NCBI GenBank assembly: GCA_003140235.1
Contig: PLJN01000097.1
Span: 28,080 to 75,315 of the forward strand
Source of the DNA: Acidobacteriaceae bacterium
GTDB taxonomy: Bacteria > Acidobacteriota > Terriglobia > Terriglobales > Acidobacteriaceae
Length of the DNA: 47,236 nt
Reading direction: 5' to 3'
The translations under genes and the position numbers were made by a program. Positions 1-47,236 of this stretch are shown here, piece after piece. Position 1 is the first letter of the stretch. The number at the start of each line of letters is the position of its first letter. Under the pieces are notes generated by a model. It did not search any database. It saw only the letters and a list, made by a program, of their open reading frames with translations, and was not told the origin of the DNA.

Positions 1-1874
1 CCGAATACGGCGCGACCTGCGGCATCTTCCCGGTGGACGAAACCACGTTACATTACTTGCGCACCACCGGACGCAACGAACATGACATCGCGCTGGTCGA
101 AGCCTACTGCAAAGAGCAAGGACTCTTCCATTCGGCCAGCAGCGCCGAGGCCGAGTATTCGCAGACCGTCGAGCTTGATCTCAGTACCGTGGAGCCGAGC
201 GTTGCCGGACCGCGCCGTCCGCAGGACCGCGTTCCGCTTTCGAAGGCCAAAGAGTCGTTTGAGCAGGCGTTGCCCACGCTGATCGGTCCGCGCTCCGCGC
301 ACACCATTCAGAAAGTAGCACCGAAGCAAGTGGAGCGTTTTGACGATGAAGGCGGCAGCATGGTTGCCGTGGCTGTCGAAGAACCGCATTCAACCGACGC
401 CCCAGAAGATGCCCTGGCGCAGCTTCACGATGGCTCGGTGGTCATCGCGGCCATTACCAGTTGCACTAACACGTCGAATCCTTCGGTGATGATGGCCGCA
501 GGCCTGCTGGCGAAGAAAGCCGTCGAGAAAGGACTGCGCAGCAAGCCATGGGTGAAGACATCGCTCGCGCCCGGCTCTCGCGTGGTCACCGAGTATTACC
601 GCAAGGCCGGACTCAATCCCTATCTGGAAGCGCTGGGCTTCCACACAGTCGGCTACGGTTGCACCACGTGCATCGGCAACTCGGGGCCGCTGCCGCCGGA
701 TATCTCTCACGCCGTTACCGAAGGAGAGTTGGTCGTGGCATCCGTGCTGTCCGGCAATCGCAACTTTGAAGGCCGCATCAACTCCGAAGTCCGCGCGAAT
801 TATCTGATGTCGCCGCCGCTGGTCGTGGCGTATGCGCTTGCCGGACGCATTGACTGCGATCTCACCCATGATTCGCTGGGCAAAGGCAAAGACGGCAAGC
901 CGGTCTATCTACGCGATATCTGGCCAACGCAAAAAGAAGTGCAGGAAGTAGTGGACCGCGCGATTGATTCCACGATGTTCACCAAGAATTACGCCACCAT
1001 CTTTGACGGCGACCAGGAGTGGCAGAATCTGGCGACTCCCGAAGGCGAAACGTATCAGTGGGAAGCGAACTCCACGTACATCAAGCGCGCTCCGTACTTC
1101 GACGACATGCCGGCGAAACCCGCGCCAGTGCGCGACATCCAGGGCGCGCGTGTGCTGGCGAAACTCGGCCACAGCGTCACTACGGACCATATTTCTCCCG
1201 CCGGTTCCATCAAGGCCAACAGCCCGGCAGGGAAGTACCTCCAGGAACATGGCGTACCGCCCGCCGACTTCAACTCCTACGGCTCGCGGCGCGGCAACCA
1301 TGAAGTGATGGTCCGCGGAACATTTGCCAACGTCCGCCTGCGTAACAAGCTGGCGCCGGAAACCGAAGGCGGGATCACGAAACATTTTCCCAGCGGCGAA
1401 ATCATACCGATTTTTGATGCGTCAGTGAAATACCTGGCGGAGGGCGTGCCGCTGATCATTCTCGCGGGCAAAGAATACGGATCAGGATCGTCGCGCGACT
1501 GGGCGGCCAAAGGGCCAAATCTGCTGGGTGTGCGAGCGGTGATTGCGGAAAGCTACGAGCGTATCCATCGCTCCAATCTGGTGGGCATGGGCATTCTGCC
1601 GCTGCAATTCCTGGAAGAAGAAGACGCCGGCACCCTCAGCCTGAATGGCGACGAAGTCTACGAGATCATCGGTCTGCCCGCGATGCTGGAGGCAAAGTTT
1701 TCCGAAGGCCGCCAGCTCAAAGTCCGCGCAATCTCCCGGGACAGCGCCGATAAGGAATTTCACGCCCTGGTGCGCATTGATACGCCGCAGGAAATCCTGT
1801 ATTACGAGCACGGCGGAATCCTGCAGTACGTTTTGCGTCAGCTATTAGCGGGCAAAGCCAGTTCCAAGTCGTAA
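1..1874 (+). CDS. acnA: Aconitate hydratase A, 3' part (5' end outside the window)
   Basis: Converts citrate to isocitrate via cis-aconitate in the TCA cycle (cytoplasm). The reading frame is already open at the first base and begins EYGATCGIFPVDE, an internal aconitase block, so the start lies upstream and the GTG at 33 is not a real start. The three cysteines that hold the 4Fe-4S cluster are visible: SCTNTSNPS, then the pair in GYGCTTCIGNSG. The swivel domain follows, with GSGSSRDWAAKG and IHRSNLVGMGILP near the C terminus. About 620 residues are present, roughly two thirds of a 900-residue AcnA/IRP-type enzyme. A large inverted repeat follows the stop. Confidence 0.97.
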   Translation, partial: EYGATCGIFPVDETTLHYLRTTGRNEHDIALVEAYCKEQGLFHSASSAEAEYSQTVELDLSTVEPSVAGPRRPQDRVPLSKAKESFEQALPTLIGPRSAHTIQKVAPKQVERFDDEGGSMVAVAVEEPHSTDAPEDALAQLHDGSVVIAAITSCTNTSNPSVMMAAGLLAKKAVEKGLRSKPWVKTSLAPGSRVVTEYYRKAGLNPYLEALGFHTVGYGCTTCIGNSGPLPPDISHAVTEGELVVASVLSGNRNFEGRINSEVRANYLMSPPLVVAYALAGRIDCDLTHDSLGKGKDGKPVYLRDIWPTQKEVQEVVDRAIDSTMFTKNYATIFDGDQEWQNLATPEGETYQWEANSTYIKRAPYFDDMPAKPAPVRDIQGARVLAKLGHSVTTDHISPAGSIKANSPAGKYLQEHGVPPADFNSYGSRRGNHEVMVRGTFANVRLRNKLAPETEGGITKHFPSGEIIPIFDASVKYLAEGVPLIILAGKEYGSGSSRDWAAKGPNLLGVRAVIAESYERIHRSNLVGMGILPLQFLEEEDAGTLSLNGDEVYEIIGLPAMLEAKFSEGRQLKVRAISRDSADKEFHALVRIDTPQEILYYEHGGILQYVLRQLLAGKASSKS

Positions 1875-1887
1875 CCAGCGTCGTCAA

Positions 1888-2004
1888 AAAACCTTACCGC
1901 TGATGACGCTGATAGCGCTGATCAGGAAAATTTCTCGGAACGTCCACAAACCCAGTCAGAATTTCCCCCATCAGCGTCATCAGCGTAATCAGCGGTAAGG
2001 TTTT
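1888..2004. repeat. Intergenic inverted repeat, CCTTACCGCTGAT family, copy 1
   Basis: The outer 17 bases are a perfect inverted pair (1888-1904 and 1988-2004, beginning AAAACCTTACCGCTGAT). The arms continue imperfectly inward as repeated CGCTGAT/ATCAGCG words around a 45-base centre. A close relative lies at 13790-13906 and a partial one at 21713-21755. It follows acnA and could act as a transcription end or RNA-stability element, but there is no classical U-run terminator. The rest of the 250-base gap before the response regulator shows nothing else I can name. Confidence 0.8.
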
Positions 2005-2124
2005 GCCCGTTCTCGCTCCGCAGTACATTTATCTCATTACCCTGAAAACTCAGCTAAAGTCCCTCCACCTTCCTGCCGATGAATATCCAGAGCGCGACTT
2101 CACAGAACAAGGCCAGGTTCCCCC

Positions 2125-2595
2125 ATGTCAGGATTAAAAGTACTGATCGCCGAAGATGAAGCAATCACCCGCAGCTTGCTGCGCTCCACGTTGACCAATT
2201 GGGGCTACGATGTGGCCACAACCACCAACGGGGAAGAAGCCTGTGCCAAATTGCGTTCCGGAAACATTGACCTGTGCGTGCTCGACTGGGAAATGCCCAA
2301 AATGACAGGACTGGACGTGTGTAAATGGGTGCGCTCGAGCGATCTGACGCCGGCGCCATATCTGATTCTGCTCACCGCCAAAAATGACCCCGGGGACATT
2401 CGGGCGGGGTATCAGGCCGGGGCGGATGACTACGTCACCAAACCCTTTAACGCAGTTGAATTGCGCAAGCGGATGTCCATCGTCGCCGAGAGAAGACTGC
2501 AAGCCGCAACGGAACAGAAGCAAGCCAGCCATTGCGACTCCTTTGAGCTCTATCGCGCAGGCTTCACCGCGAAATCGAATCCTTCGCATAAATAA
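2125..2595 (+). CDS. Stand-alone response regulator (receiver domain only)
   Basis: A CheY-like receiver that would take a phosphoryl group from a histidine kinase. Residues 4-122 form the receiver: acidic pocket E10/D11, phospho-acceptor D54 in VLDWEMPKMTG, switch T84 in LLTAK, and K106 in VTKPF. About 35 charged C-terminal residues follow, with no recognisable output or DNA-binding domain. No kinase gene adjoins it, so it is an orphan here and its partner cannot be named. The small Cys-rich gene begins one base after its stop, so the two are probably co-transcribed. No strong Shine-Dalgarno is visible before the ATG; the start is set by the beginning of the first receiver strand. Confidence 0.9.
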   Translation: MSGLKVLIAEDEAITRSLLRSTLTNWGYDVATTTNGEEACAKLRSGNIDLCVLDWEMPKMTGLDVCKWVRSSDLTPAPYLILLTAKNDPGDIRAGYQAGADDYVTKPFNAVELRKRMSIVAERRLQAATEQKQASHCDSFELYRAGFTAKSNPSHK

Positions 2596-2596
2596 T

Positions 2597-2839
2597 ATGA
2601 CCAAAAGCCTGTTTGCTGAAAACGAAGCCACGGTCCCTTGTTCCAAATGCCAGCGACCGGTGCGCCTGGACGATTCGCGCAGCGATTTGAAGGTGATGAA
2701 CAAACTCTACCGGCTGCGCTACCCGCGCTTCGAATGCGGATTTGTGGATTGGTATCTGGAATGCGAATTCCTCTGTAATCATGGACCGGCAATTGCCCAG
2801 CGTCCCACGCTGCCGGACCGCGACGCCAAGGCCCGGTAA
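2597..2839 (+). CDS. Small cysteine-containing hypothetical protein (80 aa)
   Basis: I do not recognise this protein. It encodes 80 residues starting at the ATG one base after the response regulator stop, which suggests translational coupling. It has a CSKC pair (C15, C18) followed by C47, C56 and C60, a spacing compatible with a small zinc-binding or redox fold. The middle is basic and aromatic (YRLRYPRFECGFVDWYLECEF) and the tail is charged. The tight spacing is the main evidence that it is real; the Cys pattern is secondary. Function unknown; a partner or accessory of the regulator is only a guess. Confidence 0.5.
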   Translation: MTKSLFAENEATVPCSKCQRPVRLDDSRSDLKVMNKLYRLRYPRFECGFVDWYLECEFLCNHGPAIAQRPTLPDRDAKAR

Positions 2840-2865
2840 AATAGAGCGGGCGCGGGCAAGAATTT

Positions 2866-2940
2866 GGCCGCGAAGGAGCGCGAAAAACACGAATCGGATT
2901 CTCACAACCAATTCGTGTTCCTTCACGCAAATTCGCGGCC
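2866..2940. repeat. Long inverted repeat between convergent genes (TTCGCGGCC family, copy 1)
   Basis: GGCCGCGAA (2866-2874) pairs with TTCGCGGCC (2932-2940), and AACACGAAT (2886-2894) with ATTCGTGTT (2911-2919). The right half is nearly the same as 25391-25420. It lies between the convergent stops of the small Cys gene and the S9 peptidase, so a two-way terminator role is plausible, though not shown. Confidence 0.75.
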
Positions 2941-2961
2941 GAAAAACTTTTCGCCAGGACT

Positions 2962-5652
2962 TTACTTGTCCAATTCCTGCACGAGTGTGGCGCCTCCCAT
3001 GTCCGCGAGCACGGCGGAGATTTTCACCGGCTTGCGCGAATCTTTGGCGATCCAAAGGGTCTCATGGTCGCCGCCGCCGTCCGCGGACGTGACTTCGACT
3101 TTAAAGGTGTCGAAGGTCCCCGCCAGAACGGTGACGGTTTCCGAACCGACCACCTTCAATTGCAGCAGCTTTTCTTTTTGCTTCTGGACGTCAAAATTCC
3201 GGAAGGTTGTGGTGTAGCCCTCGGCCAGCGGCAAAGCCGCAATGGACATCTGAGACGCCGAAGCGCCCGCGAAGATGGGGCCGCCGAGATCGACGGAAAT
3301 CGTCCGGTTCTGGCCGTTCATGTTCGCGGTTCCGGTGGCCTTGTTGCCGGTGAACTCCAGGCTGATGGTCGCCGGGCCTTGTTCAATTTTCTGGCTCAGC
3401 ACCACCAGGGTCCCTTTTTCCAAAGTCGAAACATCAGTCGCTTCGCCCATGGCGGATTGCATGGTGCCCGTAGCCAGCCATTTACCGTTGACCTCCTTGA
3501 TGGTCGTGGTGATGTCCAGGGCGATCTCCTGGCCGCTCATGGACAACTTGGCCCGGTACTTCCACGTGCCGGGCTGAAGGTCCACGGCCGGCTTGGGCAG
3601 CCCAACGGCATTGGCATCAACTTTTTTGGCTAACACCACGGTTTTGGGATCAACGGAGATTTCCTTGAGCCGCGCTACCACTTCCGGCGTTCCGCCTTCC
3701 TGATAGCGCCCACCCAGATGCTTGTTCAGAAATTTCTCGGCGGACATGTACAGCGCCATGTTGTTTACCGGACGCGCAAAGCCGTGGCCTTCGTCCGGGG
3801 CCACGATGTATTCGACAGGGAAGCCGCGGTCGCGCAAGGCAATTACGATCTGGTCCGCTTCGCGTTTGTTCACGCGCGGATCGTTGGCGCCCTGCACCAC
3901 GAGCAAAGGCGTCTTGATCTTGTCCGCGGAATGCAGCGGCGAGCGCTCCACCAGCAGCGCTTTGCCGGCCGGAGTGTTGGGATCGCCCATGCGCTCATAA
4001 AACAATTTGCGGATCGGCTCCCAATAAGGCGGAATGGAATCGAGCAGCGTGATCAGGTTCGACGGGCCAACAATATCCACGGCGGCGGCGTAGACATCCG
4101 GCGTGAACGCGACCCCGGCCAGCGTGGCGTAGCCGCCGTACGAGCCGCCCAGAATTCCCACGCGCTTGGGGTCGGCAATGCCTTCGGCCACCAGATACTT
4201 TACGCCCCAGGTCACATCGTCCTGCATCGTGCGGCCCCATTGCAGGTTGCCGGCGTCAAGAAACTTCTTGCCATAGCCGGTGGAAGCGCGGAAGTTCGGC
4301 ATGAGCACGGCATAGCCGCGGTTGGCAAAGAACTGCGCCAGCGAGTTGTACCCCCACACGTCGCGTCCCCAGGGGCCACCATGCGGAATGATCAGGGCAG
4401 GAAGATTCTTCGCCGCCACACCCTTGGGCAGAGTCAGATAAGCGGGAATTTCCAGCCCGTCGGATGACTTGTAGCGAACGGGCCTCATCTCCGCCAGGGC
4501 CGCGCGCGGAAGCTTTTCGCGGACCGTAAATTGCAAAGTGAGCTTGTGGGTCTTGCGATCAAATAGATATGTCTCACCCGGCTCGGTGTCGCTAAAGGCG
4601 CTTACCACCCACACCTGGTCGTCCGAGGTAACGGAGCTCCGCGAAATTTCCTTGCCCGGCAGTTTTTCCTTGAGCCATTTGAAGTCGGTTTCAAAGCTCT
4701 TGTCTTTAAAATAGCGCCGCAACCGGTCTTCCAGATAGAAAGTCAATGCGATCTCGTCCGTCGCTTCCGAGAAAACAGCGCCGCCAAAATCCACCTTATG
4801 GAGCGGGTCCGATTCCACCAACTCCGTCGCGCCCGTTTCCGGGTCCATCAGCATCAGCGAAGTCAAATCAACGTCGGCGCCCTTGTTGGTTTCCATGTAC
4901 ACCCGCTTGCCGTCTTTCCGGAACCGGGACGTCCCGCAGGATTCAAACACGGAGCAGGAGTAGATTTTGGTGAATTTGTCGGGATCAACGCGCAGGATCT
5001 CCGTGTCTCCGTTTTCAGCGGAGCGGGAAGCCAGCCGCAGCTTCCCCTGTAGATCAAAGTCCCAGCCCGTGATCCGGTCGGTATTCTTGCGCAAAAGCGT
5101 CTTCTCGCCGGTCGAGAGCTTCAGCTTGTAGAGATCATGCCAGGCTTTATCGCGGTCGTTGAGCCCGATGTAGACCACGTCCGGATCGCTCTTGGGCGCA
5201 TCGTAAAGCTGCACCGCCACGCCCTTGAGCCCGGTGAGGTCGCGGGACGCCGGAGCGTCGGCGCCGGCCGCAGGCGGGGCCTTGGGATCAACGGAATAGA
5301 TGTTGAAATTCTCGTCGCCGGCGTTGTCTTTCACATAGAGGATGTACTTGCTGTCGCGCGTCCAGAAGTAGCCGCCGACGGGCCGCTTGGTCTCCGTGGT
5401 AAGCAGTCGTGCCGCGCTGAAGGGCTCGTTCACGCCCTTCACATAAATGTTGCGCGTATCTTTCCACGGCTTCAGGAACGAAAGGTACTGGCCGTTGGGC
5501 GAAATCTGGGCCCCGGCAATCTCCGGATTGCCAAAGAAAATCTCACGGTCAATCAGCGGAGGCAGTCCCGCGGCTTTGTTGGCCTGGCCCTGTACGCTAA
5601 ACGCGGAGGCCAACACCATCAGGCACAATACGGTCTTGATGAGCTTATTCAT
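2962..5652 (-). CDS. Secreted S9 family prolyl-oligopeptidase-type peptidase with extra C-terminal domain
   Basis: Serine peptidase expected to cleave peptides outside the cytoplasm. The first 22 residues form a signal peptide (hydrophobic core TVLCLMVLASAF, then VQG/QA). A WD-like beta-propeller covers about residues 35-400 and the alpha/beta-hydrolase domain about 400-655. The catalytic triad is visible: S504 in GGSYGGY, D591 in GANDPRV, H623 in DEGHGF. Residues from about 690 to 896 form a further beta-rich domain resembling DUF3108-type domains (LAGTFDTFKVEV, TLWIAKDSRKPVKI, MGGATLVQEL). S9 enzymes usually end near 650-700 residues, so this is a fusion. AAGGA upstream of the ATG fits a ribosome site. 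Transcribed alone. Confidence 0.92.
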   Translation of the reverse strand: MNKLIKTVLCLMVLASAFSVQGQANKAAGLPPLIDREIFFGNPEIAGAQISPNGQYLSFLKPWKDTRNIYVKGVNEPFSAARLLTTETKRPVGGYFWTRDSKYILYVKDNAGDENFNIYSVDPKAPPAAGADAPASRDLTGLKGVAVQLYDAPKSDPDVVYIGLNDRDKAWHDLYKLKLSTGEKTLLRKNTDRITGWDFDLQGKLRLASRSAENGDTEILRVDPDKFTKIYSCSVFESCGTSRFRKDGKRVYMETNKGADVDLTSLMLMDPETGATELVESDPLHKVDFGGAVFSEATDEIALTFYLEDRLRRYFKDKSFETDFKWLKEKLPGKEISRSSVTSDDQVWVVSAFSDTEPGETYLFDRKTHKLTLQFTVREKLPRAALAEMRPVRYKSSDGLEIPAYLTLPKGVAAKNLPALIIPHGGPWGRDVWGYNSLAQFFANRGYAVLMPNFRASTGYGKKFLDAGNLQWGRTMQDDVTWGVKYLVAEGIADPKRVGILGGSYGGYATLAGVAFTPDVYAAAVDIVGPSNLITLLDSIPPYWEPIRKLFYERMGDPNTPAGKALLVERSPLHSADKIKTPLLVVQGANDPRVNKREADQIVIALRDRGFPVEYIVAPDEGHGFARPVNNMALYMSAEKFLNKHLGGRYQEGGTPEVVARLKEISVDPKTVVLAKKVDANAVGLPKPAVDLQPGTWKYRAKLSMSGQEIALDITTTIKEVNGKWLATGTMQSAMGEATDVSTLEKGTLVVLSQKIEQGPATISLEFTGNKATGTANMNGQNRTISVDLGGPIFAGASASQMSIAALPLAEGYTTTFRNFDVQKQKEKLLQLKVVGSETVTVLAGTFDTFKVEVTSADGGGDHETLWIAKDSRKPVKISAVLADMGGATLVQELDK

Positions 5653-5792
5653 GGGAAGTGTCCTTTTCTCTTATCTTCTCTTCTTTTATCAGAGCTGTAC
5701 GCAATGAGTTATTCAGAATTGTGTACGCGCCGGGCCATTGCTGTCTAGTAATAAGGGGTCATTTTTTATCGCCTGGAATTGGCAGGAGTATT

Positions 5793-5863
5793 GCCGCTGA
5801 TTCACGCAGATGAGCGCGGATCAAGGAGAAACACAGCGTAGAGACGTGGCACTGCCACGTCTC
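5793..5863. repeat. Composite palindromic repeat (GAGACG family), copy 1
   Basis: Two parts: GCCGCTGATTCACGCAGATG... (5793-5822) and a near-perfect hairpin at 5841-5863 with arms GAGACGTGGCA / TGCCACGTCTC around one base. The same two parts occur in the opposite orientation at 42959-43030. The gap between the S9 peptidase and the TPR gene otherwise shows nothing recognisable. Confidence 0.8.
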
Positions 5864-5904
5864 ACTGCTAACATTACGAAACCCTTTTTCGAGTAGTGGT
5901 GCTG

Positions 5905-7266
5905 TCAGTCGCTTGGGTTGGACCGCAACGCAGCCGCTTCTTTCTCCCAGGCCTCAGCCTTTTCCACCTGCCCCACGAGCCGAAGGCATGTAGCGCCGCT
6001 GCTCAATGAAATCGCCAGGCTCTCTCGGTCAACATTGCCAAAAACATCACCTTTCCTCTTGGCTTCAACCGCCCGTTCAAACCAGGGAAGGGCTTCCTCA
6101 TATTTGCCCGTTTCCGACAGACAATCCCCGACCGTTTGCAGGCTTATGCCTAAGATTCGATGGTCCACGCGGCCATGCACATCGCCTTTTTCCTTTTCTG
6201 ACACGGCCCGCTCATACCAGGGGCGGGCTTCCTCATGCCTGCCCATTTTCGACAGACAAGCTCCGACTTGGTGTAGGCTGATGCCCAGACTTTGATGGTC
6301 CACGCGGCCATGCACATCGCCCTTTTCTGCCTCCGACACGGACCGCTCATACCAGGGAAAGGCTTCCTCATCCTTACCCAACTCCGACAGACAAACTCCG
6401 ACATCGTACAGGCTTGTGCTCAGGCCTTCATGGTCCACGCGGCCATACACATCGCCCTTTTCTGCCTCCGACACTGCCCGCTCAAACCAAGGGCGAGCTT
6501 CCCCATGCTTACCCAACTCCGACAGACAGACTCCAACCTGGTGCAGGCTGATGCCCAGGCTTGCATGGTCCACGCGGCCATGCAGATCACCCTTTTCTGC
6601 CTCCGACACGGCCAGCTCAAACCAGGAGCGAGCTTCCTCATGCTTGCCCAGCTCCGACAGACAGACTCCAACCTGGTGCAGGCTTCTGCCTAGGATTGCA
6701 TGATTCACACGGCCATGCACATCTCCTTTTTTTGCCTCCGACACGGCCCGCTCATACCAGTGGCGGGCTTCCTCATACTTCCTGGTTTGTGACAGACAAT
6801 ACCCGACCTGGTGCAGGCTGATGCCTAGGCTTTGATGGTCCACACGGCCATGCACGTCTCCCTTTTCCCTTTCCGACACGGCCCGCTCATACCAGGCGCG
6901 GGCTTCCTCATACTGTCCCGTTTTCGACAGGCAAACCCCGACATGGTGCTGACTTCTGCCCAAGCTTTCATGGTCCACGCGGCCTTGCACATTGCCCTTT
7001 TGTGCTTCCGACACAGCCCGCTCATACCAGGGGAGAGCTTCAGTAAAGCGCCCGATCTCTAGGAGCGCATGGCCAATCGCTCCGCCCTTTTCGGTAGAAA
7101 CTGCAGCGCCAGCCTTCTCCCACTCTTCCGGACTCAAAGGGAAGGTCATGAGTCCAGAGGCTAAGTCAGCACGCGCTGGGTTCGCAGCCAGTTCGCTAGC
7201 CAGTTCAATGAAGCGCTCACGTTGAGCCGTCCTGACTTTGAGCAGATCCTTCGCTTCCTTCTTCAC
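5905..7266 (-). CDS. TPR-repeat protein, C-terminal sensor part of a split STAND ATPase
   Basis: 453 residues, mostly eight tandem units of 45 residues of the type VDHxSLGxSLHQVGVCLSELGK followed by HEEARPWYERAVSEAEKGDVHGR, a helical-hairpin (kinesin light chain/nephrocystin-like) TPR array. Such arrays usually sense ligands or partners. The GTG start at 7266 overlaps the upstream NB-ARC stop (GTGA, four bases), so translation is coupled. With the two upstream frames it makes metallophosphoesterase, NB-ARC and TPR, the usual order of a STAND ATPase (effector, switch, sensor). The repeats are very similar even at the DNA level, suggesting recent expansion. Defence or signalling is inferred from architecture only. 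Confidence 0.85.
   Translation of the reverse strand: MKKEAKDLLKVRTAQRERFIELASELAANPARADLASGLMTFPLSPEEWEKAGAAVSTEKGGAIGHALLEIGRFTEALPWYERAVSEAQKGNVQGRVDHESLGRSQHHVGVCLSKTGQYEEARAWYERAVSEREKGDVHGRVDHQSLGISLHQVGYCLSQTRKYEEARHWYERAVSEAKKGDVHGRVNHAILGRSLHQVGVCLSELGKHEEARSWFELAVSEAEKGDLHGRVDHASLGISLHQVGVCLSELGKHGEARPWFERAVSEAEKGDVYGRVDHEGLSTSLYDVGVCLSELGKDEEAFPWYERSVSEAEKGDVHGRVDHQSLGISLHQVGACLSKMGRHEEARPWYERAVSEKEKGDVHGRVDHRILGISLQTVGDCLSETGKYEEALPWFERAVEAKRKGDVFGNVDRESLAISLSSGATCLRLVGQVEKAEAWEKEAAALRSNPSD
6060..7060 (-). repeat. Tandem 135-bp coding repeats inside the TPR gene
   Basis: A block reading GACACGGCCCGCTCATACC on the + strand recurs with small changes near 6066, 6200, 6335, 6470, 6605, 6740, 6875 and 7010, a steady 135-base step (45 codons, frame kept). 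The array can shrink or expand without breaking the reading frame. Confidence 0.9.
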
Positions 7267-7997
7267 TTCTTCTTCCCCAATCGCATAGATATTAAGAAGC
7301 CGGCAAAAAGCTGGTGCATCTTGAGTTCGTTGTTACCCTCCAACAAGTGGAGATCGAGACAGACATCCAGCGCCTTTTGAAAGTCTGCGTCACTCCAGGC
7401 CAGTGCCTGCTGCAAATGCAGAGCGAGTTCATCTTTGGGAATACGCTGATGATTGAGAAAAGCGGCACTGTGCAACAGGAGCCGGACCGGCTCTTCAAGG
7501 TGCTCATAAACGAGCCGAAAAGACTTGTCTGCTTCCGGGCTCAAGGTTAGCGTGGCGGAATCCAACCGGCCGCGGCGCTGTTCATAACCTAGAGTCAGGG
7601 CTGCGGAACAGATTTGTGCTGGCAGGCCCGCCGCCATCTTCGCTAGGTCCTTACCATATCGATTGGCTACCTCCGATCCGCCCAAATGCTCTATCAGCTT
7701 GATTGAGTCGCCCTCTGACAGCGGTTTGATCTCCCAAGAGGCCCAGCCCGGCTCGCAATGTCCGCTGATGGAAGTGACCAGAACGTGGCATGGCATCCAA
7801 CCCGGCGGGAGCCAATTCTTGATCGAATCCACCAAACTCAAGTTGTCATAAATTAACAGTAGCGGGGCTTGCGCAAGGGAGAAAAATGTCCGCTGGCCCT
7901 GGTTGGGCAAAGACAGATCGGGAGGAAACGTCAAATTTAGGTAGGTCTTACCGATCTGGGCGAATTCCACCGCAAGCGCTCCGTTGGAAGCATCCAA
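7263..7997 (-). CDS. NB-ARC/STAND ATPase, middle part (frame-shifted from the upstream ORF)
   Basis: Continues the nucleotide-binding domain whose P-loop lies in the upstream frame. Visible: strand TFLLDASNGALAVEF just after the frame break, Walker B LLLIYDN, sensor-like HVLVTS, KPLSEGDSIKLIEHLGG, and AAGLPAQICSAALTLG (the GLPLAL-like motif), then a winged-helix-like region to GKKK. The nominal start is a TTG inside a conserved strand and has no upstream signal, so this is probably not an independent gene. Reading the upstream gene with a -1 shift near 8003-8015 joins the two smoothly (IRAG then TFLLDASN). It may be an inactivated gene, an assembly error or a recoding site. The stop overlaps the TPR start. 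Confidence 0.75.
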   Translation of the reverse strand: MDASNGALAVEFAQIGKTYLNLTFPPDLSLPNQGQRTFFSLAQAPLLLIYDNLSLVDSIKNWLPPGWMPCHVLVTSISGHCEPGWASWEIKPLSEGDSIKLIEHLGGSEVANRYGKDLAKMAAGLPAQICSAALTLGYEQRRGRLDSATLTLSPEADKSFRLVYEHLEEPVRLLLHSAAFLNHQRIPKDELALHLQQALAWSDADFQKALDVCLDLHLLEGNNELKMHQLFAGFLISMRLGKKK

Positions 7998-9217
7998 AAG
8001 AAAGGTCCCGCCCGGATAACGCTCCCGATGCGCCGCGCGAACTCGCGGGCCACTTCGCTCTTTCCCACCCCTGGCTGGCCGTGCAACACCAGCACCGACT
8101 CTTTTTCCGGGCTGCCGAGAAACTTAAGGACTTCATTCAAATCGTCTTCCCGGCCAATCAGCGGAAGTGTGCCCCGTGACCGCACGTTGCTGCGAAACTT
8201 GGGTAGAGAAGATGGTTTTACTGGAGCAGAGGGCGCTTGGACCGTTCCGGTGTCCGGCCCTGTCCGTCGTGGGATGGCGAAACTTCTCTCATAGCCCTGT
8301 TCGTCTTGGAAAAGACTGGGATCTACCGTCCATCTCTCCTTGGGCTTGTCTTCGTAGCGGGTTGGGAAAGCGACGACGTTCTGACCGTTCAGAGTGGCAT
8401 ACATGGCCCGGTTGGGCCATTTGCGCGTTTGGTAAGCGGCCCCGGCAGCACAATTGAGCGACTGTCCAAACGCAGAAGCAACTTGCTCGACCTCTGTTTC
8501 GTGGAGATGGCCGCGCAGAATAAAATCCACTTCCGCGTGCAGGCTGCTCTTAATGTTCGATCGCTCCAGATCGTTCAGCCAATCCAGCGGATGATGAATC
8601 AGGGCAATGTTCAGTTCGGCCCCGAGCTTTTTGAGCCGCTCCAGCGCATCCCCCAGAGCTCGACGCCCCACCACCAGCTTATTGTGGTCTTCATCATCCT
8701 GGCAGAACAGAGCGCTGTTGATGGGCAGAATCCCCAGCTTATGACCGCGTACTTCAACGGACTCAACTGGTCCGCAAGATGTTTTCCGAGGCCATTTCCG
8801 GATACCCTTGAAATAAGCGTCATGCCAGGACAAGAACGCACCCATTTTTTGCAAAAGATGAGGCTTTGGGCTAGCGGGAGCAAAGTACTTATCTGCTTCA
8901 TCCTCCGAGCTCAACGTGCGCGCCAGACCTACGCCCCGATCTCGGTCAACATCGTGGTTACCCGGAATGACGAAGAGCTTTTGCTTGTCCAGTTTTGCGG
9001 CATTCAGCAGATCATCAAATAACTTAGTTGCCAGTTTGTATTCTTCGGGCTTGCCGCCGTGCGCAATGTCTCCGGTGGCAAAGATCAGATCAGGAACGCG
9101 CCCCTTCTTGCGATAGTCTGCCACGGACCGGACCAGGGCCTTAAGCACGACATCGCGGTCATAAGGGTCGCCACCCCGGATGTGAAAATCCGAGATGTGC
9201 AGCCAGGTAACTTGCAT
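7937..9217 (-). CDS. Calcineurin-like metallophosphoesterase fused to the start of an NB-ARC domain
   Basis: Residues 1-300 are a metallophosphoesterase with all metal and active-site blocks: D10-F-H12, ATGD50, GNHD (86-89), HH (208-209) and GHLH (236-239). This family cleaves phosphodiesters or phosphomonoesters using two metals. A Pro/Ser-rich linker (about 318-345) leads to LIGREDDLNEV and the P-loop GQPGVGKS (380-387), the opening of an NB-ARC/STAND ATPase. After about residue 403 the sequence (PFFWMLPTERLRW...) loses family likeness because the frame changes. The enzyme is the likely effector and the ATPase and TPR parts the switch and sensor. ATG at 9217 has an AGG-rich ribosome site. 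No signal peptide: cytoplasmic. Anti-phage role is inference. Confidence 0.88.
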   Translation of the reverse strand: MQVTWLHISDFHIRGGDPYDRDVVLKALVRSVADYRKKGRVPDLIFATGDIAHGGKPEEYKLATKLFDDLLNAAKLDKQKLFVIPGNHDVDRDRGVGLARTLSSEDEADKYFAPASPKPHLLQKMGAFLSWHDAYFKGIRKWPRKTSCGPVESVEVRGHKLGILPINSALFCQDDEDHNKLVVGRRALGDALERLKKLGAELNIALIHHPLDWLNDLERSNIKSSLHAEVDFILRGHLHETEVEQVASAFGQSLNCAAGAAYQTRKWPNRAMYATLNGQNVVAFPTRYEDKPKERWTVDPSLFQDEQGYERSFAIPRRTGPDTGTVQAPSAPVKPSSLPKFRSNVRSRGTLPLIGREDDLNEVLKFLGSPEKESVLVLHGQPGVGKSEVAREFARRIGSVIRAGPFFWMLPTERLRWNSPRSVRPT

Positions 9218-9279
9218 TCGAACCTGCCTAGAACTCAGCTTAACGTAAGGGGATAAACGGACTTCTAATAGGTTCCGGC

Positions 9280-9301
9280 ATTATAGACCACGAATCGTGG
9301 T
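9280..9301 (-). promoter_or_regulatory. Promoter -10 box with adjoining operator-like palindrome for the MPE-NB-ARC-TPR operon
   Basis: On the minus strand a perfect TATAAT occupies 9285-9280, about 63 bases before the metallophosphoesterase ATG. Directly upstream is the 15-base palindrome ACCACGATTCGTGGT (9287-9301), which would fill the -10/-35 spacer. No good -35 is seen (TTGGAC is 20 bases away), which would suit an activator- or repressor-controlled promoter. The rest of 9302-9640 shows no gene or clear signal. Confidence 0.5.
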
Positions 9302-9640
9302 TACTGTCCAAGGGTTTCCTAAAACAAAGCTCGATGGAGGAAATTGGCGTATTCCACGAACAAAGAGTGCGCGAGATCAATCGTAGATCCTTACCGTGTT
9401 TTTCCCCCGGAACCTGCCCGAACCGCGTTTCAAAACCAGAAAAAGACCATTCGCATAAACCATTGAAAACATGGACAACTTAGCCGTTGACGTTGTCTGT
9501 GGCTTCGCGGTACCATCCGCGTCCTTTGGAGGATAGCACTTGGCAATTAGCACTTAGCCATGAGCCAAAGCTAAACCCAGAAGAACCCCGGAAAACCGGG
9601 CCGCCCAGGCGGATTGCCGAGAAGGTCTTTGAAAAATAGA

Positions 9641-9683
9641 GCAAGTGGCAATTAGCGAATGGCAATTGGCCAGACAAGAGCGG
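9641..9683. repeat. Dispersed AT-rich repeat (GGCAATTAGC family), copy 1
   Basis: GCAAGTGGCAATTAGCGAAT then GGCAATTGGCCAGACAAGAG; closely related to 31638-31681, sharing the TTGGCCAG(A/G)CAAGA end. A shorter related piece (TTGGCAATTAGCACTTAGCC) lies near 9541. Function unknown. Confidence 0.65.
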
Positions 9684-9741
9684 CCGAACAACCGTACTTA
9701 GCACTCAGCGCTGCACGGTACCGGGGGACAGGTCAGCAATT

Positions 9742-9936
9742 CAGGCGGACTGCCGCCTGGTTGCTTCCCTGTTAGTCCCTGTTCCGTCCCTGTTCGTTCC
9801 CTGTTACGAATGAGCCCCGCAAGTCATAAAACGCCATGGAATCAAGGGTTTAACTGTCTTCGGGGAGCAAAACGCGGCTTTTTCCCCTGTATTTTTCCCT
9901 GTTAACGGGAATTTCTAGCCCGAATTCTTCCCTGTT
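9742..9936. repeat. TCCCTGTT repeat cluster upstream of purD
   Basis: A 7-bp hairpin CAGGCGG-ACTG-CCGCCTG (9742-9759) precedes copies of TCCCTGTT at 9766, 9776, 9787 and 9798 (10-11 base step), a variant at 9883, and further copies at 9896 and 9929. Two of the later copies sit in TTCCCTGTTAACGGGAA-type palindromes. This fills most of the non-coding stretch before purD. It may be a dispersed repeat or a protein-binding array. Confidence 0.7.
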
Positions 9937-10025
9937 AGCGGGGATTATCAGGGCAGCAAAGTTAGGGGCGGGAAATGGAGGCTTACCCCACTGGTTATGA
10001 TTTATCCTCACTTGTTGGTTTTCCC

Positions 10026-11303
10026 ATGAAAATTCTGGTCATTGGCGGTGGAGGACGGGAGCACGCCCTGGTGTGGAAACTGCGCCAGTCGCCGCGCGTG
10101 TCGCAGGTATTCTGTCTGCCGGGAAATGGCGGGATATGTGATGACGCAAGCTGCGTGCCAGGCGATCCTAAGAATATTGAGGCTCTGGTTGCGGCGGCGC
10201 ACCAGGTTGAAGCCGATATCACTGTGGTTGGCCCGGAGTTGCCGCTTTCGCTGGGCGTGGTTGACGAATTTACGCGGCGTGGGCTGAAGATTTTTGGTCC
10301 TACACAGGCGGCGGCGCAGTTGGAGTCGAGCAAGAGCTTTGCCAAGGAATTCATGCAGCGTCACCAGATACCCACGGCGCACTATGCGGTCTGCGTGAAT
10401 GAAGATGAATTGCGGAAATCGCTCAGTCTATTTTCCGCGCCGGTGGTGGTCAAGGCGGACGGTTTGGCGGCGGGCAAAGGCGTGGTGATTGCCGCGACCA
10501 AAGAAGAAGCCGCAACGGCCGGCGCGGACATGCTCAGCGGCAAGCTTTTGGGCGCGCCTTGCGAGCGGGTGGTGCTGGAAGAATTTCTTGAAGGCGAAGA
10601 AGTTTCGTTCCTGGTGGTGAGCGATGGCGAACGCGTGGCGCCGCTGGTGGCCGCTCAGGACCACAAACGCGTGGGCGATGGAGATACTGGCACCAACACC
10701 GGCGGCATGGGCGCTTACTCGACCGACACGCTGATTGACGCGGCGATGGTGGAGTGGTTGTTGCATCACATTGCCCGTCCGGTAATTGCGGGGATGAAGG
10801 AAGAAGGCGTGGAGTATCGTGGCGTGCTCTATTGTGGTTTGATGATGACGGCGCGCGGCCCCATGGTGCTGGAATTTAATTGCCGCCTGGGCGATCCGGA
10901 AACCCAGGCGGTACTTATGCGGTTGGAGAGTGGATTGCTTGAAGCGATTGAAGAGTCGATTGAAGGACGCATCAGTGACAACGTGTTTCAATGGTCGGCC
11001 GACGCTTCGTGTTGCGTGGTGGTGGCTTCCGGCGGATATCCCGGCAGCTTTCTTGCCGGTAAAAAGATTTCCGGACTCGATCGCGCGGCGCAGTTGGAGA
11101 ACGTAAAAGTCTTTCATGCCGGGACCACGCGTCGCGACGGCGGCATTTACTCGAGCGGCGGACGCGTGCTCGGCGTGACGGCGCGGGCCGCGCGCCTCGA
11201 AGACGCCATTGCCAAAGCGTATGAAGCTGTAGGATTGATTCAGTTTGAAGATATGCACTACCGCAAAGATATTGGCGCGCGTGCGCTACGATCGTCTTTG
11301 TAG
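10026..11303 (+). CDS. purD: Phosphoribosylamine-glycine ligase
   Basis: Second step of purine synthesis: joins glycine to phosphoribosylamine with ATP, giving GAR. 425 residues, the usual PurD length. The family N terminus MKILVIGGGGREHALVWKL fixes the ATG at 10026; the in-frame ATG at 9975 would add 17 unlike residues, although it has a purine-rich stretch before it. ATP-grasp features include VVVKADGLAAGKGVV, DHKRVGDGDTGTNTGGMGAY and EFNCRLGDPETQAVL. purE follows 208 bases later, separated by a long inverted repeat, so the two may not share one simple transcript. The strong spacing of TCCCTGTT copies upstream is the only possible regulatory signal seen. Confidence 0.97.
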   Translation: MKILVIGGGGREHALVWKLRQSPRVSQVFCLPGNGGICDDASCVPGDPKNIEALVAAAHQVEADITVVGPELPLSLGVVDEFTRRGLKIFGPTQAAAQLESSKSFAKEFMQRHQIPTAHYAVCVNEDELRKSLSLFSAPVVVKADGLAAGKGVVIAATKEEAATAGADMLSGKLLGAPCERVVLEEFLEGEEVSFLVVSDGERVAPLVAAQDHKRVGDGDTGTNTGGMGAYSTDTLIDAAMVEWLLHHIARPVIAGMKEEGVEYRGVLYCGLMMTARGPMVLEFNCRLGDPETQAVLMRLESGLLEAIEESIEGRISDNVFQWSADASCCVVVASGGYPGSFLAGKKISGLDRAAQLENVKVFHAGTTRRDGGIYSSGGRVLGVTARAARLEDAIAKAYEAVGLIQFEDMHYRKDIGARALRSSL

Positions 11304-11318
11304 AGTAAAGATGTCAAA

Positions 11319-11475
11319 ACCTTTGAAACACAGAGGAAAGGAGGAAACAGAGGATTTGTTGATTGTCTAAATTTGGATAGCTGGGTAATTTAAATTCCGG
11401 CGACGATGGCAATTTTGACATTTCTGGAAAATTTCTCCCTCTGCTCCCTCTGTTCCTCTGTGTTTCAAAGATTTT
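11319..11475. repeat. Inverted repeat between purD and purE
   Basis: TTTGAAACACAGAGGAA (11322-11338) and its perfect 17-base complement (11453-11469), continuing imperfectly inward as GGAGGAAACAGAGG against CCCTCTGCTCCCTCTG. It lies in the purD-purE gap and would form a long stem if transcribed. It has the look of a dispersed acidobacterial intergenic repeat or miniature element; I see no second copy in this window. Confidence 0.75.
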
Positions 11476-11511
11476 GCTGTCAGCCGCATATGAAGAGAGG
11501 TCAAATAGATC

Positions 11512-12030
11512 ATGTCTGAAAGCCCCCTTGTTGCCATTGTGATGGGATCGGATTCCGACCTGGAAATCATGAATGAAGCTGCCAAGAGTCTGGACGACTT
11601 TGGCATTTCGTATGAAATCGACATTGCCTCGGCGCACCGTTCGCCCGCGCGGACGTCGGAGTTCGCGCGCACGGCTGCCAGCCGCGGCATTAAGGTGATC
11701 ATCGCCGGCGCCGGCGGGGCCGCGCATCTTGCCGGAGTAATCGCAGCGGAAACGACGCTGCCCGTGATTGGCGTGCCGATTCCTTCCACGGCCCTGAACG
11801 GCATGGATTCGCTGCTGTCCATTGTGCAGATGCCGGCGGGCATTCCCGTGGCCACTGTGGCTATTGGTAAAGCTGGCGCTACCAATGCCGGCATTCTCGC
11901 CGCGCAGATCATCGGGCTGAGCAACAAGTCCGTCGCGGACAAGTTGAACCTGCTCAAAGTGAAACTGGCGCAAAGCGTGGAAGAAAAATCACAGAAGCTC
12001 CAGCAAGCGCGCAAGCAACGGTCCTCATAA
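11512..12030 (+). CDS. purE: N5-carboxyaminoimidazole ribonucleotide mutase
   Basis: Rearranges N5-CAIR to CAIR in purine synthesis (class I PurE). 172 residues. Family blocks: [11 protein letters not shown] at the N terminus (substrate phosphate loop), SAHRSP (catalytic His), [17 protein letters not shown], and PVIGVPI followed by a [20 protein letters not shown] segment. The ribosome site is GAGAGG upstream of the ATG. PurK, which makes the N5-CAIR substrate, is not next to it here, so it must be elsewhere or replaced. kdsB starts seven bases after the stop, so the two are probably co-transcribed although unrelated in pathway. Confidence 0.97.
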
Positions 12031-12037
12031 GTTTTCC

Positions 12038-12781
12038 ATGGCGAATCCTTTTCAGGCGATAGCCATTATTCCGGCGCGGCTGGGTTCTACCCGGCTGGCG
12101 CGCAAAGTACTGCGCCCTATTGCCGGCAAGCCCATGCTGGCACACGTGTATGAGGCTGCAAAGAAATCTCCGCTGTTGCGGGACGTGATTATCGCTACCG
12201 ACTCAGACGAAATCATGGCCGTGGCCCGCGCGAACGGCTGGAAAGCGGAGATGACGTCCGCGCAGCACCATAGCGGGACGGACCGTGTGCACGAAGTTGC
12301 ACAGCGTGTGGCAGCAGATGTGTATGTAAACATCCAAAGCGACGAGCCGCTGGCGCGGCCTGAACATCTGGAAGCGCTGCTGCGACCCATGGCGTTCGAG
12401 GAAGTCATGGTCTCGACCATTAAGACACCCTGCCCGCCCGAGGACGTGAACAATCCCAACGCCGTAAAAGTGGTGACTGCCAAAAGCGGGCGCGCGCTGT
12501 ATTTTTCGCGCTCGACCATTCCTTTTGATCGCGATCAAACCGGCGGTGTTCAGTACTTCAAGCACCTCGGGTTCTACGCCTATCGCAAATTGGCTCTGGA
12601 CCATTTCTGCAACCTTCCTGAATCCAAGCTCGAAGCGTCGGAACGGCTGGAGCAACTGCGCTTTCTCGACAACGGCATTGACATCTATGTGGCCGAAACA
12701 CCTTTCAATACCGTGGGCGTCGACACCGAAGAAGACTTGCAGCGAGTTGAACGCATGATCCTCGGGAGGGCAAAGCCATGA
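12038..12781 (+). CDS. kdsB: 3-deoxy-manno-octulosonate cytidylyltransferase
   Basis: Activates Kdo to CMP-Kdo for lipopolysaccharide inner-core synthesis, so the organism is an LPS-bearing diderm. 247 residues. Visible: IIPARLGSTRLARKVLRPIAGKPML (nucleotide-binding loop), DSDEIMAVARANG, and HHSGTDRVHEVAQR, the KdsB hallmark, then IQSDEPL and a YFSRSTIPFDRD block. The start ATG follows purE by seven bases. Its stop overlaps an ATG (ATGA, 12778-12781) that would be the natural start of the next, propeller gene. Confidence 0.96.
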   Translation: MANPFQAIAIIPARLGSTRLARKVLRPIAGKPMLAHVYEAAKKSPLLRDVIIATDSDEIMAVARANGWKAEMTSAQHHSGTDRVHEVAQRVAADVYVNIQSDEPLARPEHLEALLRPMAFEEVMVSTIKTPCPPEDVNNPNAVKVVTAKSGRALYFSRSTIPFDRDQTGGVQYFKHLGFYAYRKLALDHFCNLPESKLEASERLEQLRFLDNGIDIYVAETPFNTVGVDTEEDLQRVERMILGRAKP

Positions 12782-12844
12782 AGATGACGACGATCATCAG
12801 AGTTCTGCTCGGCCATTGTTGTTCTGAACCTGGTTTTTCTGAAC
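12778..12844 (+). other. Frame-shifted signal-anchor leader of the YncE-like gene
   Basis: The ATG at 12778 overlaps the kdsB stop and reads MKMTTIIRVLL. A +1 shift near 12809-12812 (CTGCTCGGCC) then gives AIVVLNLVFLNLLLFSA, a good hydrophobic leader that runs straight into the propeller frame. Without the shift the ATG frame ends in junk after about 60 codons. A one-base insertion or an assembly error explains it best. Confidence 0.65.
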
Positions 12845-13780
12845 TTGCTGCTGTTCTCCGCGGAAACGACCAAGCACGTGCTGCTGGTGCTCAGCAAACC
12901 TGGGGCCAAGCTGCTGATTGTTGATGTGGACTCGAAGAAGGTCATCGGCGAAGTGCCCGTGGGAACTGCGCCGCACGAGGTGGCCGTATCGGCGGACGGC
13001 AACTTTGCGTTTGTCGCCAACTACGGCGACCAGACACCCGGATCCACGTTGTCAGTGATTGATCTCGCCACGCGGAAAGAAGTTCGCCGCAAGAACCTGG
13101 GCGCGCTGCGCCGGCCGCATGGCATCGTGGAGAGCCACGGCAAAATCTACTTTACTGCCGAGATCAACAAAGTAGTTGTCCGTTACGATCCGGCAACGGA
13201 CAGCATTGACTGGCTCCAGGGCACCGGGCAAAACGTGACTCACATGATCGTGATCACGGCGGACGAGCGCAAAATATTCACGGCCAACATTGGCTCCGAT
13301 TCGGTCAGCGTGATCACAACGACGGGCAACGGACAGAACTGGCGCGTGGCCCAGATTGCAGTCGGCAAGCGTCCCGAGGGAATTGATATGTCGCCGGACC
13401 AAAAAGAAGTCTGGACGGCGCACTCGGGCGATGGTGGTGTGAGCATCATTGACGTGGAGACCGAAAAAGTGAAAGAGACGCTTCTCGGGCTCACCAAACA
13501 TTCCAACCGGCTCAAATTCACGCCGGATGGCAAGCTGGTGCTCATCTCTGATCCGGAGTCCAATCAAGTCCTGGCGATCGAGAGCAACACGTGGCGGCTG
13601 GCGAAGAGAATTTCCGTCTGCGCCGGGCCGCTGGGCATTCAGATGTCACCAGACAGCAAGCTGGCATACGTTGCCTGTGGCGGAGCCGGACAAATCGGGA
13701 TTATTGATCTGGAATCGCTCACACAGACTGGAGCTATTGATGTTGGCCCTGGACCTGATGGAATGGCGTGGGTGAAGTAG
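12845..13780 (+). CDS. YncE/YVTN-family beta-propeller protein
   Basis: Seven-bladed propeller of the YncE type, usually periplasmic; substrate unknown. 311 residues from the first usable codon in the frame (TTG at 12845). Repeated blade motifs of about 40 residues: VIGEVPVGTAPHEVAVSADG, KIFTANIGSDSVSVI, VAQIAVGKRPEGIDMSPD, VWTAHSGDGGVSIIDV and VGPGPDGMAW. The true N terminus is probably the leader at 12778-12844, which is out of frame, so export would be lost if the sequence is right. It ends a purE-kdsB-propeller run; the inverted repeat after it separates it from the convergent M48 gene. Confidence 0.85.
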   Translation: MLLFSAETTKHVLLVLSKPGAKLLIVDVDSKKVIGEVPVGTAPHEVAVSADGNFAFVANYGDQTPGSTLSVIDLATRKEVRRKNLGALRRPHGIVESHGKIYFTAEINKVVVRYDPATDSIDWLQGTGQNVTHMIVITADERKIFTANIGSDSVSVITTTGNGQNWRVAQIAVGKRPEGIDMSPDQKEVWTAHSGDGGVSIIDVETEKVKETLLGLTKHSNRLKFTPDGKLVLISDPESNQVLAIESNTWRLAKRISVCAGPLGIQMSPDSKLAYVACGGAGQIGIIDLESLTQTGAIDVGPGPDGMAWVK

Positions 13781-13789
13781 CGGACTGCC

Positions 13790-13906
13790 AAAAACCTTAC
13801 CGCTGATGACGCAGATGGCGCTGATTAAGCAAGCGGTTCGGATAGCTACACGCTCAACATGAATTCGCCCAATCAGCGTGATCAGCGCTATCAGTGGTAA
13901 ATTTTT
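13790..13906. repeat. Intergenic inverted repeat, CCTTACCGCTGAT family, copy 2
   Basis: Left arm 13790-13826 (AAAAACCTTACCGCTGATGA onward) pairs imperfectly with 13871-13906 (AATCAGCGTGATCAGCGCTA onward). The outer sequence matches the copy at 1888-2004 almost exactly while the centre differs. It sits between convergent stops, where it could end transcription from both sides. Confidence 0.8.
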
Positions 13907-13923
13907 GATTCGTGAAGCGTGAT

Positions 13924-15078
13924 CTACGAAGCCAGCTTAGGCTGATTTTTCGTGGCCCAGAGTTGGGCTGCGGCGATCCGTTTGGAGACCGGAGGGTGCG
14001 AGTGGAACAGGACTTCGATCAGCCGTGAAGGCTGGCTTTCACTCAGGTTTTGCTGGTTGAGTTTTTGCATTGCGCTGATATAAGGAGCAATGCTGGGCAC
14101 CGACTTCCAGCAGTAAAGATCGGCCTGGCGCTCGTTGAAACGGGAATAAGCATTCAGCGCCGGCATTAGCAGCATGGAGAGGATGGTGGAAACCAGCACC
14201 AGCAGAGGCAAGTCGGCAAAATCGGTGATGCCCTGAAACATGTGTCTTTGGTGGACCACGAAATCCAGAACACGGTGGGCCGCCCAGAAACCGGCCAGAG
14301 TTACGGCCGCTTCCACCAGAATTGATTTGAAGATGTGGCCATGTACGTGATGCCCCAGTTCGTGGGCCAGCACCGCTTCTATTTCATCATTGTCGTAGTT
14401 CTGCAGCAGGGTATCGGCCAGGATAATGCGGCGCGTGTTGCCCAGACCGGTGAGAGCTGCGTTGGCTTTCTTACTTTTTTCTGAAAGCTTCCATTCGTAC
14501 ACGCCGCGAATACGCGTACCGGCACGTTCACCCAGGCGCAGCAAACGTAACTTCAAATCTTCATTCTGCAAAGGAGCAAACTTATAGAAAAGCGGAAGCA
14601 GCACAACCGGTGCGATTTGGGCCATGAGAACAAACAGTCCCAGGCAGACGATCCAGGCGATGATCCACCAATGTTCCGGCGAGAACCGCATCAGTGAATA
14701 GACGATTTCAGCCAGGCCCGCAGCGATGACCAATCCCAGGAGCCATCCCTTGAGTTCGTCCCACAACCACGAGCCGAATCTCTGGTTGGAAAGATGAAAG
14801 CGATGTTCCAGGCGAAAGCTGTAGAAATCCAGACCAATTCCCAGCAGCTTGCTGATCACACTTAGCATGAGGACGTAGATGAACAGCTGCAGCCAGTAGT
14901 GGTTCTCGGCAGCATTTACGGAAAGAGAAGCGAGCTTACTGGTCCATCCGGTCGTCAGCAGGAGGATGAGCAAACCGAGATTCACGGCCAGGTCGCTCAT
15001 CTCCAGAAAGCGTTTGACGCGGTTGTACTCGTGCGCGCCTGCGCTATCTGGCTGGGGACTTGAATCAGGCAAGCTCAT
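13924..15078 (-). CDS. M48 family (CaaX prenyl protease 1/Ste24-like) membrane metallopeptidase
   Basis: Zinc endopeptidase of the inner membrane, probably in protein quality control in bacteria. 384 residues with hydrophobic segments near 31-46, 61-85, 112-130, 137-165, and two after the active site (about 255-270 and 290-315). The zinc site is HELGH (H239, E240, H243), with the third ligand in FNERQADLYCW. It is preceded by the Ste24-type block KKANAALTGLGNTRRIILADTLL. The ATG overlaps the stop of the upstream bicupin gene (ATGA), so the two form an operon. Substrate unknown. Confidence 0.93.
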   Translation of the reverse strand: MSLPDSSPQPDSAGAHEYNRVKRFLEMSDLAVNLGLLILLLTTGWTSKLASLSVNAAENHYWLQLFIYVLMLSVISKLLGIGLDFYSFRLEHRFHLSNQRFGSWLWDELKGWLLGLVIAAGLAEIVYSLMRFSPEHWWIIAWIVCLGLFVLMAQIAPVVLLPLFYKFAPLQNEDLKLRLLRLGERAGTRIRGVYEWKLSEKSKKANAALTGLGNTRRIILADTLLQNYDNDEIEAVLAHELGHHVHGHIFKSILVEAAVTLAGFWAAHRVLDFVVHQRHMFQGITDFADLPLLVLVSTILSMLLMPALNAYSRFNERQADLYCWKSVPSIAPYISAMQKLNQQNLSESQPSRLIEVLFHSHPPVSKRIAAAQLWATKNQPKLAS

Positions 15079-15821
15079 GGATGGACATGGTCAGGCGTTA
15101 TCGCCGGTTGGTTGGTGAATTCCAGAGTCATCAATCGCGCGGGCTGCGTACCAACGTTGGTCAGCGAATGGACTACCGGAGGTATCCACTTAACGTCTCC
15201 GACGGCGCCGTGGATGGTTGTTTCGGCGCCGCCTTTTATTTTCTGTCTTATGTCAAAGTCTGAAACAGCAACAGCCAGATGCGGTGTGGTATGTGTATGT
15301 TCGGCGTACTTCGCGCCCGGCGGTAAAAGAACGGAGACCATTCTCCACTGGTCGGAGAGATAGAGAATCTCCGCGGTGGGACAAGCCGCTTTGTCGGCGG
15401 AACCGCAAGGCAGAGGAATTGTGCACGACTCCGTGCACGCGTGCGCTCCGGTCGAAGGCTGGAGCAGTTCAATCGTGCTGTTGTGAAAAGGATGGTCGCT
15501 GCTGTTGTTGGTGACGGAATGGGCAAAACCGCCCTTGACGAACCTGACTTGTCCATCGCGCAGAAGCTGTGGGGCCGGCTTTTCGCCAACTTTGTTGTTG
15601 ATAATGTCGGCATCACCCAACCCTACAGAGAAGTAGTCGTAATTGTGTTGATGCACCAGCGTTGTGGTCTTGACTGGAGCAATTACGTTGAAAGCGCGCA
15701 CCCACTCGTTTTGAAAAACCAGATGGTGGCTGGGTTCCGATGTAATTTGCACCACGGAAGGCTGCTGGGCGAACGCAACAAATGCAACAAGGAGAAGGGA
15801 GCTCTTGAGGGTATTCAGCAT
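15075..15821 (-). CDS. Exported bicupin-domain protein
   Basis: 248 residues starting with a signal peptide (SLLLVAFVAFA, cleavage before QQP). Two cupin halves are visible: the first around residues 25-110, with HQHNYDYFSVG and GGFAHSV; the second around 155-240, with HTHTTPHLAVAV and PPVVHSLTN. These His clusters are typical metal ligands. Between them is a Cys-bearing loop (CTESCTIPLPCG...AACP), which may form disulfides in the periplasm. Reaction unknown: cupins include dioxygenases, isomerases and simple binding proteins. It lies directly upstream of, and overlaps by four bases, the M48 peptidase gene. Confidence 0.8.
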   Translation of the reverse strand: MLNTLKSSLLLVAFVAFAQQPSVVQITSEPSHHLVFQNEWVRAFNVIAPVKTTTLVHQHNYDYFSVGLGDADIINNKVGEKPAPQLLRDGQVRFVKGGFAHSVTNNSSDHPFHNSTIELLQPSTGAHACTESCTIPLPCGSADKAACPTAEILYLSDQWRMVSVLLPPGAKYAEHTHTTPHLAVAVSDFDIRQKIKGGAETTIHGAVGDVKWIPPVVHSLTNVGTQPARLMTLEFTNQPAITPDHVHP

Positions 15822-15919
15822 CTCTGGTTTCTTGTGACCTCAACGTTGGAGTTCCGCCACGACGCGGCCTATACAGCCGGGGCCTTTGGCGATGAGTACC
15901 GGTCGCTCTTGAAGGTGCT

Positions 15920-17035
15920 TTAGAAAACGACGAAGCGTTTTTTCTTTTTATGCTTTGCGATTTCAGCGGCCGGGTCATTTTCAGCAACGACCATCGGCTT
16001 GGCTTGATTGGCGCTGGCGCCCGCATCGACATAGCCCGGCTTGATTTCGATGTATGCCTGCTCGCGCAACTTCGTCATATAGGCCCGCACCGTCGGTTCC
16101 AATTTTTGCTGATAGAGGACGTTGCGAATTTTGTCGTCAACATCTTTCAAAGGCGGAACACCGGACTGAGGATGCGCTTTGACTTTAAGAATGAGAAAGC
16201 CCTGCTTGGTGCGCAGGACATCAGTAAACTGGCCCGGCTTCAGCGAAAATGTTTTTTCTTCCAGGTCCTTGGCGAGTTCGCCGCGCTTGAAGCCGCCGAG
16301 TTCGCCGCCCTGGGCCGCCGAAGGACCGTCGGAACTCTTGCGGGCGAGTTCTTCAAACTTGGCCCCTTTGCGCAACTGTTCCAGAAGTTCCTTGGCTTTG
16401 GCTTCAGCAGCCGCTACCCGGGCAGGATCTTCGGGTTGGGGCGTGGCCGGTTTGTCATCGGGCTGTTTGGCCTGGGTAGAAACCAGTATCTCCTCGAGCT
16501 GTACTTCTTCCGTGGTCTGTATTTCTTTCTGGTGCTCGTTGTACCACGCCAGGACTTCTTCGTTGGTGATGTGAATGCGCGACCCCACCTCGCGTCCGAT
16601 GACCTGCTCGGTAATGATTCTGGACTTGGTCTGGTCTTTGTAGTCCTCAAAGGACACGCCCTGTTCCTTGGCGGCCTTTTCAAGATCATCGATGCTGGCG
16701 AGGTGCATCTGCTGGCGGATCTTGTCGAGCTGCTTGACGAGCTCGGTGTCACCGGTAATACCCAATTCCTTGCCTTTTTGCAGCAGGAGTTTCTGGTCAA
16801 TCAGATCGCGGAGCACGGTCGGCTGGATCAGGGCCCATTTTGCCTCCCAGTCGGTCGGGAACTGCTGTTTGACTTCGTCCTGGGTCGTCTGAATGGCCCT
16901 CTGCAGGTCAGAACGAGTAATGATCCAGTCATCCACCCGGGCAATGATTTCATCCACAATGTTGTCCGCATGGAGGGCGAGCGCAAACATAAAGGCAAAC
17001 AACGCAACGGCAATAAAAGATGATCGTTTTAACAT
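15920..17035 (-). CDS. SurA/PpiC-type periplasmic peptidyl-prolyl isomerase and chaperone
   Basis: Assists folding of exported and outer-membrane proteins. 371 residues: signal peptide at 1-23 (SSFIAVALFAFMFALALHA), SurA-like N-terminal helical domain at about 25-170 (VDEIIARVDDWIITRSDLQ, LIDQKLLLQKGKELGI), then a Pro/Gln-rich spacer (TQAKQPDDKPATPQP). A parvulin domain follows at about 200-310 (AKFEELARKSSDGPSAAQGGELGGF, then GQFTDVLRTKQGFLILKV). The C-terminal helix returns to the chaperone core and ends in a basic KHKKKKRFVVF tail. Single parvulin domain, whereas E. coli SurA has two. Monocistronic as far as I can see. Confidence 0.92.
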   Translation of the reverse strand: MLKRSSFIAVALFAFMFALALHADNIVDEIIARVDDWIITRSDLQRAIQTTQDEVKQQFPTDWEAKWALIQPTVLRDLIDQKLLLQKGKELGITGDTELVKQLDKIRQQMHLASIDDLEKAAKEQGVSFEDYKDQTKSRIITEQVIGREVGSRIHITNEEVLAWYNEHQKEIQTTEEVQLEEILVSTQAKQPDDKPATPQPEDPARVAAAEAKAKELLEQLRKGAKFEELARKSSDGPSAAQGGELGGFKRGELAKDLEEKTFSLKPGQFTDVLRTKQGFLILKVKAHPQSGVPPLKDVDDKIRNVLYQQKLEPTVRAYMTKLREQAYIEIKPGYVDAGASANQAKPMVVAENDPAAEIAKHKKKKRFVVF

Positions 17036-17151
17036 GGCAATGGTTTTCCCTGGGGCATCCGGATCGGCCCCTAAATCTGCCCCTTATTCTAACAGCGGCG
17101 GGCGGTTATCATCCAGCCGTTTCGGGATCGCGACGGCCATTCGGCTGGTCG

Positions 17152-18762
17152 CTATTTGGGCTTTTTCTTGCCAAACAGGCCACCGAGTACACCCCCCGCT
17201 TGATCGGCTCCGGGAATGCCGTTCTTGAGCATGGATCCCATTTCCGGGCGAAACTGAGGGTTGGCTGTGGTTCCGTCAATCGCAAAGGGAATGCCTTTGC
17301 CCTGGCCCATGCTGGCTATGACGCCCAGGGTGCTGCCAATGCCGCTGGCGGCCTTGAGAGACAACTTGAAATCCAGCGAACTATTGCTGTTCACTACGCC
17401 ATTGCCGGTGATCTGGCCGATAGAGGGCACATCCAGGAAAATGCTGTCTGCGCGAATTCCTTCCTGGGCCACGCGCAGGTTGCTGCGGAAAGTTTGGATC
17501 AAAGTGTCCCGGCTGCCTTTGATGCCGGTCAGAGAACCCATGGCTCCCAGTTTGGAAGTGAGATCGTAACCCGTCAGTCGTGTGCCAGAAACGGTTACCG
17601 GGCCAGTGATCACCAACCGATCCAGCGGTCCGTCGGCCGTCAGATCAGCATTGATGGTGCCGCCCTGCAATGAGGACCCCGAGGGTAGTGTTACGCCGAA
17701 GGCCGGTAACAGGCCTTCTGCGTCATTCACCGCCATGCCCTGGGTCTGGATCTTCAGACGGGCCGTGGTGGTTTCGCCCTTGGTGTTCAACGTGCCGGTC
17801 ACATTGGCGGTGCTGCCGCCGACGTGCAAATGGGCTTCGAGCGTGCCGGTGTCAGTGTCAAGCTGAAAGTCAGAGATGTAGTCCAGCGATACCGACTGAC
17901 GCGCCGGCGCTCCGCCCTTGACCAACTTCATGTTGTTGGCCTTGCCTTTGCCGTCGGAGTGCATCTTGTGTCCGTCAGAGGTGATTTTGCCGTCAAAATC
18001 AAGCACTCCGGCCAGGCCTGAGTTGGGATCAAAGAAACCTGTAGACCCCACATCCGCGTGCTCCAACGTGACCTTGGCCTGCATGGGACTCTTTGCGGAA
18101 TCCTGCTGGTCCAGCGGCCCTGCCTGGCCTTCGAGTTCCAGCGATCCGCCGCCGGGTGTTTCGGCGCTGACCGTAAACGGCATGGAGGAAGTGGCCGAGA
18201 TGTTACTCGCCAGCAGGTGGACTTTCTGGTAAACGCGCTCGCGTCTGGCCGCATGTCCAGTGCTCTGGCCCATGGTGATCTTGCCATTCACGATCTCGAA
18301 CCTTCCCACCGAAAAATCGGGAGCGGCGCCGGCGGGAGCGGATTGGGCCCTGGCCGCGGCAGTGCCCAGAGTGGAATAGTTCCATTTGCCTGCCGCATTT
18401 CTGAGCAGAACGATTTCCGGGTTCTCCACACTGATGGAGGTGACGCGGATTTGCTTGGAGAAAATCAGCGGAAGCAATTCCAGGCCAATCTTCACGGAGC
18501 CGGCTTTCAAGAATGGGTCCTGGCCGAATGCCGGATCGTCGCTGATGGAGATGTCACTGGCTTTCGCGCCGCCGCTCAAGAGCGATGCTTCCAGTTTGCC
18601 GACGTGCACGGTGCGGCCCAGGGCCGCCGAAAGCTTCGTTTCCACGTCGGGACGGTAGTTGTCCACGTTGATCAACAAAGGGACCAGAACCAGAGCGAGA
18701 ATAAATAGTCCAACAACAATTCCCGCGACAATCAAAAGGCGTTTCATCAGAGGACGCTTCAT
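17152..18762 (-). CDS. AsmA family protein
   Basis: Inner-membrane-anchored periplasmic protein of the AsmA/TamB-like superfamily, thought to help lipid transport or outer-membrane assembly. 536 residues from the ATG at 18762; an upstream in-frame start at 18822 would add 20 residues that break the normal leader. One N-terminal membrane segment (LLIVAGIVVGLFILALVLVPLLI) is followed by the family block NVDNYRPDVETKLSAALGRTVHVGKLEASLLSGG. The rest is beta-rich repeats, with ASGIGSTLGVIASMGQGKGIPFAIDGTT near the C terminus, a typical AsmA ending, and a GLFGKKKPK tail. Adjacent envelope genes (PpiC) fit its place but are not in one operon. Confidence 0.9.
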   Translation of the reverse strand: MKRPLMKRLLIVAGIVVGLFILALVLVPLLINVDNYRPDVETKLSAALGRTVHVGKLEASLLSGGAKASDISISDDPAFGQDPFLKAGSVKIGLELLPLIFSKQIRVTSISVENPEIVLLRNAAGKWNYSTLGTAAARAQSAPAGAAPDFSVGRFEIVNGKITMGQSTGHAARRERVYQKVHLLASNISATSSMPFTVSAETPGGGSLELEGQAGPLDQQDSAKSPMQAKVTLEHADVGSTGFFDPNSGLAGVLDFDGKITSDGHKMHSDGKGKANNMKLVKGGAPARQSVSLDYISDFQLDTDTGTLEAHLHVGGSTANVTGTLNTKGETTTARLKIQTQGMAVNDAEGLLPAFGVTLPSGSSLQGGTINADLTADGPLDRLVITGPVTVSGTRLTGYDLTSKLGAMGSLTGIKGSRDTLIQTFRSNLRVAQEGIRADSIFLDVPSIGQITGNGVVNSNSSLDFKLSLKAASGIGSTLGVIASMGQGKGIPFAIDGTTANPQFRPEMGSMLKNGIPGADQAGGVLGGLFGKKKPK

Positions 18763-18876
18763 GGCGAAAATGCTAGCAGTAAATAAAGGCGGGGAAAAGG
18801 TCTGGATTATACACTTTCCCAACAGGACTGCCGGGGATTAGACTCTAGACCGTTGTAGAAGCCTGCGAGGTTCAAT

Positions 18877-19665
18877 ATGTGCATTTCCCAATCTGTAGGT
18901 AGCGCCGCACCCAATCAGCAAAGCGACGTCCGGCTGATCCAAGCACTGCTCAATCTCAACATGTCCCGCGTGCCGGGAGCTTCGTTTCTCACCGAAGACG
19001 GTGGAATGGGCCCACGCACACAAGCGGCCCTCGCAGCATTCCAGAACACGGTGGCCACTCCGGGCGCCGCTTCCGGAGAGATCGAACCAGGCAGTGTCAC
19101 GCTGACGGCGTTGCGCTCGGTGGTCGATGGGCAACTAAGCGCCAGCGTCCTGCGCATGCTCATGCCTTTATCGACGGACGCACAGGCGAACACGTACTTC
19201 GACCCGCTGGTGACAGCCATGACTGCCAACGCCATCAACACGCCTTTGCGGCAGGTGCATTTTCTCGCGCAACTGGGCCATGAGAGTGCCAGCATGATCT
19301 ACACGCAAGAGCTGGCCAGTGGCGACGCCTACGAAGGCCGAAAAGATCTGGGTAACACGCAGCCAGGGGACGGTCCGCGGTTCAAAGGGCGCGGTCTGAT
19401 CCAGATTACCGGGCGGGCGAACTACACTTCTTACGGCAACGCGCGAAGCAGCGACTTCATCACCGGCGATAATCCTAAACTTTTAGCAACAGACCCCAAC
19501 ACGGCGGCCGATTGTTCCGGCTGGTTCTGGGACACGCGGAAGCTGAATGATCTCGCGGACCAGGATGACGTGCTGGCCATCACGAAAAAAATTAATGGCG
19601 GTACCAATGGACTGCCCGATCGCGTCAGCCGGTTGGCGTTGGCCAAGTGTTTGCTCCTGCCCTGA
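18877..19665 (+). CDS. GH19 chitinase/lysozyme-like hydrolase with N-terminal peptidoglycan-binding-like region
   Basis: Predicted to cut beta-1,4 bonds in chitin or peptidoglycan. 262 residues. Residues 15-90 resemble a peptidoglycan-binding-type helical domain (VRLIQALLNLN, GGMGPRTQAALAAFQN). The GH19 core covers about 95-262: HFLAQLGHES with catalytic E136, a second acid in the following E145-E153 stretch, then YEGRKDLGNTQPGDGPRFKG and RGLIQITGRANY, strong family motifs. No signal peptide is visible, as in phage endolysins or toxin-type cell-wall enzymes that rely on another export route. No holin or phage genes lie nearby. It could be a domesticated lysin. Confidence 0.88.
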   Translation: MCISQSVGSAAPNQQSDVRLIQALLNLNMSRVPGASFLTEDGGMGPRTQAALAAFQNTVATPGAASGEIEPGSVTLTALRSVVDGQLSASVLRMLMPLSTDAQANTYFDPLVTAMTANAINTPLRQVHFLAQLGHESASMIYTQELASGDAYEGRKDLGNTQPGDGPRFKGRGLIQITGRANYTSYGNARSSDFITGDNPKLLATDPNTAADCSGWFWDTRKLNDLADQDDVLAITKKINGGTNGLPDRVSRLALAKCLLLP

Positions 19666-19834
19666 GTTCTTATGTCTCTTGCCAATCGCGCGATTGTTGG
19701 CCGCGAAAAAAATTAACCAGACGCAATGGGAGGAACTCTGCGACGCCAAGCTATCGGCGACCTGCCGCTGCTGTCCGTGAGCGCGACGGGGGCAACTGCA
19801 CCGCGATCAGTCTGACCAGACTAGCGTTCGAGTT

Positions 19835-20239
19835 TCATCCGCTTCCCGGTTCGGATGGCCCCTTGTTTTTTTTCAGCATGGCTGAGGTCTTAGCCAAGAA
19901 TTCCGGGATGGCAACACCCTTATGCATGACCACGACACCCTGGTTGGCGGCCTGTTCGTAAGTTTCTCTGGGGGCAAAACCAGTTAGCACGGCGGCGGGA
20001 ATGTTGGGGTCAGACTGTCTCGCTGCGGCGACTACTTCAAATCCTGTGTGGTGCTCTTCCAGATAGTAGTCGCACAGCAGAATGTCGAACTTCTGGTCCT
20101 GGACCGCGGCAATCGCCTCGCGTGATGTGCCGCACGCCACGACTTCATATCCTTCCCGCTCCAGCAGAAGACGGTATGTCACCAGCAGGGACGGCTCGTC
20201 ATCCACCAACAGCACGCGGTATTTTCGAGAAGAAGTCAC
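19835..20239 (-). CDS. Response regulator (receiver domain only)
   Basis: 134 residues, receiver domain only. D13/D14 form the acidic pocket (LLVDDEPS), D57 is the phospho-acceptor (ILLCDYYLEE), T86 (VLTGF) the switch residue and K107 (VMHKG) the conserved lysine. A short basic tail follows (MLKKNKG). It overlaps the upstream histidine kinase gene by four bases and is therefore its most likely partner. With no output domain it probably acts through protein contacts or as a phosphate sink. The 170 bases between its stop and the GH19 gene hold no gene I can support. Confidence 0.92.
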   Translation of the reverse strand: MTSSRKYRVLLVDDEPSLLVTYRLLLEREGYEVVACGTSREAIAAVQDQKFDILLCDYYLEEHHTGFEVVAAARQSDPNIPAAVLTGFAPRETYEQAANQGVVVMHKGVAIPEFLAKTSAMLKKNKGPSEPGSG

Positions 20240-20994
20240 GGCTGCGCCACCGGCAAGTCAATCTTGAAAACCGTGCCTCTTCCAACAGTGCTCCGGACCC
20301 ACAGCTTGCCGCAGTGCTTCTGAATGGTCCCGTGCACAATCCACAATCCCAGGCCGGTGCCGTTCTCACCTTTGGTGGTAACGAAAGGACCAAACATGGT
20401 GTGCTTTATGTCCGGTGAAATTCCGGTGCCCGTGTCGGCAATGAGAATGCGCACCACGCCATGCGGACCGCCGTGAGGAAGATGGCGCGTACGAATGCGC
20501 AGCCTGCCGCCGTGCGGCATGGCGTCCTTCGCGTTGACCACCAGGTTGGTAAGCGTCTGGCCGATCTGGTCAGCCGCGACCACGGCATCAGGCAGTGGGG
20601 CGAACTCGGTTCGAACCTCCACCCCGGCGCGCTGCAGTTGCCAGTCCAGCGACGCTAGTGTGTCTTTCATAATGTTGTTCACGCTGGCCGGTTTGAATGT
20701 CTCCAAAGCGCCAGGGTCCAGCATCTGCCGCACAATGCGTGCCACCCGCTCTGTCTCTGTCTTCAAAATGTTGTACAGCGGCATCGCTTCTTCAGGCACC
20801 GATGGCGCCAGCAGATAAAGGGCGTTCTTGATCGCGTCCAGCGGATTGTTGATTTCGTGGGCGATCGTAGCCACGAGCTTTCCCGCAGCGGCAAACCTTT
20901 CCAGTTCCGCGATACGTCGCTCCGCCTCAAGCTGTTCTGCTTTGCGCACCGCCGCGGCAATTTCTTCCGCACTGACTTTGCCCGGCCCGGTCAT
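20236..20994 (-). CDS. Soluble sensor-less histidine kinase
   Basis: 252 residues with no membrane segment and no recognisable sensor domain beyond an N-terminal helical stretch (about 8-35, AEEIAAAVRKAEQLEAERRI). HisKA motif AHEINNPLDAIKNA with H46; N-box QTLTNLVVNAKDAM; G1 IADTGTGIS; F-box FGPFVTTK; G2 GTGLGLWIV. It is transcribed between a GvpL/F-like gene (upstream, four-base overlap) and a receiver gene (downstream, four-base overlap), so all three are translationally coupled. The input is probably supplied by another protein, and the GvpL/F-like product is the obvious candidate; this is inference. Confidence 0.93.
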   Translation of the reverse strand: MTGPGKVSAEEIAAAVRKAEQLEAERRIAELERFAAAGKLVATIAHEINNPLDAIKNALYLLAPSVPEEAMPLYNILKTETERVARIVRQMLDPGALETFKPASVNNIMKDTLASLDWQLQRAGVEVRTEFAPLPDAVVAADQIGQTLTNLVVNAKDAMPHGGRLRIRTRHLPHGGPHGVVRILIADTGTGISPDIKHTMFGPFVTTKGENGTGLGLWIVHGTIQKHCGKLWVRSTVGRGTVFKIDLPVAQP

Positions 20995-21695
20995 CTCGCC
21001 TCCCCGGCATTGGGCGTTTTTGCCGGCGCCGTCACAAACTCTGCCGCGGGCCGCGGCCCGCTGGTCCGGCGCGAAAAACCCTCTGGGACGGCCACTGTTT
21101 CAACAACTGTATGGAAGCTTTGCTCTTTGCCGCGTTCCACCAGCGCAAAAATACGTGCCCCGGACTTGATCTCTCTGGTCCGCACGTCCGGGCTGACGAT
21201 CGACAATGCAGTCCGCAGGCTGGCAACGTACGGTGAGATGCTGCGGGCAGTCTCCGTTTTGGATTGCAGAGTGCTGTCCGCGGACGGTCTCACGCCTTGC
21301 AAGTAGACAACGCATTCCATCTGTACAAACCCTTGCAACCGCTGAAGATCAGCCATGAAATCAACCTGATGCCGCGCCACCAGCGCGGCTAATGCAGGCT
21401 GGTCATCAAACATCGACAGGAGCTGAAACGGCACCACGGCCCCCTGGCCAAACATTTGCGAAACCACCTGATGAAACTCCACGGCGTGTTGCTGCATGGC
21501 GCGCGGCTGGAATGGCCACTCCACTTCAGACCAAAGGAAGCAGAGCCCAGCTTCGTTCATCGCGTGAACGGCGGCGCCATTCACGCCGGTTGCGGGCAGG
21601 GAAAGCCCGTTGTCATGCAGAAATCCACAGTAAGCCAGTACCTTGTTCAACGCGAGTGCCTCTTGTCTTGTTTGCCGAACGGGGGGATGGGCCAC
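20991..21695 (-). CDS. GvpL/GvpF-like protein (gas vesicle accessory family)
   Basis: The segment from about RIYSVAHPPVR to VQMECVVYL has the GvpL/F pattern: short N-terminal strand, NGAAVHAMNEAGLCFLWSEV, HAVEFHQVVSQMFGQGAVVPFQLLSMF, then LQRLQGFVQMECVVYL. A less conserved 100-residue tail follows. The start is unsure: GTG at 21695 gives about 234 residues, but the first strand (VRIYS) begins upstream and runs into a dispersed repeat at 21713, which may have replaced the original N terminus. No gvpA or other gas vesicle gene is present, so a role in flotation is unlikely. It overlaps the histidine kinase gene by four bases. Confidence 0.7.
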   Translation of the reverse strand: MAHPPVRQTRQEALALNKVLAYCGFLHDNGLSLPATGVNGAAVHAMNEAGLCFLWSEVEWPFQPRAMQQHAVEFHQVVSQMFGQGAVVPFQLLSMFDDQPALAALVARHQVDFMADLQRLQGFVQMECVVYLQGVRPSADSTLQSKTETARSISPYVASLRTALSIVSPDVRTREIKSGARIFALVERGKEQSFHTVVETVAVPEGFSRRTSGPRPAAEFVTAPAKTPNAGEAR

Positions 21696-21712
21696 GCTGT
21701 AAATTCTAACAG

Positions 21713-21755
21713 GCCAAAAACACCTTGCCGCTGATGGACACAGATGCTGATGAAC
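21713..21755. repeat. Partial CCTTACCGCTGAT-family repeat, copy 3
   Basis: GCCAAAAACACCTTGCCGCTGATGG followed by ACACAGATGCTGATGAAC matches the left arm of the copies at 1888 and 13790 with a few changes; no right arm is seen. It abuts the 5' end of the GvpL/F-like gene. The rest of 21756-21924 shows nothing I can name. Confidence 0.6.
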
Positions 21756-21924
21756 AATATGGCACAGGTGTTCCATTATGGAACTCACTGAGGGCTGAGT
21801 CGAAAGTCCATGTCCCAACGGCGGCGCAACTCTGCTCCCAACGTAATATTTGTGTGATGGCAACCGGGGCCTTGCGCTTCGGGCGAGAAAGCTGATCAGG
21901 GACTGAGGGTTAAAAGCTGATTGC

Positions 21925-23190
21925 TCACACAACAAACATCGCCACGCCCGCCGCGAACATGGCCACGGTAGTGAGCGCCACAACGGCCCATCCCAGGCGT
22001 GAACTCGGCTGGCCTTGCATCAGCTTCTTGTCCGCAGCGACGATCAGAATGGCCACGAGAATGAAAGGAGCCAGCAATCCGTTGATGACTGCCGTCCAGT
22101 AGAGCGCCTTCACCGGATTGATGTGGGCGAAGTCCATGCCGACGCCGACTGCGGTCGAGAGCAGAATGACGGCGTAAAACGAACGCGCCTGTTTCAGTTT
22201 TTTGTCCAGGCCCTGCCGCCAGCCAAACGTCTCCGCGAATGCGTAGGCCGATGATCCCGCCAGCGTGGGAATGGCCAGAAATCCCACACCGACAATGCCT
22301 ATGGTAAACAGGGTCGCAGCGAAGTTGCCGGCGAACGGCCGCAGGGCCTCGGCTGCCTGGCGGGAAGTCTCAATGTTCGTGATGCCGTGGCGGTTGAGCG
22401 TGATCGCCGTGGTCAGGATGATGAAGAACATCGCCAGGTTCGAGAAAAACGTGCCCACGCCTACATCAATTCCCCTCATCTGGAGTTCCTGGTCCGTCGC
22501 TCCTCTGCGTTTCACGAGCGTACTTTGACCTGCGGCTTTCTCCTCTTCTACCTCCTGGCTCGCCTGCCAAAAAAACAAATACGGGCTGATGGTGGTGCCC
22601 AGAATTGCCACCAGCATCGCCCATTCCGCTCTGGTATGCGGCAGCGACGGCACGACCGTATCGCGCAACACGCGGTCCCAATCCGTTCCCACCACAAATG
22701 CAGTGATCGGATAGGCAAACAGCGCCAATACCAGCCACTTGAGCACGTTCGCGATCTGGTTGTAGCGAAGCCGGATGGTCGCCCAGGAAATCAGGATTGC
22801 AAAACCCACCACAAAGAGATGCGAATTGACCCCGGAGAGCATTTGCGCCGCATCCGCCATGCCCGCGAGATCGGCGCCAATGTTGATGGTGTTGGCCGCC
22901 AGCAGCGCCACAATGAAGGCCCAGAGCAGCCAGGCGGGAAATCGCTTCTTTAGATTACCGGCGAGGCCTTGCCCGGTTACCATGCCGATGCGCGCACACA
23001 TGAATTGCACCGCCGCCATGAGCGGCCACGTCAGGAGCGATGTCCAAAGAAGTTTGGTGCCCAGCTGCGCGCCGGCAACGGAATAGGTCGCAATGCCGGA
23101 AGGATCATCATCCGCAGCGCCGGTGATCACGCCCGGACCAAGCGATTTCAGCAGCAATCGCGTCCATCGAACTGGGGTAAGCTTCGGCAC
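21925..23190 (-). CDS. Nramp-related divalent metal transporter with non-canonical metal site
   Basis: 421-residue membrane protein with the Nramp/MntH fold: about 11 hydrophobic segments and an N-terminal LKSLGPGVITGAADDDPSG start. Canonical Nramp proteins carry DPGN in helix 1 and a Met-containing motif in helix 6, which select Mn or Fe. Here helix 1 has DPSG (29-32) and the helix-6 region reads GTTISPYLFFWQAS with no Met. This fits the Nramp-related group in which Mg transport or another substrate has been proposed. A cytosolic acidic loop (SQEVEEEKAAGQ) follows. GTG start at 23190. Proton coupling and ion choice cannot be read from sequence. Confidence 0.85.
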   Translation of the reverse strand: MPKLTPVRWTRLLLKSLGPGVITGAADDDPSGIATYSVAGAQLGTKLLWTSLLTWPLMAAVQFMCARIGMVTGQGLAGNLKKRFPAWLLWAFIVALLAANTINIGADLAGMADAAQMLSGVNSHLFVVGFAILISWATIRLRYNQIANVLKWLVLALFAYPITAFVVGTDWDRVLRDTVVPSLPHTRAEWAMLVAILGTTISPYLFFWQASQEVEEEKAAGQSTLVKRRGATDQELQMRGIDVGVGTFFSNLAMFFIILTTAITLNRHGITNIETSRQAAEALRPFAGNFAATLFTIGIVGVGFLAIPTLAGSSAYAFAETFGWRQGLDKKLKQARSFYAVILLSTAVGVGMDFAHINPVKALYWTAVINGLLAPFILVAILIVAADKKLMQGQPSSRLGWAVVALTTVAMFAAGVAMFVV

Positions 23191-23275
23191 GTAAGAGTGG
23201 GACAGCTATGACCATAAGGGGCTGCTTAAGCGGAAGTCAACCTGCGCGGGGGTGCGCCGCGGCCCGCCGAAGCCT

Positions 23276-23515
23276 CTACGGTACGCACCGTGGCAGCGCA
23301 GTTCCCCAGTTGTACTCCCATGCGCCGCGGCCATAGGTGCTGGCCAGAACGCGCCCCGGCGTTCCCGGCATGATCATCACCTGCGTGATGGGGACGTTAT
23401 GCAAGTCAGCGCCGGCAGTAAGGCTCGTCCAAGTCCCGCCATTGTCCGACGAAAAATCAATACCGCCACGCGACCGGCTGAGAGGATCGAGATAACCAAT
23501 GCCGGTATAGATACT
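23276..23515 (-). pseudogene. C-terminal remnant of a BNR/sortilin-type propeller protein
   Basis: The frame reads YTGIGYLDPLSRSRGGID, then FSSDNGGTWTSL with an Asp-box (SxDxGxxW), HNVPITQVMIMPGTPGRVLA and STYGRGAWEYN. This is the typical last blade of large secreted BNR-repeat proteins. Upstream it runs into the 3' end of the next gene at 23514, so the start and the first blades are missing. Only about 75 residues remain. A relic of a deleted gene is the best reading. Confidence 0.7.
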
Positions 23516-24359
23516 AGTTGTGTTTCGTCTGTTGCAAAACAATCGTGCGGGTTTGGCCCAGCGCTCGATCTAAAGACTGTTTGGGAATCGCAGTTACCAG
23601 AGGACGCAGCAGCCAGCCCAATCCGGTGGGGATGTCGCGCGTGAGGGACACGGCCTCACACTGCAAGTACACTCCGCCATCTTTCTCCTGAAAGCGCCAG
23701 TAGGTATTCAGCCGCCAGAGATATCCGCGGCCTTCGCCCACAGGATAGGCCTCGCCCTCGGGCTTATCAGAATTTTTGACTTCCGTGATCCGCGTGCTGA
23801 CGGAGTGGGAATACATCCGGCTCGCATCCACAGAGCCCCAGTGAATGTCGTACTCCGTGTTAAAAATAGCCGTCGTGAATCTCTTCTGATACAGGCGCAT
23901 GAAAATCTTGAAGTCGCTTCCCTGATGCGCAAGGATGCGGGCCGCCATCACGTCGGGCTTGTACAGCTCCGCCCGGTGGTTGTAATCCTGTACTACCGGA
24001 ATGATGTTGGCCATGGTTGCACCGGGAATAAAAATCAGCCCAACCCAGTGGTGGATCAATCCGCCTGGAATGTCTGCACTCACGCCCGGCTGCCTGATCT
24101 CCATTTTATCCACCAGAATCTCACCCCGCTTCAGCTGGTCGTAGGCGTTCTTCCTGGCGTCAGGAGAAAAGGAGTCTACATAAAGAAATGTTCCATCCGG
24201 GCGCAGTTCCTTCACGAACCTTGCTTCGGTGGCCGTAACGTAGCGATCAAACGCAGCGGTGGTCTTGGCACTAAGCTGCGCTCCCAGGCTTGCTGCGCTC
24301 AAACTGAAAAAGCACAAAAAAAGTACAGCGAAATTTCTGAAGATTCGAGTTTGTCTCAT
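23514..24359 (-). CDS. Exported conserved hypothetical protein
   Basis: 281 residues with a clear signal peptide (RNFAVLFLCFFSLSAASLGA, cleavage before QLS). The body has no motif I can name with certainty. Features: YVDSFSPDARKNAYDQLKRGE, GGLIHHWVGLIFIPGATMANI, and a C-terminal stretch YLWRLNTYWRFQEKDGG then GVYLQCEAVSLTRDIPTGLGWLL. That pattern of strands followed by a long final helix is reminiscent of START/SRPBCC-like lipid-binding folds, but this is only a fold guess. I believe similar proteins are common in Acidobacteria. Its 3' end meets the BNR remnant. Transcribed alone, divergent from pgeF. Confidence 0.7.
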   Translation of the reverse strand: MRQTRIFRNFAVLFLCFFSLSAASLGAQLSAKTTAAFDRYVTATEARFVKELRPDGTFLYVDSFSPDARKNAYDQLKRGEILVDKMEIRQPGVSADIPGGLIHHWVGLIFIPGATMANIIPVVQDYNHRAELYKPDVMAARILAHQGSDFKIFMRLYQKRFTTAIFNTEYDIHWGSVDASRMYSHSVSTRITEVKNSDKPEGEAYPVGEGRGYLWRLNTYWRFQEKDGGVYLQCEAVSLTRDIPTGLGWLLRPLVTAIPKQSLDRALGQTRTIVLQQTKHN

Positions 24360-24432
24360 GGATGTATTAAACCGTCTTTAATAGGATGCAACGTAAGCAC
24401 ACACGGTTCCAATCAGATTATAGAATGACCTT

Positions 24433-25314
24433 GTGCCAACCACTATCCAACGCCGTCCCGCGCAAGCCGTGCGACTTTTGCAGGCTGCTGATCTCAAGAA
24501 GCTCCGCTGGTTAGTCCACGGATTCAGTGCGCGCGCCGGCGGTGTGAGCACGTGTTACGGCGGCAAGAGCCTGAACCTTGGTTTGACCTCGCATGACACC
24601 GCTGCAAATGCAGAACGCAACCGCAAGCGTCTGCTGCTGGCGCTGGGCGCAGGAACCAAAGCCAGACCGTGGCCTCTGATTACGTTGCGGCAGGTGCACT
24701 CGGACTTGATCCACGTTGTGTGGTCGCCGAAGCCGGGCAAACTTTCCGGGGATGGCCTGGTGACCAACTTGCCCGGCGTGGCGCTGGCGATCCAGACGGC
24801 GGACTGCTTTCCCGTTTTACTGGTGGACACACGGAACAAAGCCATTGGCGCGTTCCATGCCGGATGGCGCGGGACCGTCCAGCGTATTGTGGAGAAAGGC
24901 CTGGGAATCATGCGTCAGGAATACGGCACGCGGCCGCAGGATGTCCATGCGGTGATTGGTCCGGGTATCCAGAAATGCTGCTACGAAGTAGGAGATGAGT
25001 TGCGAAGCCAATTTGAGTCGCAGTTCCCGTATGCCCATGAGCTGTTCCATGAAGTGCAGGAATCCGATCCGGTGCGGGAAAAATATCCCATGCTGTTCAT
25101 GAACGCTCGCGCGCCAGGGCATGGCGACCTGTGCATCAAGCTGCATCTGGACTTGCAGCAAGCCAACCGTCGCCAGCTCGTCAGCGCCGGCGTTCCCAAG
25201 AAACAGATCACGGCGCTCCCAGGCTGTACGGCCTGCAATACCAAAACATTCTTTTCTCACCGCGCGGAAAAAGGGAAGACTGGGCGCATGATGGCGGTGA
25301 TTGGTCTTTTCTGA
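24433..25314 (+). CDS. pgeF: Peptidoglycan editing factor PgeF (laccase-domain, YfiH family)
   Basis: Multicopper-polyphenol-oxidase-like fold now linked to removal of wrongly built muropeptides (known for the E. coli homologue). 293 residues. The metal-site residues are visible in LRQVHSDLIHVV, QTADCFPVLLVD and AFHAGWRGTVQRIVEKG; then VIGPGIQKCCYEVGDEL and DLQQANRRQLVSAGV. GTG start at 24433. Its promoter region is shared with the divergent exported hypothetical gene. A nested inverted repeat follows its stop, separating it from the convergent HU gene. Confidence 0.93.
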   Translation: MPTTIQRRPAQAVRLLQAADLKKLRWLVHGFSARAGGVSTCYGGKSLNLGLTSHDTAANAERNRKRLLLALGAGTKARPWPLITLRQVHSDLIHVVWSPKPGKLSGDGLVTNLPGVALAIQTADCFPVLLVDTRNKAIGAFHAGWRGTVQRIVEKGLGIMRQEYGTRPQDVHAVIGPGIQKCCYEVGDELRSQFESQFPYAHELFHEVQESDPVREKYPMLFMNARAPGHGDLCIKLHLDLQQANRRQLVSAGVPKKQITALPGCTACNTKTFFSHRAEKGKTGRMMAVIGLF

Positions 25315-25317
25315 AAT

Positions 25318-25465
25318 CCCGAAGCGCAGCGAGGGAACCCCAGAAGAACCTTTAGCCGCGAATGAACACGGATCACCTCGAAAAGACCGGGTTCGTGTTC
25401 ATTCGCGTAAATTCGCGGCCCAATCTCTTTCGTGGATATAGCGATCCCTCGCTCCGCTCGGGATT
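25318..25465. repeat. Nested inverted repeat between pgeF and HU (TTCGCGGCC family, copy 2)
   Basis: Outer arms CCCGAAGCGCAGCGAGGGA (from 25318) and TCCCTCGCTCCGCTCGGGA (ending about 25465) enclose an inner pair CGCGAATGAACACG (25357-25370) / CGTGTTCATTCGCG (25394-25407) with perfect 14-base arms. The inner right half continues as TAAATTCGCGGCC, like 2911-2940. It sits between convergent stops, again a plausible two-way terminator. Confidence 0.8.
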
Positions 25466-25466
25466 T

Positions 25467-25775
25467 CTACTTGGCTTCAGCCGCCGGCGCTGCTGCATGA
25501 TCATGGTTGATCAGGTCTTTAAGCTCTTTGCTGGGCTTGAAGTAAGGAATCTTCTTGGCGGCGACTTCCACGCGAGCGCCGGTCTTGGGATTGCGTCCTA
25601 CGCGCGGCTTGCGGCTGCGGGTGCGGAAGCTGCCAAAGCCGCGGACTTCAATCTTATCGCCGGCACGCAGCGAGTTCACCACGCTCTCAAAAATGGTTTC
25701 GACAATGATCTCGCTGTCCTTGCGCGTTAGCTCGGCCAAGCGGGACACTTCTTCAATCAAGTCGGCTTTGGTCAT
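25467..25775 (-). CDS. HU/IHF-family DNA-binding protein
   Basis: Nucleoid protein that bends DNA as a dimer. 102 residues from the ATG at 25775, chosen because MTKADLIEEVSRLAELTRKD is the family N terminus; a longer in-frame reading upstream has no family likeness. AAGGGC lies about 8 bases upstream. HU signature: VRGFGSFRTRSRKPRVGRNPKTG, with the beta-arm then KKIPYFKPSKELKDLIN. A short Ala-rich tail (HDHAAAPAAEAK) extends beyond the normal 90 residues, as in many acidobacterial HU proteins. Transcribed alone. Confidence 0.95.
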   Translation of the reverse strand: MTKADLIEEVSRLAELTRKDSEIIVETIFESVVNSLRAGDKIEVRGFGSFRTRSRKPRVGRNPKTGARVEVAAKKIPYFKPSKELKDLINHDHAAAPAAEAK

Positions 25776-25926
25776 AACAGCCCTTATTCCACCCGAAATA
25801 GTCGCTGGCGTCAAGAAAACGTTGGATTTACGGGAAAATGGGGGTAACAAGAGTTGGTCCAGATGAAGTTGGTACGCAGCTTTAGGGATCCTCTTTTTGG
25901 CGAGAATTTCAATGAGTCCAGGATTG

Positions 25927-26003
25927 TGTGGCACAGGCACTCTTGCCTGTGCTGTTTCCCTCAAAAGGGCTGCGAGCACAGGCAAGAGTGCCTGTGCCAC
26001 ACG
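25927..26003. repeat. Inverted pair of REP sequences (BIME-like) next to the RAYT gene
   Basis: Two identical 27-base elements in opposite orientation (25927-25953 and 25977-26003) separated by 23 bases. Each begins GTGTGGCACAGGCACTCTTG and folds into a hairpin GCACAGGCA / TGCCTGTGC with a CTCT loop. The same 27 bases occur at 26620-26646 and a compensated variant at 28791-28817. This is the classical arrangement of REP elements around their RAYT. Confidence 0.9.
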
Positions 26004-26102
26004 TGCTTGGTGACTTTCAAATTGTTCTCGCCCGATGATTCCTCTTGTTCATGTTGATGACTACCTCACAGTAGCAACAGCGCCAAGCCCTGCAGTTACA
26101 TT

Positions 26103-26594
26103 TCACTGGTCTTTTCGCACCAAAGGCAAAAGTGCCGTTACAGGTTGCGTCCAACACCATGGATACTCACCAGGTCGCTTCGAGAGACCTGCGTCAATTG
26201 GATTGGCGATAATGTAATTCCACTTGTTGTCGAACTCACCGGCTCGCATGATTCTGTCAAACGATTCGTCCTGCCAGAGCGTGCCTCTTCTGCTCAGGAG
26301 CTTATTGATGTTGTAAGCGGACGAGCCTTTAATTCCTTTCATGATTTCAGCCAGACTGAACGGCTCGGCGCGGTCGTTCTCCAGGGGAGTAAAGAGCAAA
26401 TGAACATGGTTGGGCATGATCACAAGTGCATGCATGCTGGCTCTTTTTTCGTTCTCAAAAAGGCAATGCTTAAGAGCGATTGATCTGGCCGCTGGCGGAA
26501 GGAAGAGGTCGTTTTTGGTCCTGAAGGTAACAAAGTGAGCGGCAATGAATTTTTCGATGTGAGGTAAATTACGGCGATAAAACCCCTGCGTCAC
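26103..26594 (-). CDS. REP-associated tyrosine transposase (RAYT, Y1 family)
   Basis: 163 residues, normal RAYT length. Single-strand DNA transposase fold: N-terminal AAHFVTFRTKNDLFLPP, metal-binding HUH motif in HALVIMPNHVHLLFTP (H63, H65), then LAEIMKGIKGSSAYNINKLL with Y94, and FDNKWNYIIANPIDAGL with Y127; one of these tyrosines should be catalytic. RAYTs are single-copy, domesticated relatives of IS200/IS605 transposases believed to cut and spread REP hairpins. Here matching REP elements lie on both sides (25927-26003 and 26620-26646), so this pair is probably a working system. GTG start at 26594; the frame is intact. Confidence 0.93.
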   Translation of the reverse strand: MTQGFYRRNLPHIEKFIAAHFVTFRTKNDLFLPPAARSIALKHCLFENEKRASMHALVIMPNHVHLLFTPLENDRAEPFSLAEIMKGIKGSSAYNINKLLSRRGTLWQDESFDRIMRAGEFDNKWNYIIANPIDAGLSKRPGEYPWCWTQPVTALLPLVRKDQ

Positions 26595-26619
26595 CTTAAC
26601 CTCCGATCTGACTAAGCAT

Positions 26620-26646
26620 GTGTGGCACAGGCACTCTTGCCTGTGC
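26620..26646. repeat. REP element on the 5' side of the RAYT gene
   Basis: Identical over 27 bases to 25927-25953 (GTGTGGCACAGGCACTCTTG then CCTGTGC). It lies 25 bases upstream of the RAYT start codon and just beyond the stop of the oxidoreductase gene. Confidence 0.9.
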
Positions 26647-26654
26647 TGGTTGCC

Positions 26655-27809
26655 TCAGTAAATCACGCGGTTTCGAGTAGCCTGCTTACTGGCCAGTGAA
26701 AATCTGGGTTCAGCGGCTTCGTTGCGCATAACACGAGCTGTCACATACTCGCCGACTGCCGGGCCGTGCTTGAAGCCGTGTCCTGACCCGCCGCCGACCA
26801 TCCAGACGTTTTCCAATTCGGGATGACGATCAATCAGGAAATCGCCGTCCCACGTGTTCTCGTATTGGCAGACGCGGGTTTCGACAATGGGCGCATCTTG
26901 CAAGACCGGGATATGCTGCTTCAAATAGCTTCTAAGGTGATCGATGGATGCCTGACCGATCACGCGGCTCCCGTTGTCCGGATCAAACTCCGGGCCATGA
27001 CGGTCAAACGCAATCTTGAAACCGCGTCCTTCGATGTCCGGCAATGCATACGGGCGATCGGGATGCATGTGATGCAGCCACACCGGCATTTTGGCCGCGC
27101 GAAAGTCGTTGTTTCCGGCGGGTACGCCCAGAAAAAATACTTCCTGCCGAGTAGGAAAGATGCGGTCCGCCAGCAGTTCCGGAAACAACTTCGGCAGCCA
27201 TGGTCCGCAGGCAAAAATGAACGTATCCGCTGAAATGGCATCGCCTGCTGTTGTTCGCACCTCGCTGAGTTTCCTGCCGTCTCGCGGGGGAACAGCTGCG
27301 CCGGTCAGCAAGTCAGTTCCGTTGTTGACGGTTTCTTTCACCAGCGCCTGGACAGAGCGACGGGCCATCAGAACCCCGCTCTCTTTCTCCAACACGCCCC
27401 ACATGGCATCTTCAAAAACCAATTGCGGCCAGCGCCGCCGGAGATCTTCCGCAGAAAACGCTTCGCAGCTTATGCCCGCTTTACTCACCAGGTCGAACAT
27501 TTGCCGGGTGTACAGATCGTCATCATTGCTGATCCAAAGCACGCCGGTCGGATGAAAGAGGTCTTCCCCTGTCTTGGTGAAAAAACTCCGCCACAGCCGC
27601 AGGGACCGCATCGACCAGCGCATATAGAGTTCGTCAGGACCGTAGCCCATGCGGATCACGCGCGTCTCACCGGCGGAACTGGCGCGGCTGTTAGCGGGAC
27701 TATAGGCGTCCAACAGGACCACGGAAGCGCCGCTCTGGCGAAGACAGTGCGCCGTCCACGCGCCAAAGACGCCCGCCCCAATGACCGCAAAATCGCAGGT
27801 CTTAGTCAT
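26655..27809 (-). CDS. FAD-dependent oxidoreductase, monomeric sarcosine oxidase/N-methyltryptophan oxidase-like (DAO family)
   Basis: Predicted to oxidise a secondary or N-methyl amino acid to an imine with release of hydrogen peroxide. 384 residues. FAD-binding GAGVFG with downstream LLDAYSPANSRASSAGETRVIRMGY, the pattern of MSOX-type enzymes. C-terminal VCQYENTWDGDFLIDRHPE contains the Cys that carries covalent flavin in this family, and GGGSGHGFKHGPAVGE is the second flavin loop. Its ATG lies nine bases after the stop of the ornithine-cyclodeaminase-like gene, so they form an operon. The pairing suggests cyclic imino acid metabolism, with real substrate unknown. Confidence 0.9.
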   Translation of the reverse strand: MTKTCDFAVIGAGVFGAWTAHCLRQSGASVVLLDAYSPANSRASSAGETRVIRMGYGPDELYMRWSMRSLRLWRSFFTKTGEDLFHPTGVLWISNDDDLYTRQMFDLVSKAGISCEAFSAEDLRRRWPQLVFEDAMWGVLEKESGVLMARRSVQALVKETVNNGTDLLTGAAVPPRDGRKLSEVRTTAGDAISADTFIFACGPWLPKLFPELLADRIFPTRQEVFFLGVPAGNNDFRAAKMPVWLHHMHPDRPYALPDIEGRGFKIAFDRHGPEFDPDNGSRVIGQASIDHLRSYLKQHIPVLQDAPIVETRVCQYENTWDGDFLIDRHPELENVWMVGGGSGHGFKHGPAVGEYVTARVMRNEAAEPRFSLASKQATRNRVIY

Positions 27810-27818
27810 GGTCGTTGT

Positions 27819-28763
27819 TCATGAGCGTTCCATTGTGCCTGAACTTGCGGCCTGTTTGAAAACCAGTTGCGCGGTGACCAGATCTTCCAAAGCGCAGCCA
27901 ACACTCTTGAAGAGGGTAATGTCGTCGCGCTGCGTTCTTCCGGGCCGGATGCGGCCGGCAATCTCGTGCAGGTCAGCCACGATGTGTTCAGGACGGATGA
28001 CGCCGCTGGTGAGGGGAATCAGCAAGTCGCCAGCCTCGGCCAGTGCGCCTTCATATGTATCCACGACCACGCGGGCGAGCTTGATGGTTTCATCATCGAC
28101 TTCGCGTGTATGCGGCTGGAATGCTCCGACCAGGTTCAGGTGCGTGCCCGGACGCAACCAATGGCCGTCCAACAGGGGCGTCGTGGCAGTAGTGCACGTG
28201 CAGATAACATCGGATTCCCGCGCGCAAGTCTCAGCGCTCACGGCCTCAACTTCAATGGTATGTTCGGTCTTCATCTTGCGGCAAAAAGCATCCAAATCCT
28301 GCCTGCCTGATCCGCAAACCAGAAAGCGCTGAAAGCGGCGCACACATGGCAATACCGTGAGATGCGCAATGGCCTGTCGTCCATTGCCAAACACGCCGAG
28401 GGTATGAACGTCCGGCCGCGCCAGCAGGTCCGTAGCCAGCGCTGAAGTCGCGGCTGTGCGCAGGTCGGTCAGGTAGTTTGCTTCCATCACGGCAAGGACT
28501 TCGCCGCTTGTGGGATGCAGCAGTTGATATGTTGCCTGCACTCCGGTGTGGGGTGTCACTGTCACCATCTTGACGCCTACGGCATTAAGAAGGCTGTCAT
28601 AGCAGGGCATGATCAGCAGTACACCGCCGTCAAGATCAAGCTGCGTCCGCACAGGCATGCGCAGCGTGGGCGAGCAATCGCGCGTAAAGGCTTCGCGCAT
28701 TACGCGGATTACGTCGTCCGGCTTGGCCAACTCCCGTATTTGCTGTTCTGAGAAGTAGCGCAT
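27819..28763 (-). CDS. Ornithine cyclodeaminase/mu-crystallin family protein
   Basis: NAD(P)-dependent family that includes ornithine cyclodeaminase, ketimine reductases and delta-1-pyrroline-2-carboxylate reductase. 314 residues from the ATG at 28763, where MRYFSEQQIRELAKPDDVI begins as usual; a longer in-frame reading upstream runs through a REP element and is not credible. Motifs: YLTDLRTAATSALATDLLAR, Rossmann loop GVFGNGRQAIAHL, ICTCTTATTPLLDG, and GTHLNLVGAF. Directly upstream of the sarcosine-oxidase-like gene, with which it is probably co-transcribed. Ketimine reductase is a better guess than true cyclodeaminase given its partner, but this is not decided by sequence. Confidence 0.9.
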   Translation of the reverse strand: MRYFSEQQIRELAKPDDVIRVMREAFTRDCSPTLRMPVRTQLDLDGGVLLIMPCYDSLLNAVGVKMVTVTPHTGVQATYQLLHPTSGEVLAVMEANYLTDLRTAATSALATDLLARPDVHTLGVFGNGRQAIAHLTVLPCVRRFQRFLVCGSGRQDLDAFCRKMKTEHTIEVEAVSAETCARESDVICTCTTATTPLLDGHWLRPGTHLNLVGAFQPHTREVDDETIKLARVVVDTYEGALAEAGDLLIPLTSGVIRPEHIVADLHEIAGRIRPGRTQRDDITLFKSVGCALEDLVTAQLVFKQAASSGTMERS

Positions 28764-28790
28764 GATGGATGTGTATTTCGAACCCTGACC

Positions 28791-28860
28791 GTGTGGCACC
28801 GGCACTCTTGCCGGTGCTCGTTGCCTTGAGGCATAGTGGATTAGCACTCTTGCCTGTGCC
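28791..28860. repeat. REP variant with compensating changes, plus a decayed copy
   Basis: 28791-28817 matches the RAYT-linked REP except that both stem partners change together (GGCACCGGCA / TGCCGGTGC in place of CACAGGCA / TGCCTGTG), so the hairpin is kept. A partial copy, GCACTCTTGCCTGTGCC, lies at 28844-28860. It stands upstream of the OCD-like gene start, in its promoter region. Confidence 0.85.
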
Positions 28861-28950
28861 AGCATCCTCTCAAATTCGTTTCTTCCCGACTATTGTCGTG
28901 AGGCGGACGTTCGGCAGGGGCTGAAGCCCGAAGTAATGAGCCATGTTGAC

Positions 28951-28980
28951 GGCACGACTCCGCTTCGCTAAAGTCGTGCC
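28951..28980. repeat. Hairpin repeat GGCACGACT / AGTCGTGCC
   Basis: A 9-bp perfect stem with a 12-base loop, preceded by GGGGCTGAAGCCC (about 28917-28929), another small dyad. This looks like a third REP-type hairpin distinct from the others. It lies in the 270-base gap between the OCD-like start and the convergent-facing MoaD gene end; no gene is seen there. Confidence 0.6.
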
Positions 28981-29033
28981 CTGATACAAACCACCATCCG
29001 AAACATCCATCCATTTCAGATTCACAAATGGAT

Positions 29034-29315
29034 CTAGCCGCCGCTCACTGCCGGAACGATCAAGATTTCAGAGCCGTCAGGTACTGTTGTGGTCAAGCCA
29101 CCAGTAAAGCGTATGCATTCGTTGCCGACAAAAATATTGATATGCTGGCGGACCTCGCCTTGTTCGTCCACGATGCGATCGCGCAAGCCGGGACATTGCA
29201 TCCAGAGCGCGCTCAGCGCATCCTGAACGGTCGCAGGAACATCTTGGAGCACAACGGAACTGTCGCCTTTGGCAAAAGTCGCGAGGTAGCTGGGAATGCG
29301 GAACGTGACAGCCAT
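29034..29315 (-). CDS. MoaD/ThiS-family sulfur-carrier-like protein
   Basis: 93 residues with a beta-grasp (ubiquitin-like) pattern ending in Gly-Gly (VPAVSGG), the tail that is thiocarboxylated in MoaD, ThiS and related carriers. Sequence core: VTFRIPSYLATFAKGDSSV, VQDALSALWMQCPGLRDRIVD, INIFVGNECIRF and VPDGSEILIVPAVSGG. No MoaE, ThiG or E1-like activating enzyme is nearby. Its ATG lies three bases after the stop of a BNR-propeller gene, so the two are co-transcribed. The role may be in molybdopterin synthesis or in an unassigned sulfur transfer or protein-tagging path. Confidence 0.88.
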   Translation of the reverse strand: MAVTFRIPSYLATFAKGDSSVVLQDVPATVQDALSALWMQCPGLRDRIVDEQGEVRQHINIFVGNECIRFTGGLTTTVPDGSEILIVPAVSGG

Positions 29316-29318
29316 GAG

Positions 29319-30572
29319 CTACTTCGCTCTTGCCCGCGCGACTTTTCTGCCAGCCGGCTTCTTAACAGCCTTTGGCTTCGGCCGGACTTTTCTGGCGGTT
29401 TTCTTTGCCGCCCGTGCGGTGGGCTTTCCTGATCCACCCACGACCGCTGCTTTCACGCAGACGACCGGAGGCAGCCCTTCCAGAATGAGCTGCCAGGATT
29501 TTCCTTCGTCGTTTGATCCGTAGACTTTGCCGCTTCTGGTGCCGAAGTAAATCCCCGCAGGGTCTAACGTGTCGGCGGCCAAAGAGTCGCGCAAGATGGT
29601 CTCCAGTGCGTTCTTCTGCGGCAGTCCGCGCGTCAGCGGTTCCCAGGAAGCGCCCGCATTGCGTGTACGGTAGACACGCAGTTTGCCTTGCGGCGTGCAG
29701 CGGTATTCATCCGACTCGATTGGGACAATGTAGACCGTATCCGGATCATGGGGGTGCGCCACCATGCAGAAGCCAAAGTCCGACGGCACGCCGTTGGCAA
29801 TGTCCTTCCAGGAATCGCCGCCGTCATCGCTGCGATAGAGTCCCCAGTGATTTTGCAGGAAAAGCCGCTGCGGCTGCGCGGGGTGTTGCACGATCTTGTG
29901 GACGCATTGGCCGAACTCCGGATATTTTTCCGGCAGAAACTCTGCGCGAATACCCTGGTTCCGTGCCTGCCATGTGGCGCCGCCATCGTCGGTGCGGTAG
30001 GCGCCGGCGGTGGAGATGGCCACCGTCATTCGCTTGTGGTCAACGGGATCGGGAACAATGGTATGCAGGCACAAGCCGCCTCCGCCCGGAACCCATTTGG
30101 GACGGTGTGGATGGTTGAACAGCCCTTCCACCAGCGACCAACTGGAACCGGCGTCGCGCGACACAAAAAGCGCGGCCGGTTCCACGCCACAGAAGATGGT
30201 GTCCGGCTGATCTGGTGCGTTGAGGTTGATCTGCCAGATATTTTTGAGCGCCACGCCCGACTCAGCGGGAAATTTGATGGAATAAGTTTCCGGTTCAGTC
30301 GAGGTCTTGCCAAAGTCGTCCGATGAATTCAGGATCGTACCCCAGCGAAAACTCTGTTGAGCCCACCACAGGCGGCGGCGTCCATTGCGCTGGTCGAACG
30401 CAGCCGCGTAGACCGGAGAGCCCACCGAGTATGGTCCGCCGGTTTCCCAGTGCTTGCGTGCACGGTTGGAGCGCAGGACAAAAAGTCCCTTCATGGTGCC
30501 GATGAGCAATAGAACGTCACCGTTCGCGGTGGAAACATGATGGACGGAAGGCACGACTACCTCCGGTGGCAC
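29319..30572 (-). CDS. BNR/Asp-box propeller protein with Lys/Ala-rich histone-like tail
   Basis: 417 residues. Five Asp-boxes are visible: SRDAGSSW, TDDGGATW, SDDGGDSW, a decayed TRNAGASW and SNDEGKSW, giving a six- or seven-bladed propeller of the sialidase/sortilin type. Sialidase catalytic residues are not evident, so an enzyme call is unsafe. No signal peptide is seen. The last 35 residues (KPTARAAKKTARKVRPKPKA onward) are rich in Lys, Ala and Arg like histone H1 or AlgP tails, which suggests nucleic-acid or polyanion binding. Co-transcribed with the MoaD-like gene three bases downstream. I infer a functional link. Confidence 0.85.
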   Translation of the reverse strand: MPPEVVVPSVHHVSTANGDVLLLIGTMKGLFVLRSNRARKHWETGGPYSVGSPVYAAAFDQRNGRRRLWWAQQSFRWGTILNSSDDFGKTSTEPETYSIKFPAESGVALKNIWQINLNAPDQPDTIFCGVEPAALFVSRDAGSSWSLVEGLFNHPHRPKWVPGGGGLCLHTIVPDPVDHKRMTVAISTAGAYRTDDGGATWQARNQGIRAEFLPEKYPEFGQCVHKIVQHPAQPQRLFLQNHWGLYRSDDGGDSWKDIANGVPSDFGFCMVAHPHDPDTVYIVPIESDEYRCTPQGKLRVYRTRNAGASWEPLTRGLPQKNALETILRDSLAADTLDPAGIYFGTRSGKVYGSNDEGKSWQLILEGLPPVVCVKAAVVGGSGKPTARAAKKTARKVRPKPKAVKKPAGRKVARARAK

Positions 30573-30624
30573 AAGCTGTGCGGATGTATTTTAGACGCAG
30601 ATATGCAATTTGGCCTAGAGGGGA

Positions 30625-30912
30625 CTAGGACGTCGGTTCGACAGTTCCTGCGGGACGGGCAGCAGTATCGTGCTTCTGTTTGTCAGCCTTCACGGGCTCG
30701 GGGGCCGGAACATCGTCAATGGCCCAATCAGGCAGGATGGGACCGTCCAGGGGCCCATCGAACCCTTCGATATCCATTCCTTCAATCGGTGGACCGTCGC
30801 CTGGGCCGTCGAGTTTCTTCTGCTGTCTTTTTTCGGACTTGGCGCGCTGTTTTTCCTTGCGCGCTTGTTCCTTCTGACGTTTTGCAAATGTAGTTCGTGA
30901 GCCTTGGGCCAC
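30625..30912 (-). CDS. Small charged hypothetical protein (95 aa)
   Basis: I do not recognise a domain. The GTG start at 30912 is supported by GGGAGG six bases upstream. Residues 1-34 are strongly basic and helical (FAKRQKEQARKEKQRAKSEK), residues 35-65 acidic and Gly/Pro-rich (DGPGDGPPIEGMDIEGFDGP), the tail mixed. This two-part low-complexity layout suggests a disordered RNA- or ribosome-associated protein. Neighbours are the BNR gene downstream and an RRM gene upstream on the same strand, so an RNA-linked role is possible but only inferred. Confidence 0.65.
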   Translation of the reverse strand: MAQGSRTTFAKRQKEQARKEKQRAKSEKRQQKKLDGPGDGPPIEGMDIEGFDGPLDGPILPDWAIDDVPAPEPVKADKQKHDTAARPAGTVEPTS

Positions 30913-31086
30913 GGTTACCTCCCATGCGGATCGCTACGCAGTTCCAAGGCAGGAGAAAACCAGTAAATTGGCTCATCTCACTGCACGCACGCCACCCAAC
31001 CCGCGCGGGCGGACACCGGGGAGCGCGCTTGCCTGGTTCCGCGCGCGTTCGCTGTTGCTATTTCGATTTTGGCTGTAAGTCCGCGC

Positions 31087-31419
31087 TTACCAGCGGGGTT
31101 CGCGTTTCTGACGGGCGTGACCGCGATAGTCGTCGCGTCCGCCACCACCACCACCGCGCGGGCCACCACGGTCTACCTTGGGACGCGCTTCGTTTACGGT
31201 CAGCGCTCGTCCGCCTGAATCTTTACCATTCAGGGCGGTGATTGCCTTTTCCGCTTCGGCGTCGTCGGGCATTTCCACAAACCCAAATCCACGTGAGCGT
31301 CCGGTGTCCCGGTCGGTTACAACAGAAGCGCTCTCCACGCTTCCAAATGGCTCAAAAAGTGACCGAAGCTCCGCTTCCGTCATGCTAAAAGCGAAGTTGC
31401 CTACAAAAATCTTCTTCAT
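31087..31419 (-). CDS. RRM-domain glycine-rich RNA-binding protein
   Basis: 110 residues: one RNA recognition motif (1-80) with RNP2 KKIFVGNF and RNP1 RGFGFVEM, linked by FEPFGSVESASVVTDRDTGR, then an Arg/Gly-rich tail (VDRGGPRGGGGGGRDDYRG). It resembles the bacterial cold-inducible Rbp proteins of cyanobacteria and other groups. AAAGGAA lies just before the ATG. A 400-base non-coding stretch upstream leaves room for a long leader; cold or stress control is likely by analogy, not shown. Downstream is the charged 95-residue gene. Confidence 0.93.
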   Translation of the reverse strand: MKKIFVGNFAFSMTEAELRSLFEPFGSVESASVVTDRDTGRSRGFGFVEMPDDAEAEKAITALNGKDSGGRALTVNEARPKVDRGGPRGGGGGGRDDYRGHARQKREPRW

Positions 31420-31637
31420 TTTGGTTCCTTTACATGCGACTTAAGGTTTGAACTGTTCTCAAGCAGAAATAGGCAGGCGGTTGAAGCAGCGGCGTGACTA
31501 TCCGATTCGAGGACACTCAGGAAACTCAGTATTTATCATAGCAGATCAAACCAATCCACCCTAGGGCTTCTTCATTCTGACGTTTTTTGTCGTTGACGGC
31601 AGGGGTTGATTCGTAGTACCAAGCGAGTACAAGAGGA

Positions 31638-31709
31638 GCAATTGGCAAATCGCAATTAGCAGTTGGCCAGGCAAGAACAGGTCGATAACCCCTTTGTTAT
31701 CAATAACAA
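31638..31709. repeat. GGCAATTAGC-family repeat copy 2 and adjoining palindrome
   Basis: 31638-31681 matches the copy at 9641-9683 at its ends. Just after it, TTGTTAT-CA-ATAACAA (31694-31709) is a perfect 7-base dyad. Both lie in the 485-base gap between the divergent RRM and TPR genes. The dyad could be an operator for either gene. Otherwise the gap holds no recognisable gene. Confidence 0.55.
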
Positions 31710-31904
31710 TTTCGAGATTCGGGGTGCCCCAAGGATCGCCGTGCTCGTAGAGCCAGAGTACTCTAAGTCCTGTAGATATTGGGAGCGATTGGGATCAATA
31801 AGCAAAGTCCTTTGGAACCCTAATTGAAGTATGGAGGGGTAGGGGGTGGCCGTATAGAATGCTGCCCGGCAGGGAATGTCCGTTTAACTCATCGGGGGGG
31901 TGAA

Positions 31905-33551
31905 ATGAAGTATGCAGCACAGATCGTGGTGATGTTATTGCTTTGCGGACTGGGCGCGTGGGCGCGGCAGCAACCGGGGCATGCGGAAACCAAAGCGGTG
32001 ACCCTGGTCTCCGGGCTGGGAGACCTGCATCATCCGGTTACCACCAGCAATCCGGAAGCGCAGAAGTTTTTTGACCAGGGTCTGCGCTATATGTTTGCGT
32101 TCAACCATGAAGAAGCCGGGCGGTCCTTTCAGCGTGCAGCGGAGCTTGATCCCAAGCTGGCGATGGCGTACTGGGGCATGGCCTTAGCCGTGGGTCCGAA
32201 CTACAACGATCCGGGCGATCCCGATCGCTTTAAAGTGGCGCATGACGCCGCGCAGAAGGCCGCGAGTCTGGCGCAAGGAGCAACACCAAACGAGCGCGGA
32301 TACATTGCTGCGCTGGTCCTGCGTTTTCCCGGCGAGGCGAATGCCGATCTGCGCCACGCGGCGGAGCAGTATCGCGATGCTATGCGCAACGTTACCAAGC
32401 AATTCCCAGACGACCTGGACGCCGCCACGCTCTTTGCCGAAGCCGGCATGCTACTGCACCCCTGGGGACTGTGGCATCCGGATGGAACGGCGGAAGTGGG
32501 GACGGCGGAGATCGTGTCCTCGCTGGAGTCGGTGTTGCGACGCGACCCGAATCACATCGGCGCAATCCACTATTACATTCATGCGGTGGAGGCTTCTCCC
32601 AATCCGGAGCGAGCCCTGGCCCCGGCTGGCCGGCTTGCTGCTCTAGCGCCGGCTGCTGGACATCTTGTCCACATGCCAGGACACGTTTACATCCGCACCG
32701 GAGATTTTGAGTCCGCTATCAAAACCAATCAGAAGGCAGCGGAAGCCGACCGCGCGTACCAGCAGGCCAGCGGCGGACAGGGTATGTACCTGGCCATGTA
32801 TTACAGCCACAACTTGCACTTTATTGCAGCTTGCGCCAGCATGGACGGAGACTACGCTGAGGCCCGCAAGGCCGCTGCCATGCTCGCAGCTCATGTGGGA
32901 CCGCTGCTGAAGGACATGCCTCCGCTGGAGGCTTTTATGACGGTGCCCATCGCCGTGGAGGTCCGTTTCCATAAATGGGACCAGATTCTGGCCCTGCCGC
33001 AACCCGATCCTGCGATGTTGGCGACTACGTCCGTGTGGCACTTTGCACGCGGCATGGCCTTCGCCGGCAAAGGAAGAATTACCGAAGCCGAAGCAGAGTA
33101 CAAGATTGTGGCTGAAGCAGAAGCCAACACTCCGCCGGACGCGATATTTGCGGCGCCCATCAACAACAAAACCAAAGACATTTTGAAAATCGCCACGAAC
33201 GTTCTGGGCGCCGAGATCGCCATCGCTAAACACGACCCGGGCGCCGCGCTGTCCCGGCTACGTCAGGCAGTGACCATCCAGGATTCACTGCACTATGACG
33301 AGCCGCCCGACTGGTCGTATCCCGTCCGCGAGACGCTCGGAGGCGTCCTGCTGGCCACCGGCAAAGCGGCCGAAGCGGAAAAAACATTTCGCGAAGACCT
33401 GGACCGCAACCCGCGTAATCCGCGATCGCTTTTTGGATTGCGTGAAGCCTTGAAAGCCCAGGGCCGCGGTTATGACGCCCAGTTTGTGGACAAGCAGTTT
33501 CAGTCGGCGTGGAAAGGCGCTATAGCGCTGAAGACTGAAGATTTGATCTGA
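31905..33551 (+). CDS. Exported tetratricopeptide-repeat protein
   Basis: 548 residues from the ATG at 31905, chosen because it starts a signal peptide (AAQIVVMLLLCGLGAWA, cleavage before RQQP) and follows a run of seven G bases; an earlier in-frame start at 31824 would precede the signal with unlike residues. TPR units begin with QKFFDQGLRYMFAFNHEEAG then RSFQRAAELDPKLAMAYWGM and recur to NPRSLFGLREALKAQG near the end. The middle carries HYYIHAVEASPNPERAL and HLVHMPGHVYIRTGDFESA, conserved in a family of long exported TPR proteins. Precise role unknown; probably a protein-binding scaffold in the periplasm. Confidence 0.88.
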   Translation: MKYAAQIVVMLLLCGLGAWARQQPGHAETKAVTLVSGLGDLHHPVTTSNPEAQKFFDQGLRYMFAFNHEEAGRSFQRAAELDPKLAMAYWGMALAVGPNYNDPGDPDRFKVAHDAAQKAASLAQGATPNERGYIAALVLRFPGEANADLRHAAEQYRDAMRNVTKQFPDDLDAATLFAEAGMLLHPWGLWHPDGTAEVGTAEIVSSLESVLRRDPNHIGAIHYYIHAVEASPNPERALAPAGRLAALAPAAGHLVHMPGHVYIRTGDFESAIKTNQKAAEADRAYQQASGGQGMYLAMYYSHNLHFIAACASMDGDYAEARKAAAMLAAHVGPLLKDMPPLEAFMTVPIAVEVRFHKWDQILALPQPDPAMLATTSVWHFARGMAFAGKGRITEAEAEYKIVAEAEANTPPDAIFAAPINNKTKDILKIATNVLGAEIAIAKHDPGAALSRLRQAVTIQDSLHYDEPPDWSYPVRETLGGVLLATGKAAEAEKTFREDLDRNPRNPRSLFGLREALKAQGRGYDAQFVDKQFQSAWKGAIALKTEDLI

Positions 33552-33623
33552 GTCTTTTGATCTGACGCCGCTTGAGCGGGCCGTAGTCCTTAGTGGATTG
33601 CTCTGGCAGCATTCAGCATTTCT

Positions 33624-34397
33624 TCAGCACGCGCGCGAAACGCGCACGTCCTCAGTAAAGTTGGCCCAGCGCACGACGCCGTTTGAGTCAACCAGGAACT
33701 CCGCGGGACGCGAAATGTCATGCCCGTCGGGTCCGCCGCCGGTATGCAGCAGATGATAGCGGCGTATCACTTCGGTATTGGGATCAGACAGGAGCGAAAA
33801 TGTGTAACCGGCCTTCTTGCACAGGTCGCGCGATTGCTCCGGAGTGTCCACGCTGATGGCGACCGGCCGCACGCCGGCAGCCTGAAACTCGGCCAGATGT
33901 TTTTCGATGCCTCGTAACTCGAGGTTACACATGGGTCACCAGTATCCGCGGTAAAACACCAGCAGAACTGCTTTGGGGCGAGCGGCGGAATTCGAGCCGG
34001 CCAGCAGTTGCGTGAGTGAAACAGTTTGGCCGTTTGTGTCGGCGAGTGCGAACTCGGGCGCCTTCTGTCCGACTTGCGGCGAGGCCGCGGAAGCCGCGGG
34101 AAGAGCGCGCGAAATGTAAAAGACGAAAACCGTGAATGCCAGCAGCAAGACCGAGATGACAGTGAATATCCAGCCGGCAATTTTGCCGCGATACACCTGC
34201 GGCTGCGCTATCGCGCGCCTGAGCCCCGCGATGAAAAAAATCGCGGAGGCCACAAACAGCGCAAGGTTAAGCCAGGGAGCAAATTGCTGTCCAGGAAAGC
34301 TCACAAAGAACAACGCGTTGCTGAGCAAGCCGGCCGCGAGCAGCAAAACACCTGCCCAGAGCGGCCAGTTGCGGCGACGTTGTGTCAAATCTGCCAT
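33624..34397 (-). CDS. Membrane-anchored peroxiredoxin/thioredoxin-fold redoxin with in-frame TGA (putative selenoprotein)
   Basis: Read through one TGA this gives 257 residues. Residues 1-105 hold three membrane segments (WPLWAGVLLLAAGLLSNALF; WLNLALFVASAIFFIAG; IAGWIFTVISVLLLAFTVFV). An AhpC/TSA-type redoxin domain follows from about 115 (PQVGQKAPEFALADTNGQTV). The active site reads VFYRGYW-TGA-PMCNLEL, where the family has Cys at the TGA, so U154-P-M-C157 would be a UxxC motif. After it come PVAISVDTPEQSRDL, FSLLSDPNTEVIRRYHL, AEFLVDSNGVVRWANF. The TGA is the only break and both halves are full length and alike to the family. A nonsense mutation or base error is the alternative. No Sec machinery lies in the window. 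Confidence 0.75.
33907..33932 (-). promoter_or_regulatory. SECIS-like hairpin just after the TGA
   Basis: On the minus strand, 16 bases after TGA (33938-33936), CCTCG-AGTTA-CGAGG (33924-33910) forms a 5-bp stem with G second in the loop. ATG (33932-33930) and CAT (33909-33907) add a lower 3-bp stem with a 5-base bulge (TGTAA) on one side. Loop distance, loop G and a U-bearing bulge agree with bacterial SECIS elements. An alternative fold pairs GTAAC with GTTAC. Folded by hand. Confidence 0.5.
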
Positions 34398-34455
34398 GTT
34401 GATGTCAAAATGTTAGCAGCCGGTTCCGTTAGCGAGCAACAAGCGCCCAATGGAC

Positions 34456-34887
34456 TCATTGCACTCTTGCGCTCGGAGAGGTTTCCAGCGTGGCTTTCAC
34501 CAGTTTGTAGAATGACCAAAGATTGTCGCTCTCGCCTTCGCTCAGCCGACGGTGAATTTTCATTGAGGGAAAGATCTTGCCGCCGCCGACGGTGAGCGTG
34601 AGCGTGGCGAACTGTTTGCCGGGATAAGTTTCAATGCCCCATTCGCCGCCGAAGCGCCGGCGCACGACTTCGCCAAAGTAGCTGCCCCACATTTTGCAGA
34701 TTTCGGCGACGTCTTCCGTCGCGGGCCTGCTGCCGGGCATCTCCTGCGCAAGTTGCGCCAGAATGGTCTCGACTTCCATGAGCGAGTTTTCGCTGTAGTC
34801 GAGATTGGCTTTGAACTCGCGCGCCATCACCACTGCTTTTTCCGCGTAAGCGCTGGCCATGGCGGCGACTGAATCGTGTGTATCCAT
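34456..34887 (-). CDS. Conserved hypothetical protein
   Basis: 143 residues from the ATG at 34887 (MDTHDSVAAMASAYAEKAV); an earlier in-frame start at 34923 is less likely. Helical N-terminal half with SLMEVETILAQLAQEMPG, then DVAEICKMWGSYFGEVVRRRFGGEWGIETYPGKQ and LTLTVGGGKIFPSMKIHRRL. The GSYFGEVVRRRxGGEW stretch resembles DUF3806-type proteins; I am not sure of this. No signal peptide. It lies 58 bases upstream of the redoxin gene on the same strand, so the two may be transcribed together. Function unknown. Confidence 0.65.
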   Translation of the reverse strand: MDTHDSVAAMASAYAEKAVVMAREFKANLDYSENSLMEVETILAQLAQEMPGSRPATEDVAEICKMWGSYFGEVVRRRFGGEWGIETYPGKQFATLTLTVGGGKIFPSMKIHRRLSEGESDNLWSFYKLVKATLETSPSARVQ

Positions 34888-35024
34888 CACGTGATATCGC
34901 AGAACAACAAGTGTACACGGCACGGTATTCAGTGTGCCAAAGTCTCTTCCAGCTTGTGTTTGTGATAAGAGATGTCAGCTAGCTGGAAACCCGGGCTCTG
35001 ATCAACGCTGATCAAAGGATCCAT

Positions 35025-37223
35025 TCACTTACTGGCCCACCGTTGCAGCGCGATGAGTAGCGGGTTGGAACTGTGCTCTTGCTGCTGCGTCCACTGTTTG
35101 GCGAGAAAGGCAAGTGGTGCTTTTAGCGCAGGCATCGGATCGGCGCCGGGCGTCATGGCTGTCACTTCATCATGCAACCATTTGAGGCAATCCTCCAAGC
35201 CCCGGAAGTTTCCATGCCTAAGGGCCGCCCACAACCGCGGTACCGTTCTCTCTTGGAATTCCTGCTTGCGATTTAAATCGACAATATCCGGGAGCAATAG
35301 CGCCGGCTCATCCAGTTCCACTTCGATCCGCTTTAGAAGAAGCTTGTAAACAAACACGGCAAGCTGTTCGGCCTTGAGCGTAATCGCCGCGAAGCGTTCC
35401 CTGCCGCTCGTGTTGGAAAGTGCGGACTCGGGCAAGAGTTGGCAGTAAAACTTTAATTTTGGCTCTGTGCCGGATGGCCGTACCGCGATAATGAACGAGT
35501 CGAAGAAATACTGAATTACGTTGCGCGGCAGTTTGTCAGTTTCGCTTTTGAACTTACCAAAGGTCTGTTCGTCCCAATGATCCGCGATCTTGCGGACTTC
35601 GGCACCCGCGACTTCGGTTAGCGGAAACTTGCGGAGTGATTCCATAATGCGATCGCGCTTGAAGATGCCATCTGCGCCGGTCATCATGATAGACCGGCTG
35701 GTGTCCGCATAAGGACCGAGCTCATCCAGGATATGGACGTAGTAATCGAGAAGATCACGGCCTTCTGATTTCAGCCTCTGATAGAGAGCTGCCAAGTACA
35801 TGCAGGCAGGAGCAGCATCCTTATCACGGATTGAAGGGATCATGATCACGCCGTGGCTCTCCTCCGTCGCCAATACGAGTTGCGCCGGCGAACACTCCAC
35901 CGCTTTATAGCGACCCTCGCGCTCCAGACTTTTAAGTACGTCGGCGACATACTTGAACCCGACCAGGAGATCATCAATCAGAAAGGAGTCTCCGGCCTTT
36001 TCGACGATTTTGCCTAGCATCTTGGTTGTGACCAAGGTCTCAATGACCAACCCTTTACGTTTCGGACCCTCCGGGTCGAGCATAAGAAAATAACACAGGA
36101 CTGCAGCGATCTGGTTTCCATCAAAATGATGCCATGCACCATCCGCCAATCTCGCCTCAACACCGATGCGGTCAGCGTCGGGATCGCTCGACAAAACAAT
36201 GCCCACCCCCTGTTCGTCAGCAAAGTTTTTGGCAGGTTCTGTGGCTTGTGGGACCTCGGGATTTGGTGCGCGAAATGGAATGGCGGCAAAACTACCATCC
36301 GGCCCTTGATCGAGCGGCACAAGAAATGGAAACTTCAATTCTTTAAGTACGTCTCCGACCGTTGTCAACCCGCAGCCGCACAAGGGGGTGTAGACGATAG
36401 GAGCGTCCTGCCTTGGGGTGTAGATATCCTGATACAGATCAACATACGCTTGAACATACTCCCGGTGTAATTCACGGGGCACAGCCTTAAGCAGTCCTTG
36501 AGAAAGCGCCTGATCAAATTGCTTGGTGTGGACGCTGGTGACCCGGTCCATGGCTTCGACCAAGTGCTGATCATCGGGAGCTACGGGCTGGCTACCGTAC
36601 TGATCGTAGATTTTGATTCCATTGTCGTCGGGTGGATTGTGTGAAGCGGAAATATTGACTCCTCCGACGGCCTTCAACTTTCCAATCAAGTAAGACAGCT
36701 CTGGCGTGCTCAGGACTGCATGGGCGGCCTGCGGCTCAGCAAGAAAAGCCGTTATGCCGTTGGCTGCATACACCTCGCACGCCAGTTTAGCCAGGGACCG
36801 CGATGAAAGTCCCATGAGCGGGTGCGTTTGCCCAAGGAAGTTATACGCTCCCGCAAAATCATTGAAAACGCGAACGTCGTTGGCCACAATCACTGTTAAG
36901 TGCTTTACATCCGGGAAAGTCTTTTTGACGTATTCGCAATGACCTTGAATGGTGATTGCAATCGTGGTCGGATTGACTCTGTTGGAGCCATAACCCACGC
37001 GCCCGCGTCGGCCGCCCGTGCCGAAAGGTATATCCTGCCAGAAGCAGTCGAACAACAGGTCGATGCGCTTTTCTTCCAAATGTTTTCCGAGAATATCAGG
37101 ATAGGTAAACGGCAACCCGCCCGAGAGCCAGGAGCGCAGGCGGTCAGCGGCTTCTCTCCCCAGATTCCCGTATTTCTGCTCCAGCAGTTCACAAATATTC
37201 GATAAGGGCTGCGTCACCGACAT
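35025..37223 (-). CDS. Large phosphohexomutase (phosphoglucomutase/phosphomannomutase)
   Basis: Interconverts hexose 1- and 6-phosphates. 732 residues from the ATG at 37223, with GGGAG seven bases upstream; a TTG four codons earlier is less likely. Family blocks: active-site serine in SASHNPPDDNGIKIYD (about residue 194), metal loop SSDPDADRIGVE, sugar-binding ATEESHGVIM and phosphate loop RPSGTEPKLKFYCQL. About 130 residues follow that last block (FVYKLLLKRIEVELDEPALL, LWAALRHGNFRGLEDCLKWL), so the protein is well over the usual 450-580 residues. It follows the manA-manC and YvcK-HAD genes on the same strand, which suggests mannose or glucose phosphate supply for polysaccharide. Confidence 0.92.
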   Translation of the reverse strand: MSVTQPLSNICELLEQKYGNLGREAADRLRSWLSGGLPFTYPDILGKHLEEKRIDLLFDCFWQDIPFGTGGRRGRVGYGSNRVNPTTIAITIQGHCEYVKKTFPDVKHLTVIVANDVRVFNDFAGAYNFLGQTHPLMGLSSRSLAKLACEVYAANGITAFLAEPQAAHAVLSTPELSYLIGKLKAVGGVNISASHNPPDDNGIKIYDQYGSQPVAPDDQHLVEAMDRVTSVHTKQFDQALSQGLLKAVPRELHREYVQAYVDLYQDIYTPRQDAPIVYTPLCGCGLTTVGDVLKELKFPFLVPLDQGPDGSFAAIPFRAPNPEVPQATEPAKNFADEQGVGIVLSSDPDADRIGVEARLADGAWHHFDGNQIAAVLCYFLMLDPEGPKRKGLVIETLVTTKMLGKIVEKAGDSFLIDDLLVGFKYVADVLKSLEREGRYKAVECSPAQLVLATEESHGVIMIPSIRDKDAAPACMYLAALYQRLKSEGRDLLDYYVHILDELGPYADTSRSIMMTGADGIFKRDRIMESLRKFPLTEVAGAEVRKIADHWDEQTFGKFKSETDKLPRNVIQYFFDSFIIAVRPSGTEPKLKFYCQLLPESALSNTSGRERFAAITLKAEQLAVFVYKLLLKRIEVELDEPALLLPDIVDLNRKQEFQERTVPRLWAALRHGNFRGLEDCLKWLHDEVTAMTPGADPMPALKAPLAFLAKQWTQQQEHSSNPLLIALQRWASK

Positions 37224-37363
37224 GGAATCTCCCAATGTACTTTAGGACTCGCTGACTCAAGTCTAAGGCATTTTATCGCATCAACAAACGATCCAGTGCT
37301 TGGCTCCAACTGAAACAAGAAATTAGATGGGCCTTTGAATGTGGCGCCTCGGAGCAGCGAAAC

Positions 37364-38200
37364 TTACGTTTCGTGAGTCAGCATAGTGTTTCGGCTGTCT
37401 TCCTCGAGTTCTTCCCGTGATGGATACAGGTTCCCCATGTGCATGCTGAGACAAGTCTCAAACTGTTGCCTGTAAACATCAAACCAAAAATCTTCTTTCT
37501 CGAGACGGACCATAGGACTGCGGCTGCCAGTTCCGTGTTGCAGATAGAGCGTGACCCACATTTCTCCGTCGACGCGGAAGATGGAGTTCATTATTGCGAC
37601 CTTGTCTACTAAGACCACGGTTGGTCTTCTGACCCCTTGCTCTTTCCAAATCTTCCGCACGATAGACTTCAGAGTTTCGAGCGTTTCAGTGCAGGTGGAA
37701 CGTAGACGATTTTCCACCACATCCTCTGCCGCCTCCCGCAGCTTAAGAGACATCGACTTGGGATCCATTAGCCAGATTCTCACCTTTAGGTGACTGTTGG
37801 TCTTTAGCAAATCCAACAGTCGCCTGCTGAACGGTCCGTCTTTTCTGAAATACGGAGACCGAAGCGCCAATCCGCCGATATCGATCTCTCTGATGCCTGG
37901 CCGCTGCATGACCTGCATGACCTTACCCTGGAAATCAGATCCCTCGCGAGCCGGCCCCAACACTTGCGAGGTTCCGCCTTCGCTGGCAACTGATTGGCTG
38001 TCCCTCAAGGCCCTCTCATAGTAGATCCAGATGCTGACCGTGGTGACGATACCGGCCAGCGCCATGACTGCGATGACAAAGGGAAGCCAGTGGAGCTTTT
38101 CGGACAGAGACTTGACATCGGAAACAAAACTGATTACCGCTGTAACTACAAACAAGATTGTGGATATTACCAGCCAAATCAACCTAGTGCGCGGCTTCAT
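37364..38200 (-). CDS. Two-TM membrane protein with PLD-like cytoplasmic domain
   Basis: 278 residues. Two N-terminal membrane segments (LIWLVISTILFVVTAVISFV and WLPFVIAVMALAGIVTTVSI) are followed by a cytoplasmic domain from about 90: GIREIDIGGLALRSPYFRKD, LLDLLKTNSHLKVRIWLMDP, and VVLVDKVAIMNSIFRVDGEM. This pattern (beta strands, LKVRIWLMDP) resembles phospholipase D-like folds often used in signalling or defence effectors, but I see no intact HKD motif, so catalysis is doubtful. Its ATG lies inside the end of the YvcK-HAD gene (17-base overlap), hence coupled translation. Function unknown; a partner of the fusion protein is likely. Confidence 0.6.
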   Translation of the reverse strand: MKPRTRLIWLVISTILFVVTAVISFVSDVKSLSEKLHWLPFVIAVMALAGIVTTVSIWIYYERALRDSQSVASEGGTSQVLGPAREGSDFQGKVMQVMQRPGIREIDIGGLALRSPYFRKDGPFSRRLLDLLKTNSHLKVRIWLMDPKSMSLKLREAAEDVVENRLRSTCTETLETLKSIVRKIWKEQGVRRPTVVLVDKVAIMNSIFRVDGEMWVTLYLQHGTGSRSPMVRLEKEDFWFDVYRQQFETCLSMHMGNLYPSREELEEDSRNTMLTHET

Positions 38201-40586
38201 GATGTACCTCCAGATGGCGCAGTGCTTCAGACCTCAGCTCGCGTAATACTCTTATCCCGCTTTCAGAAAGGCCGGGACAACTTTGCAGCACGGCCTCAAT
38301 GATGGTCGGAGAGGGCAAAACAGGAGTGGGCCGTCGTACTTGCTCATGAAAATTGCGCAAAGTGGCCGCCAACGGTTGCGTCAAGGACGGCAAGTCCCTC
38401 ACAAATGACGTCGGCGTGGGCCGGCCCTGATCTATGATTTCATGAAAAGGATCTTCACGATAGTAACGTCCCGTCACTACACGAAAAGTCTGCAGCCCTG
38501 ACGGGCAGACCTGGAGCAATGGCTCGAGATCTTTTCGATACCTGTCGCCAATCATCACGAGATAGTAGGCCGACGCACTTTGCCACTCTTCAGGCGTTAA
38601 GAAATGAAAGGACTGCATTTGGTCCTTCAAATTTCCACCGGCGGACTGTCTAATCGCGTGCAGCAACTTTGTATAAAAGGCCTGTGATTTAACCGTAAGC
38701 GGCACGAGTTGGTCATACAGTTCCACGACGCTGAGAGGAACCTGGCTGATTTCTTTATCCTTGTATTGCAAAAACAATTCGTCCAGCACTGGCAGGATTC
38801 CACAGGTCACGTCGGTGACGATACACGCCTGCACCCAATCCGCCAAACGGAGTGAGTCGAATTTAAATCTCTGTACCGTAGAATCACCTTCCGAAACCAC
38901 GTGGACTTCGGCTCCCGAATCCACCGACTGGGCAATGAGTTCGCTGGCGCCGGGCATAAGGACAGCATTGGACTCAACGTATTGCCGAAAGACGGAACTT
39001 CTTTCGCCAAGGCCGGTTTTCCATAGACTGCGGATATCCGCTGCTTTCTGTAACAACAAGTCCACATCATTTATGCTGCGGAGGTGTGCGGCACGCTGGT
39101 AACTGAGCATCCGGCGTGTAAATGAGACATCCTCCTCCGAGCTGCCGTTGGTTCGGGCCAACTCGGCCAAGGCCTGAAGCCCAGCGCGACTCGTCGGATC
39201 GTCCAACAAGCATGCAACAACTGGCACCTCCGGTGAGTCCCACCCTCGGCGGAGATCTTCAAATCCCAGGCCTACAAGGAGGTCTGCGAGAGAATGCCGC
39301 AACATCGCAAAAAGCTCACGGCTGACTAGCTTCGGGTCGCTCACCATTCCCTCCAATGCTTTGGCGGTAGCGTCCATGCGAACCTTCGGATAATCGAAAA
39401 GCGTTGCGTCGAGATCAAACAAGACAACCGCGCGGGGGCGCAAGGTTGGTCGACCCGGACGAGGTCCAACTTCCAGGCCTACGGAGGCAGCCACGACTTC
39501 CGCAGCGCGGGCTGACATCTGGTCGAATCCACTAATTTCCGAAAGATCAACGTACTCTCCAGAGAACGAAGACATATTGCCGGCGGGAATATGGGTTTCC
39601 TTGTGCGAGCCAAAGTGGAGCACTTGAGTAATCGCTGGCCTTTCCGCAGCAGCGGACTTGTCTAGGCATGCATATTTGTTAATCGTGTCAACCATGGAGG
39701 CAACTGTGAATTGTTGGGTTTCCTTATCGATAGTGGGATTTACGAGAAAAACTTTGGGAATGGCGCGGCGAGTAAAAGCGGCGCCCACACCTCGCACAAG
39801 AAAGTGAGGCAGAATGCTGGTCAGGAAACTTCCGAATCCGATCAAGAACAGGTCTGCGCTCTCCATTGCGTCCGCCACTGCGGGACAAATTTGCGCCTTA
39901 GCCCCAAACGCATGCGTACCCTCCTGTTCCAAAAAGCAAATTCGCTCGACACGTCCGGGCAAACTGCATGTTTCTTCCGTCAGCGCTGCCTGTCCCCGCA
40001 CCCACTGCTCCCCCTCGCACAAAGCGCCCAAGTGCACGGAATCGAGAGTCACCGGCAGTACGCGGGATTTGACGTTAAGTAAGTTCCGTGCCCAGTCAAT
40101 TGCTTGCAGGTAATCGTGTGTTTGCAGCATGCGGCCGAACATCAAAAGATTACCCACGGAAAGCTCATGTAACGAAAACTCTACAGGCAGAGCTTGGATG
40201 GCGTACTGCAGAGTTTCCAAAATCTGGCCCTGTACCTTTAGCGGCAGCTCCGCAATCAAGGGATGCTTTGGCGTCGCCATATTGTGCAACTCGTCTCGCA
40301 GCTGCTTCTCGGACTTCCGTATGGAAAATCTCCCATCGAAAAGCTTCTTGAGGGTTTGCTGTAATTCGGTAGCAGTTGGAGCAAGAGAAATGAGCCGCTT
40401 ACGAATGTCGCCGATGGCAGGCATTGGGAATGGAGAAATACGGCGAAGTTCACCAGTGCTGCCGCCATTATCGAAGACAGCTACCACATTGATGATCTCT
40501 GCGCCCGTCTTCTCCAGGTCAGCCGCCAGTGCCTGGGAAGCCGATCCACCCGAGAAGAGCACGATACGAGGTAACCGAGAACTCAT
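38184..40586 (-). CDS. YvcK/CofD-like protein fused to a HAD hydrolase domain
   Basis: 800 residues. Residues 1-365 belong to the YvcK/CofD (UPF0052) family: VLFSGGSASQALAADL, VVAVFDNGGSTGELRR, ELSVGNLLMFGRM and GFGSFLTSILPHFLVRGVGAAF. YvcK proteins bind UDP-GlcNAc-type sugar nucleotides and influence carbon flow and cell-wall synthesis; CofD enzymes transfer phospholactyl groups. Residues 385-700 hold a HAD domain: VLFDLDATLFDY (D391, D393), then VSEGDSTVQRF and YYLVMIGDRYRKDLEPLL. I know no common fused form. It lies 131 bases after manC and overlaps the two-TM PLD-like gene, with the phosphohexomutase next. Link to sugar-phosphate control is inferred. Confidence 0.82.
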   Translation of the reverse strand: MSSRLPRIVLFSGGSASQALAADLEKTGAEIINVVAVFDNGGSTGELRRISPFPMPAIGDIRKRLISLAPTATELQQTLKKLFDGRFSIRKSEKQLRDELHNMATPKHPLIAELPLKVQGQILETLQYAIQALPVEFSLHELSVGNLLMFGRMLQTHDYLQAIDWARNLLNVKSRVLPVTLDSVHLGALCEGEQWVRGQAALTEETCSLPGRVERICFLEQEGTHAFGAKAQICPAVADAMESADLFLIGFGSFLTSILPHFLVRGVGAAFTRRAIPKVFLVNPTIDKETQQFTVASMVDTINKYACLDKSAAAERPAITQVLHFGSHKETHIPAGNMSSFSGEYVDLSEISGFDQMSARAAEVVAASVGLEVGPRPGRPTLRPRAVVLFDLDATLFDYPKVRMDATAKALEGMVSDPKLVSRELFAMLRHSLADLLVGLGFEDLRRGWDSPEVPVVACLLDDPTSRAGLQALAELARTNGSSEEDVSFTRRMLSYQRAAHLRSINDVDLLLQKAADIRSLWKTGLGERSSVFRQYVESNAVLMPGASELIAQSVDSGAEVHVVSEGDSTVQRFKFDSLRLADWVQACIVTDVTCGILPVLDELFLQYKDKEISQVPLSVVELYDQLVPLTVKSQAFYTKLLHAIRQSAGGNLKDQMQSFHFLTPEEWQSASAYYLVMIGDRYRKDLEPLLQVCPSGLQTFRVVTGRYYREDPFHEIIDQGRPTPTSFVRDLPSLTQPLAATLRNFHEQVRRPTPVLPSPTIIEAVLQSCPGLSESGIRVLRELRSEALRHLEVHHEAAH

Positions 40587-40717
40587 ATTTCACCTTCTGC
40601 TGCCGGACCTCTCGCTGTACGGTTATTTATTTGCTGGAAAACGCCGTTCCCGTGCGCGCTCTGAAAACGGCCGAACGGTGGAAGATGATCAGATTAGCGA
40701 CCATTTCCGGCACTCCT

Positions 40718-41839
40718 TCACACCAAATCCGTCATTTTCTTTTCATGCAGATATTTCACAATCTTGCCCACGTCCTGGGAGTGCTCGCGCGTGGTGATCA
40801 GGATAGCGTCTTCGGTTTCCACTACGACCAGATCGTGTACGCCCACAGCCGCAACGAATTTTCCTGGCGCGTAAACATAGTTGCCGGTCGCATTCAGTGT
40901 ATAAGAGTTCTTTCCATCAATCACATTGTGGGCGGCGTCTTTGGGTTGATGGTCGTGCAGCGCGGCCCATGAACCCAGATCGTTCCAGCCGAAGTCGGCT
41001 TGGAGGCAAAGCACATGGGAAGAATGTTCGCCTTGGGCGGACCGCGGCTCCAGCACGGCGTAATCAATGCTGATGTTTTCGCATTGGGGATAGAGATCCA
41101 GAAACTTTCTGGCAAAGGCCTTGGTCCCCCATGCGGACGCAATCTCTTCGAGAAGAGGCGCGGTCTCAGACAGGTGTTCACGCAACGCACGAGTTAATGT
41201 GCGCGCCTGCCAAAAAAACATGCCACTGTTCCAATAATAATTGCCGGCTGCGGTAAACTCCTCGGCCTTTTGCTGGTTCGGTTTCTCCGTGAACCGCTTG
41301 ACGCGAAGCAATTCCGCATCAAGCTTTTCTCCGGTCTCAATGTAGCCGTAGCCGGTTTCGGCCCGCGCTGGCTGGATGCCCATGACCACGATGTTCTTGC
41401 CCTGTGCGGCAATCTCCACAGCCCGCTGTATCGCTTTGCGGAATTTCTCTTCGTCGGCGATGACGTGGTCTGCCGGAAACATTCCTATGATGGCTTCCGG
41501 ATCGATCTTTTCCAGAATGCAGGCCGCCAGTCCTATGGCCGGCGCTGTATTGCGCGGCGCGGGTTCAATCACAATCTGCTGTTCCGGCAGGCCGGGAAGC
41601 TGGCGCTTAATTTCCGGAGCGACGAGCTCGTTGGTGATGATCCAGAAGTCGCGCTCCGTAACCAGCGGAGCCAGGCGAGACACGGTCTTCTGGATCATGG
41701 TCGGCGGGTCTTGTCCGGCTTTGCCCGTCTGTGACTCAAGGGTGAGCACTTGCTTGGCCCTGCTGCGGCGACTACGCGGCCAGAAACGCGTGCCGCTGCC
41801 TCCGGCGAGGATGACCGGATAAAACTTATGACTGCTCAA
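40718..41839 (-). CDS. manC: Mannose-1-phosphate guanylyltransferase
   Basis: Makes GDP-mannose from mannose 1-phosphate and GTP for polysaccharide, LPS or glycoprotein synthesis. 373 residues. Nucleotide loop LAGGSGTRFWPRSRRSRAKQ, then PEAIIGMFPADHVI, TGYGYIETGEK, RFTEKPNQQKA, YYWNSGMFFWQA and DFGWNDLGSWAALHDHQ, all typical of the ManC family. It lacks the C-terminal isomerase domain of bifunctional forms, which agrees with a separate manA upstream. TTG start at 41839 is supported by AAGGAG nine bases upstream. Gap from manA is 33 bases, so the two form an operon. Confidence 0.96.
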   Translation of the reverse strand: MSSHKFYPVILAGGSGTRFWPRSRRSRAKQVLTLESQTGKAGQDPPTMIQKTVSRLAPLVTERDFWIITNELVAPEIKRQLPGLPEQQIVIEPAPRNTAPAIGLAACILEKIDPEAIIGMFPADHVIADEEKFRKAIQRAVEIAAQGKNIVVMGIQPARAETGYGYIETGEKLDAELLRVKRFTEKPNQQKAEEFTAAGNYYWNSGMFFWQARTLTRALREHLSETAPLLEEIASAWGTKAFARKFLDLYPQCENISIDYAVLEPRSAQGEHSSHVLCLQADFGWNDLGSWAALHDHQPKDAAHNVIDGKNSYTLNATGNYVYAPGKFVAAVGVHDLVVVETEDAILITTREHSQDVGKIVKYLHEKKMTDLV

Positions 41840-41872
41840 AACGTTGCTCCTTAAGTGCGTACTGCAATTCTC

Positions 41873-42868
41873 TCAGAACGGCAGCGTCTGCGGGTGTCCG
41901 ACTTTCTCCGTCGGCAACGCGGCGCACAAGAATTCGATTTCCCACTGCGGCTTGATGGTGAAGGTCTCCACCGCCGCCGGGATTACGACGGCCTCTCCGC
42001 TGGTCCATGCAAATGGCGCTGAATCCTTGCTTTCGACAATGGCGCAGCCGTGATACGCGGTCAAGCACCACACGCTGCCCTGGTTGTGCCGCGGACGCCG
42101 AAACTCCCACGGCTTTTCCAGCGCAAATTTGTCCACGACGAAGCAGGGCGATGTAACCAGATTCGCCTGGGTCTTGCCTTTCTCTGATTTCGGCTTGCCT
42201 GGCTTTACTTTCCCGGCGTGGGTGCGTTCTTTGAGTGCGGCGAGTCCGTCTTGAATGTGCAGTTCACGGCCGCGGCCATAATCATAGAGCCGATACGTCG
42301 TGTCGGAGTTCTGCTGCGTTTCCACGATCACGCTTCCCGGACCAATGGCGTGAACGGTGCCTGCGTCCACATAAAACAGGTCGCCTTCATGGACTCTAGT
42401 CCACTGCATCTGCTCTTCCATCCGGTTTTCGTGGATGGCGCGCTCGACTTCCATCTTGGTGACACCGGGCTTCAATCCCACGGCGACCTGCGCGCCCGGC
42501 TCGGCTTGCAAGATGTACCAGCATTCGGTCTTTCCGTTGGGCTGTCCTGCGCGGACGGCCTGCTCGTCATCAGGATGGACCTGGACGGAAAGCTTCTCGC
42601 GAGGAAAGAGAAACTTGATCAGCAAAGGAAATCGAGAAACATCAGGCACCGCTTGCCCCAGCAACGCGGTACCAAATTTCTGCGCGAGATCGGCGAGTGT
42701 TTGTCCGGCCAGCGGACCATTCGCCACCGTGCAAGTATCGCCCGTGAGCCAGGCTTCGCCCACCGGATCGCCGGTAATCGCGGTCGAGTAAACAGGGGAC
42801 AAGTGTCTGGAGCCCCACACGCGTTCGTGGAATTGCGGCCGGAGTAGAAATGGATAGAGGTCAGACAT
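41873..42868 (-). CDS. manA: Mannose-6-phosphate isomerase, class I
   Basis: Zinc enzyme that interconverts fructose 6-phosphate and mannose 6-phosphate. 331 residues, cupin fold. N terminus LLRPQFHERVWGSRHLSPVY; zinc site KLSVQVHPDDEQA (Gln and His ligands) with downstream GDLFYVDAGTVHAIGPG; then VETQQNSDTTYRLYDYGR, a family signature; C-terminal half ends GEAVVIPAAVETFTIKP. Shorter than E. coli ManA (391), like many cupin-only bacterial forms. It opens the manA-manC operon. Its upstream region holds the second GAGACG composite repeat at 42959-43030, in a 175-base gap to aspC. Confidence 0.94.
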   Translation of the reverse strand: MSDLYPFLLRPQFHERVWGSRHLSPVYSTAITGDPVGEAWLTGDTCTVANGPLAGQTLADLAQKFGTALLGQAVPDVSRFPLLIKFLFPREKLSVQVHPDDEQAVRAGQPNGKTECWYILQAEPGAQVAVGLKPGVTKMEVERAIHENRMEEQMQWTRVHEGDLFYVDAGTVHAIGPGSVIVETQQNSDTTYRLYDYGRGRELHIQDGLAALKERTHAGKVKPGKPKSEKGKTQANLVTSPCFVVDKFALEKPWEFRRPRHNQGSVWCLTAYHGCAIVESKDSAPFAWTSGEAVVIPAAVETFTIKPQWEIEFLCAALPTEKVGHPQTLPF

Positions 42869-42958
42869 TGGGAAAATGTTGGATAGTCACGCTATCTACT
42901 GGTTGCCGGATTGAAAAGTGCTTCGTGGATACCGACGATCTTTTTAGAGTTCGAGAGT

Positions 42959-43030
42959 GAGACGCGGCAGTGCCGCGTCTCTACGCCGACGTTTTTCTGA
43001 TCCGCGTTCATCCGCGTGAATCCGCGGTGA
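42959..43030. repeat. Composite palindromic repeat (GAGACG family), copy 2
   Basis: Hairpin GAGACGCGGCA / TGCCGCGTCTC (42959-42981) followed by CTGATCCGCGTTCATCCGCG (42997 onward) to 43030. On the minus strand it repeats the order and flanks of 5793-5863, with the T/A stem pair swapped for C/G on both sides. It lies between aspC and manA. Confidence 0.8.
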
Positions 43031-43043
43031 GAGCCGCATACGC

Positions 43044-44237
43044 TCAGAGTTTGCCAAACCACTCACGCATTCGCGCGATCCCGCGGTCGATTTCAGCCGG
43101 CGTGGTCGCATAGGAGAGACGAATATGTTCACTCGTGCCAAAAGCCTCGCCGGGAACTGTAACCACGTGCGCTTCATGCAGCAGCCGCTTGGCGACATCG
43201 GCGCCGGAGTTGACGCCGCCCTTTCCGAAGTAGCTGGAAACATTGGGATAGACATAGAACGCGCCTTCCGGCTTCACGCAGCTCAAACCCGGAATTCCTG
43301 CTAACCCTTGAAGTGTTTGATCGCGCAAGCGGATGTACTCGGCTTTCATCTCGCCGATGCACTGCTGCGGGCCAGTCACCGCGGCCACTCCGGCTTTTTG
43401 TACCATCTGCGCGGTGCTCGAGGTGCTTTGGCTTTGCAACTTGGACATGGCGTTAATGATCGGCGCGGGCCCGAGCGCATATCCCAGTCGCCAGCCGGTC
43501 ATGGAATAAGTCTTGGAGAGCGAACCGGCAATCACTACATGCTCGCGGACGTCGGTCACCGATCCTGCGGAAAAATTCTGGCCGGTGTAATTCAGATAGA
43601 CGTAGCATTCATCGGAAATCACGTAGATGCCGTGCTTGTGGGCCAGCCGCAGAATCGCCGTGTACTCTTCCGGAGTGAGCACGGCGCCGCTGGGATTGTT
43701 GGGACTGTTGATGATCATGGCCCTCGTCTGCGGCGTGATGCTGCGCTCGATCATCTCGGCCGTCAGTTGAAATGCGTCGGCTTCGTCTGTTTCGACGTAC
43801 ACGCACTTGCCGCCGGCGTATTCCACAATGTCTTTGAATGAGACCCAGTAGGGGACGGGGAGAATCACTTCGTCACCGTGGTCCACCAGCACCTGAATGG
43901 CATTAAAAAGAGACAGCTTGCCCCCGGTGGAAACAATGGCTTCCTCGGCCTTGTAGTCAGAGCCAAAGTCGGTCGCGTGGCGCTTGGCGATCGCGCTGCG
44001 CAATTCCGGCATGCCGGGGACCGACGTGTACTTGGTAAAGTTCTGCTGGATCGCGGCGATGGCCGCATCTTTAATATGTTGCGGGGTGGGGAAGTGGGGC
44101 TCACCTGCTCCGAACTCCACCAGGTCGGCGCCCGCGGCCTTAAGCTTGGCGGCTTCTGCGACCACGGCCATGGTGGCGGAAATCTCAATGCGGTCAACGC
44201 GGTCACTGAATTGTTTTACTGCGGGTAATGTCGCCAT
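43044..44237 (-). CDS. Pyridoxal-phosphate aminotransferase, class I (aspartate aminotransferase-like)
   Basis: Transfers amino groups, most likely between aspartate (or an aromatic amino acid) and 2-oxoglutarate. 397 residues, fold type I. Key features: FGAGEPHFPTPQHI, NSPNNPSGAVLTPEEY, ISDECYVYL with the cofactor-contacting Asp (D209), PLP lysine K242 in AGSLSKTYSMTGWRLGYALG, and HIRLSYATTPAEIDRGIARM with the carboxylate-binding Arg. This matches the AspC-Ib type seen outside proteobacteria. Its ATG follows the coaD stop by seven bases, so they are co-transcribed. Confidence 0.94.
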   Translation of the reverse strand: MATLPAVKQFSDRVDRIEISATMAVVAEAAKLKAAGADLVEFGAGEPHFPTPQHIKDAAIAAIQQNFTKYTSVPGMPELRSAIAKRHATDFGSDYKAEEAIVSTGGKLSLFNAIQVLVDHGDEVILPVPYWVSFKDIVEYAGGKCVYVETDEADAFQLTAEMIERSITPQTRAMIINSPNNPSGAVLTPEEYTAILRLAHKHGIYVISDECYVYLNYTGQNFSAGSVTDVREHVVIAGSLSKTYSMTGWRLGYALGPAPIINAMSKLQSQSTSSTAQMVQKAGVAAVTGPQQCIGEMKAEYIRLRDQTLQGLAGIPGLSCVKPEGAFYVYPNVSSYFGKGGVNSGADVAKRLLHEAHVVTVPGEAFGTSEHIRLSYATTPAEIDRGIARMREWFGKL

Positions 44238-44244
44238 GTTTTCC

Positions 44245-44748
44245 TCACTTCTCTTTTGCGGAAATGCCGTGCACTTTTTCCGTCAAGCGTTGTTCCACCA
44301 GTTCCGGCACCAGGCCGCGTACTGATCCGCCCAGCCGAAAGACTTCTTTCACCAGACGCGAACTTAAATACGAGTAGGCTTCCGCGGGCATCATGAAGAC
44401 CGTTTCCAATTGCGGCTGCAGCTTGCGGTTCATCAGGGCCATTTGGAGTTCAAACTCGTAATCGCTGATGGCGCGTATGCCGCGCAGTACGGCTTTCGCG
44501 TTTTGCCGCATGGCGTATTCCACCAGCAGGCCGTCAAAGGTGTCCACGCGCACATTGCCATATTTGCGGACCATCTGCTCCAGCATGTCGCGCCGCTCTT
44601 CCAGTGTAAACAGCGGATCTTTTTCGGAGTTGCGCAGAATCGCCACGACCAACTCTTCAAATATCTTGCTGCCACGCTCAATGAGATCGAGATGCCCGTT
44701 GGTGAGCGGGTCGAACGATCCCGGATAGATGGCGCGAACAAGGTTCAA
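44245..44748 (-). CDS. coaD: Phosphopantetheine adenylyltransferase
   Basis: Fourth step of coenzyme A synthesis: adenylates 4'-phosphopantetheine. 167 residues, hexameric HxGH nucleotidyl transferase. The HxGH-type motif is present as TNGH (16-19) in AIYPGSFDPLTNGHLDLIERG; further blocks are VLRGIRAISDYEFELQMALMNRKL (acceptor site) and SSRLVKEVFRLGGSVRGLVP. TTG start at 44748, since no earlier start exists in frame and the strand begins immediately; no clear ribosome site is visible. It precedes the aminotransferase gene by seven bases. Upstream is the DUF4276 gene on the same strand. Confidence 0.96.
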   Translation of the reverse strand: MNLVRAIYPGSFDPLTNGHLDLIERGSKIFEELVVAILRNSEKDPLFTLEERRDMLEQMVRKYGNVRVDTFDGLLVEYAMRQNAKAVLRGIRAISDYEFELQMALMNRKLQPQLETVFMMPAEAYSYLSSRLVKEVFRLGGSVRGLVPELVEQRLTEKVHGISAKEK

Positions 44749-44829
44749 AGAGAGGTCCTGACGCTGATTCTATTCTGGATTGAAGACAGGGGCAATAAGG
44801 CGGGGCAACCCAAGAGTCACACTGCAGAT

Positions 44830-45450
44830 TCAAAGCCAATCGTTCGGAGGCCAAACGTTGATTAGCACGCCGTTGGCTCTGGCTAAGTTTCCGAAGGCCT
44901 TTGTCATCCGGCGAAATGATCGACATGCCACATGTGCTTGCCCAAAGTTGAGTTGGGCAGTAAGTGCAGCCTGATCAACCGTCGGTGAATACGAGGCGCC
45001 GTCCTCCATCCTCTCTTCAAGAGCGCCTTTGCAATCTCTGATGGTCTCCGGTGCAGGATGGGATACTGCGTCTGGTCGCACGCCGCGTGTTCCTCGCAGC
45101 GACTCGATCGCGGATATGAACCAAGCCTCATATTCTCGATTGGCAAGGACAACCTCGCACGGAATAGGACCGGCTTCGGTCTGTGCCCAGCCTTGGACTG
45201 TAGGGCCCAAGTCTTTTGGGCAATCGTTGTCACTGTCAAAAAGGATAAGGACTCCACAACAATCGGGTGTGCCAAGAGCGAGGCGGACAGAACGACGTAC
45301 GTGCTCCTGGGTAGTGAGCTCCGAGCGTTTCCTGCGAATTGGTCGTGCGATTCTAAAACGATAATCCCCAATGTGATCCTGTAGTCGTCTCAGGAGCACC
45401 GGAGCAGCCGCGACCTCACCATGACCCTCCACGATGGCCTGGATTGTCAA
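44830..45450 (-). CDS. DUF4276 family protein (TOPRIM-like) paired with an AAA ATPase
   Basis: 206 residues. N-terminal IVEGHGEVAAAPVLLRRL carries the EGxxE glutamate typical of TOPRIM/OLD-type nucleases; GVLILFDSDNDCPKDL supplies the DxD acidic pair; EYEAWFISAIESLRG is the third conserved block. TOPRIM proteins of this kind form effector partners of AAA15/21 ATPases in systems such as PARIS (with DUF4435) or in OLD-like modules. TTG start at 45450 overlaps the ATPase stop (TTGA), so the pair is translationally coupled. Nuclease or tRNA-cutting activity is inferred from the family and context, not from any direct evidence here. Confidence 0.8.
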   Translation of the reverse strand: MTIQAIVEGHGEVAAAPVLLRRLQDHIGDYRFRIARPIRRKRSELTTQEHVRRSVRLALGTPDCCGVLILFDSDNDCPKDLGPTVQGWAQTEAGPIPCEVVLANREYEAWFISAIESLRGTRGVRPDAVSHPAPETIRDCKGALEERMEDGASYSPTVDQAALTAQLNFGQAHVACRSFRRMTKAFGNLARANGVLINVWPPNDWL

Positions 45451-46688
45451 TTGACTTCCTCAAACAAGTTCCCTTGTTGTTCCGGAGCGTCATCGAATAG
45501 AGGATCCGGCTCAAGGGCTTCGGACCGCAGCAATTCGCCGGCCCCCATCAAATGATCCTGCAGAGCTTTTCGAGACATATCTGAAACGCGAGATACGGTG
45601 GTAGCGCCTTCTTGCCAATTCACAATTCGGAGATGGCGGTCTTCAATCCATCTTGCATCGAGTATCTCCGGACTGTGCGTGCTCACAACTACCTGCATTT
45701 GCTTTGACGCATGCCGCAACAAGTCCAGAATCGCACCTGCCGCCGCCGGATGCATCGAAGCTTCTGGTTCTTCTACGACGATTAAGGATGGCGTGGATCT
45801 TTGAAAGACGGCCAGGAGCAACCCAAAAGCTCTAAGGGTGCCGTCTGACATATTAAAAGCCTCGAAATCTAACTTCCTACCCCCATTCCATTCCTGGGTG
45901 AATTCCAGCGCGAGTTTCTTGCCGTGCTGAATTGTGTCGACTGTTTTCGTGTTTGGAACAATCGTTGAGAGGAACTCGCTGATGCGCTGGACGTCTTGCG
46001 GTGATCGACGCTCGATTTCTTCGAAAACACTTGCTGCGTTTGCGCCATCGCCACGTAAGCGAGTGCCGCCGTCTGGATCCTGCATGTCGCGAAGTTTTGA
46101 AGGCTCGATAGAATAAACGCTCATGGAGCGCAAAATCTGGGTGACAATCTCAAAGGGCAACACGCCGCTGAGGGACGGCAGAGACAAGGCTCCTCGCGCA
46201 AAAACCTTAAACGTCGTTTGCCTGAAGGGCTCGACATTCGTTTTCATTTGGTCCTGTGTTCGATCGAACCACTTCTTTGTCCCGTCGCGCAAGGAAAGAA
46301 CGCACTGCTCTCGAACGATCTCAAATTTGTAGTCAGGCAGGGTACTTATCTCAAATGCATAGTGGGCATTGGCAACGTCACCTTCGAGGTTTTCAACTTT
46401 AGTCTTTATCAGCTCATTTGGGTTCAACTCAATAGCCATTCCAAGATGCGCTGGAAGATCGTCGTCGAACGTTTTCGTAAGCACACTGTCTGTTCCACCA
46501 CGGCGATCGAAAACCTCTTGCAGCTGAGAGGTCATCGCTTCCGACAAGAAAGCGAATGCGTCGGCAATGTTGCTCTTGCCGGATCCGTTTCGACCAACAA
46601 GAAAAGTAGGATTGTCGAATTCTATCTGACCCGCCCGAACGCTTCGAAATCGCTCTAGTGTCAGGCTGCGTACCACAGGCCTCATCAT
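45447..46688 (-). CDS. AAA15/21 family ATPase (SMC/RecF-like), likely defence partner of DUF4276
   Basis: 413 residues from the ATG at 46688 (GGAG four bases upstream); the GTG at 46715 gives nine extra residues. ABC-type ATPase head: Walker A LVGRNGSGKSNIADAFAF (about 32-39 for GRNGSGKS), signature-like AFNMSDGTLRAFGLLLAVF, Walker B SLIVVEEPEASMHPAA, H-loop VVSTHSPEIL. The arm between the two head parts is short, as in AAA15/21 proteins and not SMC. It lies 62 bases after recA and overlaps DUF4276. Such ATPases sense invading phages or viral proteins and control toxic effectors; here that function is inferred. Confidence 0.85.
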   Translation of the reverse strand: MMRPVVRSLTLERFRSVRAGQIEFDNPTFLVGRNGSGKSNIADAFAFLSEAMTSQLQEVFDRRGGTDSVLTKTFDDDLPAHLGMAIELNPNELIKTKVENLEGDVANAHYAFEISTLPDYKFEIVREQCVLSLRDGTKKWFDRTQDQMKTNVEPFRQTTFKVFARGALSLPSLSGVLPFEIVTQILRSMSVYSIEPSKLRDMQDPDGGTRLRGDGANAASVFEEIERRSPQDVQRISEFLSTIVPNTKTVDTIQHGKKLALEFTQEWNGGRKLDFEAFNMSDGTLRAFGLLLAVFQRSTPSLIVVEEPEASMHPAAAGAILDLLRHASKQMQVVVSTHSPEILDARWIEDRHLRIVNWQEGATTVSRVSDMSRKALQDHLMGAGELLRSEALEPDPLFDDAPEQQGNLFEEVN

Positions 46689-46750
46689 TCGCTCCAGTAC
46701 GCTAAAGCATATCACCGCTGCTACAAGCTCAGCTCAGATCAAAGGCGGTC

Positions 46751-47236
46751 CTATTTTTTCGCCGACTGTGCCGCCTTGCTATGAACTACCGTGGCCGCTT
46801 GCTTCTGTTCCGGGGCGAGTGCCGGTGGTTCGACGACTGCGAGTTTCGCCAGCCCGAGTTCTTTGCGCAGTTCGGCTTCGAGCCTGACCATCATGTCTTT
46901 GTTTTCTTTCAGGAACTGCTTGGCATTTTCGCGTCCCTGGCCAATGCGTTCGCCTTTGTAGCTGAACCATGTGCCGGACTTTTCCACGATGTCCTTGGTT
47001 ACGGCCAGATCAATCACATCGCCTTCGCGGGAAATGCCTTCGCCGTACATGATGTCGAACTCAGCTTCACGGAAAGGCGCAGCGGTCTTGTTCTTGACGA
47101 TTTTTACTTTGGTTCGGTTACCGGTCACCACATCGCCGTCTTTGATCGCGCCGATGCGGCGAATGTCTATGCGAACGGACGAATAGAACTTGAGCGCGCG
47201 TCCGCCGGTTGTGGTTTCCGGATTGCCGAACATCAC
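46751..47236 (-). CDS. recA: Recombinase A, C-terminal part (start outside the window)
   Basis: The DNA strand-exchange and SOS recombinase. Only the last 161 codons are here; the frame remains open to the window edge, so the gene starts beyond it and the in-frame ATG near 47230 is internal. Visible: [21 protein letters not shown] with loop-2 [64 protein letters not shown], then a family-variable Ala/Lys-rich C-terminal tail ([17 protein letters not shown]). Housekeeping; it marks the 5' border of the AAA-DUF4276 pair. Confidence 0.97.

Follow-up and report, generated by a model that had tools for sequence, protein, structure and literature searches.

A membrane-anchored UxxC redoxin of Acidobacteriota whose active-site stop codon appears to be read as selenocysteine

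Closest described proteins and architecture of the locus

The ResA/TlpA thiol-disulfide oxidoreductases are membrane-anchored, extracytoplasmic proteins with a thioredoxin fold, a single anchor and cysteine in a CxxC-type motif. Among selenoproteins, PrxU (TxxU) is a member of the AhpC-TSA superfamily with selenocysteine (Sec) at the active site, and the Prx-like protein SelL carries UxxU. In the accessible parts of the surveys concerned, Prx-like thiol:disulfide oxidoreductase selenoproteins appear in a list of 2006 (PMC1794560), and those of 2008 and 2026 (PMC2398784, PMC13188914) include UxxC Prx-like families, which bears out the statement of an earlier, sequence-only reading of this DNA that UxxC redoxins are a known bacterial selenoprotein class. 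The Prx-like selenoproteins (PF00578, UxxC), the GOS family ‘Prx-like 1’ and the ‘Redoxin family protein’ (PF08534, UxxC) share with the protein considered here the domain, a Sec in the first position of UxxC and a SECIS-like hairpin downstream; the present family would be set apart from them by three N-terminal helices and by having no cysteine form among the loci read. The protein appears to add a membrane-bound form to this known class. In the open-access literature searched, we found no description of a three-helix, Sec-only form or of a membrane or Acidobacteriota Sec redoxin, and the accessible text of the 2026 review (PMC13188914) contains neither ‘transmembrane’ nor ‘acidobacteri’.

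The window (the whole stretch of DNA analysed, 47,236 nucleotides) holds on its minus strand a frame of 257 codons and a stop (34397..33624) that is interrupted once, by a TGA at 33938-33936. Mechanical ORF calling lists the two halves as separate genes, 33936-34397 (-) of 153 aa and 33624-33932 (-) of 102 aa, which lie in the same frame with that single TGA between them. The TGA is codon 154 and opens a CxxC-type motif (FYRGYW-U-PMC, that is, UxxC). This arrangement, noted in the sequence-only reading, is confirmed, as is its expectation that standard annotation would report two broken genes. The ATG at 33932, directly after the TGA, is a coincidence, because relatives have TTC, TAT, CTT, TCT and other codons at that place. 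A changed genetic code was considered and rejected, because relatives also use TGA to end genes (L025, L027) and the assembly has the Sec machinery.

When translated through the TGA, the protein matches Pfam AhpC-TSA (PF00578) with 109.4 bits over residues 109-244 (33666..34073, minus strand) and Redoxin with 70.2 bits, both above the cut-offs; this PF00578/PF08534 domain and the U-P-M-C motif are those of a Prx-like UxxC thiol:disulfide oxidoreductase. An AlphaFold model built on 19 aligned family members (mean pLDDT 85, below 50 at residues 250-257) consists of three long N-terminal helices and a thioredoxin fold. Hydropathy and AlphaFold agree on predicted membrane helices at residues 11-31 (34305..34367), 37-64 (34206..34289) and 72-97 (34107..34184), all on the minus strand, and so support the three hydrophobic segments that the earlier reading had seen fused to the redoxin. 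Three segments are found in the window copy, and in 26/38 family loci at a strict hydropathy threshold or 34/38 at a looser one. No Pfam family matches the N-terminal helices above its cut-off, and the window protein stays below the cut-off of every NCBIfam model. Arg-rich ends ahead of helix 1 and in the connection of helices 2 and 3 would, by the positive-inside rule, place the redoxin domain outside the cytoplasm.

A Foldseek search of the PDB returned Sulfolobus Bcp4 and mycobacterial AhpE at the top, with about 145 of the 257 residues aligned. In profile alignments to 2cx3, 2ywn and 1xvw, Sec154 faces the S/T of the peroxiredoxin T/SxxC and Cys157 (33927..33929, minus strand), the partner of Sec in the UxxC motif and invariant in the 19-row family alignment, faces its cysteine, the one found in PrxQ and AhpE. 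The TGA had been thought to fall exactly on the active-site cysteine of AhpC/TSA proteins; it aligns instead with the T/S, and Cys157 holds the peroxidatic place. In all 19 rows Arg replaces the Pro of Pxxx(T/S)xxC, and in place of the signature of peroxiredoxins proper, Pxxx(T/S)xx(C/U), the segment reads R-G-Y-W-U-P-M-C, with Arg for Pro and Sec for T/S. Because of these substitutions and alignments the protein is, to judge by its sequence, Prx-like and not a canonical peroxiredoxin. The Sec of PrxU replaces the peroxidatic Cys, whereas here it stands at the T/S position and the Cys is kept; the window protein scores 31.8 bits with the PrxU model (NF040737, cut-off 270). The model for SelL-related redox proteins (NF040769) is matched at E<=0.001 by 19/19 members of the family alignment; the window protein reaches 47.2 bits against its cut-off of 120, and has UxxC in contrast to the UxxU of SelL. 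With the ResA model (NF002854) the score is 51.8 bits against a cut-off of 170, and three helices and Sec take the place of the single anchor and Cys of ResA/TlpA.

The C-terminus of the window copy departs from that of its relatives. The frame reads DVRVSRAC and then a TGA at 33626-33624, and the conserved tail RARAEEMLNAARAIH and its stop follow in another frame (33637-33590, minus strand), so that the frame as assembled ends early. A tail such as RVRARADEMLAAAKxLx closes most aligned relatives; it is out of frame in 0/18 relatives of the 19-row alignment, and the tails of L034, L036 and L056 are shorter and different. The end branch of the window copy measures 0.13, against a median of 0.32, in a tree of 59 redoxin domains whose deep branches are weak and which contains only two Cys rows. 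Because the sequence of the tail has hardly decayed and this branch is short, the change of frame is either a very recent mutation or an assembly error, and the window copy could be damaged by it. The sequence-only reading had missed this change of frame.

Conservation of the TGA and the selenocysteine machinery

In a protein search of 200 relatives, 118 genomes gave a match at E<=1e-12, and exactly one in-frame TGA is present in 19/19 rows at E<1e-55, which come from 18 genomes. A family-profile search of 396 phylum genomes gave matches at E<=1e-25 in 52 genomes, and again 20/20 rows at E<1e-50 have exactly one in-frame TGA; the two genome sets overlap and the window's own genome belongs to both. 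These counts agree with the initial judgement that a chance nonsense mutation at this codon is unlikely. Read base by base, the codon is TGA in 38/38 family loci and a Cys codon in 0/38. The loci, 31 of group A and seven of group B, span ten families of the phylum (numbered groups); not counted are L080 and L089, two divergent TGA rows that also show three hydrophobic segments. In four of the 38 the N-terminus is incomplete or damaged: L031, which meets a contig end, the decayed L058, L070, and L072, the N-terminal part of which was matched as a separate piece. An in-frame TGA at the redox position is thus kept in every homologue of the family read, in answer to the question of Cys or TGA that the sequence-only reading had posed, and no Cys version was found among the family loci read in the search of Acidobacteriota and one contig scan for close relatives. 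Stop-free matches in the 396-genome search are all weaker (E>1e-31); one of them covers just the N-terminal part of the L072 gene, and both of those read (L088, L090) have Cys at this codon. The contig scan named three close relatives, Acidobacteria/Acidobacteriota MAGs with 56-64% identity (L052-L054), and as a fourth, distant match Thalassobacillus, with 31% identity. The decayed membrane redoxin copy L058 (G066:C135) has two TGA and one TAA codons in the matched stretch, and its hairpin is still paired.

The window lies on contig C70 of a metagenome-assembled genome (G000; 4.9 Mb, 204 contigs, 89% complete, 3.45% contamination). The sel genes that the sequence-only reading had proposed to look for are all found in this assembly, which has tRNA-Sec (Rfam model score 73 bits; anticodon UCA according to ARAGORN), selA in two copies, selB and selD, the genes all above curated cut-offs. 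The selD on C84 has its own in-frame TGA near the start (AAGUASKLSP), which we take to be the usual Sec position of SelD; a second selD-like gene has no in-frame TGA (L018, G000:C157:1197-2114, 222.6 bits). The two selA genes (L009, C53:94025; L010, C176:10380) are full-length and clearly different, and a single selA match is the rule in 146/150 selA-bearing genomes, so the pair reflects either contamination, estimated at the above 3.45%, or a real second copy. Across the genomes of the genus (G000-G008), selA is present in 9/9 and selB exceeds its cut-off in 8/9, G006 having only a weaker match.

All 18 genomes with a close match have selA, against 150/200 overall (p = 0.008), and selB is over its cut-off in 17/18, with no selB match in G032 (75% complete). 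With rows counted as listed, irrespective of where each TGA falls, selA occurs in 68/69 genomes that have a row with TGA as the only stop and in 18/39 whose rows are all free of stops (Fisher p = 9e-11); the one genome of the first set that lacks selA, G191 (81% complete), does have selB. This count omits ten of the 118 genomes with a match, namely G017, G025, G031 and G197 with TAA or TAG in their rows, G026, G039, G040, G050 and G143 with no row listed, and G153 (TGA row, selA present), with which the figure becomes 69/70.

Further redoxins of G000 have the same feature. Among its 22 AhpC-TSA matches, six others contain one in-frame TGA (C5:13493, C124:6460, C22:2505, C1:6628 and C103:37445, L110-L114; C120:4112, L056); three of their motifs, TSGU, TGGU and SPTU, have Sec in the peroxidatic place; the others are WUGC, GUIFC and, on C120, that of a second three-helix UxxC copy. 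The genome looks selenoprotein-rich. Around the gene itself, crude ORF clustering of the neighbourhoods of 18 relatives and the window gave no conserved neighbour hinting at a substrate, and nothing but the two redoxin halves forms a cluster across more than three sources. The ORF upstream on the same strand, 34456-34923 (-), of 155 aa, has no Pfam match above cut-off and clusters with no ORF of the 18 neighbourhoods.

A SECIS-like hairpin downstream of the UGA

What could direct the decoding of this UGA? The transcript would form a SECIS-like hairpin, CCUCG-AGUUA-CGAGG (33910..33924, minus strand; loop 33919-33915), which spans nucleotides 15-29 (the U of UGA being 1) and has a 5-bp stem and 16 nt between the UGA and the loop. 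All five pairs form in 31/31 group-A loci. In the 21 loci first aligned, 105/105 cells are paired, two pairs are changed on both sides in 13 cells, a number reached by 0/500 shuffles, and the covariation score of 0.377 was likewise reached by 0/500 (mean 0.209), slid versions of the hairpin scoring 0.06-0.14. Two of the five covariation measures do not exceed the shuffles, namely how many pairs change on both sides (2, reached by 367/500) and how many further pair types occur (4, reached by 466/500). The covariation is largely a single split between CTC-type and TCC-type sequences, and because the changes mostly follow this one split in the family, independent covariation events are few. It involves a substitution in the protein, Ser for Leu ahead of Glu-Leu-Arg, with the Arg codon going from CGA to CGG. 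The Leu codon in the loop (Leu+7) is TTA in 22, TTG in nine and CTN in none of the 31 group-A loci, while 592 other Leu codons near the TGA (21 loci) are TTA in 3.2% and TTG in 16.7%.

Other lineages place a different hairpin at a different distance. In group B, CUGCA/UGCAG is paired in 7/7 loci, 23 nt after the UGA, with the loop AGGUU in six and CGGGC in one. In nine single-helix cousins a GC-rich hairpin lies 25 nt after the UGA, with AGUU in the loop in 7/9 and the closing pair formed in 7/9; this set (group C) comprises nine of 13 periplasmic TGA rows, L046, L048, L049 and L051, with differing sequence after the UGA, being left out. On L046 itself, a 487-codon frame (about 505-1968) links a metallo-beta-lactamase-like domain, identified by eye from its HYHLDH motif, with a TGA-bearing UxxC redoxin (FYEGFWUPYC) and might encode a Sec fusion protein.

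How does the hairpin of the window compare with a described bacterial SECIS? The bSECIS model in the accessible text of PMC13188914 specifies a loop of 3-9 nt, a stem of 4-16 bp, a G in the first two loop positions, a spacing of 16-37 nt and a minimum free energy at or below -7.5 kcal/mol. Measured against that text, the 5-bp stem, the loop AGUUA with its G and the 16-nt spacing all fit, but folded alone the hairpin is weak, at -5.6 to -6.7 kcal/mol for 15-39 nt as against -7.5 in the model; the values by length are -6.1 (29 nt), -6.7 (39 nt) and -9.2 kcal/mol (51 nt). The 51-nt fold of the window is no better than its synonymous shuffles (z = 0.13); the mean z is -0.89 for the group (n=21) and -1.38 for the periplasmic rows (n=13), the single-sequence tests not being significant. 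Rfam with relaxed thresholds gave no match at 33850-34000, to a SECIS family or any other. For this putative signal, the comparison between species is convincing and the folding of single sequences is not.

Competing explanations, proposed mechanism and implications

Taken together, the comparative data strongly support decoding of the UGA as Sec and support the selenoprotein proposed in the earlier reading; the genome appears to encode a membrane-anchored redoxin with an active-site stop codon read as Sec. The TGA might instead be a nonsense mutation in a dying gene, with the out-of-frame tail of the window copy as a second lesion, and damaged copies do exist in the family (L058 with its three stops, L072 with its detached N-terminal part). 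A pseudogene of this kind is nevertheless improbable, since the TGA is common to all 38 loci across the ten families, the window branch is short relative to the median end branch and the hairpin is kept. We also consider it very improbable that the TGA is a real stop, so that the three-helix membrane protein would be truncated and translation from ATG 33932 would give a second, small protein: mechanical calling gives exactly those two ORFs, but the split falls within the redoxin domain, the ATG is replaced by other codons in relatives, the sequences before and after the TGA stay in the same frame in the 38 loci read, and the Sec machinery is present.

A further alternative accepts the selenoprotein and concerns its chemistry. 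Instead of Sec acting first, as in thioredoxin-type UxxC proteins, the protein could work as a peroxidase, with Cys157 attacking the peroxide and Sec154 resolving. Such an order would accord with the peroxiredoxins as nearest folds and with the alignment of Cys157 with the Cys, and of Sec154 with the T/S, of the T/SxxC of PrxQ/BCP and AhpE, yet the Pro of the peroxiredoxin motif is Arg in 19 rows and Sec is normally the more reactive nucleophile. Moreover, three other TGA redoxins of G000 carry Sec in the peroxidatic place (TSGU, TGGU, SPTU), and the membrane redoxin family would therefore have made a different choice. We regard attack by Cys157 as possible and rather doubtful.

The explanation that we propose as a whole, and consider very probable, is a selenoprotein with hairpin-directed UGA decoding, a three-helix inner-membrane anchor and a periplasmic UxxC domain. 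The UGA at 33938-33936 would be decoded as Sec by SelB, tRNA-Sec and the hairpin directly downstream. The product would be held in the inner membrane by its three helices, with the UxxC redoxin domain on the outer (periplasmic) face according to the predicted topology and the positive-inside rule. Sec154 may then attack a disulfide or a peroxide as nucleophile, Cys157 may resolve by way of a selenenylsulfide intermediate, and re-reduction might be provided by a membrane thiol relay, for example a CcdA-like protein of G000 with neighbouring redoxins. A single DsbD/CcdA-like match occurs in the assembly, on C54, adjoining two stop-free AhpC-TSA genes.

What are the implications for the Acidobacteriota? 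Ordinary annotation would split such genes in two, and, given the six further TGA-bearing AhpC-TSA genes of G000, selenium use in the phylum may be under-counted. We lean slightly towards a phylum-wide family of three-helix redoxins that occurs with Sec only, in which the distance of the hairpin varies by lineage (16 and 23 nt, with 25 nt in the single-helix cousins) and the GUU loop is largely kept; if this is true, one and the same SelB signal has been written into different protein stretches. Cys homologues are said, in the accessible text of PMC12013277, to exist for almost all selenoproteins, whereas this membrane redoxin is seen solely as Sec, which suggests that it performs a selenium-requiring job in a common soil phylum.
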